A stretch of 64,000 nt of DNA from the NCBI RefSeq assembly GCF_036250735.1, contig NZ_CP109430.1, positions 2,046,001 to 2,110,000 of the forward strand. The letters run 5' to 3'. This stretch comes from Streptosporangium sp. NBC_01495. Its GTDB lineage: Bacteria > Actinomycetota > Actinomycetes > Streptosporangiales > Streptosporangiaceae. Of this stretch, positions 1 to 64,000 are shown one piece after another. The first letter of the stretch is position 1, and each line of letters opens with the position of its first letter. The notes beneath the pieces are model-generated. The model saw nothing but the letters and a program-made list of their open reading frames with translations. It made no database searches and had not been told where the DNA came from. The translations under genes and the position numbers were made by a program.

Positions 1-340
1 TTAGTGGAGCACTGGCTACTCGGATCGGCTTGGTCGCTGGCCGGCTAGTACCGCCCTCTTCGGAGGGAGTGGGAACGACGGTTTCAGGGGTTGGGCTGGT
101 TCGAACACACTGTTGGGTCCTGAGGAAACGGACCATGTTCGGGGCTGCTGCCGGTTGGTGGTGGCCCTGGTGCCTGCCCCGGGTTTGGGGTGGGTGTCTG
201 TTTTGCCTCGTGCGGGGCCGACCTCCTGTCAGACCAGTTCACAGCTGCGCATGTTTTGTGTGTGGTGGTGGGTGTTGGTGGCGGGGTGGGTTTGGTCGCT
301 GTTTGTTGTTTGAGATTTGCATAGTGGACGCGAGCATCTT
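1..340 (+). other. 16S-23S internal transcribed spacer (3' part)
   Basis: This stretch precedes the 23S rRNA and holds no tRNA that I can fold and no convincing gene. The segment around 104-127, with cactgttgggtcctgagg, resembles a conserved block of actinomycete 16S-23S spacers. The last 36 nt before the 23S end (301-336) are one arm of the 23S processing stem. The 16S gene itself lies outside the window. The spacer identity follows from position and from that recalled motif. Confidence 0.75.
301..336 (+). promoter_or_regulatory. 5' arm of the 23S rRNA processing stem
   Basis: This arm pairs with 3492-3527 on the far side of the 23S gene. Of 36 positions I count 32 Watson-Crick pairs, one G-U and three mismatches. 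The core tagtggacgcgagca (322-336) is perfectly complementary to 3492-3506. Stems enclosing 23S rRNA in precursor transcripts are the established substrate of RNase III; that this one is cut here is inference. Confidence 0.8.
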
Positions 341-3470
<3,130 letters not shown>

Positions 3471-3491
3471 AAGCAACGTGCTTGCATGTTT

Positions 3492-3527
3492 TGCTCGCGT
3501 CCACTACGCAATTCTGAGACAACAAAC
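3492..3527 (+). promoter_or_regulatory. 3' arm of the 23S rRNA processing stem
   Basis: This is the partner of 301-336. It lies between the 23S 3' end and the 5S gene, so cleavage in the stem would also separate 23S from 5S precursor. Confidence 0.8.
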
Positions 3528-3550
3528 ATTGGTTTGTGTGTTTCATAGGG

Positions 3551-3668
3551 TTACGGCGGTTATGGCGAAGGGGAAACACCCGGTTACATTCCGAACCCGG
3601 AAGTTAAGCTCTTCAGCGCCGATGGTACTGCACCGGGGACGGTGTGGGAGAGTAGGTCACCGCCGGAC
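3551..3668 (+). rRNA. rrf: 5S ribosomal RNA
   Basis: The gene is about 118 nt and shows the diagnostic internal run cccggttacattccgaaccc, then gccgatggtactgc and gtgggagagtaggtcacc. The first bases (cggcggt) pair with the last (accgccg), closing helix I. It sits 80 nt after 23S and just before a strong terminator. Exact ends are uncertain by 1-3 nt. Confidence 0.95.
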
Positions 3669-3683
3669 AATTGTTTCACGTAG

Positions 3684-3709
3684 GCCCCCACCTTTGGTGG
3701 GGGCTTTCG
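3684..3709 (+). terminator. Intrinsic terminator of the rRNA operon
   Basis: A perfect 9-bp stem (gcccccacc, loop ttt, ggtgggggc) is followed by tttcgt. It lies 16 nt after 5S and ends the rrn operon. The following 244 nt (3710-3953) contain a stretch of loosely repeated ggactccagg/ggacttccag blocks but no gene I recognise. Confidence 0.9.
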
Positions 3710-3953
3710 TGCTTTCCGGGCCCCCTGTTTCCCACGGCGTTCCAGACTCCCGGACTTCCAGAACCTCCGGACTCCAGGCTTTCCGGAGGCCTTTTCTGTG
3801 GTTATGGGACCTGTCTTCGATGAACTCCGCCCAGGTATGGCTGCCCTGCCTGGATTTTCCGGCCTGTGGAGTTTTATGTGTTACGGGGTCCGCGTTGCAC
3901 CAGCCTTTACGGGCCTGTCCGGGACCCGCCCAGGACGTCAGTAGGCTGGAGAC

Positions 3954-5276
3954 GTGGACTATCGAGCGGTTGAACAAGCGATCATGCAGCGTGGTGTCGA
4001 GTGGAACTTCGAGCCCAGCCTCGACAGAATCGCCGCGCTCGTGGATCTGCTCGGCTCTCCGCAGCACTCCTATCCCGTCGTGCACGTGGCCGGTACGAAC
4101 GGCAAATCGAGCACGACCCGGATGATCGAAGCACTCCTGCGCGAGCGCAACCTGCGCGTCGGCCGGTTCACCAGCCCCCACCTCGTTTCCATGCGCGAGC
4201 GCATCAGTGTGGACGGCTCCCCGCTCAGCGAGGAGCGCTTCGTCGAGGTGTACGAGGACATCGCGCCGTACCTGGAGATGGTCGACGCCCAGGGGCGGCG
4301 GCTCTCCTTCTTCGAGACCCTCACCGCGATGGCGTTCGCCGCCTTCGCCGACGCTCCCGTGGACGTCGCGGTCATAGAGACGGGAATGGGTGGCGTCACC
4401 GACGCCACCAATGTCGCCGACGGTGCCGTGGCGGTCATCACGCCCATCTCCCTCGACCACGTCGACTATCTCGGGCCCGACGTCGAGACGATCGCCGGGG
4501 AGAAGGCCGGCATCATCAAGCCCGGGGCGACCGCGGTGCTCGCGCAGCAGGAGCTCCCCGCGGCCTCGGTGCTGATGAGGCAGGCGGCCGATGTCGGTGC
4601 CACCGTGGCACGCGAGGGGCTGGAGTTCGGCGTGTTGAGCAGGGAACTCGCCATCGGCGGGCAGTTGATCCGGCTCAAGGGGCTCAAGGGGACGTACGAG
4701 GACATCCTGCTTCCCCTGTACGGCGCCCACCAGGCGAGCAACGCGGCCTGTGCGCTGGCCGCGGTGGAGGCGCTGACCGGCGGGGATGAGCCTCTCGACG
4801 CGGAGTTGGTGCGGCAGGCGTTCCTGGAAGTGCGCTCGCCCGGCAGGCTCGAGGTGGTTCGCCGGGGGCCCACGGTGGTCGTCGACGCCGCGCACAACCC
4901 GGCGGGGATACAGGCCAGCCTGGACGCCGTGCAGGAGTCCTTCGACTTCGCGAAGCTCATCGGCGTGGTGGCGGTGTTCGAGGACAAGGATGTCCAGGGC
5001 ATCCTGGAGCTGCTGGAACCGATGATGGACGAGATCGTGGTGACGAGGAACTCCTCACCGAGGTCCATGGACGTGGACGATCTCGCCGCGCTGGCCGAGG
5101 AGATCTTCGGGCTTGACCGGGTGCACCAGGTCGAGAGGCTGGACAGCGCGATCGATCGGGCGATCGGCATGGTCGACGCCCTGGGCGAGTTCAGCGGGGC
5201 CGGGGTGCTGATCACCGGGTCGGTGGTGACCGCCGGTGACGCGCGGCTCCTGCTCAGGGCGGACGAGGCGCAGTGA
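3954..5276 (+). CDS. folC: Bifunctional folylpolyglutamate/dihydrofolate synthase
   Basis: The 440-aa product adds glutamate to folates (and to dihydropteroate in bifunctional members), an ATP-dependent cytosolic step of one-carbon metabolism. The P-loop VAGTNGKSST is at about residues 45-54. Further Mur-ligase family signatures are visible: TSPHLVSMRERI, VIETGMGGVTDATN, the catalytic SLDHVDYLG region and the C-terminal VVDAAHNPAG. Length is normal for FolC. The start is a GTG with a weak upstream GGCTGGAG; an ATG at 3984 would also retain all motifs. The stop overlaps by 4 nt (GTGA) a small repeat ORF that leads into the DUF4233 gene. Confidence 0.95.
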   Translation: MDYRAVEQAIMQRGVEWNFEPSLDRIAALVDLLGSPQHSYPVVHVAGTNGKSSTTRMIEALLRERNLRVGRFTSPHLVSMRERISVDGSPLSEERFVEVYEDIAPYLEMVDAQGRRLSFFETLTAMAFAAFADAPVDVAVIETGMGGVTDATNVADGAVAVITPISLDHVDYLGPDVETIAGEKAGIIKPGATAVLAQQELPAASVLMRQAADVGATVAREGLEFGVLSRELAIGGQLIRLKGLKGTYEDILLPLYGAHQASNAACALAAVEALTGGDEPLDAELVRQAFLEVRSPGRLEVVRRGPTVVVDAAHNPAGIQASLDAVQESFDFAKLIGVVAVFEDKDVQGILELLEPMMDEIVVTRNSSPRSMDVDDLAALAEEIFGLDRVHQVERLDSAIDRAIGMVDALGEFSGAGVLITGSVVTAGDARLLLRADEAQ

Positions 5277-5380
5277 GCGGACAAGACGCGGTGAGCAGGC
5301 AGAACGTGTCGAGCGGACAAGACGTGGTGAGTGGACAGGACGCAGTGAGCGGACAAGACGGAATGAGCCGGCCGGGCGCG
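5273..5380. repeat. 18-bp tandem repeat, six copies
   Basis: The unit is gtgagcggacaagacgcg. Copies start at 5273, 5291, 5309, 5327, 5345 and 5363; the first and fifth are nearly identical and the last is diverged. The period is a multiple of three, so one frame stays open across the array. Confidence 0.9.
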
Positions 5381-5425
5381 GCGGGTAGGGCATGGCCGAG
5401 GCGACTCCGGAGGAGCGGAAAATGA
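5273..5425 (+). CDS. Small ORF of hexapeptide repeats bridging folC and DUF4233
   Basis: This 50-codon frame starts at a GTG overlapping the folC stop (GTGA, 5273-5276). It ends at a TGA overlapping the preferred DUF4233 start (ATGA, 5422-5425). Most of it is six copies of an 18-bp unit coding VSGQDA-like hexapeptides. The remainder is Arg-rich and includes the GGAGGAG ribosome binding site for the next gene. I know no homologous family. It may only carry ribosomes from folC to DUF4233, or it may be a fortuitous frame made by an in-frame repeat. Confidence 0.35.
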   Translation: MSGQDAVSRQNVSSGQDVVSGQDAVSGQDGMSRPGAAGRAWPRRLRRSGK

Positions 5426-5760
5426 TCACGGTCACTCCGGGGATGAGACGTCTCTGCGCGAGCGTGCTCGGCATGGAGGCCATAGTCGTTGGTCTGTTCA
5501 CGCCGGTGGCCATCAACACGCAGGGTGTCGAACCGGCCGTCGCGGCCACCGTCGGCCTCGGCCTGGCGCTTCTCTGCGTCGTGGTGATCGGCCTGCTCAA
5601 ACGGCCTTTCGCCTACGTCGCGGGAAGCGTGATCCAGGTGCTCGCCATCGCCTCCGGACTCATGGTTCCGACCATGTTCTTCCTCGGTGCGCTCTTCGCC
5701 GTGCTGTGGATCACAGCGATATTCGTCGCTCGCCGTGTCGAGGGCGTGACTTCTCGCTAA
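5422..5760 (+). CDS. DUF4233 membrane protein
   Basis: The 112-aa protein has about four hydrophobic segments and no soluble domain. The position directly after folC and close to ndk is the typical actinobacterial location of the DUF4233 family, whose function is unknown. I chose ATG 5422 because GGAGGAG (5409-5415) lies 6 nt upstream and because the preceding small ORF ends in an ATGA overlap there. An in-frame ATG at 5392 would add ten residues (MAEATPEERK) but has only a weak ribosome site. Confidence 0.85.
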   Translation: MITVTPGMRRLCASVLGMEAIVVGLFTPVAINTQGVEPAVAATVGLGLALLCVVVIGLLKRPFAYVAGSVIQVLAIASGLMVPTMFFLGALFAVLWITAIFVARRVEGVTSR

Positions 5761-5771
5761 AGTCGGCCAAC

Positions 5772-7694
5772 ATGGCCGTCCCTCCCATCCAGCCGACTCG
5801 GGCGGTGTCCGCCAGGCCCACGGGTCTGGTGCGCGCACTTCGGGTCTCCCTGATGCTCGACGTCGTCCTCGGACTGCTCGTCGCGGTAGTGCTGCCGCTG
5901 GCGATCGTCGCCATTCCCAACACCATCTCGGTGGTCGCCGCCCTCTTGCCGCCGGACATCTCGCAGATAGCGATGATCAGGGCGCACGGGCTGGCGCTTC
6001 CCGCGATGGTCCTGACCGTGCCGGTGGCGGCGGTGGCCGTGCACCGGATGAGGGCGGCCCCGATGATGGTCGCGGGGCTGACCCTGCTCGCCTTCGCCGA
6101 CGCCGCCGGTGGGTACGCCGGGTCCACGACGCTGGTAGGGGTCCTGCGGGTCCTGCACGGGGTCGGGGCGGGCCTGCTGGTTCCCGCCACCCTGATGGCC
6201 GTCTGGGGGCGTTCGGTGTTCCTCAGGGCCGTGTGGGCGGCCGCGCTGACGGCGAGCCTCCTGGCCGCCCAGGCGCTCGCGCTGTGGCCCCTTGACCAGG
6301 TCGACTCCTGGCGCGTCACCCTCCAGCCGTACCCGATGCTCACCGGGGTCGCGCTCGCGCTCGCCGCGCTCTATCTGGTGCTGTGGCTGAGGGAGGGCGA
6401 GAGCGGCGCCGGTCCCGTGCCGGTCGTCGCGGAGCGCGGGCGCACGCTGTGGGTGGTCGTGCCCGCCGCGGGCGTCGCGGCCCTCGCTCTGGGCAGCACG
6501 TTCGACTGGTCGCCGGATCTGGTGATCCGTGCGGCACTGGTGTCCGTCCTCGTCCTGCTCGCCCTGGCCTCCTCCAGCGCCTCGAAGGGGGGCGTCGGCC
6601 GGGCGCCGGCCTACGCGATGGTCGCGGTCGGCGTAGTCGTCCTGCCGACCGCCGCCCAGATCACCTATGTGGAGCTCGGCGGGCTGGGAGGTCCGGGCCT
6701 GTCCGGCCTGTGGCCGGCCTTCGCGATCGCCGCGTTGGTGGGCCTGCTGTCCGCCGTGCTGGTGAACCGGCTGGGCGACACGGCCATGCCCATGGTCACC
6801 GCGGGCGGGCTTGTGGTGATGGTCGCGGGCCTGTGCGCCGTGCGGCTGTTCCTTCCCGCTCCGGGAGGGCTCCCGCTGATCCTCCCGTTCGTCCTGCTCG
6901 CGGGCGGCGCCTCGGTGGCGCTCACCGGCGCGCTGCGCTCCTGCGGCGAGGGGGCCGCGCTCCTGGCGCTGTCGCTGTTCTTCCCCGCGGTGCTCGTGGG
7001 CTTCCTGCTGGGCAGCGGCGTCCAGGTCACCCGTCTGGAGGACGCCACGACCCCGCAGGCGCTGGTCGACGGGTTCGTGGACGCCCTGCACCTGTGGGCG
7101 CTGATCGGGGGCGGTCTGGTGCTCGTGGTGATCGTGCTCGGTGCCGTCCTGGCCCGCTTGCTGCCCGGCACCCCGGCGAGCGCGCGGGACACCTGGGACA
7201 CGCGGGACACCTGGGCCGGTACGGACGATGTCTCGCCCGGGGCGGGTTCCGGCTCCGGACTGGTGCCTTCTCCCGCCGGGGAGGTCGATCTCGCGGGCGG
7301 CGCGTGGCCGGCCGCCACGGCGTCGGGACCTCCCAAACAGGCTGGACCCTCCGGGCAGTCCGGGCGAGCCGAACGGGACGGGCAGGCGAGACACCCGGTG
7401 GTGCGGCCACGGTCCGAGGCCGGTCCGCAATCGCGGGTCCGCCCGAATCCCGAGGCCGGGCCCATGGCCGCGACCGGGTCCATGAGCGGGTCCATGGCCG
7501 CCACCGGGGGCGGGCAGGGGGCGGGCAAGGGCGGGCGGCCCAGGCCCCGGCACGAGCCCGACCGCGTCCCCGAGCGCGACCCCGAGCCGGAGACGGAGAC
7601 CGAGCCGGAGAAGGTCGTCGCGCCGCCCGTGGTGGTGCCGCCGCCCGCACCCTCGCCCGAGGACGGCCCGGGGAACGGGCCCGCGCTCCAGTGA
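5772..7694 (+). CDS. MFS-like polytopic membrane protein with long disordered tail
   Basis: The product is about 640 aa. Residues 20-470 contain roughly 12-14 hydrophobic segments. An MFS-like GxLRVLHGVGAGLLVPATL stretch follows the fourth helix region, so a transporter fold is likely, although no substrate can be named. The last 170 residues are low complexity: RDTWDTRDTW duplication, MAATGSMSGSMAATG, then alternating Pro/Glu runs. The frame is open upstream to 5706 inside the DUF4233 gene. I prefer ATG 5772, 12 nt after that gene's stop, because it gives a short N-terminus before the first helix. No strong ribosome site is visible. Confidence 0.75.
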   Translation: MAVPPIQPTRAVSARPTGLVRALRVSLMLDVVLGLLVAVVLPLAIVAIPNTISVVAALLPPDISQIAMIRAHGLALPAMVLTVPVAAVAVHRMRAAPMMVAGLTLLAFADAAGGYAGSTTLVGVLRVLHGVGAGLLVPATLMAVWGRSVFLRAVWAAALTASLLAAQALALWPLDQVDSWRVTLQPYPMLTGVALALAALYLVLWLREGESGAGPVPVVAERGRTLWVVVPAAGVAALALGSTFDWSPDLVIRAALVSVLVLLALASSSASKGGVGRAPAYAMVAVGVVVLPTAAQITYVELGGLGGPGLSGLWPAFAIAALVGLLSAVLVNRLGDTAMPMVTAGGLVVMVAGLCAVRLFLPAPGGLPLILPFVLLAGGASVALTGALRSCGEGAALLALSLFFPAVLVGFLLGSGVQVTRLEDATTPQALVDGFVDALHLWALIGGGLVLVVIVLGAVLARLLPGTPASARDTWDTRDTWAGTDDVSPGAGSGSGLVPSPAGEVDLAGGAWPAATASGPPKQAGPSGQSGRAERDGQARHPVVRPRSEAGPQSRVRPNPEAGPMAATGSMSGSMAATGGGQGAGKGGRPRPRHEPDRVPERDPEPETETEPEKVVAPPVVVPPPAPSPEDGPGNGPALQ

Positions 7695-7785
7695 CCTCGC
7701 CGACCACGGGGAATCGCGCGAAGGACGGTAAACTTCGCGCGTTTACCGCAGTCCGCGACCCATACGTGTTCAAAGGAGAACTTCA

Positions 7786-8196
7786 GTGTCCGAGCGCACC
7801 CTTGTCCTGATCAAGCCCGACGGTGTGGCGCGTGGTCTCATCGGCGATGTGATCGCCCGTGTCGAGCGCAAGGGTCTGAAGGTCGTGGCGCTGGAGCTGC
7901 GCACCCTGGACGTCGACACCGCCAAGGTGCACTACGCCGAGCACTCCGAGCGGCCGTTCTTCGGCGAGCTGGTGGAGTTCATCACCTCCGGCCCGCTGGT
8001 CGCGCTGGTGCTCGAGGGGCCGCGCGCCATCGAGGCCTTCCGGGGTCTCGCAGGCCTCACCGACCCCGTCAAGTCCGCACCCGGCACCATCCGCGGCGAC
8101 CACGCCCTGGAGATCGGCGAGAACGTCGTCCACGGCTCCGACTCCCCCGAGTCCGCCGCAAGGGAGATCAAGATCTTCTTCCCGGACCGCTTCTAG
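7786..8196 (+). CDS. ndk: Nucleoside diphosphate kinase
   Basis: The 136-aa enzyme transfers the gamma phosphate of ATP to NDPs through a phosphohistidine. The N-terminal [13 protein letters not shown], the [15 protein letters not shown] segment and the active-site [12 protein letters not shown] are all present. Length is exactly that of the family. The GTG start is preceded by AAAGGAGAA. A GC-rich hairpin follows the gene. Confidence 0.98.
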
Positions 8197-8220
8197 AACG
8201 CGCGCTTTCGCCGCGTTTGC

Positions 8221-8254
8221 CGGGCCTCGTCGTCCTTGTGGACGGCGAGGCCCG
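8221..8254 (+). terminator. Hairpin after ndk
   Basis: The arm cgggcctcgtcgtcc (8221-8235) pairs with ggacggcgaggcccg (8240-8254) with one mismatch. There is no U-tract, so it may act as a terminator or as an mRNA 3' end stabiliser. Confidence 0.65.
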
Positions 8255-8388
8255 CCCTGTTCGGCTAACCCAAGATTTTGCTGCGGCAGGCCGCCTCATT
8301 GCGCTCAATGGTGGGTACGTCACGTTACGATTCGAGTGCGTTCCGTAGTTTTCGCCGACGACCTGACGGAAGGAGGCCGGCCTTCCTC

Positions 8389-9420
8389 ATGGGCAGCAAT
8401 CTTGCTTTTCTGGGCCGTGACATGGCGGTCGACCTCGGCACCGCGAACACCCTCGTGTACGTGCGGGGCCGCGGGATCGTGCTCAACGAGCCGTCGGTCG
8501 TAGCGATCAACACCGCGACGGGGAAGATCGTGGCCGTTGGTATCGAGGCCAAGCGGATGATAGGCCGCACGCCCGGCAACATCGTGGCCATCCGCCCGCT
8601 CAAGGACGGTGTCATCGCCGACTTCGACGTCACCGAGCGCATGCTGCGCTACTTCATCCAGCGGGTGCACAAGCGCCGCCACTTCGCCAAGCCGCGCATC
8701 ATCATCGCCGTGCCGAGCGGGATCACCGGGGTCGAGCAGCGAGCGGTCAAGGAGGCCGGTTACCAGGCGGGCGCGCGCAGGGTCTACATCGTCGAGGAGC
8801 CCATGGCCGCCGCGATCGGCGCCGGGCTCCCCGTGCACGAGCCCACCGGCAACATGGTGATCGACATAGGCGGTGGCACCACCGAGGTGGCGATCATCTC
8901 GATGGGCGGTGTGGTCACCAGCCAGTCGATCAGGGTGGGCGGCGACGAGCTCGACCAGGCGATCATCGCCTTCGCCAAGAAGGAGTACTCGCTGATGCTC
9001 GGCGAGCGCACCTCCGAGGAGATCAAGATGGCCATCGGTTCCGCGTGCATGCTCCCCGAGGAGAGTCACGCCGAGATTCGGGGCCGCGACCTGGTCAGCG
9101 GCCTGCCCAAGACGATCGTGGTGTCGGCCGCGGAGATCCGCAAGGCCATCGAGGAACCGCTGAACGCGATCGTCGACGCGGTCAAGACCACGCTCGACAA
9201 GTGCCCGCCCGAGCTTTCCGGAGACCTGATGGACCGAGGGATCGCCCTCACCGGGGGCGGGGCGCTCCTCAAGGGCATGGACGAGAGGCTGAAGGCCGAG
9301 ACCGGCATGCCGATCCACCTCGTCGACAACGCCCTCGACTCCGTCGCGCTCGGCTCGGGCAAGTGCGTCGAGGACTTCGACGCCCTGCAGCAGGTCCTGG
9401 TCCCCGAGCCGCGGCACTGA
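8389..9420 (+). CDS. mreB: Rod-shape determining protein MreB
   Basis: The 343-aa actin homologue forms membrane-associated filaments that organise lateral wall synthesis; in sporulating actinomycetes it is linked to spore wall formation. Actin-fold ATPase motifs are visible: [15 protein letters not shown] near the N-terminus, [28 protein letters not shown] and [10 protein letters not shown]. The frame is open to 8278, but ATG 8389 starts exactly at the conserved N-terminus and has GGAAGGAGG upstream, at a rather long spacing of 12 nt. The stop overlaps the mreC start as TGATG. Confidence 0.98.
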
Positions 9421-10442
9421 TGAAGGACACCCGCAGGGCACGGGTCAACCTGGGGCTGCTGCTGGCCGCCGCGCTCGTGCTCGTCACCATCGACCACCGC
9501 TCGGTCACGGAGTCGCCGTTCGGTCCGCTCAGGACGGCCGGCACGACGCTGTTCGGCGCCGCGGAGAGCGCGGGGGCGGGATTCGTGCGACCGGTCGGCG
9601 AGTTCTTCGAGACGATGGCCGGGGCTCCCTCGGCGCGAGGCCGCCTCGAGAAGCTGCGGGCGGAGAACCAGCGGCTCAGGCACGACCTGGCGGCGCAGAG
9701 TCTCGACCGGGGGCGATCCCGGGAGCTTCACAGGCTGCTCGGTGTGGCGGGGATCGGCGGATACAGGATCCTGCCCACCCAGGTGATCGCCCGGCGTGGC
9801 GCTCCCGGGTTCGAGGAGGCCGTCGAGCTCGACGTGGGGCGCACCGACGGGGTGCGCCCGGAGATGACCGTGCTGAACGCCGACGGCCTGGTCGGCAGGG
9901 TGGTCCAGGTGGGGCCGTCCACCTCGACGGTGGTCCTGCTCAGTGACCCCGCCTCGGCGGCCGGGGCCAGGCTGGAGGGCAGCAACGAGATCGGGGTGGT
10001 GCACGGCGTGGGGGAGAACGGCCGCCTGGTCCGCTTCCGGCTGCTCGACTCGACCGCGCCGATCATCCCCGGCCACCGCATCGTGAGCTTTGGTTCCCAG
10101 GGCGGCGCGCCGTACGTGGCGGGGGTGCCGATCGGCGTGGTGGAGCGGGTGGAGGCCACGCCGGGTGAGCTGACCCGCATCGCGTACGCGCGGCCGTCCG
10201 CCGATCTCACCGCGCTGGACGTGGTCGGGGTCGTGGTGCAGGCGCCGCGCCGTGACCCGCGGGACGCGGTGCTCCCTCCGGGCCCGCGCAAGGCGAAGGT
10301 TTCGACGCCGGGACGGTCCACGCCACGCTCACCCGGCTCCGAGTCCGGCTCCGAGTCCGATTCCGTCCCTGAGTCCGGCCCCGAGTCCGATTCCGGCTCG
10401 CGTGAGGCGGAGGCTCCCCGTGGCCGGCGAGAAGGGGTCTGA
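9420..10442 (+). CDS. mreC: Rod-shape determining protein MreC
   Basis: The 340-aa bitopic protein couples cytosolic MreB to periplasmic wall enzymes. It has a short cytosolic N-terminus, one membrane helix (about residues 11-24), a coiled coil (about 72-95, KLRAENQRLRHDL) and then the beta-barrel MreC domain. The tail after residue 290 is disordered and contains 12-bp DNA repeats coding GSESGSESDS-type sequence. ATG 9420 overlaps the mreB stop, which implies coupled translation. Confidence 0.95.
   Translation: MKDTRRARVNLGLLLAAALVLVTIDHRSVTESPFGPLRTAGTTLFGAAESAGAGFVRPVGEFFETMAGAPSARGRLEKLRAENQRLRHDLAAQSLDRGRSRELHRLLGVAGIGGYRILPTQVIARRGAPGFEEAVELDVGRTDGVRPEMTVLNADGLVGRVVQVGPSTSTVVLLSDPASAAGARLEGSNEIGVVHGVGENGRLVRFRLLDSTAPIIPGHRIVSFGSQGGAPYVAGVPIGVVERVEATPGELTRIAYARPSADLTALDVVGVVVQAPRRDPRDAVLPPGPRKAKVSTPGRSTPRSPGSESGSESDSVPESGPESDSGSREAEAPRGRREGV
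10335..10400. repeat. 12-bp repeats coding the acidic Ser/Glu tail of MreC
   Basis: Variants of ggctccgagtcc / ggctccgattcc are repeated about five times. They encode G-S-E-S and S-D-S blocks at the MreC C-terminus. Confidence 0.75.
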
Positions 10443-10446
10443 CGGG

Positions 10447-10974
10447 ATGGGCCGCAACGCGATCTTCGTGGTGCTGCTCCTGGGGATCATGATCGTCCAG
10501 GTGACCGTCGTCAACAGGCTTCCGCTGCCGGGGCAGGCCGCGCCGGATCTGGTGCTGCTCGCCGTGGTGGGGTACGCGCTGGCGCGCGGGGCCGCCGCGG
10601 GGGCCGTCATGGGCTTCGCAGCAGGTCTTGTCAGCGACCTGCTGCCGCCGGCGGCGCACCTGCTCGGGCACAACGCGCTCGTGTTCTGCCTCATCGGCTT
10701 CATGGCGGGACGGGCGGTGGAGAGCCAGCCGAGTGCGGGGCCGCTCGCGGCGCTGGCCTGCGCGGTCGCCGGCCCCGTGGTCGCTCTGATGACCGGCGCC
10801 CTGGTGGGGGATCCGCGGACCGGTGTGTCCATGCTCACGACGGTGCTGCCGCAGGCGATGGTCTACAACCTGCTCGCCGCGCCCCCCGTGGTGTGGATGG
10901 TGCGAAGGGTCGTCCGGGGGCCGGAGCCGCGCCTCATCCAGGTGCCCAGGTCCGCCCTGCGGAGCCGCGTATGA
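10447..10974 (+). CDS. mreD: Rod-shape determining protein MreD
   Basis: The 175-aa integral membrane protein has about five hydrophobic segments and contains the MreD-typical LPLPGQAAPDLVLLAVVG stretch and a GFAAGLVSDLLPP loop. It lies in the order mreB-mreC-mreD-mrdA-rodA. ATG 10447 is 4 nt after the mreC stop, with GAAGGGG upstream. The stop overlaps an ATG as ATGA (10971-10974). Confidence 0.93.
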   Translation: MGRNAIFVVLLLGIMIVQVTVVNRLPLPGQAAPDLVLLAVVGYALARGAAAGAVMGFAAGLVSDLLPPAAHLLGHNALVFCLIGFMAGRAVESQPSAGPLAALACAVAGPVVALMTGALVGDPRTGVSMLTTVLPQAMVYNLLAAPPVVWMVRRVVRGPEPRLIQVPRSALRSRV

Positions 10975-11081
10975 GGCCACGTACGCGGCCACGTACGCGG
11001 TGGGGGTCCGGCGGGCCGGGGAGCGGGGCGTGGACAGGGGGTTTCTGCGGGGTGTGCGGGGAGGAGCGGACATGGGCCTGA
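10971..11081 (+). CDS. 36-codon open frame between mreD and mrdA (doubtful)
   Basis: The frame begins at an ATG overlapping the mreD stop (ATGA). It ends in TGATG at 11079-11083, where the second ATG is an alternative in-frame start of mrdA. The first codons repeat Arg-Pro-Arg-Thr, from a duplicated cgtacgcggcca. No homology is recognised. It could only relay ribosomes to mrdA. Confidence 0.2.
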   Translation: MRPRTRPRTRWGSGGPGSGAWTGGFCGVCGEERTWA

Positions 11082-13135
11082 TGCGGGGGCGTCTGGTCAT
11101 GGTGCAGGTGCTGGTGGTGTCGATGCTGGCGTTGCTCGCGGTGCGGCTCTGGCAGGTGCAGGTGGTGCGAGGCACGGAGTACGTGGAGGCCGCGACCGAG
11201 ACGCGCACGCGTGACGTCGTCGTCCCCGCGGTGCGCGGGCAGATCCTCGACGCGACGGGCCGTCCGCTGGTGCGCAACCGGACCACGCTGGTGGTCTCGG
11301 TCGACCGTACGCGCCTGAACCGGATGGCGGGCAACGGCGAGGAGGTGCTCCAGAGGCTGGCCACCGTGCTCGGCCGCCGTCCCACTGAGCTGCGGGAGCG
11401 GATCAGGGCGTGCGGCCCGGGGGTCGCCCGCCCCTGCTGGCCGGGATCCCCGTACCAGCCGATTCCCATCGACGTCGACGTCACCACGCGCGAGGCCCTG
11501 CAGATTCTGGAGCGGCAGGAGGAGTTCCCCGGGGTCACGGCCGAGGTGCAGGCCGTACGGGAGTATCCGGGCAGGAGCGCGGGCGCGCAGGCGCTCGGCT
11601 ACCTGCAGCCGATCACGCAGGAGGAGCTGGACAGGCGCGACGGGCTCAGGGCGGCGTTCTCCGGGGTCGACCTGGTGGGCAGGGACGGCCTGGAGGCGGT
11701 CTACGACGTGCCGCTGCGGGGGACGCCCGGGATGCGGCGGGTGCAGGTCGACCGGCTCGGCAAGGTCATCGGGGTGGAGCGGCACGTGTCGCCGATCCCG
11801 GGCGACACGCTCATCACCAGCATCGACGCCAGGGTGCAGGCCCTGGCGGAGAAGGCGCTGGCCGAGGCGATGAAGGGCGCGCCCAAGGCCGACGGGGCGG
11901 CCGCGGTGGTGCTGGACGCGAGGACCAGCCGGGTGATCGCGCTGGCCAGCGCGCCGACGTACGATCCGGCGGTCTGGAGCGGGGGCATCTCCGAGGTGGA
12001 GTACCAGCGGCTGCTGTCCGGCAAGACCGGCAAGCCGCTGGTGTCGCGGGCGATCAAGGGCGAGTTCGCGCCCGGCTCGACGTTCAAGGTGTCGTCGGTG
12101 GCGGCGATGCTCAGGGACGGCTACCCGCTGCACGGCAAGTACGACTGCCCGGGGTCCTTCATGGTGGGCGACCGGCCGTTCAACAACTTCCGCGGCATCG
12201 GGCTGGGCACCCTCGACCTGCACACGGCGCTGGTGAAGTCCTGCGACACGATCTTCTACCGGGCGGCGTACGAGCAGTGGCTGCGCGACGGCGGGCTCAA
12301 TCCCAAGGGGAGGACCAAGGAGCCGATGGCGAACATGGCGCGCGCCTATGGGTTCGGCCGCCCCACGGGCATCGACCTGCCGGGCGAGTCGCCGGGCAGG
12401 ATTCCCGACCGGGCGTGGAAGAAGACGCTGTGGGCGGTGACCAAGGAGGACAACTGCAAGCGGGCCAAGACCGGCTATCCGGAGGTGGCCAAGAGCAGTC
12501 CCAGCAGGGCCGCCTTCCTCAAGCGGCTGGCGTACGAGAACTGCCTGGAGGGATTCCAGTGGCGGCCGGGTGACGCCGCCAACTTCTCCATCGGGCAGGG
12601 CGATGTGCTGGTGACGCCGCTGCAACTGGCGGCGGCCTACGCGGCGCTGGTCGGGGACGGCAAACTGCGCAGTCCCAAGGTGGGCTGGGCGCTGGTGCGT
12701 CCCGACGGCACCAAGGTCAAGGAGATCAAGGTGCCGGTGGTGGGCAGGCTGCCGATCTCGCGGGAGGAGCGGGCCTACATCAAGGGGGCGCTGAGCGAGG
12801 TCGCCTCCGACGGCACCGCGGCCGGGGCCTTCTCGGGATTCCCCATGGACAAGGTCAAGATCGGCGGAAAGACCGGCACCGCCGAGGTCTACGGCAAGGC
12901 TGACACGTCCTGGTTCGCCTCGTTCGCCCCGACGGACAAGCCGCGGTTCGTGATCGTCGCCATGGTGTCCCAGGGCGGGATGGGCGGCCAGACCGCGGCC
13001 CCGGCGGTACGGAAGATCTACGAGGGCATCTACGGGTTCAAACCCGACGGGAAGCCGTCCGCCTCGATCCTGCCGGACGGGCGCCCGGCGAGGGCGCTCC
13101 CGGTGATCGCCAAGGACGGGACGGTGTCGCGATGA
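11072..13135 (+). CDS. mrdA: Penicillin-binding protein 2 (elongation transpeptidase)
   Basis: The 687-aa class B PBP cross-links peptidoglycan in the elongasome with RodA. It has a short N-terminal cytosolic part, one membrane helix (about residues 10-28), a dimerisation region and a C-terminal transpeptidase domain. Active-site motifs are STFK (Ser336), SCD in the SxN position (Ser390) and KTGT (Lys600). ATG 11072 is preceded by GGGGAGGAG at good spacing. The stop overlaps the next ORF as ATGA (13132-13135). Confidence 0.95.
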   Translation: MGLMRGRLVMVQVLVVSMLALLAVRLWQVQVVRGTEYVEAATETRTRDVVVPAVRGQILDATGRPLVRNRTTLVVSVDRTRLNRMAGNGEEVLQRLATVLGRRPTELRERIRACGPGVARPCWPGSPYQPIPIDVDVTTREALQILERQEEFPGVTAEVQAVREYPGRSAGAQALGYLQPITQEELDRRDGLRAAFSGVDLVGRDGLEAVYDVPLRGTPGMRRVQVDRLGKVIGVERHVSPIPGDTLITSIDARVQALAEKALAEAMKGAPKADGAAAVVLDARTSRVIALASAPTYDPAVWSGGISEVEYQRLLSGKTGKPLVSRAIKGEFAPGSTFKVSSVAAMLRDGYPLHGKYDCPGSFMVGDRPFNNFRGIGLGTLDLHTALVKSCDTIFYRAAYEQWLRDGGLNPKGRTKEPMANMARAYGFGRPTGIDLPGESPGRIPDRAWKKTLWAVTKEDNCKRAKTGYPEVAKSSPSRAAFLKRLAYENCLEGFQWRPGDAANFSIGQGDVLVTPLQLAAAYAALVGDGKLRSPKVGWALVRPDGTKVKEIKVPVVGRLPISREERAYIKGALSEVASDGTAAGAFSGFPMDKVKIGGKTGTAEVYGKADTSWFASFAPTDKPRFVIVAMVSQGGMGGQTAAPAVRKIYEGIYGFKPDGKPSASILPDGRPARALPVIAKDGTVSR

Positions 13136-13431
13136 CGCCCGTGGCGCCGCCCGCGACGCCGGTGCCGGTGCTCGTGGGGATGTCCGCGGTCGCGCCCGCC
13201 TCGATGCCCGGTACGGCGTTCGCGGTGGGGCGCGGACCGGTGTCCGGTACGGCGTTCACGGCGGTGTTCGCGGTCGTACGTGGGCCGGTGTCAGGTACGG
13301 CGTTCGCGGTCGCATGTGGGCCGGTGTCCGCGGTTGTGTCCGGTACGGCGTTCGCGGTGGAGCTCGTGACGGCATCGGTGGTGACCGCCGTGACGGTGTC
13401 GGCGGTGACGTCCGCAGGGGAGGCGGCGTGA
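13132..13431 (+). CDS. 99-aa repeat protein bridging mrdA and rodA (hypothetical)
   Basis: This frame starts at an ATG that overlaps the mrdA stop (ATGA) and ends at a TGA that overlaps the rodA GTG start (GTGA, 13428-13431). The product is Ala/Val/Thr-rich and carries four copies of a GPVSGTAFAV-like decapeptide, matching DNA repeats around ggtacggcgttc at about 13210, 13246, 13294 and 13342. It is moderately hydrophobic without a clear membrane helix. I recognise no family. The double 4-nt overlap suggests that it is translated, or at least that ribosomes traverse it from mrdA to rodA. Confidence 0.45.
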   Translation: MTPVAPPATPVPVLVGMSAVAPASMPGTAFAVGRGPVSGTAFTAVFAVVRGPVSGTAFAVACGPVSAVVSGTAFAVELVTASVVTAVTVSAVTSAGEAA

Positions 13432-14591
13432 ACCGGGCGGCCGCGCCGCCGAGGACGTCCCTGGCCGGGCGGACGGTGGCGGCGGCCTCCACGGTGGGCC
13501 GGATGGACGGGCTGATGCTGGTCGCCGTCGCCGCGCTGGCGGTGATCGGCACGATGCTGGTCTGGTCGTCGACCAGGACGTGGGCGGCCGGTTCCACGGG
13601 GCTGGTCAAGAAGCACATCCTCAACCTCGTCATCGGGGCCGTGCTGGCCGGTACGGCCGCGATGGTGGACCACCGGGCGCTGCGGATGTTCGCGCCGCTG
13701 ATCTACGGCGCGACGCTGGTCGGGCTGATCCTGGTGATCACGCCGCTCGGCAGCACCGTGAACGGCGCCCACTCGTGGATCATGCTGGGCGGCGGTTTCG
13801 CGTTCCAGCCGTCGGAGTTCGCCAAGCTCGGCCTGGTGCTGATGCTCGCCATGCTGCTGGCCCAGCCCGCCCGGGGCACCGACCGGCCGCGCGGTTTCGA
13901 CGTCGTGATCGCGCTGGTGGTGTCCGCCTTCACCATGGGGCTGGTGATGCTCCAGCCCGACCTGGGCACCACGATGGTCATCGGGGTGATCACGGCCGGC
14001 ACGATCGTCGTGGCGGGGGTCCGCAAGCGCTGGATCGCCGGGCTCACCCTCGGCGTGATCGGCGCGGGGGTGGCCGCGTGGTTCCTCGACGTCCTGGAGC
14101 CGTACCAGATCGCCCGGTTCACCGCGTTCCTCAACCCGGCCAGCGATCCGCGCGGCGTCGGCTACAACAGCACCCAGTCGCTGATCGCGATCGGGTCGGG
14201 GGAGGTGTTCGGCAAGGGGCTGTTCGGGGGTGGCCAGACCACCGGCCGTTTCGTGCCCGAGCAGCACACCGACTTCATCTTCACGGTGGCGGGGGAGGAG
14301 TTCGGTTTCCTCGGCGCGGCCACCGTGGTGGCGCTGCTCGGGGTGATCCTGCTGCGGGGGGTGCGGATCGCGCGCGAGTGTGACGACAGGTTCGGCGCGC
14401 TGATGGCCGGTTCGATCGTGTGCTGGCTGGCCTTCCAGTCGTTCGTCAACATCGGGATGACGATCGGGATCATGCCGATCACCGGCCTTCCGCTGCCGTT
14501 CGTCTCCTATGGCGGTACCGCCACCTTCGCCAATATGATCGCCTTCGGTCTGCTCCAGGCGATCCACATGCGTCGGCAACCTTTCCAGTAA
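13428..14591 (+). CDS. rodA: FtsW/RodA/SpoVE-family glycosyltransferase RodA
   Basis: The 387-aa SEDS protein polymerises lipid II into glycan strands with its PBP2 partner encoded upstream. About ten membrane helices are visible, with the SEDS signatures AFQPSEFAKLGLVL, LQPDLGTTMV, GYNSTQSLIAIGSG and GLPLPFVSYGGTA. The GTG start has GGGGAGG 4 nt upstream and overlaps the preceding ORF stop. An in-frame extension to 13314 lacks a ribosome site. Confidence 0.95.
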   Translation: MNRAAAPPRTSLAGRTVAAASTVGRMDGLMLVAVAALAVIGTMLVWSSTRTWAAGSTGLVKKHILNLVIGAVLAGTAAMVDHRALRMFAPLIYGATLVGLILVITPLGSTVNGAHSWIMLGGGFAFQPSEFAKLGLVLMLAMLLAQPARGTDRPRGFDVVIALVVSAFTMGLVMLQPDLGTTMVIGVITAGTIVVAGVRKRWIAGLTLGVIGAGVAAWFLDVLEPYQIARFTAFLNPASDPRGVGYNSTQSLIAIGSGEVFGKGLFGGGQTTGRFVPEQHTDFIFTVAGEEFGFLGAATVVALLGVILLRGVRIARECDDRFGALMAGSIVCWLAFQSFVNIGMTIGIMPITGLPLPFVSYGGTATFANMIAFGLLQAIHMRRQPFQ

Positions 14592-14625
14592 CCGGCTCGG
14601 CGCCCGTTTCGCCGCTTTTCCAGCG

Positions 14626-14652
14626 CCTACATGAGAGCGGCCCGCATGTAGG
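14626..14652 (+). terminator. Hairpin after rodA
   Basis: The arms cctacatg (14626-14633) and catgtagg (14645-14652) flank an 11-nt loop, 34 nt after the rodA stop. The U-tract is poor. A second dyad, gttcg-N5-cgaac (14679-14693), lies between it and the next gene and could be an operator. Confidence 0.5.
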
Positions 14653-14734
14653 AAACCTCCGATTCTCACTGGTATGGCGTTCGTCAAGCGAACATTCTGG
14701 GAACGAAGACGGAACTCGCGATGACGGAGGAACC

Positions 14735-14959
14735 GTGATCTCTGAGCTCGCCGAGCGGCAACGGGCACTGGAACTGCTACGGACCGCGTTTCCCGATTAC
14801 CGGATCGTGTTCAGCAAGGGGCGCTGGGCCGCGGTGTCGGCGGGCAGCCCGCCGGCGGTGTGGTTCGCCGAGACCCCGAGCAGCCTGTGCGGGCAGCTCT
14901 TCCAGGCGCAGCTCCGCAACGGCGGCACGGTCGTGCCCTTCCAGAGCAGCGGCTCGTGA
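14735..14959 (+). CDS. Small conserved-looking hypothetical protein (74 aa)
   Basis: The product starts ISELAERQRALELLRTAF and contains a GRWAAVSAG turn and a WFAETPSSLCGQL segment. It looks like a small soluble alpha/beta protein. GTG 14735 follows ACGGAGG with 4-nt spacing. It lies 31 nt upstream of the HTH/TPR regulator, the arrangement in which small ORFs often partner such regulators in actinomycetes. No function can be assigned. Confidence 0.75.
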   Translation: MISELAERQRALELLRTAFPDYRIVFSKGRWAAVSAGSPPAVWFAETPSSLCGQLFQAQLRNGGTVVPFQSSGS

Positions 14960-14990
14960 CAGAGGCGCCAAGACACCCCCCGGAGCGCCG

Positions 14991-16427
14991 ATGACCCCGG
15001 TCTCACGCGGTGGCGACCGCGCCGCGCTGGCGTGCGCGACGATCATCCGCAACCGTACGCTGGCCGGTGTCGTCGGCCCGCCGTCCGCCGCGGTCATCCA
15101 GCAGATGGTGGACGAGATCCACGTCTGCTGTCCCCAGCAGACCAGGTTCAAGTGCCGCAGGCTCGCCCACGGCTGGACCGTGGAGGAGGCCATCGACCAC
15201 TTCCACGCCATGTGCGACAGGGAGGGGATCAAGCGGCGCGGGCTCAGCGAGCGCTCCTGGCGGGAGTGGGAGGCGGGGGCGAGACCCGACCGCGACTACA
15301 CGGACCTGCTGTGCAGGCTCTTCCAGACCGGCCCGGTCCAGCTCGGCTTCGCCCAGGACTACACGCCCGAGGAGCTGCGCTCGGTGCCGCCCGCGCCACC
15401 GGTCCTCGACGTGATCACGGTGGCGGCCGACGAGGCCGGCGCGCACGCCGAGCAGGCCGAGGAGAGCGAGCTGGGCGCCGGGGCGCTGGAGCGGCTGCGC
15501 ACCCAGGTGATCTGGGTCGGCAGGCGTTACGTGTCCGAGGCCCCGCTGCCGCTCTTCGTGGAGATGCGCGAGCTGCAGGAGCGCACCCGCAGGGCGCTGG
15601 AGCGGCGCATCCACCCCGGGCAGGCCAGGGAGCTGTACTTTCTCACCGGCGCGCTGTGCGGGCTGATGGCCAACGCCAGCATGGACATGGACCGCCGGGT
15701 CCCCGCCGACACCCTAGCCCGAGCCGCCTGGACGTACGGCAAGGTGGCCGGGCACGCGGCGCTGATGGGGTGGGCGCGCGGCATGCAGTCGTCGGTGGCG
15801 CTGTGGGACCGCCGCCACGGTGACGCGGCCCGCTACGCGGAGGAGGGCCTGACCCACGTCCGCACGGGCTCGGGAGCCACCCGCCTGCACATGCTGAGGG
15901 CCCGCTCGTACGCGCTTCTCGGGCGTCGCGGGGAGGCCTTCGAGGCGCTGCGCGAGGCGGTCGACGCCCGCGTGGCCGGGGGCGGGGGTGACGAGCTGCA
16001 CGACGAGATCGCCGGGGAGTTCGCGTTCGGCCCGGCCAAGGAGCGCTACTACGCGGCGGTCGCCCAGCTGCAGCTCGGCGCCTCCGCCCCGGCCATCGAG
16101 TCGGCGCGCGAGTCGCTGTCCCTGTACGCCTCGGGGGAGCCGGAGAACCGCTCCTACGGGTGCGAGGCCATGGCCAGCGCCCACCTGGCGATCGCCCACC
16201 TGATGGAGGACGACACCGCGGGCGCCGAGGACGCCATGGCGCCGATTCTCGCCCTCCCGCCGGAACGGCGCATCGGAAGCCTGGGCGCCACCCTCGGCGC
16301 GAGCCGCGCGCTGCTGGCCTCGCGGCCCGGCGGGGAGCGGATGGCCGGGCAGATCGAGGGTTTCTGCGCCGTTGACCTGCCAAAGCGGGCCAGGGGCGCC
16401 ATCTCGGACGGGAGAAATGGACGATGA
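14991..16427 (+). CDS. XRE-type regulator with TPR-like C-terminal region
   Basis: The 478-aa product has an unusual HTH region at about residues 50-120, from TRFKCRRLAHGWTVEEAIDHF to a RGLSERSWREWEAGARP recognition segment. A helical, TPR-like C-terminal region follows. This layout is common in actinomycete regulators paired with small ORFs and kinases. The stop overlaps the kinase start as ATGA (16424-16427), so the two proteins are probably made together. The ligand and target promoters are unknown. Confidence 0.75.
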   Translation: MTPVSRGGDRAALACATIIRNRTLAGVVGPPSAAVIQQMVDEIHVCCPQQTRFKCRRLAHGWTVEEAIDHFHAMCDREGIKRRGLSERSWREWEAGARPDRDYTDLLCRLFQTGPVQLGFAQDYTPEELRSVPPAPPVLDVITVAADEAGAHAEQAEESELGAGALERLRTQVIWVGRRYVSEAPLPLFVEMRELQERTRRALERRIHPGQARELYFLTGALCGLMANASMDMDRRVPADTLARAAWTYGKVAGHAALMGWARGMQSSVALWDRRHGDAARYAEEGLTHVRTGSGATRLHMLRARSYALLGRRGEAFEALREAVDARVAGGGGDELHDEIAGEFAFGPAKERYYAAVAQLQLGASAPAIESARESLSLYASGEPENRSYGCEAMASAHLAIAHLMEDDTAGAEDAMAPILALPPERRIGSLGATLGASRALLASRPGGERMAGQIEGFCAVDLPKRARGAISDGRNGR

Positions 16428-17320
16428 CCATCGCCGCGGAGGGTTCACTCCTCTCACGCGCCGCCGTGGCACTCGCGGAGTCGGGCCGGCAGACCGGGCT
16501 CGACACCGGGGGCGCGACGCTGATGCGCGACTTCGCCAACGCCGTCTACCACCTGGCGGGCGAGAAGGTGGTGGTGCGGCTGGCGGAGGCGACCACACCG
16601 GGCAGGTACGACCGGCTGGTGACCTCGATCCGGGTCACCCGATGGCTCGCCGAGCGGGGATTCCCCGCCGTCAGGCCGCTGGAGATCAAGCAGCCGGTCG
16701 TCGCGGAGGGCTTCCTGGCGACGTTCTGGCACCACGAGGAGCACATCGGGCCGCCTCCCGACCCGGCGCAGCTGGGGCCGCTGCTGCGCCGGCTGCACGA
16801 TCTGCCGCCCGCGCCGTTCGACCTGCCGACCCACGACCCGTTCGGGGGGGTGCGCCGGGCGATCGGCGCGAGCGTCGCGCTGGCCCGCGACGACCGCGAC
16901 TGGCTGCTCGGCCGCTGCGAGGCGCTGGCCGAGGCCTACTACGAGCGGGTGGAGTTCGTCCTGCCGTACGGGCTCGTCCACGCGGACGCCCACCGGGGCA
17001 ACCTGATTCGCACGCCCGGCGGTTTCCTGCTGTGCGATTGGGACGGGGTGTGCGCGGGGCCCAGGGAGATCGATCTGATCCCGACACTCCAGGGAGGCAG
17101 ATTCGGGCTGACCGAACGTCAGCGGGCCAATTTCAGCGAGACCTACGGCTACGACGCGACCGAGTGGGAGGGCTATCCGGTGCTGCGCGACATGCGCGAA
17201 CTGCAGACTCTCACGGCCGTGCTGCGCAACGCACACCGTGATCGCACCGCCCGTGAGGAGCTCCGGCACCGGCTCGACTCGTTGCGAGCGGGCGACGACC
17301 GCCTGTGGCACCCTCTCTAG
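16424..17320 (+). CDS. Aminoglycoside phosphotransferase (APH)-family kinase
   Basis: The 298-aa protein has the APH fold. The catalytic loop LVHADAHRGNLI provides His186, Asp188 and Asn193, and the metal-binding LLCDWDGVCAGPREIDL has Asp205. The N-terminal lobe keeps VVVRLAEAT. APH-family proteins phosphorylate many small molecules. The translational overlap with a DNA-binding regulator argues for a metabolic or signalling substrate rather than antibiotic resistance, but that is inference. It ends 18 nt before the radical SAM gene. Confidence 0.85.
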   Translation: MTIAAEGSLLSRAAVALAESGRQTGLDTGGATLMRDFANAVYHLAGEKVVVRLAEATTPGRYDRLVTSIRVTRWLAERGFPAVRPLEIKQPVVAEGFLATFWHHEEHIGPPPDPAQLGPLLRRLHDLPPAPFDLPTHDPFGGVRRAIGASVALARDDRDWLLGRCEALAEAYYERVEFVLPYGLVHADAHRGNLIRTPGGFLLCDWDGVCAGPREIDLIPTLQGGRFGLTERQRANFSETYGYDATEWEGYPVLRDMRELQTLTAVLRNAHRDRTAREELRHRLDSLRAGDDRLWHPL

Positions 17321-17338
17321 GCGGATATTCTTGGTGGC

Positions 17339-19249
17339 ATGTCTGTCGAGTCGCTGTTTCCCCGCCTGGAAGCGCTCCTGCCCAAGGTGCAGAAGCCGAT
17401 CCAGTACGTCGGAGGTGAGCTCAACTCGACCGTCAAGGACTGGGACGAGACCACGGTCCGCTGGGCGCTGATGTATCCGGACGCCTACGAGGTCGGACTG
17501 CCCAACCAGGGCGTCCAGATCCTCTACGAGATCCTCAACGAGCTGCCGGAGACGCTGGCCGAGCGGACCTACGCGGTCTGGCCCGATCTTGAGGCGCTCA
17601 TGCGCTCCGAGGGCGTGCCCCAGTTCACGGTCGACGCGCACCGGCCCGTACGGGCGTTCGACGTGCTCGGGCTCTCCTTCTCGACCGAGCTCGGCTACAC
17701 CAACATGCTGACCGCGCTGGATCTGGCGGGCATCCCGCTGGAGGCGGCCGACCGGGGCGACGACGACCCGATCGTCCTGGCCGGTGGGCACGCGGCGTTC
17801 AACCCCGAGCCGATCGCCGACTTCCTCGACGCCGCCGTGCTGGGCGACGGGGAGCAGATCGCCATCGCGATCACCGAGGTCATCCGCGAGTGGAAGGCCG
17901 AGGGCTCGCCCGGCGGGCGCGACGGGCTGCTGATGCGGCTGGCCGAGTCCGGCGGGGTCTACGTGCCGAAGTTCTACGACGTCGACTACCACGCCGACGG
18001 CCGGATCCAGCGCGTCGCGCCCAACAGGTCGGGCGTGCCGTGGCGGATCCACAAGCACACCGTCATGGACCTGGACGAGTGGCCGTACCCCAAGAAGCCG
18101 CTGGTCCCGCTGGCCGAGACCGTGCACGAGCGGTTCAGCGTGGAGATCTTCCGCGGCTGCACCCGCGGGTGCCGGTTCTGCCAGGCCGGCATGATCACCC
18201 GTCCGGTGCGCGAGCGCTCGATCACCACGATCGGCGACATGGTCGAGGCGGGCGTCAAGGCGTCCGGTTTCAACGAGGTCGGCCTGCTGTCGCTCTCCTC
18301 GGCCGATCACTCCGAGATCGGCGAGGTCGCCAAGGGGCTGGCCGACCGCTACGAGGGCACCAACACCTCCCTGTCGCTGCCCTCGACCCGGGTCGACGCC
18401 TTCAACATCGACCTGGCCAACGAGTTCTCCCGCAACGGCCGCCGTTCCGGCCTGACGTTCGCCCCCGAGGGCGGCTCGGAGCGGATGCGCAAGGTGATCA
18501 ACAAGATGGTCACCGAGGAAGACCTGATCAGGACCGTCACCACCGCGTACACCCAGGGCTGGCGGCAGGTGAAGCTCTACTTCATGTGCGGCCTGCCCAC
18601 CGAGGAGGACGCCGACGTCCAGGGCATCGCCGACCTGGCCAAGAAGGTCATCAAGGCGGGCCGCGAGGCCACCGGGTCGCGCGACGTCCGCTGCACGGTC
18701 TCCATCGGCGGTTTCGTTCCCAAGCCGCACACCCCGTTCCAGTGGGCCGGCCAGGCCGACCACGAGACGGTCGACCGCAGGCTCAGGGCCTTGAAGGAGG
18801 CCCTGCGCGGCGACAGGGAGTACGGCCGCGCCATCGGCCTGCGCTACCACGACGGCAAGCCCTCGATCGTGGAGGGCCTGCTCTCCCGGGGTGACCGCCG
18901 GGTCGGCGAGGTCATCCGCGCGGTGTGGGCCGGGGGCGGCCGGTTCGACGGCTGGAGCGAGCACTTCTCCTACCAGCGCTGGATGGACGCCGCCGCCGAG
19001 GTCGGCGTCGACGTCGACTGGTACACCACACGCGAGCGCCAGGAGAACGAGGTCCTGCCCTGGGACCACCTCGACGCCGGTCTCGACCGCGAGTGGCTCT
19101 GGCAGGACTGGCAGGACGCGGTCAACGACGTCGAGGTCGAGGACTGCCGCTGGACCCCGTGCTACGACTGCGGCGTCTGCCCCACGATGGGGACCGAGAT
19201 CCAGATCGGGCCCACCGGGAAGAAGCTGCTACCACTGACGGTTGTCTGA
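17339..19249 (+). CDS. TIGR03960-family B12-binding-domain radical SAM protein
   Basis: The 636-aa product has an N-terminal cobalamin-binding-like domain (LSFSTELGYTNMLTAL region) and a radical SAM core with CTRGCRFCQAG, giving cluster cysteines Cys274, Cys278 and Cys281. A C-terminal Cys cluster, CYDCGVCP, is also present. In Actinobacteria this family is encoded next to a DUF2344 protein and RNase E/G, as here. The reaction is unproven. ATG 17339 gives the expected length. Confidence 0.93.
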   Translation: MSVESLFPRLEALLPKVQKPIQYVGGELNSTVKDWDETTVRWALMYPDAYEVGLPNQGVQILYEILNELPETLAERTYAVWPDLEALMRSEGVPQFTVDAHRPVRAFDVLGLSFSTELGYTNMLTALDLAGIPLEAADRGDDDPIVLAGGHAAFNPEPIADFLDAAVLGDGEQIAIAITEVIREWKAEGSPGGRDGLLMRLAESGGVYVPKFYDVDYHADGRIQRVAPNRSGVPWRIHKHTVMDLDEWPYPKKPLVPLAETVHERFSVEIFRGCTRGCRFCQAGMITRPVRERSITTIGDMVEAGVKASGFNEVGLLSLSSADHSEIGEVAKGLADRYEGTNTSLSLPSTRVDAFNIDLANEFSRNGRRSGLTFAPEGGSERMRKVINKMVTEEDLIRTVTTAYTQGWRQVKLYFMCGLPTEEDADVQGIADLAKKVIKAGREATGSRDVRCTVSIGGFVPKPHTPFQWAGQADHETVDRRLRALKEALRGDREYGRAIGLRYHDGKPSIVEGLLSRGDRRVGEVIRAVWAGGGRFDGWSEHFSYQRWMDAAAEVGVDVDWYTTRERQENEVLPWDHLDAGLDREWLWQDWQDAVNDVEVEDCRWTPCYDCGVCPTMGTEIQIGPTGKKLLPLTVV

Positions 19250-19350
19250 GGTAGGCGGTACGTGAGCACCGCCCCCGGAAACGACGACCACGACTTGGGA
19301 AGGACGACACCACCCTGAAACCCGCTCCCGACGGGCCGCCGCCCGCGCCC

Positions 19351-20130
19351 GTGGTGCAGCGCCTGCGCGTGCGCTACGCCAAGCGAGGCCGCCTGCGCTT
19401 CACCAGTCACCGCGACATCACCCGGGCCCTCGAACGGGCGGTCCGGCGAGCCGACGTCCCGGTGGCGTTCAGCGCGGGCTTCTCGCCCCACCCGAAGATC
19501 TCCTACGTGGGAGCGGCCGCCCCCACCGGGGTCGCCAGCGAGGCCGAGTACTTCGAGATCAGCGTGACGCGCGAGTGTGACCCCGACCGGCTGCGAGCCG
19601 CTCTGGACACCTCGCTGCCGCCCGGTCTCGACGTGCTCGACGTCGTCGAGGCGGGCTCCGCGAGCCTGGCCGACCAGATGGAGTGCTCGGCGTGGGAGCT
19701 GCGGCTGCCGGGAGCCGATCCCGCCCTCGTCGGGGCCGCGGTCGAGAAGTTCGTCGCCACGGACCACGTCGAGGTCGAACGCCTTACGAAGAAGGGGATG
19801 CGACGCTTCGACGCACGTGAAGCGGTGCTGAACCTCACGGTATTTGAGGGAACTGAGACAACAGCAGGTCAGGCGTCCAGTCAGCCATGTGTCATACTTC
19901 GCATGGTTGTACGGCACGAAACTCCTGCCGTTCGACCCGACGACGTTCTCACTGGACTGCGTCTTGTGGCTGACTTCGCGCCGCCGGTGCCCCCCGAGGT
20001 AACCAGGCTGGCGCAGGGCCCGCTGGACGTTCACACCGGTGAGCCCGCCGACCCGTTCGGCCTGGACCGCGACATCACGCGCGGCGGCGAAGCGGAACCG
20101 GTGGGCAGGCACGTCGGCGGCGACATATAG
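19351..20130 (+). CDS. TIGR03936-family radical-SAM-associated protein (DUF2344)
   Basis: The 259-aa product shows the DUF2344 hallmark segments RLRVRYAKRGRLRFTSHRD, AFSAGFSPHPKISY and ASEAEYFEI. In some other bacteria this domain is fused to the preceding radical SAM protein, so the two probably act together. I used GTG 19351. The frame is open further upstream, and a CTG at 19315 with GGAAGG before it cannot be excluded. The C-terminal third is less conserved and ends just before the rne leader. Confidence 0.88.
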   Translation: MVQRLRVRYAKRGRLRFTSHRDITRALERAVRRADVPVAFSAGFSPHPKISYVGAAAPTGVASEAEYFEISVTRECDPDRLRAALDTSLPPGLDVLDVVEAGSASLADQMECSAWELRLPGADPALVGAAVEKFVATDHVEVERLTKKGMRRFDAREAVLNLTVFEGTETTAGQASSQPCVILRMVVRHETPAVRPDDVLTGLRLVADFAPPVPPEVTRLAQGPLDVHTGEPADPFGLDRDITRGGEAEPVGRHVGGDI

Positions 20131-20227
20131 GACTTGGCGCCGGGCCCCAGGCCTGGCGGACAGTGAGAGACGAGAGCTCCCGCGCGGCGCGGAGACGCGC
20201 CCGGGAGCTGAACGGGAGAGCGCCCGC

Positions 20228-23104
20228 ATGCTCGACAACGAGCCCAACGCCGGGGTCAACACCCCTGGCGGGGATACGACGACAGAAGAGACACGGCCAC
20301 CGGCGACCCGCCGCAGGGCCGCGAGCCGGCCCGCCGGACCTCCGCCGGAGCCGCCGGAGCCGGCCCCCGTGATCACGGCACCACCCGCGCCGGTCGCGGA
20401 GAACGTGGCACCTGCGGCACCCGAGGTGGAGTCTCCGGCCGGAGCGCCGGAGCCCGTGGTGGAGCCCGCCGCGGCGGCTCCCAAGCGCGCCACCAGGCGC
20501 AAGGCGGCGGTGTCGGACGGTGCGGTCACCGCCACGCGGCGTAGCCGTGCGAAGAAGCCGCCGGCCGAGCCGGTCGCGGAGCCCGCCGAGCCGGCCGGGC
20601 CGGCCGGGCCGATCGAGACGGGGCCCGCGCCGGTCGCGGAGACCGCGGCGCCCGTGACGGCGTCCTCGGCGTCCCCGGTGGTCCCGGCGTCCCCGGTGGC
20701 GCCCGCCGTGCCGGACCCCTTCGCCGTCCCCGAGCCGTTCGGCGAGGCCGAGGTCGCGCCCCAGGAGGCGCCCGCCGCCCCCGCCAAGCGCACCCGTACG
20801 CGCAAGAAGGCCGTCTCGCGCGAGGTGCCGCCGGTCGAGGCCGAGCAGGACGCCCGCGAGGCGTCCCCCGCCGAGGCGGAGGAGATCGAGGCGGAGCTGC
20901 TGCTCGACCTGCCCGCCGACGAGCCGCTCGACGACGAGCCCGCGGGTGAGGACATCATCGAGGAGCGGCCCGGCCTGTTCGCCGACCCCTTCGGTCTGGC
21001 CGCCCAGGAACGTTCCGAGGTGCCCTCGGTGACCTTCCAGGCGCCCGCCGCGGTGTTCCAGCCGCTGTTCCAGGCCCCCGACCCGCAGCGGGCCGCACAG
21101 CCCGCCACGCGTCCCGCGCCGGTCCAGCCCGCCGAGCCCGAGCCCGAGCCCGTCGAGACGAAGGCCGACCGGGCCGACCGGGCCGAGAAGGCCGAGCTCG
21201 TCGAGGAGCCCGAGGACGACGACTCCGACGGTGACGACGACGCCAGCGGTCGCCGGCGCCGGCGCCGCAGGGGCGGCCGGGGCCGCGGCAAGACCCGCGA
21301 CCTCGACGAGGCCGAAGAGACCGAGGCCGAGCAGGACGACGAGGAGCAGCCCGAGGCCGAGCAGGACGACGACGCCGAGAGCGGCAGCTCGCGCCGCCGT
21401 CGCCGCAGGCGGCGCAGGGGCACGGACGAGCCGGGCGACGTCCCGGACGACCCGCCGAACACGGTGGTGCGCATCCGCGCGCCCCGCGCCGGGCGCAGCA
21501 CCTCGGTTGACGAGGTGCAGAGCGTGCGCGGCTCGACCCGCCTGGAGGCCAAGAAGCAGCGCCGCCGCGAGGGCCGCGAGCTCGGCCGCAGGCGTCCGCC
21601 GATCATCACCGAGTCGGAGTTCCTGGCGCGCAGGGAGTCCGTCGAGCGCATGATGGTGGTCCGCCGCACCGGCGGGCGCACCCAGATCGCGGTGCTGGAG
21701 GACAACGTCCTCGTCGAGCACTACGTCAACCGCGAGGCGAGCCAGTCGTACGTGGGCAACGTCTATCTCGGCAAGGTGCAGAACGTCCTGCCGAGCATGG
21801 AGGCCGCGTTCGTCGACATCGGCAAGGGCCGCAACGCGGTCCTGTACGCCGGGGAGGTGAACTTCGACACCGCGGGGCTGGAGGGACAGCCCAAGCGGAT
21901 CGAGGTGGCGCTGAAGTCGGGCCAGTCGGTGCTGGTGCAGGTCACCAAGGACCCGATGGGCCACAAGGGCGCCCGCCTGACGAGCCAGATCAGCCTGCCG
22001 GGCCGCTACCTGGTCTACGTGCCCGACGGCTCGATGACCGGCATCAGCCGCAAGCTCCCCGACAAGGAGCGCACCCGCCTCAAGAGCATCCTGAAGAAGG
22101 TCATGCCGGAGAACGCGGGGGTCATCGTCCGTACGGCCGCCGAGGGCGCCTCTGAGGACGAGCTGGCCCGCGACGTGGCCAGGCTGTCGGCGCAGTGGGA
22201 GAACATCCAGCGCAAGGCCAAGTCGGCCAGCGCGCCCGAGCTGCTCTCCTCCGAGCCCGACCTGACCGTCCGGGTGGTCCGTGACGTGTTCAACGAGGAC
22301 TTCGCCTCGCTGGTCGTCGCGGGCGACGTGTGGGAGACGGTCGACGAGTACGTCCGCTACGTCGCCCCGCACCTGGCCGACCGCCTCAGCAGGTGGGAGG
22401 AGAGCGACGACGTCTTCGCCGCGTACCGGATCGACGAGCAGATCGCCAAGGCGATGGAGCGCAAGGTCTGGCTGCCCAGCGGCGGCTCGCTGGTGATCGA
22501 CAGGACCGAGGCCATGACCGTGGTCGACGTCAACACCGGCAAGTTCACCGGCCAGGGCGGCAACCTCGAGGAGACCGTCACCCGCAACAACCTGGAGGCG
22601 GCAGAGGAGATCGTCCGCCAGCTCAGGTTGCGCGACATCGGCGGCATCATCGTCATCGACTTCATCGACATGGTGCTGGAGAACAACCGGGACCTGGTGC
22701 TGCGGCGGCTGCTGGAGTGCCTGGCCCGCGATCGTACCAAGCACCAGGTGGCCGAGGTGACCTCCCTGGGCCTGGTCCAGATGACGCGCAAGCGGGTCGG
22801 TCAGGGCCTCCTGGAGGCCTTCTCCACCGTCTGTGAGTGCTGCAACGGCCGTGGCCTGCACGTCTCGGCCGAGCCGGTCGAGGGCAAGCCCGAGCCGCGC
22901 GGCACCCAGGGCAAGATGGCCGTGGAGAAGGCCGTCGCGGACAAGCTCGGCAAGGACGGTAACCACGCGGTGGCGGCCGGTGACCAGTCTGGCCGTGATA
23001 CGGTGACCGATGCGCTTGACGGAGTCCAGCATGAGGACGGTCAGGCAGCACAGGCTTCTGGCCGGGGGCGGAGACGCTCCCGCAAGGCCAGGCCGGCCGA
23101 TTAG
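20228..23104 (+). CDS. rne: Ribonuclease E/G
   Basis: The 958-aa endoribonuclease acts in rRNA/tRNA processing and mRNA decay. Residues 1 to about 450 are disordered and charge-biased, with Pro/Ala/Glu runs and Arg blocks such as [15 protein letters not shown]. An S1 domain (SYVGNVYLGKVQNVLPSMEAAFVDIG) and the RNase E/G catalytic core follow, with metal-site aspartates in VVDVNTGKF and IVIDFIDM. The zinc-link equivalent is CECCNG (Cys869, Cys872). The long N-terminal extension is typical of actinobacterial RNase E. ATG 20228 was chosen; the frame is open to 20039 inside the DUF2344 gene. Confidence 0.95.
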   Translation: MLDNEPNAGVNTPGGDTTTEETRPPATRRRAASRPAGPPPEPPEPAPVITAPPAPVAENVAPAAPEVESPAGAPEPVVEPAAAAPKRATRRKAAVSDGAVTATRRSRAKKPPAEPVAEPAEPAGPAGPIETGPAPVAETAAPVTASSASPVVPASPVAPAVPDPFAVPEPFGEAEVAPQEAPAAPAKRTRTRKKAVSREVPPVEAEQDAREASPAEAEEIEAELLLDLPADEPLDDEPAGEDIIEERPGLFADPFGLAAQERSEVPSVTFQAPAAVFQPLFQAPDPQRAAQPATRPAPVQPAEPEPEPVETKADRADRAEKAELVEEPEDDDSDGDDDASGRRRRRRRGGRGRGKTRDLDEAEETEAEQDDEEQPEAEQDDDAESGSSRRRRRRRRRGTDEPGDVPDDPPNTVVRIRAPRAGRSTSVDEVQSVRGSTRLEAKKQRRREGRELGRRRPPIITESEFLARRESVERMMVVRRTGGRTQIAVLEDNVLVEHYVNREASQSYVGNVYLGKVQNVLPSMEAAFVDIGKGRNAVLYAGEVNFDTAGLEGQPKRIEVALKSGQSVLVQVTKDPMGHKGARLTSQISLPGRYLVYVPDGSMTGISRKLPDKERTRLKSILKKVMPENAGVIVRTAAEGASEDELARDVARLSAQWENIQRKAKSASAPELLSSEPDLTVRVVRDVFNEDFASLVVAGDVWETVDEYVRYVAPHLADRLSRWEESDDVFAAYRIDEQIAKAMERKVWLPSGGSLVIDRTEAMTVVDVNTGKFTGQGGNLEETVTRNNLEAAEEIVRQLRLRDIGGIIVIDFIDMVLENNRDLVLRRLLECLARDRTKHQVAEVTSLGLVQMTRKRVGQGLLEAFSTVCECCNGRGLHVSAEPVEGKPEPRGTQGKMAVEKAVADKLGKDGNHAVAAGDQSGRDTVTDALDGVQHEDGQAAQASGRGRRRSRKARPAD

Positions 23105-23313
23105 ACCCCGTCCCACATTGGGGCGGGGCCGAAGGCCGGCACCCCACGACGTTCCGCCCGGTTCGACCAGGACACCGTCAATCCGGTACCCTGGTGAACC
23201 GGTGCGCTCATGGCGCGCCCTGTTCGCGCGCCTACCCGGTACGTCATCAATGACCACAGCCGGATGCGGGGCGCAGCATCCAGCGAGCAAGCAGTCAGAA
23301 GAAGGGTTCCGCG

Positions 23314-23616
23314 GTGTACGCGATCGTTCGTTGCGGCGGCAGGCAGCAGAAGGTCTCCGTCGGTGACGTCCTTGAAGTGGACAAGGTCGCCGGCGAGGTC
23401 GGTTCCACGGTTTCGCTGCCGACGGTCCTCGTCGTCAACGACGGCGACGTGACCACCGAGGCGGGCAAGTTCACGGTTGCCGCCGAGATTCTCGGTGAGA
23501 CCAAGGGTCCGAAGATCCGGATTCTGAAGTACAAGAACAAGTCGGGGTACAAGAAGCGCCAGGGTCACCGCCAGCGGTACACCCAGGTGAAGATCACCGG
23601 CATCGACCAGGCCTGA
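23314..23616 (+). CDS. rplU: 50S ribosomal protein L21
   Basis: The 100-aa protein has the L21 pattern: [17 protein letters not shown] at the start and [16 protein letters not shown] near the end. The GTG start is preceded by GAAGAAGGG. It heads the rplU-rpmA unit, separated from rpmA by 19 nt. About 210 nt lie between rne and rplU without another gene, so a promoter is likely there. Confidence 0.98.
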
Positions 23617-23635
23617 GTTTCGGGAGTTTTGCGAG

Positions 23636-23893
23636 ATGGCACACAAGAAGGGCGCGTCGTCCACTCGGAACGGCCGCGACTCCAACGCCCAGCGGCTCGG
23701 TGTGAAGCGCTTCGGCGGTCAGCTGGTCAACGCCGGCGAGATCATCGTTCGTCAGCGCGGCACCCACTTCCACCCCGGCGACAACGTCGGCCGTGGAAGT
23801 GACGACACGCTGTTCGCGCTGGCCGCGGGCCACGTTCTGTTCGGTCTCAAGCGTGGGCGCCGCGCGGTGAGCATCGTTCCGGTCGCGGAGTAG
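23636..23893 (+). CDS. rpmA: 50S ribosomal protein L27
   Basis: The 85-aa protein begins [16 protein letters not shown] and has the conserved [13 protein letters not shown]. There is no cleavable N-terminal extension of the Firmicutes type. It is followed by a strong terminator before obgE. Confidence 0.98.
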
Positions 23894-23917
23894 ATTCGCG
23901 CCGACAGACGTTGACGG

Positions 23918-23960
23918 CAGGGGTGGATCGCATTCAGCGGTCCACCCCTGTTCGCGTTTT
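23918..23960 (+). terminator. Intrinsic terminator after rpmA
   Basis: The arm caggggtgga (23918-23927) pairs with tccacccctg (23941-23950), with a 13-nt loop, and is followed by ttcgcgtttt. It should separate rplU-rpmA transcription from obgE at least in part. Confidence 0.85.
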
Positions 23961-23998
23961 CAGCAGAGGTTCCCGTAGATAGAGGTAGGAAAGTAGAT

Positions 23999-25348
23999 AT
24001 GCCGGACTTTGTGGACCAGGTGGTCCTGCACATCAAGGCCGGTGACGGGGGAAACGGCTGCGCCTCTGTCCATCGGGAGAAGTTCAAGCCGCTGGGCGGG
24101 CCCGACGGGGGCAACGGCGGCCGGGGCGGTGACGTGATCCTGGAGGTCGACGCCAACACGGCGACCCTCCTGGAGTATCACCGCCGCCCGCACCGCAAGG
24201 CCGACAACGGCAAGCAGGGACACGGCGCCAACCGCGACGGCGCCAACGGCGGCGACATCATCATTCCGGTGCCCGACGGCACCGTGGTCAAGAACGCCGA
24301 CACCGGCGAGGTCCTGATCGACCTGATCGGCGCGGGCACCCGCTACGTGATCGCCGAGGGCGGGCACGGCGGGCTCGGCAACGCCGCTCTGGCCTCCGCC
24401 AAGCGCAAGGCCCCCGGCTTCGCGCTGCTCGGCGAGCCCGGCGACGAGGTCGACGTCATGCTGGAGATGAAGAGCGTCGCCGACGTGGCGCTCGTCGGCT
24501 TCCCCAGCGCGGGCAAGTCCTCCCTCATCGCCGCGCTCTCCGCCGCCCGCCCGAAGATCGCCGACTACCCGTTCACCACCCTGATCCCCAACCTCGGGGT
24601 GGTCACCGCGGGCGAGACGATCTTCACCGTCGCCGACGTGCCCGGCCTGATCCCCGGCGCCTCGGAGGGCAAGGGCCTGGGGCACGAGTTCCTGCGCCAC
24701 GTCGAGCGCTGCAACACGCTCGTGCACGTGATCGACTGCGCCACGATGGAGCCGGGACGCGACCCGATCAGCGACTACGAGGCCATCGAGGCCGAGCTGG
24801 CCGCGTACGGCAAGCTGGAGGACCGGCCGCGCCTGGCGGTGCTCAACAAGTCCGACGTGCCCGACGCCCGCGAGCTGTCCGACATCGTGGGGCCGATGCT
24901 CGAGGAGCGGGGCCTGCGGGTCTTCACGATCTCCGCGGCCACCCACGACGGGCTCAAGGAGCTGACCTACGCCATGGGGGAGATGGTCGCCGCCGCCAGG
25001 GCCGCCGCTCCCGTCCTGGAGCCGACCCGCCTGGTCATCAGGCCCAAGCAGCACGGCGACGCGGGATTCGCCGTCCGCAGGGTCGACGAGCGCACCTTCC
25101 AGGTCACCGGGGTCAAGCCGGAGCGGTGGATCCGCCAGACCGACTTCACCAACGACGAGGCCGTGGGCTACCTGGCCGACCGGCTGGAGCGGCTCGGCGT
25201 CGAGGAGGAGCTCACCAAGGCCGGTGCGAAGGCCGGTGCCGAGGTGATCATCGGTTCCATGGAGAGCGGCTACATCTTCGACTGGCAGCCGACGCTCAAC
25301 GCGGAGGCCGTGCGCCAGGGGCCGCGCGGCTCCGACAACCGGCTCTAG
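23999..25348 (+). CDS. obgE: GTPase Obg/CgtA
   Basis: The 449-aa GTPase acts in 50S assembly and in the stringent response; in streptomycetes it also influences sporulation onset. The glycine-rich Obg domain ([22 protein letters not shown]) is followed by the G domain with P-loop GFPSAGKSS, the switch region [22 protein letters not shown], and NKSD. The C-terminal OCT domain contains [14 protein letters not shown] 23999 is preceded by AGGTAGGAAAG. The last 20 bp of the gene are duplicated downstream (see repeat). Confidence 0.98.
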
Positions 25349-25460
25349 CGGGACCCCGGCGGGGCCGCCTCGCGCGAAACGGCTCGGACAACCGGCTCGG
25401 CCGGCGGGACCTCGGCGGGCCGCCTTGTGCGGAACACCGTCGCGGGCGGCTCGGATAACC
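25327..25460. repeat. Imperfect ~54-bp tandem duplication including the 3' end of obgE
   Basis: Copy 1 (25327-25379) covers the obgE tail and stop. Copy 2 (25380-25435) repeats it with cggctcggacaaccggctc in place of cggctccgacaaccggctc. A partial third copy is at 25447-25460. Between copies the pattern gcgggacc-cggcggg-ccgcc is also kept. Confidence 0.8.
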
Positions 25461-25497
25461 TGGTCTTTTAAATGATCATCTTTGAGAGGTACGTGTC

Positions 25498-26622
25498 GTG
25501 GACTCTGCGCGCGAACGGATCCGTACGGCTTCGCGCCTGGTCGTGAAGGTGGGTTCGTCCTCGCTCACCACCCCGCAGGGAACGATCGACGTCGATCGGG
25601 TGGACGCCCTGGTCGACGTGCTCGGCGCCCGGCGGAAGGCGGGCACCCAGATCGTGCTGGTCTCCTCCGGCGCGATCGCGGCGGGTCTCGGTCCGCTGGG
25701 CCTGCCCGCCAGGCCGCGCGACCTCGCCACCCAGCAGGCCGCCGCCTCGGTCGGCCAGGGCGTGCTGGTGGCCCGCTACACCTCCTCCTTCGCCCGGTAC
25801 GGCCTGCGGGTCGGCCAGGTGCTGCTCACCGCCGACGACATGATGCGCCGCTCGCACCACGTCAACGCCGAGCGCACGCTGGCCCGGCTGCTGGAGCTGG
25901 GCATCGTCCCGGTGGTCAACGAGAACGACACCGTGGCCACCGACGAGATCCGCTTCGGCGACAACGACCGGCTCGCCGCGCTGGTCGCCCACCTGACCCG
26001 GGCCGACGCGCTGGTGCTGCTGTCGGACGTGGACGCCCTCTACGACGGCGACCCCCGCCGTCCCGGTGCCCGCAGGCTCGCCGAGGTCCGCGGGCCCGAG
26101 GACCTCGTCGGGGTCGAGCTCGGCAGGGGCGGGGCGGTCGGTACCGGAGGCATGATCACCAAGGTCCAGGCGGCCAAGATCGCCACAGGGGCGGGGGTGC
26201 CGGTGGTGCTGACCGCCGCCGCGCACGCCGCCCAGGCACTCGCGGGAACCGACGTCGGCACCTACTTCCACCCCGGCGGGCGCCACCCGGGTACCCGCCT
26301 GCTCTGGCTCGCCCACGCGACCACGGGCCGCGGCCGTCTCCACCTGGACCCCGGCGCCGTCGAGGCGGTGGTGAGCCGCCGCAAGTCGCTGCTTCCGGCG
26401 GGGGTCACCTCCGTCGAGGGCGAGTTCGCGGCGGGCGATCCGGTGGACCTGTGCGGGCCGCTCGGCCGGGTGGTCGCGCGCGGCCTGGTCAACTTCGACG
26501 CGGGGGAGATCCCCGAGCTGCTCGGACGCTCCACCCGGGAGCTGGCGGCCAGCCTGGGGCCCGAGTACGAACGAGAGCTGATCCACCGCGACGACATCGT
26601 CATACTGGAATCCCACAACTAG
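25498..26622 (+). CDS. proB: Glutamate 5-kinase
   Basis: The 374-aa enzyme phosphorylates glutamate in the first step of proline synthesis. The amino acid kinase domain has VVKVGSSSLTT, SSGAIAAGL, NENDTVATDEI and the GTGGMITKVQAA loop. A C-terminal PUA domain follows. It is transcribed just ahead of proA. The upstream segment contains atgatcat and a moderately AT-rich stretch (tcttttaaatgatcatcttt, 25463-25482), the likely promoter region. The GTG start follows GAGAGGT. Confidence 0.96.
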   Translation: MDSARERIRTASRLVVKVGSSSLTTPQGTIDVDRVDALVDVLGARRKAGTQIVLVSSGAIAAGLGPLGLPARPRDLATQQAAASVGQGVLVARYTSSFARYGLRVGQVLLTADDMMRRSHHVNAERTLARLLELGIVPVVNENDTVATDEIRFGDNDRLAALVAHLTRADALVLLSDVDALYDGDPRRPGARRLAEVRGPEDLVGVELGRGGAVGTGGMITKVQAAKIATGAGVPVVLTAAAHAAQALAGTDVGTYFHPGGRHPGTRLLWLAHATTGRGRLHLDPGAVEAVVSRRKSLLPAGVTSVEGEFAAGDPVDLCGPLGRVVARGLVNFDAGEIPELLGRSTRELAASLGPEYERELIHRDDIVILESHN

Positions 26623-26640
26623 TTTCTTTTGGAGCGCGAG

Positions 26641-27930
26641 ATGTCCGAGGACTTCCTGAAGGTGGCCTTGGCGGCCAAAGAGGCCGCCGCCGAGCTGGCC
26701 CCGCTGCCGAGGGCGCCGAAGGACGCCGCGCTCCGGGTGATGGCCGACGCGCTCGTGGCCGGGTCCGCCGAGATCGTCGCGGCCAACGCGCTCGACGTGG
26801 AGAGGGCCGGGGAGAGCGGGATCTCCGAATACATGATCGACCGCCTCCGTCTCGACGAGGCCAGGATCGAGGCGATCGCCGAGGCGGTCCGCCAGGTCGC
26901 CGACCTTCCCGACCCCGTCGGCGAGGTGATCCGGGGCAACACGCTGCCCAACGGGCTGGAGCTGCGCCAGCTCCGGGTCCCGATCGGCGTGATCGGCATC
27001 ATCTACGAGGGCCGCCCCAACGTGACCGTGGACGCCGCGGCGCTCTGCCTCAAGAGCGGCAACGCCACCCTGCTGCGCGGCTCGTCCAGCGCGTACGAGT
27101 CGAACACGGTCCTCGTCAGGATCATGCAGGAGGCGCTGGCGGGCACCCAGGTGCCCGCCGGGGCCGTTCAACTGGTCCCCGGGCAGAGCCGCGACTCGGT
27201 CAAGGAGCTCATGAGAGCCCGCGGCCTGGTCGACGTGCTGATCCCGCGCGGCGGCGCCTCGCTGATCAACTTGGTGGTGGAGGAGTCCACCGTCCCGGTG
27301 ATCGAGACCGGCGTGGGCAACTGCCACGTCTACGTCGACGCCGACGCCGACCAGGACCTCGCGATCCAGATCCTGATCAACTCCAAGGTCCAGCGGCCCT
27401 CGGTGTGCAACTCCGCCGAGACGCTCCTGGTGCACGCGGCGGTGGCCGACGTCTTCGTACCGCGCGCGCTGGCCGCGCTGGCGGCGGAGGGCGTCACGGT
27501 GCACGGTGACGCGCGTGTCGCGGCGTACGGCGACGTGGTGCCCGCCGGGGAGGAGGACTTCCGGATGGAGTACCTCTCGCTGGACATCGCCGCCGCCGTG
27601 GTCGACTCGCTGGAGGACGCGGTCGCGCACATCAGGAAGTACGGCTCAGCCCATACCGACGCGATCGTCACGCGCTCGGTCAGCGCCTCCCGCAGGTTCG
27701 TCGCGCTGGTCGACTCCGCGGCCGTGGCGGTCAACGCCTCGACCAGGTTCACCGACGGTGGGGAGTTCGGCTTCGGCGCGGAGATCGGCATCTCCACCCA
27801 GAAGCTGCACGCGCGCGGTCCCATGGGCCTGCCGGAGCTGACCTCGACCAAGTGGGTCTACACCGGCGAGGGCCACCTGCGCACCGGCGAGGGCACGGTC
27901 CTCGCCTCGCCCGAGGCCACCTCCCGATAG
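26641..27930 (+). CDS. proA: Gamma-glutamyl phosphate reductase
   Basis: The 429-aa NADPH-dependent enzyme makes glutamate semialdehyde from the ProB product. ALDH-fold signatures include [33 protein letters not shown] and the active-site Cys region [20 protein letters not shown] 26641 follows TTGGAGCG; the upstream in-frame TTG overlaps that ribosome site and is rejected. It forms a two-gene proline operon with proB, 18 nt apart. Confidence 0.96.
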
Positions 27931-27936
27931 TCCTCC

Positions 27937-27977
27937 CCGGCGCCCGGGTGCCGCGTCCCGCGGCACCCGGGCGCCGG
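27937..27977 (+). terminator. Very strong hairpin after proA
   Basis: A perfect 19-bp stem, ccggcgcccgggtgccgcg (27937-27955) with cgcggcacccgggcgccgg (27959-27977), has a 3-nt loop. No U-tract follows. It lies 6 nt after the proA stop and would end the proBA operon or protect its 3' end. From there to 28188 no further gene is evident. Confidence 0.8.
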
Positions 27978-28188
27978 TCAGTGCGGGGCCGGAGTGGGGC
28001 GGGAGCGCCCGCCCGGCGGTGTTCGACGCGGGCACCGGAGCGGGCGTCGATCCGCCGTGGCGGCGTGGCGGCGGATCGGCACTTCTCGCGGGTTCGCCGG
28101 GGATCTCGTTCGGCCCCTCGGCCGGTCGCCGAGTGTTAGGGTGTGTCACTCAATGTAGTCGAGGTAGTTAATGGTTTGACTGGATTCC

Positions 28189-28380
28189 ATGGAAATCGTC
28201 GTTTCGTTCCTTTTTATAGCTCTTGTCCTCTTCGGTGCTGACCGGCTGCTGTTGCTGCTGGAGAGCCGCGGGCACGTCAACTGGCGTCGCACCAGGCGTC
28301 GCGACCTGTCGGCCGAACCCACCGCGAAGCTCGACAGCCTGCTGGAAGACCCGGCCCGCGAGCCCGTCCACCGGGTCTGA
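28189..28380 (+). CDS. Small single-pass membrane protein (63 aa)
   Basis: The N-terminal hydrophobic helix (residues 2-26, EIVVSFLFIALVLFGADR...) is followed by a basic patch (WRRTRRRD) and a short acidic tail, so an N-out or N-in single-pass topology with a cytosolic tail is likely. The region just upstream (28130-28188) is notably less GC-rich than its surroundings and may hold the promoter. No ribosome site is obvious. I do not recognise a family. Confidence 0.6.
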   Translation: MEIVVSFLFIALVLFGADRLLLLLESRGHVNWRRTRRRDLSAEPTAKLDSLLEDPAREPVHRV

Positions 28381-28588
28381 GGCGCACCGCCCGGACCCGG
28401 CGGGCCCACGGCCACCGGGCTTCCCGCTGTTCCGGATCTTTCGGGGAGTCCGGCGTGCCGCCGGGAAAACGTCACACTCGCCCGCTATGGTGTGGTCTCC
28501 TATGGCTGGAGAGCAGGGAAGCGAGCGGGAGTGAGCGACCCGATAGGCGCAGCGGTCCCTGACCCATGTGGCCGACGCAGGAGGTCAC

Positions 28589-30457
28589 GTGGGTCGTCTC
28601 GGGCGGGTCGGTCCCTACACGTTGCTGGAGCGTCTCGGCCGGGGGGGAATGGGCGAGGTCTACCTCGCCTCCAGCCGCCGGGGTGACAACGTCGCGCTCA
28701 AGGTGCTCCACGACGTCCACGACGCCACCTCCGAGGCCCGGGTGCGCCTGGAGCGAGAGGTCCGCGCCCTCCGCAGGGTCGAGAGCCCCTACGTCGCCCG
28801 CGTCGTCGACGCCGATCTCGACGGCGACCGGCCCTATCTGGTCATGGAACACATCGAGGGGGACACCCTCCTGGAGCGGGTGCGCCGCGACGGCCCCCTG
28901 GTGGGCGGCGGCCTGCTCAGCGTCGCGCAGGGCCTGGCCATCGCCCTGTCGATCATCCACGCGGCCGGGGTCGTGCACCGCGACCTCAAACCCGCCAACG
29001 TGGTGGTCAACGGGGACGACGAGCCCGTCCTCATCGACTTCGGCATCGCCCACGTCCTGGACGCCACCCGGCTCACCCTGACCGGCACCTTCCTGGGCAC
29101 CCCCGGCTACGCCGCCCCCGAGCTGTTCGCCGACGAGCACGTGGGCGAGCCCGCGGACGTGCACGCCTGGGCGGCCACCGTGGCCTTCGCGGCGACCGGC
29201 CGCCCCACCTTCGGCGGGGGCACCGTCGAGGCGCAGATGTACGCGATCCTCAACGGCCAGGCCGACCTTGAGGGCGTCCCGGCCGCTCTGCTGCCCCTGA
29301 TCCGCGCCGCCCTGCACCGCGAGCCGGCCAAGCGCCCCACCGCGGCCCTCCTCACCAGCCGCCTGGGCCGCCTGGCCCGGGTGATCCCGTCCGAGGCGAG
29401 GGCGGCCAGGAAACCGGGCGCTCCCACGGGGGAGAAGCCCGGTCCGGCCAGGAAGCAGGAGGGCCGGTCCAAGCCCGGCGCCAAGGGCGAGGATCCCGCC
29501 AAGGGTGGCCGGGCGGCCAGGGCGGAGACCGGCAGGGGAAGGCCCTCCACCCCGGTGGACGGAGCGGTGCGAGCCTCCCGGTCCCCGGCCGGGGACGGCA
29601 CACCGCGCGGCGGGCGGGCGGTGCCCGCAGGTGAGGCGGGCCGTGCGGCGCGGGCACTCCCGGTGGCGGGCGAGACGTCCCGCGGCGGGCGCCCGGCCGC
29701 CGCGGTCGGCGAGGTGCCCCGCGGTGGCCGGTCGGCCGCCACGACCGGCGAGACGCCTCGCGGGGGGCGTTCGGTCTCCCCGAGCGGTGAGGCGTCCCGG
29801 ACCGGCCGGACCCCCGCGTCCGCCGAGACGTCGCGTGGCGGCCGTCCCGCCTCCGCCGCCCGCAGGGCCGTCCGGCGCCAGGCCGGCCAGGGGCGGGCCG
29901 GGGCGGCCGGAGAGCTCCAGGACGGTGGCAGGGCGGGGCCGCTGCCCGCGGGCAACGCGGCGCTGCTCCTGCTGGCGGTGCTGGCCGTGCCGTGCGTCGT
30001 GGCGACGGCCATCTGGCCACCGGCCACCTTCGCCGTCACCGGGTTGTTCGCCACCCTGGCCCGTACGCTGTGGGCCGGGCACTGGCTGGTCAGGAAGCGC
30101 AAGTCGGCCAGGACCCGGGTGGTCCTGCGCGTGCTGGGCTTCCCGCTGACCTTCGTCGTCTCGCTGCTGACCGCCCTCGCGTGGCCGGGGCTGCCGGCGG
30201 CCGCCCTCGCCGGTTGCGCGCTCTGGCTCACCCTCGGCGGCTCGCTGCCGCCTGACTGGTGGGCGCATCCCGCCCCGGTCGCCGTCGCCGGCGTCGTGTT
30301 CGGCGTCGTCTGCGGGGGCATCCTGGGCCGCGAGATCGAGCGGATCGGCGCCGAGCTCGTCGAGCTCCGCAAGGAGGGCCTGCGCGCGCTGGCCGTGCTG
30401 GGCGGGTTCGTCGCCCTGTGCTCCGCGGCCGTACGCGCGATCGCCCTCCTGGTGTAG
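28589..30457 (+). CDS. Membrane-anchored Ser/Thr protein kinase
   Basis: The 622-aa product has an N-terminal Hanks-type kinase domain: GRGGMGEVY glycine loop (about 17-25), catalytic Lys in VALKVL, HRDLKPANVV (Asp132), DFG motif DFGIAHV (Asp150) and GTPGYAAPE. A linker of about 200 residues contains repeated GE(T/V/A)xRGGR blocks. The C-terminal 170 residues hold four or five hydrophobic segments, instead of the PASTA domains seen in PknB, so it does not sense muropeptides in that way. GTG 28589 was chosen because CAGGAGG lies 4 nt upstream. Its substrate is unknown. Confidence 0.9.
   Translation: MGRLGRVGPYTLLERLGRGGMGEVYLASSRRGDNVALKVLHDVHDATSEARVRLEREVRALRRVESPYVARVVDADLDGDRPYLVMEHIEGDTLLERVRRDGPLVGGGLLSVAQGLAIALSIIHAAGVVHRDLKPANVVVNGDDEPVLIDFGIAHVLDATRLTLTGTFLGTPGYAAPELFADEHVGEPADVHAWAATVAFAATGRPTFGGGTVEAQMYAILNGQADLEGVPAALLPLIRAALHREPAKRPTAALLTSRLGRLARVIPSEARAARKPGAPTGEKPGPARKQEGRSKPGAKGEDPAKGGRAARAETGRGRPSTPVDGAVRASRSPAGDGTPRGGRAVPAGEAGRAARALPVAGETSRGGRPAAAVGEVPRGGRSAATTGETPRGGRSVSPSGEASRTGRTPASAETSRGGRPASAARRAVRRQAGQGRAGAAGELQDGGRAGPLPAGNAALLLLAVLAVPCVVATAIWPPATFAVTGLFATLARTLWAGHWLVRKRKSARTRVVLRVLGFPLTFVVSLLTALAWPGLPAAALAGCALWLTLGGSLPPDWWAHPAPVAVAGVVFGVVCGGILGREIERIGAELVELRKEGLRALAVLGGFVALCSAAVRAIALLV
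29590..29850. repeat. Degenerate 13-15-residue repeats in the kinase linker
   Basis: DNA coding GEAGRAARALPVA, GETSRGGRPAAAV, GEVPRGGRSAATT, GETPRGGRSVSPS, GEASRTGRTPAS and ETSRGGRPAS is arranged head to tail. The unit is about 42 bp. Confidence 0.7.
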
Positions 30458-30474
30458 GGGCTCCCCGTCCCGGG

Positions 30475-30507
30475 GGCGCCTCGGATTTTCCTGGCTCGTG
30501 AGGCGCC
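30475..30507. terminator. Possible bidirectional terminator
   Basis: The arms ggcgcctc (30475-30482) and gaggcgcc (30500-30507) lie between the convergent kinase and metallopeptidase-like genes. U-tracts are weak on both sides. Confidence 0.4.
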
Positions 30508-30527
30508 GCCGGGGGGATTCGCGGAGG

Positions 30528-31307
30528 CTAGGCGACCCTGGCCGGGGTGGCGGTCCAGGTGTTGCAGGAGGCCGGGTCGCCGGTGGCGTAGCCGAGCTTC
30601 GTCCAGGCGGCACGGTTGGCGCCCGTTCCGGCCGTCCGGGCCTGGCCCTTGACGTCACCGCTGTCCCGCAGGGTGCGCAGCAACTCGTTCCAGTCCTTGG
30701 CCCCCCGGCCGAAGGAGGACCAGACGCTCCGGGTGAACACGCCGCCCAGGCAGTCGGTCTGCAGACTGGAGCGGCGGATCTGCTCGTTCATCTCGTTTCT
30801 GTTCGCGTACGGGGCTTCGTCGAACGCCTTCTCGATGCCGGTGAGGCCCGCCAGATGCGCGCCGTACAGCAGTCCCGTCACGTGGAGCAGCCAGAGGTCG
30901 TCGGCACTGGTGAGCCAGTTCTGGCCGATCTGCACCACCATCGTGCGCGACTCGCGGCAGTAGTAAACCTGCGATTTCTCCTTGGGATCCACGTTGAGGC
31001 CGCAGTAGCCGGTGGGCACCTTGTTGACGAACTTGAGCCTCGGCTTGCCGAACGGCAGCCCCGCGGCCTTGAAATGCGCTCCCCACGCGGTGTTCAGGCA
31101 GTTGGTGAGGGCCGCCATATACCGCCTGGCCAGCGTCCGGTCATTGTTCTTGATCGGCGGCTCGGCGCACCTGGTCTGGGCGAGCTTGCCGGAGGTGTAG
31201 AAGGCGTTCTTCGTCAGAACCGGATCCTTGATCGGGTAGGCGTTCGCCGTACCCGTGAGAAACAGTCCGGCCGCCCCGGCCATAGCGATGATCATTCGAA
31301 TTCTCAT
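30528..31307 (-). CDS. Secreted protein of the neutral zinc metallopeptidase family, catalytic residues lost
   Basis: The 259-aa product has a Sec signal peptide (about residues 1-23, ending TANA). It resembles the actinobacterial neutral metallopeptidase family (PF04228 type): GYCGLN, YYCRESRTMVV, the 138-151 helix and RRSSLQTDCLGGVF all match in order. Where active members have a His-Glu-x-x-His zinc site, this one reads LLHVTGLLYGAH (His142, Val143). The usual Glu before LQADC is Ser. It is probably a non-enzymatic, exported descendant. Six cysteines could form disulfides. Confidence 0.75.
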   Translation of the reverse strand: MRIRMIIAMAGAAGLFLTGTANAYPIKDPVLTKNAFYTSGKLAQTRCAEPPIKNNDRTLARRYMAALTNCLNTAWGAHFKAAGLPFGKPRLKFVNKVPTGYCGLNVDPKEKSQVYYCRESRTMVVQIGQNWLTSADDLWLLHVTGLLYGAHLAGLTGIEKAFDEAPYANRNEMNEQIRRSSLQTDCLGGVFTRSVWSSFGRGAKDWNELLRTLRDSGDVKGQARTAGTGANRAAWTKLGYATGDPASCNTWTATPARVA

Positions 31308-31353
31308 GGGGCACGATGCTAGGGCAATATCGCCTTATGTCTGACCTATATGA

Positions 31354-31386
31354 AAAAGGGCCCGGGGGTGGTCGCCGGGCCCTTTT
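31354..31386 (-). terminator. Intrinsic terminator after the M48 peptidase gene
   Basis: The arms aaaagggcccgg and ccgggccctttt enclose a 9-nt loop. On the minus strand the right arm ends in cctttttcat, which gives a U-tract. It lies 15 nt after the peptidase stop and upstream of the metallopeptidase-like gene. Confidence 0.85.
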
Positions 31387-31400
31387 GGTGGAACTCTTTG

Positions 31401-32417
31401 TTAATTTCCATCGCGGCGGGAGAAGCGGTTGAAGATGCGCTCTCCGGCGTTGACGGCGCCTTCGGCCACGTCGCGCAGGACGCCGATGAACGGGTCCTGG
31501 GACTGTGACCAGGAGTCGCGGTAGGAGCGGGCGGCGGCCTTGATCTCCTCGGAGACCTTCGCGTTGGCGTCGTCGGTGCGGCGGGGGTATTCGCCGGCGA
31601 GGATCGTCTCGTACTCGCCGCCGCGACGCCACTTGTCGAGCTCGGCGACGCGCGAGACGGCGAACGGGTGGGTGGTGCCCAGCAGGTTGAGGACCTTGAG
31701 CAGGCCGTCACGGACGTCGCCCGCCGTGTCGTACTCCCGGGCCTGGTCGAGGAAGGCCTCGATGTTCATCTCGTGCAGGCGCGAGCCGCCGGCGAGCTTC
31801 ATCAGGGCGCGCAGTGCCGCGTCGGAGTCCTGGCCGCAGAGCAGGCCGCCACGGTCGGCGGAGAGCTCGGACTTGCGGTGCCACTCCTCCAGGCCGGCCA
31901 CGATCGCGCGCAGGCCGATGTAGCCGAGCGGGATCCAGGCCACGCGCGTGGCCAGGCGGGTCAGGATGTCGAGCATGGTGCGGTAGACCGCGTGGCCCGA
32001 CAGGATGTGGGCGGTCTCGTGGCCGATGACGAAGCGCTGCTCCTCCTCGTCCATCAGGTCGAGGAGGCCGGTCGTGACGACGATGAACGGGTCGTCGAAG
32101 CCGATCGCCTTCGCCTGCACCAGCGGGCTCTGCTGCACGTAGACCTCGGGAATGCGATGGAGGTCGAGCGTGTAGGCCGCGTCGCGGCCCATGTCGTGCA
32201 GCGCTCGGAACTGGGTGTCGCCGGTGCGCACGGCCGAGGCGAGGTAGATCAGGCGCAGGCGGCGCTCGCTGACCAGGCCGGACATCTGCTTGAGCACCGT
32301 GTCGAACCCACTGAGCGACCGGAGGGCGACCAGCGCGGACCGATCGGCGGGGTGTTCGTAGGCGCGTGAGCTGATGCCGGGAAGCTGCACGCGGTTGCGA
32401 TCCGGGGTGGTGGTCAT
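31401..32417 (-). CDS. M48-family zinc metallopeptidase
   Basis: The product is about 338 aa. The zinc site is visible as [12 protein letters not shown] (HExxH), with a downstream [10 protein letters not shown] that supplies the third ligand. N-terminal [18 protein letters not shown] is a recurrent opening of this actinobacterial group. A hydrophobic stretch after the HExxH helix ([16 protein letters not shown]) may contact the membrane. Two candidate starts lie 9 nt apart (32426 and 32417), neither with a clear ribosome site; I used the inner one. It probably functions in protein quality control, by family analogy. Confidence 0.88.
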
Positions 32418-32500
32418 GTCCGGCATGCTACGTCGGGTCCGCCTGCCACGCGCGGGGGGTGGTTAAAAGCTGTGCACGGCTTGCACGTATGGTCCGTTTC

Positions 32501-33121
32501 ATGATGAACGCGCCTACCGGCAAGGGGAAGCGACGTCTGGGCGTCATGGGCGGGACCTTTGACCCGATCCACCACGGCCACCTGGTCGCGGCCAGTGAGG
32601 TCGCCCACCATTTCGATCTCGACGAGGTGGTCTTCGTGCCGACGGGACAGCCGTGGCAGAAGGCCGACAAGGCCGTCTCGGCCGCCGAGGACCGCTATCT
32701 CATGACGGTCATCGCCACGGCCTCCAACCCCCGGTTCTCGGTGAGCCGCGTCGACATCGACCGTCCGGGGCCCACCTTCACCATCGACACGCTCCGGGAG
32801 ATCTCCGCCGCCTGGGGGCCCGACGTGGATCTCTACTTCATCACCGGCGCCGACGCCCTCGCCCAGATCCTGAGCTGGCGCGACGTCGACGAGCTGTTCA
32901 CCATCGCGCACTTCGTGGGGGCCACCAGGCCCGGCCACGTGCTGCACGACCCGGGCCTGCCGGAGGGCAAGGTGAGCCTGGTGGAGATCCCCGCGCTGGC
33001 CATCTCGTCGTCGGAGTGCCGTCAGCGGGTGGCCTCGGGGGAGCCCATCTGGTATCTCGTCCCCGACGGCATCGTCCAGTACATCAACAAGCGTGACCTC
33101 TACGGTGGCGCTCCCTCCTGA
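32501..33121 (+). CDS. nadD: Nicotinate-nucleotide adenylyltransferase
   Basis: The 206-aa enzyme makes deamido-NAD from nicotinate mononucleotide and ATP. The nucleotidyltransferase motif [12 protein letters not shown] and the C-terminal [11 protein letters not shown] are clear. Several ATGs are possible (32489, 32501, 32504). I chose 32501 because a -10-like tatggt (32488-32493) ends 7 nt upstream and no Shine-Dalgarno exists, so a leaderless message is plausible. The gene heads the nadD-rsfS-phosphatase group. Confidence 0.93.
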
Positions 33122-33479
33122 TCTTCCGGCCTCCGGCGGGCGGGGTCTGATCGGATAAATCGTGATGATCTGCGGGAACGCCGTGACTTAGAACGTGTTC
33201 CGATGAAATTCGCTATGATTAGAGAAGTTTGCGTGGGACGAGTATCCGCAGCTCACCCGGCATGATCGCCGAACGGCACGGGCGGTGCCCGTCCCGCCCG
33301 AGATCGACAAGCGCGGCCCCGACCGCGGAAGACGCCCCTGATCAGGCCGCCAATTCGTTTGCGGCGCGGAATCGGGTGGCACACGATAGGCGTTGTTCAA
33401 CAGGTGGCTCTTCAACGAGCGCCGAATCGGGCACCCTGATAGGTGACAGCGCCGACTAGCAGGAGGACTGACCCACACC
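33122..33479. other. 358-nt intergenic region between nadD and rsfS
   Basis: No gene is convincingly coded here. A less GC-rich stretch at 33186-33230 has a good -10-like tatgat (33214-33219) on the plus strand, so an rsfS promoter with a leader of about 250 nt is possible. An open frame starting at the ATG at 33262 and ending at 33459 lacks a ribosome site and is Arg/Ser-rich. AGGAGG at 33461-33466 belongs to rsfS. Confidence 0.5.
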
Positions 33480-33887
33480 GTGACAGCAACCGACAGATCC
33501 GTCCAGCTCGTCAGGCTCGCCGCTGAGGCGGCGGCGGACAAACTGGCCGATGACATTCTTGCCTACGACGTGAGCGACCAGCTCGTCATCACCGACGCGT
33601 TCGTGCTCTGCTCCGCCACCAACGACCGCCAGGTCCGCGCCATCGTCGACGAGATCGAGGACCGGCTGCGGATCGCGGCCGACGCCAAGCCCGTCCGCCG
33701 CGAGGGCGAGCGCGAGGGCCGCTGGGTCCTGCTGGACTACATCGACATCGTCGTGCACGTCCAGCACGAGGAGGACCGCACCTTCTACGCCCTGGAGCGC
33801 CTGTGGAAGGACTGCCCCTCCATCTCGCTGCCGGACAGCGTGACCCAGGTCGCCGCCCAGCGCGCCCGCGGGGCGGTAGCTGAGTGA
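33480..33887 (+). CDS. rsfS: Ribosome silencing factor RsfS
   Basis: The 135-aa RsfS/Iojap protein binds L14 and blocks subunit joining in poor nutrient conditions. The family core is present: DILAYDVSDQLVITDAFVL, then EGEREGRWVLLDYIDIVVHV and FYALERLWKD. The GTG start has AGCAGGAGG upstream. It overlaps the next gene by GTGA (33884-33887), as is usual in the actinobacterial nadD-rsfS-phosphatase cluster. Confidence 0.96.
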   Translation: MTATDRSVQLVRLAAEAAADKLADDILAYDVSDQLVITDAFVLCSATNDRQVRAIVDEIEDRLRIAADAKPVRREGEREGRWVLLDYIDIVVHVQHEEDRTFYALERLWKDCPSISLPDSVTQVAAQRARGAVAE

Positions 33888-34516
33888 GTCGTCGCGTCGT
33901 CTGCCTCAGGCATGGCCAGACGCTGTGGAACGTCGAGCACCGCTTTCAGGGTCACAGCGACATCCCCCTTGACGAGACCGGGGTCGCGCAGGCCGCCCGC
34001 GCGGCCTCGCTGCTCGCCGCGCTCCGCCCCAGCATGATCGTTTCCTCCGATCTCCAGCGGGCCTTCGACACCGCCTCGGCGCTGGGCCGCCTCACCGGTC
34101 TGGACGTCACCGTCGACAAGGACCTGCGCGAGCGGGGCGGAGGCCAGTGGGAGGGGCTCACCCGGGAGGAGATCTCCCAGGGGTGGCCCCGGGAGTTCAC
34201 CAACTGGGAGGCGCCGGGCGGTGAGGCGGTCGGAGACGTCGCAGACCGGGTCTCCTCGGCCGTGCGCCGCTGGGCGGCGGAGATCGACTCCGACGGCCTG
34301 CTGGTCGTCGCCTCCCACGGGGCGGCGATCCGGCTCGGCATCGCCAAGCTCATGAACCTGCCGCAGGAGCTCTGGCCCGCCCTGGGCGGTCTCGGAAACT
34401 GCTCGTGGTCGGTGCTGGAGGAGGCCCGCAAGGGCTGGCGCCTGCTGGAGCACAACGCCGGGACCCTCCCCGAGCCGGTCAGCAGCGACGACAGCCCCGA
34501 GGCCACCCAGGAGTGA
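33884..34516 (+). CDS. Histidine phosphatase (phosphoglycerate mutase-like) family protein
   Basis: The 210-aa protein has the phosphohistidine motif LRHGQTLWN, the catalytic Glu region DLRERGGGQWEG and the second His in VVASHGAAIRLG. It belongs to the histidine phosphatase superfamily. Members in this location are often called GpmB-like, but the true substrate is not known, and a phosphatase role is likelier than a mutase. The GTG start overlaps the rsfS stop, which implies co-translation. Confidence 0.9.
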   Translation: MSRRVVCLRHGQTLWNVEHRFQGHSDIPLDETGVAQAARAASLLAALRPSMIVSSDLQRAFDTASALGRLTGLDVTVDKDLRERGGGQWEGLTREEISQGWPREFTNWEAPGGEAVGDVADRVSSAVRRWAAEIDSDGLLVVASHGAAIRLGIAKLMNLPQELWPALGGLGNCSWSVLEEARKGWRLLEHNAGTLPEPVSSDDSPEATQE

Positions 34517-34642
34517 CCTTCGAGCGGCGCGGCTTGCGCCCCGGTGGCGGGCGCGGGCCGTGTGGTCGTCGATTAGGTGAACACACCGGTGTCCTTATAT
34601 GCTTCCCGAGCGCCGCGACGAGAGCACTCGAAGCGGTGACCA

Positions 34643-34715
34643 GGGGCTATGGCGCAGCTGGTAGCGCGCCTCCATGGCATGGAGGAGGTCTGGGGTTCGA
34701 ATCCCCATAGCTCCA
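34643..34715 (+). tRNA. tRNA-Ala (anticodon GGC), copy 1
   Basis: A 73-nt cloverleaf folds with acceptor ggggcta/tagctcc, which contains the alanine identity pair G3-U70. The anticodon stem is cctcc/ggagg with loop atGGCat, and the T loop is ttcgaat. Discriminator A73 is present; CCA is not encoded. The sequence is identical to the copy at 49350-49422. Confidence 0.96.
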
Positions 34716-34750
34716 CGTCGGGTCGTTCTCGAAACGGCCTGAAGGTGGTT

Positions 34751-34798
34751 GACGAGATCCCGCCCGATCGAGGTGATCGGGCGGGATCTCGTCGTTTT
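34751..34798 (+). terminator. Strong intrinsic terminator after tRNA-Ala
   Basis: A perfect 18-bp stem, gacgagatcccgcccgat with atcgggcgggatctcgtc, has a 7-nt loop and is followed by gtttt. It is the textbook form and would end the nadD-to-tRNA transcription unit. The 174 nt that follow (34799-34972) contain repeated tggtccccc/tggtcaccc blocks and no recognisable gene. Confidence 0.92.
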
Positions 34799-34972
34799 CC
34801 AGGCCGGCGTGGCCGCCGACGGGCCCGTCCGAGCGTGCGCGGCGGTGTGTGGTCCCCCTGTGGTCCCCCGTGGTCACCTGGGCCCATCACGACCCGTGCC
34901 CTCGCGGCTGACGGTGTGCTGTCCTGAGTGGTCCCGGCCTCTCATCCGTGTTCCCGCGCGTCCTTGTCTGTC

Positions 34973-35584
34973 TTATCTGTAAGTGTTGATCAGCCGGGCG
35001 AGGTGCCGGCCCGCGATCTCCAGTGGCTTGTCGCTCCTCGAGACCTGCGCGGCGAGCTCGGCGCCCTCAAGGGTGTTGATCACGGTGTGGGCGAGGTCGA
35101 GGACGTCGTTCTCGGCGATGCCCGTGTGACGCAGATGCTCGGTGACCAGGCCCCGCCAGTGCTCGAAGGACCTGGTGACGGCCTGCTGGATCTCCGGGAC
35201 ACGTCCGGCCGTTTCCAGGGCGGTGGCCGTGATCGGGCAACCGTCGAGCCAGTCGGAGTCGCGCAGGTGCGTGGCGAGTATCCGGGTGCACGCGATCATC
35301 GCGTCGGCCGGATCGTCCTCGCCGGCCAGCGCCTCGCGCAGGATGCCGGCGAACTCCTGGTCGGCGTGGCGGACCGCCTCGACGGCCAGTTCCTGCTTCC
35401 CGCTGGGAAAGAAGTGGTAGACGGAGCTGAGCGCGACGCCGGCCTCTCGGGAGATCTGCTTGATCGCGGTCCCTTCGTAGCCTTGCCGCTGCATCAGCCG
35501 TGAGGTCGTCCGGACGATGCGCTCGCGGGTGCCGAGGGAGCTGTCCGGCCGGACGGCCTGAGCCTGCGGTGTCTTGTCGTTCAT
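34973..35584 (-). CDS. TetR/AcrR-family transcriptional repressor
   Basis: The 203-aa protein has an N-terminal HTH (TRERIVRTTSRLMQRQGYEGTAIKQI...GVALSSVYHFF). The ligand-binding domain carries the DGCPITATALET pattern seen in LmrA/YxaF-like regulators. It is divergent from an alpha/beta hydrolase gene. The 88-bp interval has two copies of a TGGAACGTTCG operator, so it very probably represses both itself and the hydrolase. The inducer is probably a substrate of that hydrolase. Confidence 0.9.
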   Translation of the reverse strand: MNDKTPQAQAVRPDSSLGTRERIVRTTSRLMQRQGYEGTAIKQISREAGVALSSVYHFFPSGKQELAVEAVRHADQEFAGILREALAGEDDPADAMIACTRILATHLRDSDWLDGCPITATALETAGRVPEIQQAVTRSFEHWRGLVTEHLRHTGIAENDVLDLAHTVINTLEGAELAAQVSRSDKPLEIAGRHLARLINTYR

Positions 35585-35601
35585 CTCACCACAGTACCTG
35601 G

Positions 35602-35652
35602 TTGGAACGTTCGCTCCAGACGTGCTACGTTCTGGGTGGAACGTTCGTTACA
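35602..35652 (+). promoter_or_regulatory. Promoter with paired TetR operators
   Basis: Two 16-bp partly palindromic sites, tggaacgttcgctcca (35603-35618) and tggaacgttcgttaca (35637-35652), are spaced 34 bp centre to centre, about three helical turns. Between and over them lie a -35-like ttggaa (35602-35607) and a -10-like tacgtt (35626-35631), 18 bp apart. Bound repressor would cover both promoter elements. Confidence 0.75.
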
Positions 35653-35672
35653 GAGGCAAGGAACCAAGAGAC

Positions 35673-36545
35673 ATGCGAGAAAAGCGCGTTACCGCCAACG
35701 GGATCGATTTCGCCTACCTGGAGGAGGGCGAGGGGCCGCTGGCGCTGCTGCTGCACGGTTTTCCCGAGGCCCCGAGCATGTACCGGCACCTGATGCCCGT
35801 TCTCGCCGAGGCGGGCTACCGGGCTGTCGCCCCCGCCATGCGCGGCTTCGCCCCGACCCAGGTCCCGCCGGACGGCAGCATGCGCATCGCCGACCTGATC
35901 GCCGATGCCAACAGCCTGCACCAGGAACTGGGCGGCGACACGGACGCGGTCATCATCGGGCACGACTGGGGCGGCTTCGCCACATGGGGCGCCGCGGCCC
36001 ACGCGCCTGAACGCTGGTCAAAGGTCGTGGTGGCCGACGTCCCGCCGGTCCGGTTCTACGACCGCAAGGCCACGGACCCCGTTCAGATCCACAAGAACAG
36101 CCACTTCTACTTCTTCCAGATGGCCATAGCCGACCAGATCGTGCCCGTGAACGACTTCGCCTACATCGACTGGCTCTGGGAGCACTGGAGCGGGTCCGTC
36201 CCGGGCTTCGACTCCGCCGAGGACCGGAAGGCCGGGAAGGACAGCCTGCGGGCACCGGCCAACCTGCGTTCGGGTCTCGGGCTCTACCGCGACAACTTCA
36301 ACTCGGTGACGTTCGGAACCGACAAGTGGGAGATGGGAGCCGTACTGGCCGAGCTTCCCTCGCAGCCGACGTTCTACCTGCACGGCAGTGAGGACCCCGT
36401 GGTCGACGCGGCGACACTCGCCGACATCGTCGACGCGCTGCCCCAGGGGTCGGACGGCGTCCTCCTGGAAGGAGTGGGCCACTTCCCGTTCCTGGAGAAG
36501 CCCGACGAGGTGAACCAGCGGATCCTCAAGTTCCTGACGGCCTGA
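35673..36545 (+). CDS. Epoxide hydrolase-like alpha/beta hydrolase
   Basis: The 290-aa product has the oxyanion-hole motif LLHGFPE (about 27-32), the nucleophile elbow GHDWGG (Asp98) and the catalytic His in GVGHFPFLEKP (His270). HGSEDP carries the probable acid residue. The Asp nucleophile and the absence of a Gly-x-Ser-x-Gly elbow point to epoxide hydrolase or haloalkane dehalogenase chemistry rather than an esterase. ATG 35673 was selected because it lies downstream of the promoter/operators, with AAGGAACC upstream. Confidence 0.88.
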   Translation: MREKRVTANGIDFAYLEEGEGPLALLLHGFPEAPSMYRHLMPVLAEAGYRAVAPAMRGFAPTQVPPDGSMRIADLIADANSLHQELGGDTDAVIIGHDWGGFATWGAAAHAPERWSKVVVADVPPVRFYDRKATDPVQIHKNSHFYFFQMAIADQIVPVNDFAYIDWLWEHWSGSVPGFDSAEDRKAGKDSLRAPANLRSGLGLYRDNFNSVTFGTDKWEMGAVLAELPSQPTFYLHGSEDPVVDAATLADIVDALPQGSDGVLLEGVGHFPFLEKPDEVNQRILKFLTA

Positions 36546-36661
36546 GCACACGGTCCCGCGTGAGCCCCTCGCCGGGAGAGGGGCTCACCGCCGGCCGGCG
36601 CGTCCGCGCGCCGGTTCCCGGCCCGCCGGCGCTCGGGACGATCTCGTGGCGCGCGCCGGCG

Positions 36662-37648
36662 TCAGCCGGTCCCGGGCTCGCCGTAGATCCCGGCCACCGC
36701 CCGCGCGGTCTCCGCGACGAGGTCGCGCAGTTCCGGCGGGGCGACGACCTCCAGGTCCGCGCCGAAGCGCAGGAATTCCGCCAGCGCGTGCCGAGGGGAC
36801 TCGACGGGGACGGTGACCCGCGTCCAGCCCTCGTGGTCCGGGGGCTCCGCGGTGGCCCGCGCGGCGCGCAGGACGACCGGGCGGACCATGTCCGGCAGCC
36901 GTTCCATGCCGAGCGGAGAGAGCCGGATGACGGCCTCGCCCCGCCGGAGCCGCGCCTCGAACTCCTCCAGGGCGCCGTTCCAGTGGGCGGCGAGATCGAA
37001 ACCGGCGGGCCGCTCGAACGGCTCCTGGAGCGCGTGCAGTTCCAGGATCTGCGAGACCCGGTAGGTGCGCACGTGCTCGCCGCCGCGCGCGACGAGGTAC
37101 CAGAGGCCCGCCTTGAGGACCAGCCCGTACGGCTCCAGCGTGCGGACCACGTCCTGGGGGGCCTTCCAGCGGTGGTAGCGGATCTCCAGGCGGCGCTCGT
37201 TCCAGACGGCGTCGGCCACCGCGGCCAGGTGCGGGGTCTCGTCGGCGCCGTGGTACCAGTTGGGCGCGTCGAGGTGGAAGCGCTCGCGGATCCGCCCGGC
37301 CCTGTCCCTGAGCTCGACCGGGAGCGCCGCCATCAGCTTGAGCCCCGCGGCCGTCACCACCGAGCCGAGGCCGAGTTCGGCGGCGGGACCCGGCATCCCC
37401 GCCAGGAACAGCGACTCCGCCTCGCCCGTGGTCAGCCCGGTGAGCCGGGTTCGGTAACCGTCGAGCAGCCGGTAGCCGCCGGAGGGCCCCGCGTCGCCGT
37501 ACAGCGGCACGCCCGCGGAGTGGAGCGAGTCCACGTCGCGGTAGATGGTCCGGACCGAGACCTCGAGTTCGGTGGCCAGTTCCCGGGCGGTCATCCGGCC
37601 GCGGGTCTGCAGGAGCATCAGCAGGGAGATGAGACGGCTCGCGCGCAT
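36662..37648 (-). CDS. WYL-domain transcriptional regulator
   Basis: The 328-aa protein has an N-terminal winged HTH (MRASRLISLLMLLQTRGRMTA...ELEVSVRTIYRDVDSL) and a WYL domain around WYLVARGGEHVRTYRVSQI with a WCX-like C-terminal region. WYL regulators respond to nucleic acid or small-molecule ligands. The start at 37648 gives the typical N-terminus; a longer frame to 37795 is Pro/Gly-rich and unlikely to be coding. The target is unknown. Confidence 0.88.
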   Translation of the reverse strand: MRASRLISLLMLLQTRGRMTARELATELEVSVRTIYRDVDSLHSAGVPLYGDAGPSGGYRLLDGYRTRLTGLTTGEAESLFLAGMPGPAAELGLGSVVTAAGLKLMAALPVELRDRAGRIRERFHLDAPNWYHGADETPHLAAVADAVWNERRLEIRYHRWKAPQDVVRTLEPYGLVLKAGLWYLVARGGEHVRTYRVSQILELHALQEPFERPAGFDLAAHWNGALEEFEARLRRGEAVIRLSPLGMERLPDMVRPVVLRAARATAEPPDHEGWTRVTVPVESPRHALAEFLRFGADLEVVAPPELRDLVAETARAVAGIYGEPGTG

Positions 37649-37849
37649 GTCAGGAATTATCCGGCGAGATCGCAGAAGTGGGTTCCCGGCCCACCCTGCC
37701 GCGCCGGCCGCGCCTCCTCCGTCTGGATGCGAGGCCGGCACGGTAGGGCGGACCGGGAACCACGAACGCGGGGTGACGCCCGCGTTCCCCTTCATGATCG
37801 AGCAGCAGGAACGAGGAAACGGTGCGTTTTAGCCTTACTTAAGGTGGCT

Positions 37850-37864
37850 TTAGGTGTGACCTAA
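37850..37864. promoter_or_regulatory. Dyad ttaggt-gtg-acctaa (iron-box-like half sites)
   Basis: A perfect 6-3-6 inverted repeat lies in the AT-richer region 37825-37866, upstream of the WYL gene. The half site TTAGGT matches the outer half of DtxR/IdeR-type iron boxes, but the spacing is shorter than the 19-bp consensus. Regulator identity is therefore open. Confidence 0.4.
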
Positions 37865-37868
37865 TCAA

Positions 37869-37892
37869 CGCACGGGGAAGCCCTTCCGTGCG
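37869..37892 (-). terminator. Hairpin after the histidine kinase gene
   Basis: The arms cgcacgg and ccgtgcg close a stem with inner ggaag/cttcc-like pairing, directly after the minus-strand kinase stop. On the minus strand ttgatt follows. Confidence 0.6.
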
Positions 37893-37896
37893 TCCC

Positions 37897-39237
37897 TCAG
37901 CGCGGCGCGTTCCTGCGGGGCCAGCGGTCGCCGACCAGGCGCCGGGCGGTACGCGTGGGACGGTCGTGCCGGTCGGTGCGGAGCCAGAGCTGGACCCTGG
38001 CGCCCCCGAGGGAGGAGGCGTCGATCCGCAGCGTGCCGCCGGAGGACTCGGCGAGCCTGCGGGCGATGTCCAGGCCGAGCCCGGTGGATCCCGCCCCGCT
38101 GGTCCCGCGCCGCAGCGCCGCCTCGGGGTCGGGGATGCCGGGACCGGCGTCGGCGATCAGCATGCCGACGGTGCCCGAGCCCTGGTGCAGGGTCACCGTG
38201 AACGCCGTGCCCTCGGGGGTGTGCCGGAAGACGTTGCCGAGCAGGGCGTCCACCACGGCGCTGAGCTCGGTGGCCGCGACCGGTACCCGCGCGGGCGCCG
38301 AGGCGCCGATCAGCTCCCAGGGGCGCTGCTGGTCCTCGGCCAGCGCGGACCAGAAGGTCAGCCGCTCGCGCAGCACCTCGGCGGCGTCGCAGTGGACGAG
38401 TTCCGGCGCGCGGGAGGGCTGCCTGGCCGCCGCGATGATCTGGTCCACCTCGGTCTCCAGGCGGCTCAGCGCGCTCCTGCTCTGCTCGGCCTCGGGGCCC
38501 AGGTGGTCCAGGCTGAGCCGGAGCGCGGTGAGCGGGGTGCGCAGGCGGTGCGACAGGTCCGCGGCCATCTCCCGTTCGGCGGCCAGCAGCTGGACCACGC
38601 GGTCGGCCATGCTGTTGAACGCCTCACCGGCCGCGACCAGCTCGGGCGGGCCCTCGGGCTCGATGCGGACGCTGAGGTCCCCGGAGCCCAGGGCGCTCGC
38701 CGCCCGGCCCAGCCGCCGGGCCGAGCGCACCACGCGCACGCCCAGCCGGTCGCCGACCAGCAGCGATCCGGCGACGAGCACCGCCGCCACCCCGCTCAGC
38801 ACCGCCCACGACGAGGCGACGCCCCGGGTGAGGTCGTCCGACGGGATGAAGATCTCGATGACCACGGTCCTGCCGCCGTCCAGGGCGACCGGGCGCAGCA
38901 GGAGGTAGCCGGTGTCCATCTCCGCGGTGATGGCCCGGGTCAGCCGGGAGGCCGCGGCCACGGTCTCGGCGGGGGCCCTGGCGGTACCGGCCGAGCCGCC
39001 GCCGGGCAGGTGAACCGCGATCCGGTCCCGCGCGCCGGTACTGAGCAGCGCGTGGGTCAGCCGGTCCGGATCGACGGTGATGGCCAGCACCGGGACCAGC
39101 GCCGACGCCTGCCGCTCCGCCTCGGCCATGGCCCGGCCGTGGGCGATCTCTCTGACGATGAGCCCGAGCGGGATCAGGAAGGCCAGGGCGACCATCGAGG
39201 TTCCCGCGACGGTGAGCAGGGCCAGGGTCCGCCTCAC
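37897..39237 (-). CDS. Two-component sensor histidine kinase
   Basis: The 446-aa protein has two membrane helices (about residues 4-28 and 145-168) that flank an extracytoplasmic sensor domain of about 115 residues. A HAMP domain follows, then the H-box ADLSHRLRTPLTAL, N-box LLGNVFRHTPEG, DAGPGIPD and GSTGLGLDIA. The GTG start overlaps the response regulator stop by 4 nt (39234-39237), so the pair is co-translated. The signal is unknown. Confidence 0.93.
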   Translation of the reverse strand: MRRTLALLTVAGTSMVALAFLIPLGLIVREIAHGRAMAEAERQASALVPVLAITVDPDRLTHALLSTGARDRIAVHLPGGGSAGTARAPAETVAAASRLTRAITAEMDTGYLLLRPVALDGGRTVVIEIFIPSDDLTRGVASSWAVLSGVAAVLVAGSLLVGDRLGVRVVRSARRLGRAASALGSGDLSVRIEPEGPPELVAAGEAFNSMADRVVQLLAAEREMAADLSHRLRTPLTALRLSLDHLGPEAEQSRSALSRLETEVDQIIAAARQPSRAPELVHCDAAEVLRERLTFWSALAEDQQRPWELIGASAPARVPVAATELSAVVDALLGNVFRHTPEGTAFTVTLHQGSGTVGMLIADAGPGIPDPEAALRRGTSGAGSTGLGLDIARRLAESSGGTLRIDASSLGGARVQLWLRTDRHDRPTRTARRLVGDRWPRRNAPR

Positions 39238-39911
39238 GGCGGTGTGATCAGCATGACCCCCACGCCGCGTACGGTGTGCAGGTAGCGGGGGGAGGACGCG
39301 CTCTCGCCGAGCTTGCGCCGCAGCCACGACAGGTGGACGTCGATCGTCTGGTCGTCCCCGTAGGACTGCTGCCAGACCTCGGCGAGCAGTTCCTTGCGGG
39401 AGACCACCCGGTCGGCGCGGGCGGCGAGGTAGGCGAGGAGGTCGAACTCGCGCCTGGTGAGGGTGAGCGGGGCACCGTCCAGCCCGGCCTCGCGCCGGTT
39501 GAGGTCCACCGACAGCGCGCCGACGCACAGTACCGGGGACGGGGTCGCGCTCCGCGCCCGGCGCAGCACGGCGTCCAGGCGGGCGTTCAGGTGGTCGCCG
39601 GAGAAGGGTTTGACCAGGTAGTCGTCGGCTCCCGCCTGGAGCAGGCGGACGATCTCCGCCTCGTTGTCCCTGGCCGTGGCCACGATGACCGGGACGCTGG
39701 AGACGCTGCGGACCATCTTGAGCGCCTCCGCCCCGTCCAGGTCGGGCAGCCCGAGGTCGAGGACCACCGCGTCCGGGGGGTTCTGGGTGATCTCCCTCAG
39801 GGCGTCGAGCGCACGTCCCGCGCTGCGCACGGCGTGCTGGCGCCTGCTGAGTTCCTGGATGATCGCGGATCGCACGTACTCGTCGTCTTCGACCACTAGA
39901 ACCGTCGCCAT
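39234..39911 (-). CDS. OmpR/PhoB-family response regulator
   Basis: The 225-aa regulator has a receiver domain with phospho-acceptor Asp52 in VVLDLGLPDLDG, VATARD and YLVKPF. A winged-helix output domain (LTRREFDLLAYLAARADRVVSRKELL...QTIDVHLSWLRRKLG) follows. I start it at MATVLVVEDDEY rather than ten codons further upstream. It is divergent from the membrane-anchored Pro/Ser-rich protein at 39962, with only about 50 bp between them, so that gene is a likely target. Confidence 0.93.
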   Translation of the reverse strand: MATVLVVEDDEYVRSAIIQELSRRQHAVRSAGRALDALREITQNPPDAVVLDLGLPDLDGAEALKMVRSVSSVPVIVATARDNEAEIVRLLQAGADDYLVKPFSGDHLNARLDAVLRRARSATPSPVLCVGALSVDLNRREAGLDGAPLTLTRREFDLLAYLAARADRVVSRKELLAEVWQQSYGDDQTIDVHLSWLRRKLGESASSPRYLHTVRGVGVMLITPP

Positions 39912-39961
39912 GCCATGTAACGGTAGTGAACAATGAGACATATGGCGTAATAATTCACGAC

Positions 39962-40672
39962 ATGCGGCAGACGCTGGGATTCATAGCGGTGTGGTGCGGG
40001 GCCACCGTCCTGGCGATCTCGGTCGCCTGGTTCGGCGTCCGTGACGTGCTCCGCAGCGAGGTCTTCGACGACGCGAGCATCGAACCCATCAACGCCGCCA
40101 TCGGCCGTACGGGGGACTCGGGGCTCCCGCGGGGAGCGCCCACCGGACCGCAGGCCATCGGCACGCCGACCGCAGGCTCCTCCCCCACGCCGGACCGGAC
40201 CTCGGCGCCCCGCCTCACCCCACGGGGCACCGCCCGGCCGCGCACCGACCCCTCCCCGTCGAGGACCGCCGCGGCGCCGGTACGCACGCGCGACAGCGGG
40301 CTCTCCCGTCCGGGGCCGTCCTCCTCCCCGTCCAGGTCTTCGTCCAGGTCTCCGTCCGGCTCTCCGTCCGGGCCGGACGCGGCGCGGGCCGCCCCCGCCC
40401 CCTCGTCGTCCGCCGCGCCCGGGGCGACGGCCACCAGGACGCGGTCGACCTCCACCGAGAACCTGCGCGTGGTGAACGTCAAGGGCGGGTCGGTCTCGTT
40501 CGCCATCGAGGACGGCGTGTGCCGCCTGATCGCCGCCGCGCCCAACGCGGGCTACGAGGCCAAGGTCGCCTCGGCCACCGGCTGGATCCGGGTGGATCTC
40601 GTCCAGGGACAGCACGGCTCGGCGGTCTTCTGCATCGGCGGGGAGAACCGCACCGACCTGTGGGAGTACTAG
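39962..40672 (+). CDS. Membrane-anchored exported protein with Pro/Ser/Thr-rich stalk
   Basis: The 236-aa product has one N-terminal hydrophobic helix (about residues 5-24) that works as a signal anchor. A stalk of about 115 residues follows, rich in Pro, Ser, Thr and Arg, and including SSRSPSGSPSG-like repeats. The C-terminal domain is about 70 residues (from LRVVNVKGGSVSFAIEDGV) with two cysteines and looks like a small beta domain. There is no ribosome site, but taataa ends 8 nt before the ATG, which suggests a leaderless transcript. It is divergent from the response regulator. I recognise no family. Confidence 0.7.
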   Translation: MRQTLGFIAVWCGATVLAISVAWFGVRDVLRSEVFDDASIEPINAAIGRTGDSGLPRGAPTGPQAIGTPTAGSSPTPDRTSAPRLTPRGTARPRTDPSPSRTAAAPVRTRDSGLSRPGPSSSPSRSSSRSPSGSPSGPDAARAAPAPSSSAAPGATATRTRSTSTENLRVVNVKGGSVSFAIEDGVCRLIAAAPNAGYEAKVASATGWIRVDLVQGQHGSAVFCIGGENRTDLWEY

Positions 40673-41313
40673 AAACGGCCTTCGAGGGTGCCGAGGTCGC
40701 GGGGCCGCTCTCCGGGCGGGCCGGGGCGCCGGTCGTCCAGGTCGCGGAGGTGCTCTCCCGGCAGGTCCTGGTGCCGGTCGCCGAGGTCGCGGGGGTGCTC
40801 TTCACGCGGGCCGGGGTGCCGGTCGCCGATCTCGCGCAGTCGCGCGGCGGCCTCGGCGACGCGCTCCTCGCCGAAGACCGCGACGCCGTGCAGCTCGAGC
40901 AGGGCGGTGGTCACCCCGTGGCCGGGCACGCGCCGGCCGCCGAAGGCGCCGTCGTAGACGGTCAGGCTGCCGCAGGAGGGACTGCCCTCCTTCAGGATCG
41001 CCACCCTCACGCCGTGGGCCCGCGCGGCGGCGAGCGCCGCCCGCGCACCGGCGAGGAAGGCCTCCGTGACGTCGGCGCCCCCGGCGGTCAGCACCCGGGC
41101 CGCCCCGGACAGCACCGCCTCGCCCCCGGCGCCGCCCTCGATCTCCGCGGCCGGTCGCGGGACGGGCAGGCCGCCCTCGACCTCGGGGCAGAACGGGACG
41201 AGCCGCCCCTCCCGCCACCACGCGGCCAGCAGCGCGTCGCCGCTCGTCTTGGCGGCCCCGTCGTAACGGACCTTCCGCCCCATCAGGCAGGCGCTGACCA
41301 GGATCCTCTCCAC
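40669..41313 (-). CDS. DUF523-family protein with repeat tail
   Basis: The 214-aa product begins ERILVSACLMGRKVRYDG and has AILKEGSPSCGS and the FCPEVEGGLPVPRP segment, all typical of DUF523. Conserved cysteines suggest metal or cluster binding, but the function is unknown. The GTG at 41313 gives the standard N-terminus. After residue 155 the family domain ends and three 15-residue repeats (RDLGDRHPGPPGEHP-like) follow. Its TAG stop and that of the convergent plus-strand gene share one CTAG (40669-40672). Confidence 0.85.
   Translation of the reverse strand: MERILVSACLMGRKVRYDGAAKTSGDALLAAWWREGRLVPFCPEVEGGLPVPRPAAEIEGGAGGEAVLSGAARVLTAGGADVTEAFLAGARAALAAARAHGVRVAILKEGSPSCGSLTVYDGAFGGRRVPGHGVTTALLELHGVAVFGEERVAEAAARLREIGDRHPGPREEHPRDLGDRHQDLPGEHLRDLDDRRPGPPGERPRDLGTLEGRF
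40691..40839. repeat. 45-bp tandem repeat coding the tail of the DUF523 protein
   Basis: Units lie at 40691-40735, 40736-40780 and 40781-40825, each exactly 45 bp, plus a partial copy at 40826-40839. All contain ccgaggtcgcggggg-like starts and gtgccggtcg-like ends. The reading frame is maintained. Confidence 0.9.
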
Positions 41314-41399
41314 GGCCCCAGAGTACGTGGCGCGGCGCGGAGGGCGAGGGGGCCGGGCAGTACCCTGCTGCCCATGCTTTTCGATCCCGTGAGGTCTCG

Positions 41400-41762
41400 A
41401 TGATCGGCCCGCTCGCGACCGGCCTGATCCTGCTGTCACTGGTGATCGGGATCTTCAGCCTCGTCACCACGGCCAGGAACAGGCCGATGGGGAGAACGCT
41501 CCTCGTCGCGCTCGGAGTGCTGGAACTCGGCCTGCTCGTCCAGGCCGGGTTCATGATCGCCGCGCTGGTGAGGGGCGAGGGGCCCGCGGAGACGGCCACG
41601 CTCATCGGCTACCTGGCGGGCAGCCTGGTGATCCCGCCGGCGGCGGCTTTCTGGGGGTTCGGCGAGCGCTCGCGCTGGGGTCCCGCGGTGATCGCGGTGG
41701 CGGGCTTCGCGATCCCCGGCATGGTGGGGCGGATGCTCCAGGTCTGGCAGGGACTGCCGTGA
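41400..41762 (+). CDS. Small four-helix membrane protein (120 aa)
   Basis: Four hydrophobic segments are visible (about residues 3-22, 33-56, 67-86 and 94-113). There is no catalytic motif. ATG 41400 follows GAGGTCTCG. It overlaps the next gene by GTGA (41759-41762), and the two proteins look like paired, distantly similar subunits of unknown function. Confidence 0.7.
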   Translation: MIGPLATGLILLSLVIGIFSLVTTARNRPMGRTLLVALGVLELGLLVQAGFMIAALVRGEGPAETATLIGYLAGSLVIPPAAAFWGFGERSRWGPAVIAVAGFAIPGMVGRMLQVWQGLP

Positions 41763-42139
41763 GCGAGCCGGCGATCGGTACCGGGCCCGGACGCGCGCTG
41801 GTGGCGCTCTACGGGGTGTTCGCCCTCGCCGCGGGGGCGCGTGCCGCCGTGCAGATCGCCACCCGGTTCCAGGAGGCGCCGCTGGCCTACTCGCTGTCGG
41901 CGTTCGCCGCCGCCGTCTACATCGTGCTCACCGTGGCGCTGGCCAGGGGGAACAGGACCCTGGCGCTGGTCGCCTGCGGTATCGAGCTGGCTGGGGTGCT
42001 CATCGTGGGCACGCTCAGCATGGCCGACCCCGAGGCCTTCCCGCGTGCCACGGTCTGGTCGGGTTACGGAAGCGGATACCTTTTCATCCCATTCGTGCTC
42101 CCTGTCCTGGGGCTTTACTGGCTTTTACGGCGCCGCTAG
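41759..42139 (+). CDS. Small four-helix membrane protein (126 aa)
   Basis: Similar in size and topology to the gene before it, this product has hydrophobic segments around residues 12-34, 43-62, 68-87 and 104-122, and ends WLLRRR. The GTG start overlaps the upstream stop. No family is recognised beyond generic actinobacterial membrane proteins. Confidence 0.7.
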   Translation: MSEPAIGTGPGRALVALYGVFALAAGARAAVQIATRFQEAPLAYSLSAFAAAVYIVLTVALARGNRTLALVACGIELAGVLIVGTLSMADPEAFPRATVWSGYGSGYLFIPFVLPVLGLYWLLRRR

Positions 42140-42205
42140 TTAGGCCCGCGTCCCGCCGGGCAGGTCTGCCTCCCGAACCGACCAAACCACAAGGGAGGCA
42201 CGGTC

Positions 42206-42889
42206 ATGAGCTCGATTGAACAGTCCGTCGACGTCAACGTCCCGATCCGGACCGCGTACAACCAGTGGACCCAGTTCGAGAGCTTTCCCGAGTTCATGGA
42301 GGGCGTCGAGTCGATCAAGCAGTTGAGCGACACGCGTACGGCGTGGGTCGTCGAGATCGCGGGGGTCCACCGGGAGTTCGAGGCGGAGATCACCGAACAG
42401 CACCCCGACGAGCGGGTGGCCTGGAAGTCGGTCGAGCGGCCGCACCAGGCGGGCGTGGTGACCTTCCACCATCTCGGCCCCGACACCACCCGGGTCACGT
42501 TGCAGATGGAGTACGACCCCGAGGGGTTCGTCGAGACCGTCGGTGACCGGCTGCAGATCGTCCGCCTGCGGGTCCGTGGCGACATGGAGCGTTTCAAGAC
42601 CTTCATCGAGGCGCGCGGCGACGAGACCGGCGCGTGGCGCGGCGACGTGCCGGGCCCGCACGAGCGCGACACCGCCGGCGCCGGTGACCGGGGGTTGGGC
42701 GAGCACCATGGCACCGGCACGGGAGGCGGCCAGGGTCTCGGCGCGCCCGTGCCCTCGCCGCCTCCGCGTACGGTGGGCCGGCCCTACCCGCCGGACCCGG
42801 AGCTTCCCCCGCCCGGTGGTGAGCCGCTGCCCCCGGCCGGCCGCAGGCTCGGCGAGGAGCCGCCGCCCACCCCGGGACCGCGCATCTGA
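42206..42889 (+). CDS. SRPBCC-fold cyclase/dehydrase-like protein
   Basis: Residues 1-145 match the SRPBCC group often annotated as cyclase/dehydrase: SSIEQSVDVNVPIRTAYNQWTQFESFPEFMEGVESI, then WKSVERPHQAGVVTFHHL. The last 80 residues are Gly/Pro-rich and disordered (PYPPDPELPPPGGEPLPP). Single-copy genes of this kind often respond to stress, but no ligand is known. ATG 42206 follows AAGGGAGG. Confidence 0.82.
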   Translation: MSSIEQSVDVNVPIRTAYNQWTQFESFPEFMEGVESIKQLSDTRTAWVVEIAGVHREFEAEITEQHPDERVAWKSVERPHQAGVVTFHHLGPDTTRVTLQMEYDPEGFVETVGDRLQIVRLRVRGDMERFKTFIEARGDETGAWRGDVPGPHERDTAGAGDRGLGEHHGTGTGGGQGLGAPVPSPPPRTVGRPYPPDPELPPPGGEPLPPAGRRLGEEPPPTPGPRI

Positions 42890-43092
42890 CGCTCGCCCAC
42901 CGGAACCGCGTACCCGAGGCTCGCCGCCCGGATCGGGTGGCGGATTCTCCTCCGAGGCACGTGTCCGGCGCCGGCCCCTGGGCCGCGCGTCCGACGCGGG
43001 CGCGTCCGGTGTCGCCCCCCAGGCGTCCGGTGCCCGAACTGTCCGGGATTCCGGGCACCTGGAAGCCGAAGAGCCGCGCCGGCGCGTGAGAG

Positions 43093-43131
43093 AGCCGGGT
43101 CACGTTCTGTAAAGAGGAACGTGGCCCGGCT
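43093..43131 (+). terminator. Hairpin between the SRPBCC and MFS genes
   Basis: The arm agccgggtcacgttc (43093-43107) pairs with gaacgtggcccggct (43117-43131) through 14 Watson-Crick pairs and one G-U; tttcac follows. The remaining intergenic DNA (42890-43092) is GC-rich and shows no gene. Confidence 0.8.
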
Positions 43132-43221
43132 TTCACGTTGTCAGCGATTCGCGCCCGTCCGGAATCGGCACGCCTGGTCAGGAACAAACCGAAGTTTCAC
43201 TCCTGTTAGAGTTGGGGTCAG

Positions 43222-43244
43222 CCAATCATCCTACGATTGGATGA
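43222..43244. promoter_or_regulatory. Nested inverted repeats upstream of the MFS gene
   Basis: The arms ccaatc (43222-43227) and gattgg (43235-43240), and the offset pair tcatcc (43226-43231) and ggatga (43239-43244), form two overlapping dyads. Such aTcatcc-N-ggaTga sites are typical of GntR-family operators. No GntR gene is in the window. Confidence 0.5.
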
Positions 43245-43270
43245 AATCACTGAGGAGGACTGAAACCAGC

Positions 43271-44500
43271 ATGAGCGTGCTCACCCATCAGACCAGGGGC
43301 CGCACCGGTGGAACCACGGGCTCTCTCGCCTGGTTGCTCGTGCTGGGAATCGTTCTCGCGGCGCTGAACCTGCGTACCGCCGTCACGAGCGTCGGGCCGG
43401 TTCTCGACCAGATAACCTCCGGTCTCGGCATGACCGCCGTCGGAGCCGGGCTGCTCACCACGCTCCCCGTGCTCATCTTCGCCTCGGTCGGCGCGCTGAC
43501 GCCCGCCCTCGCCGGGAAGGTCGGAGAGCACCGCCTTCTGCTCTTCTCCCTCATCGTCCTCGGCGCGGGCCTGCTCATCCGCTCGATGGTGGGCTCGGCC
43601 GAGGTGTTCCTCTACAGCAGCGCCTTGGCGCTGTCGGGCGGCGCGGTGGGCAACGTGCTCATCCCCAGCCTGATCAAGCGTCACTTCCCCGGCCGGGCCG
43701 GAACCATGACCACCGTCTACACCACCGCCCTCGCGGTGGGCACGATGCTCGCGGCCGCCGCGACCGTGCCCATCCAGCGGGCCACCGACGGCAACTGGCA
43801 CGTTGCCCTGGGGGTGTGGGGGGCGCTCGCCGCCGTCGCCGCCATTCCGTGGCTTGCGCTCTCGCGCAGTGAGCCGGAGCGGCGCGGCGCGGGCGGGGGA
43901 GCGGGCGCCCGCGCCCTGCTCCGCAGCAGGCTGGCCTGGGCGGTCGCCGCCTACTTCGGCACCCAGAGCATGGTCGCCTACATCATGTTCGGCTTCCTGC
44001 CGAAGATCCTCACCGACGGCGGCTACACCACCGCGCAGGCGGGCCTGGTGCTGGGCGTCTTCACCGCGATCGGCATCCCGGTCTCGCTCGTCGTGCCCTC
44101 GATCGCGTCGCGGTTCTCCGACCAGAGGCCGGTGGTGGCCGCCTTCGTCGTCTTCTACACCGCCGGTTTCCTCGGTCTCTGGCTCGGGCCCTCCGGCCTG
44201 GCCTGGGTCTTCGCGAGCCTGGTCGGCGTCGGCATGGGGTCGTTCCCGCTCGCGCTGACCATGCTCGCCATGCGTACCCGCACCCCCGAGGCGACGGCCG
44301 CGCTGTCGGCCTTCGGGCAGAGCACCGGATACCTCATCGCGGGCGCCGGGCCCCTGGTCGTCGGCGTCATGCACGAGTCGACCGGTGGCTGGACGCTGCC
44401 GTTCCTGCTGCTGTTCGCGGTGGTCGCCGTCCAGCTCGTGACCGGCTGGTACGCCGGCCGTCCGGGCTATCTGGAGGACGAGCGGGCCCTCGCGCGCTGA
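43271..44500 (+). CDS. MFS transporter, CynX/NimT type
   Basis: The 409-aa product has 12 predicted helices. The opening LGIVLAALNLRTAVTSVGPVL is characteristic of the CynX/NimT group (cyanate/nitroimidazole-type transporters). GAGGAGG lies 12 nt before the chosen ATG; an in-frame ATG at 43241 would overlap the operator-like dyad and is less likely. Substrate unknown. Confidence 0.87.
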   Translation: MSVLTHQTRGRTGGTTGSLAWLLVLGIVLAALNLRTAVTSVGPVLDQITSGLGMTAVGAGLLTTLPVLIFASVGALTPALAGKVGEHRLLLFSLIVLGAGLLIRSMVGSAEVFLYSSALALSGGAVGNVLIPSLIKRHFPGRAGTMTTVYTTALAVGTMLAAAATVPIQRATDGNWHVALGVWGALAAVAAIPWLALSRSEPERRGAGGGAGARALLRSRLAWAVAAYFGTQSMVAYIMFGFLPKILTDGGYTTAQAGLVLGVFTAIGIPVSLVVPSIASRFSDQRPVVAAFVVFYTAGFLGLWLGPSGLAWVFASLVGVGMGSFPLALTMLAMRTRTPEATAALSAFGQSTGYLIAGAGPLVVGVMHESTGGWTLPFLLLFAVVAVQLVTGWYAGRPGYLEDERALAR

Positions 44501-44507
44501 TCCGCCG

Positions 44508-44557
44508 TGCCGGTACGGGCTCGCGTCCCGTCGGGGGCGGCGCGAGCCGTACCGGCA
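44508..44557 (+). terminator. Hairpin overlapping the promoter of the AlaX-like gene
   Basis: The arm tgccggtacgggctcgcg (44508-44525) pairs with cgcgagccgtaccggca (44541-44557) with one bulged G. It would terminate the MFS transcript. Its distal end also covers a -10-like cataat (44555-44560) that lies 7 nt before the next start codon. Confidence 0.7.
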
Positions 44558-44567
44558 TAATGGGCCG

Positions 44568-45491
44568 ATGCCAATCAAGGACTCGACGCGCGTCACCTAC
44601 CCGGGCGGGGAGGTCAGGGGGCGTTCGGCCGTCGTCGCCACCGTGCCGGTCGGAGACGGATACGGGACCGTCGTGGCCGAGACCCCTTTCCACCCGCTGG
44701 ACCACACCTGGCCCGACCAGCCCGCCGACACGGGGACGATCGGCGGGATCGCGGTGACCGACTGCGTGACCGGGGCCGTGGCCGAGGGCGGGGAGAGCGT
44801 CCATCTTGGCGCGGACATCCCGGTGCGCCGGGGAACCCCCGGCTGGCACTGGCTGGTCGTCCACGTCACCGCCGAGCCCGTCGCGGGTGGCGGTGCCGGG
44901 TTCGCGGGTGGCGGGAACGGCGGCATCGAATCCGGTGGTTCCGGGCCCGGCGGTGAGGTCGAGCTGGTGGTCGACGACGCGGGCCGCCGCGCGCTCTCGG
45001 CGGGGCACACCGCCTGCCACCTCACCGCCCTCGCGCTCAACGAGGCGTTGGCCGGACGGTGGCGCAAGGAGGTGTCCGCCGACGGGCTCGGCCACCCCGA
45101 CTTCGACCAGACCGCCATCGCCTCCTCGCGGATCCTGCCCGGCGGCAGCCGCGACGTCTACCGGCTGGGCAAGTCGTTGCGCCGCAAGGGTTTCGTCACC
45201 GAAGGACTGGCCGAGGAGCTTCCGGAGATCGCCCACCGGGTCGGCGACCGGCTCAAGGCGTGGATCGCGGCCGATGCCACCGTCGGGATCGACAGCCCCG
45301 GCCCCGAGCTGACCGCCCGGCGCACCTGGCACTGCGCCCTGCCCGAGGCCGAGGTTTCCATTCCCTGCGGGGGCACGCACCTGTCGAGCACCTCCCAGCT
45401 CGGCACGGTCGCCGTCACCCTGAACCTGTCCGCCGACGGTTCCGAGCTGGTCATGCGCACCACCACCGGCCCGTACGCCGACGGTTCGTAG
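44568..45491 (+). CDS. AlaX-like alanyl-tRNA editing hydrolase
   Basis: The 307-aa product has an AlaRS-type editing fold. The zinc-site HTACH in AGHTACHLTALALNEAL provides two ligands, and SIPCGGTHLSS provides Cys and His in the tRNA_SAD region. An N-terminal domain resembles the small domain of AlaX-M/L. It would deacylate misacylated tRNA-Ala in trans (Ser- or Gly-tRNA-Ala). A Gly-rich insert near residue 110 is unusual. The message looks leaderless. Confidence 0.82.
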   Translation: MPIKDSTRVTYPGGEVRGRSAVVATVPVGDGYGTVVAETPFHPLDHTWPDQPADTGTIGGIAVTDCVTGAVAEGGESVHLGADIPVRRGTPGWHWLVVHVTAEPVAGGGAGFAGGGNGGIESGGSGPGGEVELVVDDAGRRALSAGHTACHLTALALNEALAGRWRKEVSADGLGHPDFDQTAIASSRILPGGSRDVYRLGKSLRRKGFVTEGLAEELPEIAHRVGDRLKAWIAADATVGIDSPGPELTARRTWHCALPEAEVSIPCGGTHLSSTSQLGTVAVTLNLSADGSELVMRTTTGPYADGS

Positions 45492-45632
45492 GACCTCGGA
45501 CGGTCCTCCTCGCGGCTCCCGGTGTTCGCGGGCCTCCCGGGGCCGGCGAACACCGGACCGGCGTCGTCTCCGGCGGCGGGCACACCCGTACGTCCTCTCC
45601 CGCGAAGGTCCTGGTGCGAGCAAGGTGAACGG

Positions 45633-46841
45633 TCACGCGGTCAGGCGAGACGCCGAGCGGCGGCTCGCCCCGGAGACGGCCCGCAGGGCGGCCTCCGCCG
45701 CGATCAGGGCGCTGTGCGAGGAGACCTCGCTGAGCAGGCCGGGAGCCGCCACCGCGTCGCCGATCAGCCAGACGCCGTCCCCCCGGTCGACCGCGGGCCG
45801 ATCCCGCCAGGTGGTCCCCGGCAGGTCCAGAGCGCCGGTGCGGCCGTTGCACGTGGCCTCCCGCCGCCAGGTCGTCCGCTCCCGCCAGCCGGGGAGCCCG
45901 AGATCGGCCACCCGTTCCGCCCTGGAGATCGCCTCCGCCTTCGTCTCGCCCGGCCTGACCGGCATCTGCAGCTGGCAGAGGCTGTGCCCGTCCGGGGCGA
46001 GCGAGGGGTCCGGCAGGCTGTACCGCTCCATGAAGCCCCCCTCCTCCAGGTCGGAGACGACGAAGAGGTCGTCGGCGCTCTTGCGGAGGCCGAGGTCGAG
46101 CAGGACGGCCTTCCCGCTCTCCCAGCGCAGCGACTCGTCGCCGAGCAGTCCCCTGGCGGCGTCCAGCGAGGTCGCCACGATCACCGGGGTGTCCTCGGGC
46201 AGGCGGTCCACCCGCGAGCCGGTCTCGATCCGCACGCCCAGGCCGCGCGCGTGGGCGGCCATTCGGTCGATCACCCGTCCCCAGCCGCCGATGACGTAGC
46301 GCGGCGCCGGATACTGCGGCGCGGTCGCCCGCAGCACCCGCTCCCAGACGAACGCCGCCGACAGCCGCCCGGGGTCCGCGTCATAGGTGATCACGCCGAC
46401 CAGCCCGGCGGCGGCCCGCATGCCCTTCTCACCGAAGCGGCGGGTGGCCCAGGTCCCGAAGGTCTCGTCCACCGGTGCCCGCAGGCGCCGCCTGGCGAGT
46501 GCCTTCAGCAGCGACAGGGGCGGCATGCCCGACAGCCGGCCGCCGTGGCGGAACCTGCTCCTGGCGAGCATGCCCGGCGTGAGCCTGGTGTACGGCCGGA
46601 CCAGCCCCCTGGCCGCCAGCCAGCGCCACGGCTCGCCGTCGGAGTAGAAGACGTGGGTGCCGTCGTTGGCGACGTACGGCGCGGCGGTGCTGCGGGCCCG
46701 GCCGCCCGGCTCCCGGTGGGCCTCGTGGAGGGTGACCCGCGCGCCGCCCTCGGCGCACGCGATGGCCGCGGTGAGGCCGGCGAGCCCGCCGCCGACGATG
46801 GTGATGTCGTTGCCGCTGATGTCTCGCGTCTCTCGTGTCAT
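45633..46841 (-). CDS. FAD-dependent oxidoreductase (amine oxidase/phytoene desaturase type)
   Basis: The 402-aa flavoprotein has an N-terminal dinucleotide-binding motif DITIVGGGLAGLTAA (Gly17-Gly22) and ends with GDGVWLIGDAVAAPGLLSEVSSHSAL, the FAD-binding C-terminal motif. The middle contains GGRARSTAAPYVANDGTHVF. The substrate is unknown. It lies directly downstream of the ECF41 sigma gene and has its own ECF41-type promoter, with the start codon 8 nt after the -10, which explains the missing ribosome site. Confidence 0.88.
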   Translation of the reverse strand: MTRETRDISGNDITIVGGGLAGLTAAIACAEGGARVTLHEAHREPGGRARSTAAPYVANDGTHVFYSDGEPWRWLAARGLVRPYTRLTPGMLARSRFRHGGRLSGMPPLSLLKALARRRLRAPVDETFGTWATRRFGEKGMRAAAGLVGVITYDADPGRLSAAFVWERVLRATAPQYPAPRYVIGGWGRVIDRMAAHARGLGVRIETGSRVDRLPEDTPVIVATSLDAARGLLGDESLRWESGKAVLLDLGLRKSADDLFVVSDLEEGGFMERYSLPDPSLAPDGHSLCQLQMPVRPGETKAEAISRAERVADLGLPGWRERTTWRREATCNGRTGALDLPGTTWRDRPAVDRGDGVWLIGDAVAAPGLLSEVSSHSALIAAEAALRAVSGASRRSASRLTA

Positions 46842-46849
46842 GCCCGTAC

Positions 46850-46877
46850 GACGGATCGAAGGACGCCTTTTGTGACA
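46850..46877 (-). promoter_or_regulatory. ECF41-type promoter of the oxidoreductase gene
   Basis: Reading the minus strand: -35 TGTCACA (46877-46871), 17-bp spacer, -10 CGTC (46853-46850), then 8 nt to the ATG at 46841. The ECF41 consensus reported for this sigma group is TGTCACA and CGTC with a spacer of about 16 bp. Confidence 0.8.
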
Positions 46878-46906
46878 TCCCCGCCAGGTTTCTCCGGGCG
46901 GGGAGG

Positions 46907-47791
46907 TCAGAGCCGGGAGAGCTTCTCCGGATTCGCCACCAGGAAGACGGTCCTGATCAGGCCGTCCTCGATGACCAGGGAGAACACCGTGACCGGCCGT
47001 CCCTCCACCGTCACCACCATGGCCGGCCCGCCGTTCACCTCCGCGATCTCCATGTCGAGGCCGGAGACCGGTTCGGCGCCGATGCTCTCCATGAAGGTCC
47101 GCACGCGCTCCCCGGACGCGATCGAGGACAGGAAGCGCGCCACCTTGCCCGCGCCCGTGATGACCCGAAGCGGGGCCTTGGTCTTGCCGCCACCGTCGCT
47201 GACCAGCGACGCGTCCTCGGCGAGCATCGCGGTCAGCGCTCCCAGGTCGCCGCCCACGGCCGCCTCGGCGAACCGCTCGGTGAGCCTGCGCCGCAGCCCC
47301 CGGTCCACCTCGAACCTCGGCCTGCCCTCCTGGACGTGCTCCCTGCCGCGCCGGGCGAGCTGCCGGGTCGCCGCCTCGCTGCGCTCGATCATCTCGCCGA
47401 TCTCCGCGTACGGCATGCCGAACGCCTCCCGCAGCACGAACACCGCGCGCTCCAGCGGGGACAGGGTCTCCAGCACCACGAGCAGCGCCAGCTCCACCGA
47501 GTCGGCCAGTTCGGCCCGCTCGGCCACGTCCGGGGTGACGATCAGCTCCGGCAGCCACGACCCGACGTAGGCCTCACGCTGGGCCTTCACCCGCCGCAGC
47601 CGGTCGACGGAGAGCCGCGTCACCACCTTGACCAGGTATGCCCGGTCGTCCTCCACCCGGGAGAGGTCGACACCCGACCAGCGCAGCCACGCCTCCTGGA
47701 CGACGTCCTCGGCGTCGGTCACGCTGCCCAGGATCCGGTAGGCGACCCCGGTCAGCAGGTCGCGATGCTCCTCGAAACGCTCAACGGCCAT
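46907..47791 (-). CDS. ECF41-family sigma factor with fused SnoaL-like regulatory domain
   Basis: The 294-aa product has sigma region 2 (about residues 5-70), region 4 (about 100-155) and a C-terminal SnoaL-like domain. ECF41 hallmarks are present: WLPE in the linker (79-82), DGGGK (199-203) and the terminal NPEKL (287-291). In this group the C-terminal extension replaces an anti-sigma factor. The start at 47791 is supported by a matching promoter 8 nt upstream. It is followed by the flavin oxidoreductase, consistent with the oxidoreductase partners known for ECF41. Confidence 0.94.
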   Translation of the reverse strand: MAVERFEEHRDLLTGVAYRILGSVTDAEDVVQEAWLRWSGVDLSRVEDDRAYLVKVVTRLSVDRLRRVKAQREAYVGSWLPELIVTPDVAERAELADSVELALLVVLETLSPLERAVFVLREAFGMPYAEIGEMIERSEAATRQLARRGREHVQEGRPRFEVDRGLRRRLTERFAEAAVGGDLGALTAMLAEDASLVSDGGGKTKAPLRVITGAGKVARFLSSIASGERVRTFMESIGAEPVSGLDMEIAEVNGGPAMVVTVEGRPVTVFSLVIEDGLIRTVFLVANPEKLSRL

Positions 47792-47799
47792 AGGGATTA

Positions 47800-47826
47800 G
47801 ACATATCACGGGGCCCAGATGTGACA
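47800..47826 (-). promoter_or_regulatory. ECF41-type autoregulatory promoter of the sigma gene
   Basis: On the minus strand: -35 TGTCACA (47826-47820), 16-bp spacer, -10 TGTC (47803-47800), then 8 nt to the ATG at 47791. The geometry is the same as at the oxidoreductase gene. Confidence 0.7.
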
Positions 47827-47833
47827 TGACCTG

Positions 47834-47849
47834 GTAAACGACTGTTTAC
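47834..47849. promoter_or_regulatory. Operator-like dyad GTAAAC-GACT-GTTTAC
   Basis: A perfect 6-4-6 inverted repeat lies 14 nt before the MFS start codon. This architecture is typical of TetR-family operators controlling efflux genes. No adjacent repressor gene exists, so the regulator would act from elsewhere. Confidence 0.65.
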
Positions 47850-47863
47850 AGTGATCCTCTACC

Positions 47864-49330
47864 ATGCGAGGGCGGAAGTCGACAGTGAGGGAGCGGGCAG
47901 TGACGGGAACGATCCTCGCCGAACCGGGCGCCAGGCGGCAGGGCAGACATCTCTGGCTGACCCTGGTGGCGCTCTCCATGGCCGGGATGGTCGCGTCCGT
48001 CCAGCAGACCGTGGTCATCCCGCTGCTGCCCCGGCTGATGGTCACCTTCGGTGTGTCGGTGGCCGAGGTCACCTGGGTCTTCACCGCCTCGCTGCTCGCC
48101 GCCGCGGTGGCCACGCCGCTGCTGTCGCGCCTCGGCGACATGTACGGCAAGAAGCGGATGATCCTGTTCACCGTCGGCCTGCTCGTCCTGGGTTCGGTGG
48201 TCTGCGCCCTGTCCGACACCCTCCCCGTGCTGATCGCCGGACGGGCCCTGCAGGGCGCGTCGTCCGCGCTCATCCCGCTGGCCATCGGCATGATCAAGGA
48301 CAGCTTCCCGCCCGCCAGGGTCATGACGGCCATCGGGGTGGTCAGCGCCACCATGGGCGTCGGCGGCAGCCTCGGCATGATCGTCACCGGCCTGATCGCC
48401 GACCGCACCCCCAGCCACCACCCGGTCTTCTGGATCACCGCGGGACTCGGTGTGGCCGCGGTCGTCCTCATCGCGCTCAGCGTCCACGACAGCGGGGTCG
48501 GCGCCGGGGGCCGCCCCGACCTCGTCGGTGCGGCGCTGCTGTCCGTCTGGCTCGTCTGCCTGCTGCTGGCGATCTCCAAGGGCAACGACTGGGGCTGGGG
48601 CTCGGGAATCGTCGTCGGACTGTTCGCGGGCGCGGCCGTGTTCTGCGCCGCGTGGGTCTTCAGCCAGATGAGGCTCCGGGCGCCGATGATACGGCTGCAC
48701 CTGCTCGTCGGCCGCCGGTCCCTGCCGGCCAACCTGGCCTCGATGCTCCTGGGCTTCGCCATGTTCGGCTCCTTCACCCTGATCTCCAGCTTCATCCAGA
48801 CGCCCTCGTCCGCCGGGTACGGCTTCGGCGGATCGGTCCTCGACGTCGGCGTCTACGCCCTGCCCAGCGCCGTGACCATGCTGCTCTCCTCCTTCATGGC
48901 GGGCCGCCTCTCCAGTCGGCTCGGCCCCGCCTACTCCCTCGCCCTTGGCGCGGGCCTGTGCGCGGCGGGATTCGGCTGGTTCACCTTCTTCAACGACTCG
49001 GTGCTCCATCTGGTCGGTTCCAACGCCGTACAGGGTCTGGGGTTCGGCATCGGCTTCGCCGCGCTGGGGGCGCTCGCCGTGCAGCACGTGCCGGTGGACC
49101 AGAGCGGCATCGCCAGCGGCATCAACTCCCTGGTCCGCTCGATCGGCGGCAGCGTCTCCGGCGCCGCGACCTCCGCCCTCCTCACCTCGATCACCATCGC
49201 CGGAACCTCCGTACCCTCCCGCGACGCGTACGTGATCTCCTTCGGGATCATCACCGCGAGCGCCGTGGGCTCCGCGGCCGTCGCGCTGGCGACCGGAATG
49301 AGGGCGCGAGGACTGTCCCGAATCGGTTAG
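47864..49330 (+). CDS. MFS drug-efflux-type transporter (DHA2-like, 14 helices)
   Basis: The 488-aa product begins with a cytosolic basic stretch, then shows about 14 hydrophobic segments. The DHA signatures RLGDMYGKKRMIL (motif A) and GRALQGASSALIPLAIGM (motif C-like) are present. Family members export drugs or secondary metabolites by proton antiport. Only about 70 bp separate it from the divergent ECF41 gene. The dyad in front suggests repressor control. Confidence 0.87.
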   Translation: MRGRKSTVRERAVTGTILAEPGARRQGRHLWLTLVALSMAGMVASVQQTVVIPLLPRLMVTFGVSVAEVTWVFTASLLAAAVATPLLSRLGDMYGKKRMILFTVGLLVLGSVVCALSDTLPVLIAGRALQGASSALIPLAIGMIKDSFPPARVMTAIGVVSATMGVGGSLGMIVTGLIADRTPSHHPVFWITAGLGVAAVVLIALSVHDSGVGAGGRPDLVGAALLSVWLVCLLLAISKGNDWGWGSGIVVGLFAGAAVFCAAWVFSQMRLRAPMIRLHLLVGRRSLPANLASMLLGFAMFGSFTLISSFIQTPSSAGYGFGGSVLDVGVYALPSAVTMLLSSFMAGRLSSRLGPAYSLALGAGLCAAGFGWFTFFNDSVLHLVGSNAVQGLGFGIGFAALGALAVQHVPVDQSGIASGINSLVRSIGGSVSGAATSALLTSITIAGTSVPSRDAYVISFGIITASAVGSAAVALATGMRARGLSRIG

Positions 49331-49349
49331 GATTTCATCTGCATCGCAA

Positions 49350-49422
49350 GGGGCTATGGCGCAGCTGGTAGCGCGCCTCCATGGCATGGAGGAGGTCTGG
49401 GGTTCGAATCCCCATAGCTCCA
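49350..49422 (+). tRNA. tRNA-Ala (anticodon GGC), copy 2
   Basis: This copy is base-for-base identical over 73 nt to that at 34643-34715, including G3-U70, anticodon loop atGGCat and no encoded CCA. It lies 19 nt after the MFS stop, on the same strand. Confidence 0.96.
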
Positions 49423-49433
49423 CTTCGGTGACT

Positions 49434-49487
49434 GGGGTCCGCTGTTCGCAGGTGAAAGCCTGCTCCCGGCGGGCCCCTTCGTCGTTT
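49434..49487 (+). terminator. Terminator after the second tRNA-Ala
   Basis: The outer stem ggggtccgc (49434-49442) with gcgggcccc (49469-49477) and the inner stem gcagg/cctgc (49448-49463) are followed by ttcgtcgttt. Confidence 0.75.
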
Positions 49488-49491
49488 ACAC

Positions 49492-49541
49492 GGGGGGGCG
49501 ACCCCCCGAGCCCCCCGGTGTGGGGGCTGTGCCCCCACACC
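49492..49541. repeat. G/C-tract double hairpin
   Basis: ggggggg-cga-cccccc (49492-49507) is followed by a perfect 11-bp stem, ggtgtgggggc-tgt-gcccccacacc (49517-49541). Similar g-tract/c-tract elements are frequent intergenic repeats in actinomycetes, from memory. The rest of 49542-49745 contains no gene I recognise. Confidence 0.65.
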
Positions 49542-49745
49542 CCCCTTTCCTCGCTTCGCTCGGGGGCCGGCCTCGCGGGGCTGAGCGGTTTCGGAACCTC
49601 ACGAGTCTCCTGGACCGTGAATCCAGCCCGCCGGCCGTGTTCCCGTGGCTCGCGGGAGACAGAACCGGCGGCCGGCACTCCCAATGCCTGGAGTGATCCG
49701 AGCAGGCGGTGATGGACGGGGCAGGACCACGGCCACGTGGCGGAG

Positions 49746-50243
49746 TCAGTCGTCGGAGGCGACGACGACGGTCAGGGAGTCCTCGTTCCGGTCGATCAGG
49801 ACGAGTTCGTGGAACTCGCCGAGGATCCATCCCAGGTCGTCGTCGCGGGCCGCCTCGTCGAGGTCGCGGAGGCGGTAGCGGGAGGTGGCCGCGCGGATCA
49901 GCGGGTAGACCTCGGCCTCCAGGTCGTGGGCGACCGTCTCGGGCAGGTCGGCGTACCTGCCGGCCCAGGTGCGGATCGTGGCGCAGGCGGTCTCCTGGTC
50001 GACCTCCTCGAACGAGGCCGCGGAGAGCGCGTCGAGGCGGTAGGGGCCGTGCACCGGCCCGTTCTCCTTCCGCGGGTCGGAGCCCAGGTAGTCGTCCCGG
50101 TACAGCTGGTGGGTGAGCAGCGCGGTGAGCAGCGGTTCGTCGTCCTGCCGGGTGGTGACGCGGAAGTGCTTCACGTCCACCCAGCGGTAGGTCCTGTCCT
50201 TGAAGGTGACCAGGGTGGTCGAGGCGAACGCCAGTTGCTCCAT
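49746..50243 (-). CDS. Hypothetical protein (165 aa)
   Basis: The product is acidic and soluble, with a segment FKDRTYRWVDVKHFRVTTRQDDEPLL and a C-terminal WILGEFHELVLIDRNEDSLTVVVASDD. It has no signal peptide or known motif. A start at 50243 (MEQLAFASTTLV) fits a leaderless message, since tatcgt on the minus strand ends 7 nt upstream. An ATG at 50270 is also possible. I do not recognise a family. Confidence 0.65.
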   Translation of the reverse strand: MEQLAFASTTLVTFKDRTYRWVDVKHFRVTTRQDDEPLLTALLTHQLYRDDYLGSDPRKENGPVHGPYRLDALSAASFEEVDQETACATIRTWAGRYADLPETVAHDLEAEVYPLIRAATSRYRLRDLDEAARDDDLGWILGEFHELVLIDRNEDSLTVVVASDD

Positions 50244-50442
50244 GAGGGTGACGATAGTGACTTCCGGCATCTGCTGATCACCGATTGGTCGAACCGGACG
50301 AGCGCTGGGGAAACGGGAAAAACGGGGTACGAGCTGGGGGCGGGCGGTGGCGGGTACCCGTTCTCCTGGAGAGCGGCGACGTTTGCCGCTCCGGGGTGAG
50401 GGCAGCCGTCGGGGTATCCGACGTGGTGCTACAGGAGGTCAG

Positions 50443-51360
50443 ATGCTGCCCCGGAAGCAGAAGGTCGGCACGGTCGCGGTGATCGCCCACCAGAGGAAGA
50501 CGTTCGGCGGAGGGCTGGACGAGCTGCGCAGGCTCCTCGCCGACGAGGGTGTCGGCGAGCTGCTCTGGTATGAGGTGCCCAAGAGCAAGAAGGCGCCGAA
50601 GAAGGCGAAGAAGGCGCTGAAGGAAGGGGCCGACCTGGTCCTGGTGTGGGGTGGCGACGGCATGGTGCAGCGCTGCGTGGACGCGCTCGCGGGCTCCGGC
50701 GTCACGGTCGGCATCCTCCCCGCGGGGACGGCCAACCTCTTCGCGCAGAACCTGGGCATCCCCGAGGACCTGCCCAAGGCCGTGCACATCGCCTTCCACG
50801 GCGAGAGCAGGAAGCTGGACCTCGGGAAGGTCAACGGGGAGCACTTCGCCGTCATGGCCGGGGTCGGCTTCGACGCGGCGATGATCGAGGACGCCGACCG
50901 TGGGCTGAAGGACCGCCTGGGGCGCGCGGCGTACGTCTGGACGGGGCTGCGCCACGTCCGGGGGGAGCTCGTGCCGATGGAGGTCAAGATCGACGGTGTG
51001 ACGTGGTTCGAGGGTGAGGCGAGCTGCCTGCTGCTGGGCAACGTCGGCACCATCACCGGCGGCATCGAGGCGTTCGACGACGCGCGTCCCGACGACGGAT
51101 GGCTGGAGATCGGCGTGACCACCGCGGAGGGGCCGATCCAGTGGGCCCGCGTGCTCGGCCGGATGAGCGTGGGGCGGTCCGACGAGTCGCCGTTCGTCCG
51201 GATGACCCGGGCGCGCAAGGTGACCGCCACGTTCGGTACTCCCATGACCTACGAGCTGGACGGTGGCGCCAAGGGCACCGTCACCGAGCTCAAGGCCAAG
51301 GTCGTGCCCGGCGGCATCACCGTCCGTGTCCCCGAGTCCACCGACCCCGGCCGGTCGTGA
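50443..51360 (+). CDS. Diacylglycerol kinase-family lipid kinase
   Basis: The 305-aa product has the DAGK catalytic motif VWGGDGMVQRCVDALAG (a GGDGT variant with Met in place of Thr), then GILPAGTANLFAQNLGIP and the second-domain GVGFDAAMI. It phosphorylates a lipid such as diacylglycerol or a sphingoid base; the exact lipid is unknown. ATG 50443 follows CAGGAGGTCAG. The upstream open extension to 50347 is Arg-rich and rejected. Confidence 0.9.
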   Translation: MLPRKQKVGTVAVIAHQRKTFGGGLDELRRLLADEGVGELLWYEVPKSKKAPKKAKKALKEGADLVLVWGGDGMVQRCVDALAGSGVTVGILPAGTANLFAQNLGIPEDLPKAVHIAFHGESRKLDLGKVNGEHFAVMAGVGFDAAMIEDADRGLKDRLGRAAYVWTGLRHVRGELVPMEVKIDGVTWFEGEASCLLLGNVGTITGGIEAFDDARPDDGWLEIGVTTAEGPIQWARVLGRMSVGRSDESPFVRMTRARKVTATFGTPMTYELDGGAKGTVTELKAKVVPGGITVRVPESTDPGRS

Positions 51361-51543
51361 TCGCGGGGCACCGGCTCCGGTCGGCGGCGATCGCCGGTCG
51401 CCGCGCGGCCGGTGCCGGTGCGCGGTGTTCGGGGTACGGTCGGCGGGGCGGCCCCGAAAATCCCCCTTTCGGCCAGCATTCATGACAAATGCAGATTCGG
51501 TATGGTTGTCGATTAATTTCGCTTAGTGGGAAAGAGCGGGTCG

Positions 51544-51675
51544 ATGACCGGTAGTCGCTGGACGGAGGCCGACGCCCCCGAGCCTGTCCGTTCCGGTTCC
51601 GCCTCGCACGCCGCCGCCCAGGCCCGCCCGCGGGCGGGGTCCGAGCGGCCGACGGGAACCGTGTACGAACTGTGA
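51544..51675 (+). CDS. 43-codon ORF ending in a GTGA overlap with the SRPBCC gene
   Basis: ATG 51544 opens a frame that ends in TGA at 51673-51675, overlapping the GTG start of the next gene. The peptide (TGSRWTEADAPEPVRSG... ending VYEL) is hydrophilic and unlike known families. GGGAAAGAGCGGG lies before its ATG, whereas the SRPBCC gene has no good ribosome site of its own, so coupled translation is plausible. An AT-rich stretch at 51480-51530 is the probable promoter. Confidence 0.4.
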   Translation: MTGSRWTEADAPEPVRSGSASHAAAQARPRAGSERPTGTVYEL

Positions 51676-52109
51676 TCGAGCTGAGGGTGGCGATGGAGAT
51701 AGCCCATCCCGCGGCCGAGATATGGCGGATCGTCGCCGACTTCGGCCAGGACCCACGGTGGCGTGCGGGCGTGACCACGATGGCGCCCGACCCGCCGGGA
51801 CTCGTCGTCCCGGGCACCACCACCGACGAGATGATGCGTTTCGCCGGACGCCTCTACTACATCAGCGGCCTGGTGACCTCGGTGGTGCCCGGGAGGGAGT
51901 TCGTCTGGCGGGGGACGTCGGGGATCGACGTCGAGGGCGGCAGGTCGGTCGTGCCCCTGGATGACGACCGATGCCTGGTGACCATGTGGTTCCGGGTCAG
52001 GCTCCCCGGCCTGCTGCGCCTGCGCGCGCCCCTTCTCGAACGCATGCTCAGGCGCAGGCTCCAGCAGAACGTCCGACGTCTCGGTGACCTGGTCACCACG
52101 GACGCGTGA
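51672..52109 (+). CDS. SRPBCC-family protein
   Basis: The 145-aa product follows the polyketide cyclase/START-like pattern: IELRVAMEIAHPAAEIWRIVADFGQDPRWRAGV at the start, then a central FVWRGTSGIDVEGGRSVVPL strand and a long C-terminal helix LLERMLRRRLQQNVRRL. It probably binds a hydrophobic ligand. The GTG start overlaps the upstream 43-codon frame. Confidence 0.78.
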   Translation: MIELRVAMEIAHPAAEIWRIVADFGQDPRWRAGVTTMAPDPPGLVVPGTTTDEMMRFAGRLYYISGLVTSVVPGREFVWRGTSGIDVEGGRSVVPLDDDRCLVTMWFRVRLPGLLRLRAPLLERMLRRRLQQNVRRLGDLVTTDA

Positions 52110-52139
52110 CGTCGCCCCACGCGTGACCGCCCTCCACGG

Positions 52140-52337
52140 TTATCGCGGTGACCGCGTTCGCGTGGCCGCCCGTGTCGCAGTCCGCGTGACCGTCATCTGC
52201 GGTTCGGTCACCCAGCTGTCGCAGCCGCCCTTGTCCGGGTCGACATGGGCGGGCCGGAGCAGGCCGATCGTGTCGTAGTGGCGCAGTATGCGCACCCACA
52301 TCTGACCGAGCTGGGAGAACTCTCCGATACTGAACAT
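52140..52337 (-). pseudogene. Truncated MerR-family regulator
   Basis: Residues 1 to about 36 (MFSIGEFSQLGQMWVRILRHYD...GLLRPAHVD) are an unmistakable MerR N-terminal HTH. The rest of the recognition region (normally a YRYY-type segment) and the whole effector domain are absent. The frame runs on into unrelated Thr/Arg-rich sequence and stops at 65 codons. No continuation was found in the other frames. The start codon lies 10 nt after an intact MerR-type promoter. The remaining 503-nt gap holds no other gene. Confidence 0.75.
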
Positions 52338-52347
52338 GGTGCTTCCA

Positions 52348-52378
52348 GGTATAGGGGCTGACACCGTGTCAGCCCCAA
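52348..52378 (-). promoter_or_regulatory. MerR-type promoter with 23-bp operator palindrome
   Basis: A perfect 11-1-11 dyad, ggggctgacac-c-gtgtcagcccc (52354-52376), covers the spacer. On the minus strand, -35 TTGGGG (52378-52373), a 19-bp spacer and -10 TATACC (52353-52348) form the over-long spacer typical of MerR-activated promoters. Confidence 0.75.
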
Positions 52379-52612
52379 CCCCCGGGATCTCCCTGTGCCG
52401 GGTCACCGCGTGTCCTCAAGGTTTCCGCGCTCGCACGTCGAGTACGGCAGGCGATACCTCGGCTGGGGGTTCTTCGTGGTGCGCCGCCGTTGACGGCTAC
52501 TGGCGAGTAGGAATAGGTTTCCGGATACCGGCTGGTCGGTTCAGAGGGACGTCGGCTTCGCCCGGCGCGAGGTCGAGAACCCCGGCCGTTCCGTTGACTT
52601 CGTGGAGGCGTG

Positions 52613-53446
52613 ATGACCGACGTCCGGCTTGCCCGTCAATCCTGGCGCCGCCTGGAGCCCGTCCACGGGATGATCTATTTCGTGCCCGAGGCCACCGAGC
52701 GCTACGCCGCGCTCGGCCTCGACAGCCGCGCGGGCTACTTCGCCTCCCGCTCCGCGGCCTTCGGCACCGCCTCCGCCGAGCTGGTCATCGCGACCTTCTA
52801 CAACTTCCACCCCGCCCTCGTACGGCGCGCGCTCCCCGCCGCGTGGCGGGTCACGACCCCGGAGAAGCTGCTCGCGGCCCGGCTCGAAGCCGCCGGAGCG
52901 GCCCTGCGCCGGGCCGGGATCCACGAGATCGACACCCTCGCCGAGACGGCCGAGCTCGCCACCCGCGCCGCGGAGAGGGCGTGCGATTACCTCCAGGGGC
53001 GCCCGCTGTTCGCCGCGCACGCCGCGCTGCCCTGGCCCTCCGAGCCGCTCCTGCGGCTCTGGCACGCCCAGACGCTGCTTCGCGAGTTCCGGGGTGACGG
53101 GCACGTCGCGGCCCTGCTGACCGAGGGCGTCGGCCCGCTGGACGCGCTGGTCCTGCACGCCGCGACCGGTCACATCCCCACGGTGTTCCTCAAGTTCAGC
53201 CGCGACTGGCCCGAGGAGGAGTGGACCGCGGCCGAGGAGGGGCTGCGCGGGCGCGGCCTGCTGGCCGGGGACGAGCTCACCGAGGAGGGCGCGGCGCTCA
53301 GGCAGCGGATCGAGGACCGCACCGACGAGCTGGCGCTGCCCGCGTACGCCGCGCTCTCCGACGACGAGCTGGCCCGCCTGGCCGAGCTGGCCCGCGTCTT
53401 CGGCCGGGCCGTGGTGGACAACGGCCTGCTCACCCTCTCCGGCTGA
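52613..53446 (+). CDS. SCO6745-family protein
   Basis: The 277-aa product opens SWRRLEPVHGMIYFVPEATERYAALGL and contains YFASRSAAFGTASAELVIATFYNFHP, the signature of the SCO6745 family found in actinomycetes. Its C-terminal half (GLLAGDELTEEGAALRQRIEDRTDELALPAY) looks like a MarR-like winged helix, so a regulatory role is conceivable, but the function is unknown. ATG 52613 is 6 nt after GGAGG; a GTG one codon upstream is also possible. Confidence 0.8.
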   Translation: MTDVRLARQSWRRLEPVHGMIYFVPEATERYAALGLDSRAGYFASRSAAFGTASAELVIATFYNFHPALVRRALPAAWRVTTPEKLLAARLEAAGAALRRAGIHEIDTLAETAELATRAAERACDYLQGRPLFAAHAALPWPSEPLLRLWHAQTLLREFRGDGHVAALLTEGVGPLDALVLHAATGHIPTVFLKFSRDWPEEEWTAAEEGLRGRGLLAGDELTEEGAALRQRIEDRTDELALPAYAALSDDELARLAELARVFGRAVVDNGLLTLSG

Positions 53447-53459
53447 GCCCGCGGGCGGC

Positions 53460-54707
53460 TCAGTTCCCCGCGGACGGGTCGCCGACCTGGCCGATGAACA
53501 GCGGGGTCAGCGTCGGCCGGTGGACGATCGCGAAGGCGAACGGGTGGTCGGCGCGGACCTCGGCCTCCGGCGGGGCCGGCGCGGACACGGCGAAGGCGAG
53601 GCCGGTGACGGCGGCGGCCTCGGTACCCCACTCGTCCACGGCGATGTTGGCGCGGTGGATCGCCTGGTCGAGGAGGGCCCCGTCGGTGATCCCCGAGTAG
53701 TCGGTCCCCCGCAGCCCCAGCTTCGCGAGCGGTCCCGCCAGGGCCAGGCTCGTGGAGAAGTCCCACCGGGGCAGGGCGAGCCGCACCGGCCGCTCCCGGA
53801 GCCCGGCGGCCACCTCCGCCATCACGGCGGGGGAGAGCAGGTCACCGGGGGAGCCGCCCGCTCGTGGCACGAGGACCCACATGGCCAGCTCGTCCCCGGC
53901 GTAGCGCAGCTCCACGGCCTGCCAGCCGGACCCCGCCGCGTACGGGAGGAAGCCGTCGCGGCGCATCAGGGTCGTGCGTGTCGTCGTACCGTCCGCGCGG
54001 GTGAAGGTGGCCCCCTTCTCCGGCGCGTCGGTGAACGGCGTCGTCCAGTCGGCCTTGAGGTAGACGGCGTTGGCGATGACCAGCTTGGTCCGCGCGGGCA
54101 GGTTGTCGAACACCTTCCTGATCCGCCCGGCGGTCCGCTCCTCGGCCCAGGCGTTGATGACCCCCGCGGCGTCCCCGGCGAAGTCCACCTGGCGCACGCC
54201 CGTGCCGTACTGCGCCGCGAGCGTACGCAGGAATCCGGGCCTGACGCTCAGCCCCTCCTGGGTGAACAACGCGTTGGCGATGCCCACGATCGGCGGCTCG
54301 GGCGCGCCCGCCTGGGCGTCCCGCTCGGCGTCCGGGTCGGGGAGGGGAGGCGGCTCGTCGGTCGTGACGATCTGCCGGGTGAGCGCGTTGAAAGAGGTGT
54401 GCGGTCCCCCGGAGGGGAAACCGAAGAGCGCGTCGAGCTCGGTGGCGGTGTCTCCGGCGGCTCCCGCCCTCGCCAGGCCGAAGGCGTAACCGATGCTCAG
54501 AGGCGACAGGACGGTGTTGGCCCCGGGGCGCGCGGTCGCGACGAACAGGGCGTGTCCGAAGGAGGTCAGACCGCGTACGGTCTCCGCGACCGGAGGGTCC
54601 TTGGGGACCTCCCGTTTCACCCCCTTCGCGGTTATTGTGCTGGACTCGGTCATGGCACACGCCGAGAGGGCGGCGACGGCCAGCAGGGCGGGTAACAGTC
54701 GGCGCAT
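53460..54707 (-). CDS. Serpin-family lipoprotein
   Basis: The 415-aa product has a lipoprotein signal (lipobox LSAC, Cys17). A serpin fold follows: SPLSIGYAFGLARAGAAGDTATELDALFGFP, VIANAVYLKADWTTPF, and the C-terminal DHPFAFAIVHRPTLTPLFIGQVGDP. The hinge before the reactive-centre loop reads DEWGTEAAAVTG, the small-residue pattern of inhibitory serpins that permits loop insertion. It is therefore likely an active, surface-anchored inhibitor of serine (or cysteine) proteases. The bait residue cannot be assigned with confidence. The frame is open upstream through a repeat region, but ATG 54707 begins the signal peptide. Confidence 0.92.
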   Translation of the reverse strand: MRRLLPALLAVAALSACAMTESSTITAKGVKREVPKDPPVAETVRGLTSFGHALFVATARPGANTVLSPLSIGYAFGLARAGAAGDTATELDALFGFPSGGPHTSFNALTRQIVTTDEPPPLPDPDAERDAQAGAPEPPIVGIANALFTQEGLSVRPGFLRTLAAQYGTGVRQVDFAGDAAGVINAWAEERTAGRIRKVFDNLPARTKLVIANAVYLKADWTTPFTDAPEKGATFTRADGTTTRTTLMRRDGFLPYAAGSGWQAVELRYAGDELAMWVLVPRAGGSPGDLLSPAVMAEVAAGLRERPVRLALPRWDFSTSLALAGPLAKLGLRGTDYSGITDGALLDQAIHRANIAVDEWGTEAAAVTGLAFAVSAPAPPEAEVRADHPFAFAIVHRPTLTPLFIGQVGDPSAGN

Positions 54708-54758
54708 GCTCCTGAGACGTACGCCGCCACCGGGCGGTTCACCCGGTTCGCCCGGCGC

Positions 54759-54836
54759 CTGGTTCGTGCGTCTGGTTCGTGCGTCTGGTTTGTGCACCTG
54801 CTTTGTGCGCCTGGTTCGTGCGCCTGGTTCGTGCGA
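54759..54836. repeat. 13-bp tandem repeat, six copies
   Basis: The unit is ctggttcgtgcgt. Copies begin at 54759, 54772, 54785, 54798, 54811 and 54824. They lie between the membrane protein stop and the serpin start, inside the probable serpin leader. Confidence 0.9.
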
Positions 54837-54861
54837 CGGCCGGTTCGCACGCCGGGCGGCA

Positions 54862-55479
54862 TCAGGTGAGCGCGGCGAAGGCGCCCGCCCCGATGAGGGC
54901 GACGGCCCAGGCGAGGTCGAGGTTGAACCACGCCTTGCGGAGCACCGCCACACCCAGCCGCTCGTAGACGACCAGGGCCAGGACGGTGGTCGTCACCAGC
55001 ATGGACATCGTGTGCACCCCGGTCGCCAGCAGGCTCTGCGAGGCCAGCGCGGCGGCGTCGTGCCCTTCGTGGCCTCCGCGCCCGCCGTTCAGGGTGACCG
55101 GGAGCACCATCAGCCCGGCCCCGTGGGCGGTGGCCATCAGGAACGACCACCCGGCCAGCTGCCACTTCGTCACCTTCATCCCGACCCAACGGGGATGGCG
55201 CCGCCTCAGCAGCCGCCAGAGGCCGAACCCGCACACCACGGCCGCCACGCCGTACGAGACCGCTTTCGGCGGGGCGGCCAGCCGGGCCGCCGACACCAGC
55301 CCGAGCGTGATCAGCACCGAGCCCGCGTGGCCGAGCACGATGGGTGGCAGCGCGCGCAGCACCCCGTCGCGCGAGCGCTCCTGCAGTCCGAGCGCGACCG
55401 CGAAGAGCCAGCCCATGGCCGGGTTCAGGCCGTGGAAGGCGCCGAGCCCGGCCAGGACGAGCAGGGACGTCAGATCCAT
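54862..55479 (-). CDS. Polytopic membrane protein with His motifs (NicO/UreH-like)
   Basis: The 205-aa product has about six hydrophobic segments. GAFHGLNPAMGW in the first helix, MATAHGAGLMVLPV in the middle and a His-rich loop GRGGHEGHDAA suggest a metal-linked transport protein of the NicO/HupE/UreH type. It lies 58 nt downstream of the SBP56 gene on the same strand, so an operon supplying metal to that enzyme is plausible. This is inference. Confidence 0.72.
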   Translation of the reverse strand: MDLTSLLVLAGLGAFHGLNPAMGWLFAVALGLQERSRDGVLRALPPIVLGHAGSVLITLGLVSAARLAAPPKAVSYGVAAVVCGFGLWRLLRRRHPRWVGMKVTKWQLAGWSFLMATAHGAGLMVLPVTLNGGRGGHEGHDAAALASQSLLATGVHTMSMLVTTTVLALVVYERLGVAVLRKAWFNLDLAWAVALIGAGAFAALT

Positions 55480-55537
55480 CGGGCGTGCCTCGCGGAGAGC
55501 GGGAAGGCGGCGGCGCCCGGTGGGCGGTGGGCCGGGA

Positions 55538-56923
55538 TCACGGGAAGCAGTAGGAGTCGGAGGAGGAGTCGCCGCCCTGCAGGCGGATCTGGTGCGCGCG
55601 GCGGCCGTCGGAGGCGAAGTCGACGAAGAAGCTCGGGTCGAGGGCGATCGAACCGTCGTCGGCGACGTCCACCTTCGCCATCCAGCTGGAGACGCCGTCG
55701 GGATAGAAGACGTCGTCCCAGGAGCGGTAGAGCGAGTTGGTGAAATAGACCCGCCGTCCGTCCCTGCTGGCCTCGACCATCTGCGGCCCCCCGTTCAGCG
55801 CCCGGCCCGGAGCCGCCGGGTGGCCGTCGCGCCTGGCGATCCCGCCGAGCCGGATTGAGCCGGTCTCGCGTGGCGCGAACGGGTCGGAGACGTCGTACGC
55901 CTTGAGCTCGCCGGTGCCCCAGGCGGAGACGAGCAGGATCCGGTCGTCGAGGGTGAGCGAGATGTCGCTGACCAGCGGTGGTACCGCGCCGAACTGCTTG
56001 AGCGGCTCGGGCAGCAGGTCGGGGTCGGCGGGTTCGGCCGGGATCGTGATCGTCTTGCGGGCCTTCCAGACGCCCTTCTCCAGGTACCAGGTGAAGATGT
56101 TGGCCGACAGGTCCTCGACGTTGATCACGGTGTTGACGAAGCCGTAGGTCTTGGTCGGGTCGTGGGCGGGCCGGAGCTCCAGGGCCATCTGGTGCTGGTC
56201 GCCCAGGTCGATCTCCTGGAGGTGTCTGCGCTTGGCCAGGTCCCAGACGTGCAGCCTGTGACCGTACTGCCGGCCGACCAGAAGCTCCAGCGAGGGCCCC
56301 GGCTCGATCTGGTTGGGCGTCCCCCACTCACTGGAGATCATCGTGTCGTGCCCGAGGTGCCACCAGAAGTCGTAGTGCAGCCGCTGCGGCCCCCGGTCGA
56401 CCTCCCAGCGGCCCTTGGGTTCGAAGGTGTCGTGGTCGAGGGTGAACACTCCGCCGGGCGCGTCGCCGTCCACGTTGCCGAGCGCGCTGACATAGATGGC
56501 GTCGGTGCCGCAGTGGACGGTGTGCGGGCGGCTGTAGCCGGTCTTCTCGAAGATCGTCTCTGGCTCGATCGTCTTGACGAGCTTGGGGCGGCGGGGATCG
56601 TCCTTGACGTCGAAAATGTAGATCCTGCTGGACCTCAGACCGGGAAGGACCAGATAACGCCGCTCCACGTGCGGGTGCGGCGCGTACGGGCACAGCGCCG
56701 CGCTGCACACGTTCCAGCCGAAGTGATGGAGCTCGTCGCCGGGGACGGACATGTCGTGCACGTCGGCGATCGACCCGTTCGACAGGTCGATCGTGGCGAG
56801 CCCGTCGGGCCGGTCGTCACCGGTCGCGGCGAGCAGCGCGACGTAGGCGAGCTCCTCCTTCGGGGCCATCATGGCCTCGCGGGCTGACGGGTAGAAGGTG
56901 GGATCGGGCTGGATGAGCGCCAC
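55538..56923 (-). CDS. SBP56-family methanethiol oxidase (selenium-binding protein)
   Basis: The 461-aa beta-propeller protein has the family patterns DELHHFGWNVCSAALCPYAPH, GYSRPHTVHCG, LHYDFWWHLGHDTMISSEWG and the C-terminal HQIRLQGGDSSSDSYCFP. Characterised bacterial homologues are copper-dependent methanethiol oxidases that yield formaldehyde, H2S and H2O2; the conserved His pairs are the metal ligands. The upstream region (56940-56995) is AT-rich. Here it is paired with a His-rich membrane protein rather than the SCO1-type copper chaperone seen elsewhere. Confidence 0.92.
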   Translation of the reverse strand: MALIQPDPTFYPSAREAMMAPKEELAYVALLAATGDDRPDGLATIDLSNGSIADVHDMSVPGDELHHFGWNVCSAALCPYAPHPHVERRYLVLPGLRSSRIYIFDVKDDPRRPKLVKTIEPETIFEKTGYSRPHTVHCGTDAIYVSALGNVDGDAPGGVFTLDHDTFEPKGRWEVDRGPQRLHYDFWWHLGHDTMISSEWGTPNQIEPGPSLELLVGRQYGHRLHVWDLAKRRHLQEIDLGDQHQMALELRPAHDPTKTYGFVNTVINVEDLSANIFTWYLEKGVWKARKTITIPAEPADPDLLPEPLKQFGAVPPLVSDISLTLDDRILLVSAWGTGELKAYDVSDPFAPRETGSIRLGGIARRDGHPAAPGRALNGGPQMVEASRDGRRVYFTNSLYRSWDDVFYPDGVSSWMAKVDVADDGSIALDPSFFVDFASDGRRAHQIRLQGGDSSSDSYCFP

Positions 56924-57370
56924 GGTGGACTCCTGTACTTGTAGCCGGAACCAGTACCCAACTAATCTTGTAGGAAAACTGTCTATTGTCCAGGGGTGAT
57001 ATTGCGTGACCGGCCTGGACGGTGTGGACGGGGAGAGGTACGCGTCCGGCTGATCGGTTCTCTCGTCGCGCGGGCCGGTTGAACGCGGGAGACGGCCCGC
57101 GTGGTCGCGAGATCTTCCAATGGAGGCGGTCGGCGGAGAGTTTCGACAGAGGCTTTCGAGAGAGGCTTTCGAGAGACGCGCGGCACAGGGTTTCGAACAG
57201 GCGGAGAGGTGCGGGGCGTGATGCCCCGCACCTCTCCGTATTTCAGTTGACGGCCACCGGGCCCGCGTGGCCGTTCCCGATTCTCACTTTCCCGGTCCTA
57301 GGGACCTTCGGAGTGAACCGCCGGGCCGGGGCGTGTCAATCGACCTGTTTTCATGAGGCCCCTGGAAACC
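56924..57370. other. Intergenic region between the SBP56 and collagen-like genes
   Basis: The segment 56940-56995 is AT-rich and likely holds the SBP56 promoter. Around 57143-57180 gaggctttcgagaga occurs twice in tandem. A strong hairpin lies at 57202-57238. An open plus-strand frame (57022-57414) is Arg-rich, lacks a ribosome site and runs into the collagen-like gene; I do not call it a gene. Confidence 0.5.
57202..57238. terminator. Perfect 16-bp hairpin, probable bidirectional terminator
   Basis: The arms cggagaggtgcggggc and gccccgcacctctccg have a 5-nt loop. tatttcag follows on the plus strand. It lies about 130 nt after the minus-strand collagen-like gene. Confidence 0.75.
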
Positions 57371-59434
57371 TCAGCAGATCCTCAGGGGCACGCAGACGGT
57401 GGTCACAGGAGTAGCCCAGACAATCGGTCCCCTGACAATGTGGGCACTGATAATCGGCGTCCTGACAATGTGGCCACCGGTTACCGGCTGACCGGTGACC
57501 GAGCCGCTGGTTGTCGTCGGTCCGGGCGGTCCAGGGGGACCCTGGGGTCCTTCCGGTCCGGTTGGTCCCGCGGGTCCTGCGGGGCCTTCGGGTCCGGGTG
57601 CGCCGTCGGCGCCTGCGGGTCCTGCGGGGCCTTCGGGTCCGGGTGCGCCATCAGCGCCTGCCGGTCCTGCGGGGCCTTCGGGTCCGGGTGCGCCGTCAGC
57701 GCCTGCGGGTCCCTCAGGCCCCTCGGGTCCGGCTGGGCCTTCGGGTCCGGCTGGTCCCTCCGGTCCTTCGGGTCCGGGTGCGCCGTCGGCGCCTGCGGGT
57801 CCTGCGGGTCCGGGTGCGCCGTCAGCGCCTGCGGGTCCTTCGGGTCCGGGTGCGCCGTCAGCGCCTGCGGGTCCCTGAGGTCCTTCAGGTCCGGCTGGTC
57901 CTGCTGGTCCTTCGGGTCCGGGTGCGCCGTCGGCGCCTGCGGGTCCTGCGGGTCCGGGTGCGCCATCAGCGCCTGCCGGTCCCTCAGCGCCTGCCGGTCC
58001 CTCAGCGCCTGCTGGTCCTTCGGGTCCGGGTGCGCCATCGGCGCCTGCGGGTCCTGCGGGGCCTTCGGGTCCGGGTGCGCCATCAGCGCCTGCCGGTCCC
58101 TCAGGTCCTGCTGGTCCTTCGGGTCCGGGTGCGCCGTCGGCGCCTGCGGGTCCTTCGGGTCCGGGTGCGCCGTCGGCGCCTGCGGGTCCTTCGGGTCCGG
58201 GTGCGCCGTCAGCGCCTGCGGGTCCTTCGGGTCCGGGTGCGCCGTCAGCGCCTGCGGGTCCTGCGGGTCCGGGTGCGCCATCAGCGCCTGCGGGTCCTGC
58301 CGGTCCCTCAGGTCCGGCTGGTCCTGTGGGTCCGGGTGCGCCGTCAGCGCCTGCCGGTCCTGCTGGTCCTTCGGGTCCGGGTGCGCCGTCAGCGCCTGCG
58401 GGTCCTTCGGGTCCGGGTGCGCCGTCGGCGCCTGCGGGTCCTTCGGGTCCGGGTGCGCCGTCGGCGCCTGCGGGTCCTTCGGGTCCGGGTGCGCCGTCAG
58501 CGCCTGCCGGTCCTGCTGGTCCTTCGGGTCCGGGTGCGCCGTCAGCGCCTGCGGGTCCTGCGGGTCCGGGTGCGCCATCAGCGCCTGCGGGTCCTGCCGG
58601 TCCCTCAGGTCCGGCTGGTCCTGTGGGTCCGGGTGCGCCGTCAGCGCCTGCCGGTCCTGCTGGTCCTTCGGGTCCGGGTGCGCCGTCAGCGCCTGCCGGT
58701 CCTGCTGGTCCTTCGGGTCCGGGTGCGCCGTCAGCGCCTGCGGGTCCTGCGGGTCCGGGTGCGCCATCAGCGCCTGCGGGTCCTGCCGGTCCCTCAGGTC
58801 CGGCTGGTCCTTCGGGTCCGGGTGCGCCGTCAGCGCCTGCCGGTCCTGCTGGTCCTTCGGGTCCGGGTGCGCCGTCGGCGCCTGCGGGTCCTGCGGGTCC
58901 GGGTGCGCCGTCAGCGCCTGCGGGTCCTGCCGGTCCTTCAGGTCCTGCTGGGCCTTCCGGTCCTGCGGGTCCCTCGGGTCCGGATGGTCCCTCCGGTCCC
59001 GGTGCGCCATCGGTTCCGTCAGCGCCTGCTGGGCCTCGGGGGCCCGCCGGGCCCCTGGGGCCTGCGGGGCCCGGCGGGCCCTGGATCCCGTCAGGGATCC
59101 GGCAGAGGAAGCTCGGCAGACCGAGCCACCTGCACAGCGGGATATAAACCGCATCACTCGAGGTGGGCAGCCCCTTGTGAATGATCGTTCCGGTGGGTAC
59201 GGAGTCCCTGCTGCGGATCACAGCGGGCAGGGCTATGAAGTTCGTGCAAATGCTGGAAAGCAGTACAGGGCAGGGGTCGCCCTGCGTGCTTCCGACGGAT
59301 CGGATTTCGTCGTGGCGAGCCTGAGCCGATATCTGAAGTTGAGAATCGGCCGAAACTGGGACAGGGGAGTGCAAAAGAAGGACGGCCCCGGCGAGCGCGC
59401 CGCCCGCAAGGGTCCGTTTCATGAAAGTAGACAC
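57371..59434 (-). CDS. Secreted collagen-like protein (Gly-X-Y repeats)
   Basis: The product is about 687 aa. A Sec signal (about residues 5-30, [20 protein letters not shown], ending VSA) precedes an N-terminal domain of about 88 residues with four Cys. About 175 uninterrupted Gly-X-Y triplets follow (about residues 119-645), mainly [15 protein letters not shown] arrangements. They are acidic, with almost no Lys/Arg after the first few triplets. The final 45 residues carry a [18 protein letters not shown] quasi-repeat and two Cys (VCVPLRIC). There is no LPxTG or membrane anchor. GTG 59434, with GGAAGGGAG upstream, was preferred to ATG 59422. Confidence 0.85.
57525..59090. repeat. 9-bp-based repeat array of the collagen-like domain
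   Basis: The array of ggtcctgcgggtccgggtgc-like units is built on a 9-bp period with higher-order units of 36-63 bp. Because all periods are multiples of three, long frames are open in several frames of both strands; only the Gly-X-Y frame has a signal peptide and a start. Confidence 0.9.
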
Positions 59435-59677
59435 GTGCGTTGTCTCTCCCTTCCTATTGAGAGAAAACGCCGTACGGCCATTCTTGGGGCGCCTGGGAGA
59501 TAGGCAGGAGAGGTATGGCCAGAACCTGGAATGGAAGCTTGATGGGAGGCGCGCGTTTCTTTGCACTCTGCGCATTTGGGTCTCTATATAAAATCTTAAT
59601 GCCGCTGTTATTGTGATTAGTCGTATAAGTGAACCATGTGCGATAAAACGTAAATTAGGCTATGGGATTGTTTCGCA
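59435..59677. promoter_or_regulatory. AT-rich leader/promoter region of the collagen-like gene
   Basis: The interval 59580-59680 is far more AT-rich than the rest of the window (for example tctatataaaatcttaatg and gataaaacgtaaattaggc). Several -10-like sequences exist on both strands, so I do not assign one. It separates the collagen-like gene from the 3' end of the GlxA-type regulator gene. Confidence 0.5.
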
Positions 59678-60733
59678 CTAAGGTTCCGTGGCCGGGTCCA
59701 GCTCCCAGGGCCGATGCTCAGCCCCGTGCGAGTTCGCCTGGTCGGATGGTGCCGGGGCGCGGAAGGCCCGCCGGTAGGCCGAGGGGGAGGTGCGCATCGC
59801 CCGGGTGAAGTGGTGGCGGAAGGTCGCCGCGCTGTCGAAGCCCACCGCGGACGCGATCTCCTCCACCGGAGCGGAGGTGGACTCCAGCATGGCCAGGCTG
59901 GCCGTGACCCGCTGGGAGATCACCCAGCGCAGCGGGCTCGTCCCGGTCTGCCGCCCGAAGTGCCTGATGAACGTACGCCGGGACATGTGCGCGGCCTCCG
60001 CCAGGGCGGCGATCGTGATGGGTTCCGCGAGGTGTTCCAGCGCCCAGGCCATCGCGGTCGCCACGGCGGCGCCGTCCTCCACCGGGGTGACCGCGGCCTG
60101 GATGAACTGCGCCTGCCCGCCCTCCCGGTGCGGGGGGATGACGAGCCTTCGCGCGACCTCGTTGGCCACGCCCGGTCCGTAGTCCTTGCGCACCAGATGG
60201 ATCAGCAGGTCCAGCCCCGCCGCGCTGCCCGCGCTGGTCAGCACGTCCTCACCGTCCACGTAGAGCACATCCGGATCGACCTTGACCTGCGGAAACCTCC
60301 GCTGAAGCAGTCCGGCGTACCTCCAGTGGGTCGTCGCCTCCCTACCGTCCAGCAGTCCGGCGGCGGCCAGCGCGAACGCCCCCGAGCAGATCGACACGAC
60401 CCGCGCCCCCCGGTCGCGGGCCCGCCGCAGTGCCGCGACCACCTCGTGGGACACCTCACCGTGGACGTCCGCCACTCCGGGCACGATCACCGTGTCCGCG
60501 GCCACCAGCATGTCGAGCCCGTGTTCCGCCCGCATCGTGAACCCGCCCGTGATCCGCAGGTCGGCGGGGCTCTCGGCGCAGACCGACAGCTCGTACCAGG
60601 GCACCTCCAACTCGGGGCGGGCGATGCCGAAGATCTCGACCACGCAGCCCAGCTCGAAGGGGGACATGCCGTCGAAGGCGAGCACGGAGACGGTAGGGCG
60701 CGTGGCGCGGGGCATCGGCGGTGGGAGGAACAT
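59678..60733 (-). CDS. GlxA-type AraC regulator (DJ-1/PfpI domain plus HTH)
   Basis: The product is 351 aa (345 aa from the inner Met at 60715). The N-terminal class I amidotransferase-like domain runs from VSVLAFDGMSPFELGCVVEIFG to the nucleophile-elbow Cys in VVSICSGAFALAAAGLLDG and ATTHWRYAG. The C-terminal AraC HTH has EEIASAVGFDSAATFRHHFTR. Such regulators sense small ligands. It is divergent from the rhodanese gene across a repeat array. Confidence 0.9.
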   Translation of the reverse strand: MFLPPPMPRATRPTVSVLAFDGMSPFELGCVVEIFGIARPELEVPWYELSVCAESPADLRITGGFTMRAEHGLDMLVAADTVIVPGVADVHGEVSHEVVAALRRARDRGARVVSICSGAFALAAAGLLDGREATTHWRYAGLLQRRFPQVKVDPDVLYVDGEDVLTSAGSAAGLDLLIHLVRKDYGPGVANEVARRLVIPPHREGGQAQFIQAAVTPVEDGAAVATAMAWALEHLAEPITIAALAEAAHMSRRTFIRHFGRQTGTSPLRWVISQRVTASLAMLESTSAPVEEIASAVGFDSAATFRHHFTRAMRTSPSAYRRAFRAPAPSDQANSHGAEHRPWELDPATEP

Positions 60734-60786
60734 GGCGAGATATTAATGATAAGCGGCATTCGTGCCACTGTTGAGCCCGATATGCC

Positions 60787-60930
60787 GACCGGCACCATTG
60801 CTCGTGCCGGGCACCGTGTCCGGCACCGTCGCCCGAGCCGGACATCGTGGCCGGCGCCATCACACGGGCCGGGTATCACGACCGGCACCACCTACGGGCC
60901 GGGCGCCGCGACCGGCACCATCGCCCCACC
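60787..60930. repeat. 31-bp repeat array of stem-loops, about 4.7 copies
   Basis: Copies start at 60787, 60818, 60849, 60880 (30 bp) and 60910 (partial). The unit is gaccggcaccatcgcccg-gccgggcatcgt-like, and each unit contains the inverted pair ccggcac...g(t/g)gccgg, so each could fold as a hairpin. The array occupies most of the divergent promoter region. Confidence 0.85.
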
Positions 60931-60961
60931 GTCACTGTCACCGTCGTCTGAAAGGCCACTC

Positions 60962-61441
60962 ATGTCTGTCACCGCTCCTTCCTCCTCCGCCGTCACCGCG
61001 GTACCGGCCGCGGGGAACGCCGACGCGCTGGCGCACTTCGCCGCCAGGCTGGCGTTCGAGACCGACGTGTCCGACGTCGCCGCCGGCCTGGCCGCCGGGG
61101 TCACGGACATCGTCGTGGTCGACTCCCGGAGCCGGGAGAGCTGGGATCAGGGCCACGTCCAGGGGGCCGTACACCTGCCCACCGCACTGATCGCCACTCG
61201 CGCCCGTTCGGTCGTCCCCACGGGGGTGACCGTGGTGACCTACTGCTGGGGGCCGGGGTGCAACGGCGCCACCCGGGCCGCGCTGGAGTTCGCCGGACTC
61301 GGCTACCCGGTCAAGGAGATGCTCGGCGGCTTCGAGTACTGGGCCAGGGAGGGCTTCCCCGTCGAGACCGCCGAGGGCGTGTCCCGCCGCCCCGTCGACG
61401 CCTTGACCGCGCCGGTCTCCGGCATCGCCTGCGCCTGCTGA
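60962..61441 (+). CDS. Rhodanese-domain sulfurtransferase
   Basis: The 159-aa single-domain protein has IVVVDSRSRESWDQGHVQGAVHLP and the active-site loop VTYCWGPGCNGATRAA (catalytic Cys95 or Cys100). The C-terminus ends CAC. It would transfer sulfane sulfur or reduce a thiol-bound compound. The neighbour is a divergent GlxA-type regulator that may control it. ATG 60962 is just after AAAGGCC. Confidence 0.9.
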   Translation: MSVTAPSSSAVTAVPAAGNADALAHFAARLAFETDVSDVAAGLAAGVTDIVVVDSRSRESWDQGHVQGAVHLPTALIATRARSVVPTGVTVVTYCWGPGCNGATRAALEFAGLGYPVKEMLGGFEYWAREGFPVETAEGVSRRPVDALTAPVSGIACAC

Positions 61442-61443
61442 CG

Positions 61444-62313
61444 TCACCCCGCCAGGCGGCGGGCGTACGCGGTGGGAGGCATGCCGATGACGGCGGTGAA
61501 GTCGCGGGTGAAGTGGGACTGGTCGCTGTAGCCGAGATCGGTGGCCAGCCGTGACCAGTCGGTGGCGGGCCCGGCCCGCTCGGCGGCCTCGTGGATGCGG
61601 TAGCGGCGGATCACCCACTTGGGGGAGACCCCGACATAGTCGCTGAACAGCCGCTGCAGGTGCCGGACGCTCAGCCCGTGCAGGGCGGCCAGATCGCCGA
61701 CGCGGATGATGGACGGGTCGGCGAGCACACTCGCGACGAGGTCCGCCGCCCGCTCGGCGACGGGGTCGCGGGCGGGGAGCCGCGCGAGCAGGAACCCCTC
61801 CAGCGCCCGCAGGGCCTCCTCGTCGGAGGCCGAGGAGGCGGCCAGTACGGCCGGGGCCGCCGCGTCGGCGTCCGGACCGAGGATCCGGGAGGCCGGAGTG
61901 AAACGATCGGTGATCGTGGAGAGCGGGGCGCCCAGGAAGGGACGGAAACCGGCGGGCCGGAAGCGGCTGCCGACCACCACCCCGGTGCCTGTCAGGACCT
62001 CCAGGTAGTCACCGGTGATGACCCCGGCCACGCGGGAACCGTGCTCATGGAAGACCAGGTTCACCGAAGGGTGGGACACGATCCGCTGCTCGTACGGTTC
62101 GTCCAGCTCCCAGCGGACGATCCAGTGGTGCTCGACGAAGGGGGCCAGGGCCGGGTGGCACGCGTGGCGCCCGTAGCGGAACCGGGCCGCCCCGAAGTTC
62201 AGGATGCCCCGGGTGTCGTCGGCGGGCGCGTCCGCCTCGCCGACGGTGCCCGTCGTACCGGCGCGGGAGGCCTCGGGGCGGGGGCCGGCCCCGGGACTGG
62301 GCGTACCCGTCAT
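61444..62313 (-). CDS. AraC-family transcriptional regulator
   Basis: The 289-aa product has an N-terminal cupin-like domain (PFVEHHWIVRWELDEPYEQRIVSHPSVNLVFHEHG). The C-terminal HTH contains SVRHLQRLFSDYVGVSPKWVIRRYRI and LGYSDQSHFTRDF. Its ATG overlaps the stop of the asparagine synthase-like gene (ATGA, 62310-62313), so the two are co-translated. The 3' end is 2 nt from the convergent rhodanese stop. Confidence 0.9.
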   Translation of the reverse strand: MTGTPSPGAGPRPEASRAGTTGTVGEADAPADDTRGILNFGAARFRYGRHACHPALAPFVEHHWIVRWELDEPYEQRIVSHPSVNLVFHEHGSRVAGVITGDYLEVLTGTGVVVGSRFRPAGFRPFLGAPLSTITDRFTPASRILGPDADAAAPAVLAASSASDEEALRALEGFLLARLPARDPVAERAADLVASVLADPSIIRVGDLAALHGLSVRHLQRLFSDYVGVSPKWVIRRYRIHEAAERAGPATDWSRLATDLGYSDQSHFTRDFTAVIGMPPTAYARRLAG

Positions 62314-64000
62314 GACGGGATGGGGATGTGGACCCTCGGCAGGCTCTCCGGTTCCTTGCCCGGATACTCGCCACCCAGCATGGTGGCCACGGTGTAGAGG
62401 TGCCAGGCCTGGTTGGGCTTCTTCAGGACGGGTTCGGCGAACAGCCCGCGGACCTCGTCGGGCCTGACGATGGGCGCCAGCAGGTCCAGGCGGCCGAGGA
62501 CGTGGTCGCGCATCAGGCCGGTCAGCTCCACGCCGGGGCTGGTCCGCCAGTTCCAGCCACCCCCGCCGGTCTTCGGCGCGGTCAGCGGCGCCTGCGGCCT
62601 GCGCTGCCAGGGGTGGTAGCGCCTCCCCACGGTGAACCGCCACGGCTTGCCCTCGACCGGGATGTCCCTGAGCGAGGGGGCCAGGACACCGAGTAGCTCG
62701 TAGATGACCTCCTCCGACAGCCGCCAGGTCTGGTCGAGGCCCAGCGCGGCGCGGACCACCCGGTTGTCGAGGAACGGCCAGATCTGGTCGCCCCTGCGCA
62801 GCGAGCCCGCCCGCGCCCCCGCGTGCCAGCGGCCGACCTTGTAGGAGATGTACATGTGGTCGAGCGCCTCCAGCGGAGCCCGCTCCAGCCAGGGCCCGGC
62901 CAGCTCGCGGGCGTGCTCGTTGGCCTCCTCGGTGAACAGCGCCGGGTCCCGCAGGAAGGTCACGTCCACCCGGCGGCGCAGCGCCTTCTCCGTCAGGTCG
63001 GTCTGGAGCAGCAACAGGCCCCCGGCCCGCAGGATCTCCCCGCTCTGCCCCGACATGGTGGGCTTGGCGCTGTAGGGAAGGTAGCCGACGATCGACTCGT
63101 ACGCCGACGTCATGCCCTCGCAGGCCCGCAGCGTCTCGTAGGCCCGCGCGAGGGGGTGCTCGACGACGATCGCGTCCTTCTTCTCGGCGCGGGCCGGGGG
63201 GATGACGGTGTGCTCGACGCGGAGCGCGCGGGCGACCCGACCGGCGATGATCACGTCGGGGTGGGTGTCCAGGCCGTTGGTGGTCGCGCGCAGCGGGATA
63301 CCGGCCGCGTGCAGTGTCGCGGCGATCAGGCGGCTGTCCCTGCCGCCGGTGAGGGCGAGGTTCACCGGCTCCCCGGCCGCGCGCAGCGGCTCCACCGTGG
63401 ACAGCAGCGCGCTCGCCAGCTCGCCGACCAGCTTCTTCTTCCCCCTGCGCGACGTGGGCGCGGGCACGGCCGAGGGGAGCGGGGTCGTGGTGATCGTACG
63501 GTGGCCGCCCCTCACGGTCACCGACGAGGACGGCGGCAGCGCGCTCACCCCGCGGTAGGGCGTCTCGTCCGACAGGAAGTATCCCTGCCTGACCACCGAC
63601 TGCAGCGCGAGCACGTCCCACTCGACCCGCTCGCCGCCGCCCGCGAGGTGGACCAGCAGCGCCCGGCTGCCGATCACGTGCACGTCGGGGGTCTCGGCGT
63701 AGTAGACCGGGCAGACCCGGTGGATCGCGGTGGCGGCCGACAGCTCGTCCTCGGTCGCCCGGAACGCGGAGAAGCACCCGCCGACCGCCTCGGTGTCCAG
63801 GCTCGGCATGGCCGCCAGCCGGTTCACGTCGTCCGGCGCGGCCAGGTAACCGTTCACCCCGGTCACCCGGTCGTGCCCGGTCTCCAGCAGGGGAGGCCGC
63901 CGCGAGTCGTCCGGCTCGTTGGTCCAGGCGAACACGGCGATGCCGGGACGGTGCCACTCCCGGGATCTGATGACCTCGGGCGGTACGGGAAACGCGCTGT
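62310..64000 (-). CDS. Asparagine synthase-like protein, 5' end beyond the window
   Basis: At least 563 codons are visible, and the frame stays open to the window edge (a GTG at 63935 is internal and has no ribosome site). The ATP-pyrophosphatase loop LALTGGRDSRLIAA (a variant of the canonical S-G-G-x-D-S) and the C-terminal KPWRFTVGRRYHPW region identify the AsnB-like synthetase domain. The visible N-terminal part resembles the glutaminase half without its catalytic Cys in view. Homologues make asparagine or close lactam/lasso rings. The coupled AraC gene suggests a dedicated pathway. Confidence 0.8.
   Translation of the reverse strand, partial: SAFPVPPEVIRSREWHRPGIAVFAWTNEPDDSRRPPLLETGHDRVTGVNGYLAAPDDVNRLAAMPSLDTEAVGGCFSAFRATEDELSAATAIHRVCPVYYAETPDVHVIGSRALLVHLAGGGERVEWDVLALQSVVRQGYFLSDETPYRGVSALPPSSSVTVRGGHRTITTTPLPSAVPAPTSRRGKKKLVGELASALLSTVEPLRAAGEPVNLALTGGRDSRLIAATLHAAGIPLRATTNGLDTHPDVIIAGRVARALRVEHTVIPPARAEKKDAIVVEHPLARAYETLRACEGMTSAYESIVGYLPYSAKPTMSGQSGEILRAGGLLLLQTDLTEKALRRRVDVTFLRDPALFTEEANEHARELAGPWLERAPLEALDHMYISYKVGRWHAGARAGSLRRGDQIWPFLDNRVVRAALGLDQTWRLSEEVIYELLGVLAPSLRDIPVEGKPWRFTVGRRYHPWQRRPQAPLTAPKTGGGGWNWRTSPGVELTGLMRDHVLGRLDLLAPIVRPDEVRGLFAEPVLKKPNQAWHLYTVATMLGGEYPGKEPESLPRVHIPIPS

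Follow-up and report, generated by a model that had tools for sequence, protein, structure and literature searches.

ECF41 sigma factors and their promoters

The described sigma factors of the ECF41 group, Ecf41Bli, Ecf41Rsp and RpoE9 of S. meliloti, combine sigma2 and sigma4 with a C-terminal extension of about 100 aa and share the WLPE and DGGG/NPxKL signatures, the linker hallmark being published in full as WLPEP (PMC3426412). The group has promoters of the form TGTCACA-N16±1-CGTC before the sigma gene and a neighboring oxidoreductase gene; for the sigma-then-target order Wecke et al. (2012) count 53 loci, a promoter preceding the sigma gene in 14 and the target gene in 24 (PMC3426412). The recognition of TGTCACA/CGTC and the habitual oxidoreductase neighbor, which an earlier note on the DNA described here took as established, are therefore matters of published record. 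In Bacillus and Rhodobacter, RACE mapping of the ECF41 promoters gave leaders of 22 and 23 nt with a ribosome-binding site, and Table 5 of the same paper gives 31 and 32 for these two genes (PMC3426412). We read the difference of 9 nt as the distance from the -10 to +1, although the table legend does not say so. In S. meliloti, transcription has been mapped to a start 9 nt downstream of the RpoE9 motif TGTCACA-N16-CGTC (PMC3616915).

Leaderless genes account for a mean of 19.2% over 86 actinobacterial genomes, with transcription beginning at or beside the first codon, as in the geometry described below (Zheng et al. 2011, PMC3160421). The signals on which that survey relies are TA-like (sigma70) and lie about 10 bp upstream, unlike the ECF -10 boxes of the present locus; boxes such as CGTC were, by our own reasoning, probably missed by it. 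It does list an ECF sigma gene, S. coelicolor sigJ, whose transcript is documented as leaderless and which differs in being described as under another sigma factor, SigH. In the open literature searched, from listings and passages, we found no published link between ECF41 and leaderless mRNA: the elements are known, and what the searchable texts did not yield is their combination in a constant leaderless layout that recurs with different kinds of target and in different phyla.

The locus from Streptosporangium sp. NBC_01495 has the domain layout, promoter motifs and gene order of the group. It departs from the RACE-mapped cases in that the -10 lies 8 nt from both start codons, and from the published consensus in a WLPEL rather than WLPEP linker and in a sigma -10 of TGTC rather than CGTC.

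The sigma factor and its oxidoreductase neighbor

In the window (the whole 64,000-nt stretch of DNA that was analyzed), the sigma gene (47791-46907) is followed on the minus strand, after a gap of 65 nt, by the oxidoreductase gene (46841-45633; Table 1).

Table 1. Features of the ECF41 locus in window coordinates
Feature	Position	Strand	Basis or remark
ECF41/SigJ-type sigma factor gene, 294 aa	46907..47791	-	TIGR02957, PDB SigJ 5xe7, structure model and Foldseek
FAD-dependent oxidoreductase gene, 402 aa	45633..46841	-	Pfam domains, weak PDB profile matches
Sigma promoter -35, TGTCACA	47820..47826	-	read from sequence
Sigma promoter -10, TGTC	47800..47803	-	CGTC in most relatives
Segment from -10 to sigma start codon, 8 nt	47792..47799	-	predicted transcription start, A of ATG (47791)
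Oxidoreductase promoter -35, TGTCACA	46871..46877	-	sequence and relatives
Oxidoreductase promoter -10, CGTC	46850..46853	-	sequence and relatives
Segment from -10 to oxidoreductase ATG, 8 nt	46842..46849	-	predicted transcription start, A of ATG (46841)
DHA2-type MFS efflux gene	from 47864	+	divergent to sigma gene

The sigma protein is laid out as sigma2, a WLPEL linker, sigma4 and a SnoaL-like C-terminal extension that holds both DGGGK and NPEKL. Sigma70_r2 and Sigma70_r4_2 are above the Pfam cut-off, and the protein passes the cut-offs of the SigX4/SigJ family models TIGR02957 (323.8 bits against 323.25) and NF007214 (308.5 bits against 271), as well as that of PRK09636. Among solved structures, Mycobacterium tuberculosis SigJ (PDB 5xe7) is the nearest across the full length, matching residues 1-291 with E 3.7e-47. 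A structure model built on a 34-sequence alignment (mean pLDDT 84.6, pTM 0.54) recovers the same SigJ entry first in Foldseek (E 5.9e-15), with SnoaL/NTF2-like folds lower in the list; the structural alignment has 33-34% identity and a whole-chain TM-score of only about 0.4, with a different arrangement of the domains in the model. Pfam SnoaL gave no match in the C-terminal extension at 1e-3. The adjoining FAD oxidoreductase is of the neighbor class by which ECF41 genes are recognized (carboxymuconolactone decarboxylase, oxidoreductase or epimerase, COE), and no anti-sigma domain was detected by Pfam in the three neighboring proteins scanned. With the TIGR02957 score, the SigJ match, the model and Foldseek in agreement, the assignment to ECF41 made in the earlier note is firm. 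Its further statement that all hallmarks are present holds for WLPE, DGGGK and NPEKL as it gives them. At the end of the linker, WLPEL retains four of the five residues of WLPEP: the last is P in the other 33 of the 34 aligned sequences, and WLPEL recurs in L051, L061 and L062.

The oxidoreductase matches the Pfam families NAD_binding_8, DAO, Amino_oxidase and FAD_binding_2, of which Amino_oxidase and FAD_binding_2 both figure in the neighbor list of Wecke et al. Its PDB profile matches are weak and mostly N-terminal (for example protoporphyrinogen oxidase 2ivd, E 2.3e-6). From these domains the protein is predicted to be a flavoenzyme of the amine-oxidase/phytoene-desaturase/protoporphyrinogen-oxidase superfamily, and profile searches of Pfam, family models and PDB yield no closer assignment. 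Of 100 family genomes, counting that of the window, 34 have a match at E <= 1e-60.

On the other side of the sigma gene, a perfect palindrome, GTAAACGACTGTTTAC (47834-47849), lies in the interval from the sigma -35 to the divergent efflux gene. It looks like a TetR-type operator, and it was not found before the other sigma genes of the 17-locus orthologue comparison.

Two promoters at the same distance from their start codons

Read on the minus strand, the oxidoreductase promoter is TGTCACAAAAGGCGTCCTTCGATCCGTC (46877..46850), followed by GTACGGGC and the ATG at 46841, and the sigma promoter is TGTCACATCTGGGCCCCGTGATATGTC (47826..47800), followed by TAATCCCT and the ATG at 47791. Rereading the sequence together with a pattern search confirms what had been claimed of them: TGTCACA-N17-CGTC before the oxidoreductase, TGTCACA-N16-TGTC before the sigma gene, and exactly 8 nt from the -10 to the ATG in both. 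The sigma -10 is one letter away from the consensus CGTC; it forms the end of an extended GTGATA[CT]GTC (47800-47809) common to several orthologues. The window has two matches to TGTCACA-N14-18-YGTC; shuffled versions average 0.23, and at least two turn up in 3 of 100 shuffles. Hence, the window motifs by themselves are only mildly beyond chance in 64 kb, and the case for the promoters is carried by their conservation in relatives and by the class-wide excess of the 8-nt spacing. The gap of 8 nt, taken with the distance of about 9 nt from motif to start, would place +1 on the A of the AUG to within 1 nt. Thus, on the strength of the conserved gap and the S. meliloti distance, the sigma and oxidoreductase mRNAs are both predicted to be leaderless.

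The program-called sigma ORF opens further upstream, at an ATG (47827) inside the promoter. Being in frame with the sigma gene, this codon could in principle start the protein on a longer transcript from some other promoter, which would make the motifs fortuitous. The motifs are conserved, however, and the frame upstream of them is not: it is lost in several orthologues, and in four (L051, L054, L061 and L062) the open frame offers no start codon other than that 8-9 nt past the -10. Moreover, there is no further in-frame ATG, GTG or TTG ahead of the sigma2 region, and a search of 45600-48000 found no sigma70-like promoter or intrinsic terminator. We accordingly reject ATG 47827 as the sigma start and regard the account built on it as very improbable.

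Conservation of the distance among relatives

Thirty of the 34 loci with a matching oxidoreductase were fetched and counted as ECF41-linked where the linker hallmark WLPE lies upstream. The oxidoreductase start follows TGTCAC[AG]-N16/17-CGTC by 8 or 9 nt in 16 of the 18 linked loci, window included, and in none of the 12 unlinked ones. The two linked exceptions are L052, which is without the motif, and L075, where the first in-frame start is at 51. Among the unlinked loci, L064, L072 and L074 have the motif at a longer distance from the start, and L076 is a partial match whose upstream region was not resolved. Read by eye, four others (L066, L067, L070 and L079) have TGTCACA and, about 19-20 nt on, C[CGT]TA with a run rich in G in place of CGTC; a like layout precedes the ECF41 paralogue L008 of the window's own genome. 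This TGTCACA/C[CGT]TA layout is possibly another promoter type.

The geometry is conserved at the sigma promoters too. Among 21 loci tried, 17 have a readable N-terminus (window included), and in all 17 the start codon, ATG in 16 and GTG in one, lies 8 or 9 nt past the -10. The motif is exact in 15 and a one-letter variant in two (L056 and L061), the -35 being TGTCAC[AG] in 16 and CGTCACA in L061. The intervening segment has a mean identity of only about 36% (16 of the 17 segments, L061 left out), so its length is kept as its sequence drifts. These orthologous loci share ancestry, and their counts are therefore not independent. The "same geometry" of the earlier note is accordingly exact for the two window promoters, at 8 nt each, and loosens to 8 or 9 nt in the relatives.

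With both genes on the same strand, 65 nt apart and with no intrinsic terminator found between them, read-through from the sigma gene into the oxidoreductase is possible. The main product could then be a single transcript from the sigma promoter to which the second promoter merely adds, and in many orthologues the oxidoreductase -35 indeed lies inside or just beyond the sigma coding end. We nevertheless think an operon of this kind rather unlikely, given that the oxidoreductase keeps its own promoter at 8/9 nt in nearly all linked loci and would be without a clear Shine-Dalgarno site on a transcript from the sigma promoter; in the window genome, a G+C hairpin of 7 bp, lacking a T tract, also stands just 5' of the oxidoreductase -35. 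That hairpin, CCCCGCC/GGCGGGG (46879-46903), is not a conserved insulator, since the window copy has it and the other compared loci do not.

The placement of the second -35 varies. It lies inside the last sigma codons in L056, L057, L061-L063, L073, L078 and L081, directly 3' of the conserved NPEK/NPDK codons, with TGTCAC falling in codons for Met or Leu, then Ser, then His or Arg; in the window it is 29 nt beyond the sigma stop.

An excess of the 8-nt distance across the class

Across 394 genomes of the class, the pattern TGTCACA-N16/17-CGTC-N8-ATG has 50 matches in 43 genomes, and its reversed counterpart has three. Control distances of N11-14 in the same genomes give 38 matches over four offsets, or 9.5 per offset (reversed pattern 10), and a few of the 38 look like ECF41 promoters too. 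The Poisson probability of at least 50 matches given 9.5 is 2e-20, kinship among the genomes being ignored. An earlier sample, comprising 148 distinct sequences among the matches listed and leaving out at least two nested matches, had 8 nt as the most frequent TGTCACA spacing among 13 offsets (13 of 49 among the matches listed). With the variant TGTCACG, which many relatives of the window have, sites at 8-9 nt are not enriched (17 of 99, again among the matches listed). By eye, many sites of the 394-genome search read CGTC-N3/4-GG(G)Y-ATG.

For 20 of the 35 distinct 8-nt sites examined, the flanking sequence retrieved includes an ECF41 gene; the other 15 have none in the flank taken, and several of these are CMD-like genes of the same family. 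The genes behind the 8-nt sites encode ECF41 sigma factors and CMD-like, NAD(P)-binding NmrA-like, SDR, DoxX-like and DnaJ-like proteins, the last below cut-off; a CMD-like representative scores 20.3 bits against PF02627, under the cut-off of 23. The stop codons of the NmrA-like genes overlap the start of a downstream ECF41 gene. A small protein family of one genus (L197, L199, L200 and L212), of which L197 matches DnaJ weakly, has an exact 8-nt ECF41 promoter and no ECF41 gene in the fetched flank, and is a candidate for an unlinked ECF41 target.

Leader lengths and the gammaproteobacteria

A genome contig search of both strands at 80 loci returned 57 TGTCAC[AG]-N16/17-YGTC sites: 35 have a leadered start only, eight an 8/9-nt start only, three both and 11 neither. 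In the 35, by a loose test, the first start with a Shine-Dalgarno-like site is at 24-55 nt. Overall, leaderless sites are thus in the minority. They are frequent among promoters borne by the sigma gene itself: of 127 sigma genes, 45 have the 8/9-nt distance, eight a longer one and 74 no such promoter within 260 nt. Leadered sigma promoters include those of L089, L092, L133, L248 and L254, among others, and ECF41 promoters seem to fall into two lengths, 8-9 nt or about 24-55 nt. On a quick tree of these sigma genes (127 of 144 loci), promoter geometry undergoes at least 10 state changes, in a sample that includes five loci chosen for their 8-nt gap (L191, L198, L207, L211 and L214) and both L134 and its duplicate L243, and that counts the ambiguous GTG cases L115, L124, L261 and L265 as leaderless.

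The same contig search found the 8/9-nt geometry in Pseudoxanthomonas (L134) and Stenotrophomonas (L156). In the Lysobacteraceae (NCBI), the family of the L134 genome, matches occur in 29 of 79 genomes, at 30 loci. Of the loci with at least 60% identity (L243-L260, the query's own counted), 16 of 18 have the start at 8/9 nt and two (L248 and L254) are leadered; the more distant loci are mostly without the geometry. A first script assigned the 8/9-nt geometry to 13 loci, including L261 and L265, which have GTG and fall outside the closer group. Five of the 16 (L245, L246, L249, L251 and L252) were added by eye, and a wider script then found all five. A second motif lies 3' of the sigma gene in five of six Lysobacteraceae loci tried, with no ATG at 8-9 nt. 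The occurrence in this family fits the report of the survey cited above that leaderless genes of the gamma-proteobacteria lie mostly in Xanthomonadales and Legionellales (PMC3160421). Taken together, the family loci, the class-wide excess and the gammaproteobacterial loci are strong comparative evidence for the leaderless geometry, from which the mRNA ends themselves are predicted.

A joint reading of these distributions is that leader length, with promoters of two discrete kinds, would be a built-in second layer of control in ECF41 regulons of at least two phyla. The autoregulated sigma gene would usually be leaderless and many targets leadered, such that the leaderless feedback loop could work when Shine-Dalgarno-dependent initiation is impaired. 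We offer this tentatively, and consider it unlikely to hold as a whole.

Extent of the regulon

The genome of the window has 12 full-length TIGR02957 matches above 200 bits, six of them above the curated cut-off, and 11 of the 12 have DGGG, the window's included. The pattern TGTCACA-N15-18-YGTC occurs 22 times in it against nine for the reversed pattern. One site stands 8 nt from the GTG of another ECF41 gene (L007/L035). Others lie 40 nt ahead of a CMD gene, itself upstream of the ECF41 gene L001; 35 nt ahead of an SDR gene, itself downstream of the ECF41 gene L002; and 52 nt ahead of an NmrA-like gene that no ECF41 gene adjoins. The CMD, SDR and NmrA-like sites suggest that leadered and leaderless ECF41 promoters coexist in one genome. 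A search of this genome at 8/9 nt gives six matches against one for the reversed pattern; three precede the sigma and oxidoreductase genes named here and the other three may be chance.

The "self-contained" regulon of the earlier note is not supported by these counts, and we reject the view that the window pair is the genome's only ECF41 circuit. With so many ECF41-like genes and additional consensus promoters, cross-talk and further targets are possible. It is quite conceivable, though we lean somewhat against it, that several of the 12 sigma factors read the same TGTCACA/YGTC promoters and that the locus is one node of a network, as the paralogues and the promoters before another ECF41 gene and the CMD, SDR and NmrA-like genes would allow. 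Some features hint instead at private specificity: the spacer is N17 in 5 of 5 8-nt promoters of the window's family against 3 of the 45 from other families (Fisher p 2.6e-5, the five being related), and the extended GTGATACGTC is common to several orthologous sigma promoters. Wecke et al. found only the neighboring gene as target in two species (PMC3426412). Autoregulation with an adjacent target, the core of the earlier prediction, is a likely circuit in view of the motifs and the published ECF41 loci.

A probable leaderless ECF41 switch and its meaning

We consider it probable that the locus is an ECF41 switch combining autoregulation with an oxidoreductase output, with both mRNAs leaderless. 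The fused SnoaL-like C-terminal domain would keep the sigma factor in check until a signal relieves it; the freed sigma factor would recognize TGTCACA-N16/17-YGTC before its own gene and that of the FAD oxidoreductase, giving positive feedback and one local output. With 8 nt between each -10 and its ATG, and with ECF41 RNA polymerase initiating about 9 nt past the motif, both mRNAs would begin at the A of the AUG or within about 1 nt of it, and would be translated without a Shine-Dalgarno sequence. The model joins the family membership, motifs, conserved distance and class-wide excess observed here to motif recognition, start distance and C-terminal control, which would carry over from published relatives. 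Use of the promoters in the host, and by this sigma factor rather than by a paralogue, is what we would expect from the arrangement.

ECF41 is a widespread sigma group, and the leaderless geometry would fix the start codons of its genes. The 8-nt spacing also makes a selective search pattern for putative ECF41 targets, such as CMD-like, NmrA-like, SDR, DoxX-like and sigma genes. It widens a picture that has been drawn from two RACE-mapped, leadered promoters, and it raises the testable question of whether it is by design that such regulators run their own feedback through leaderless mRNAs.
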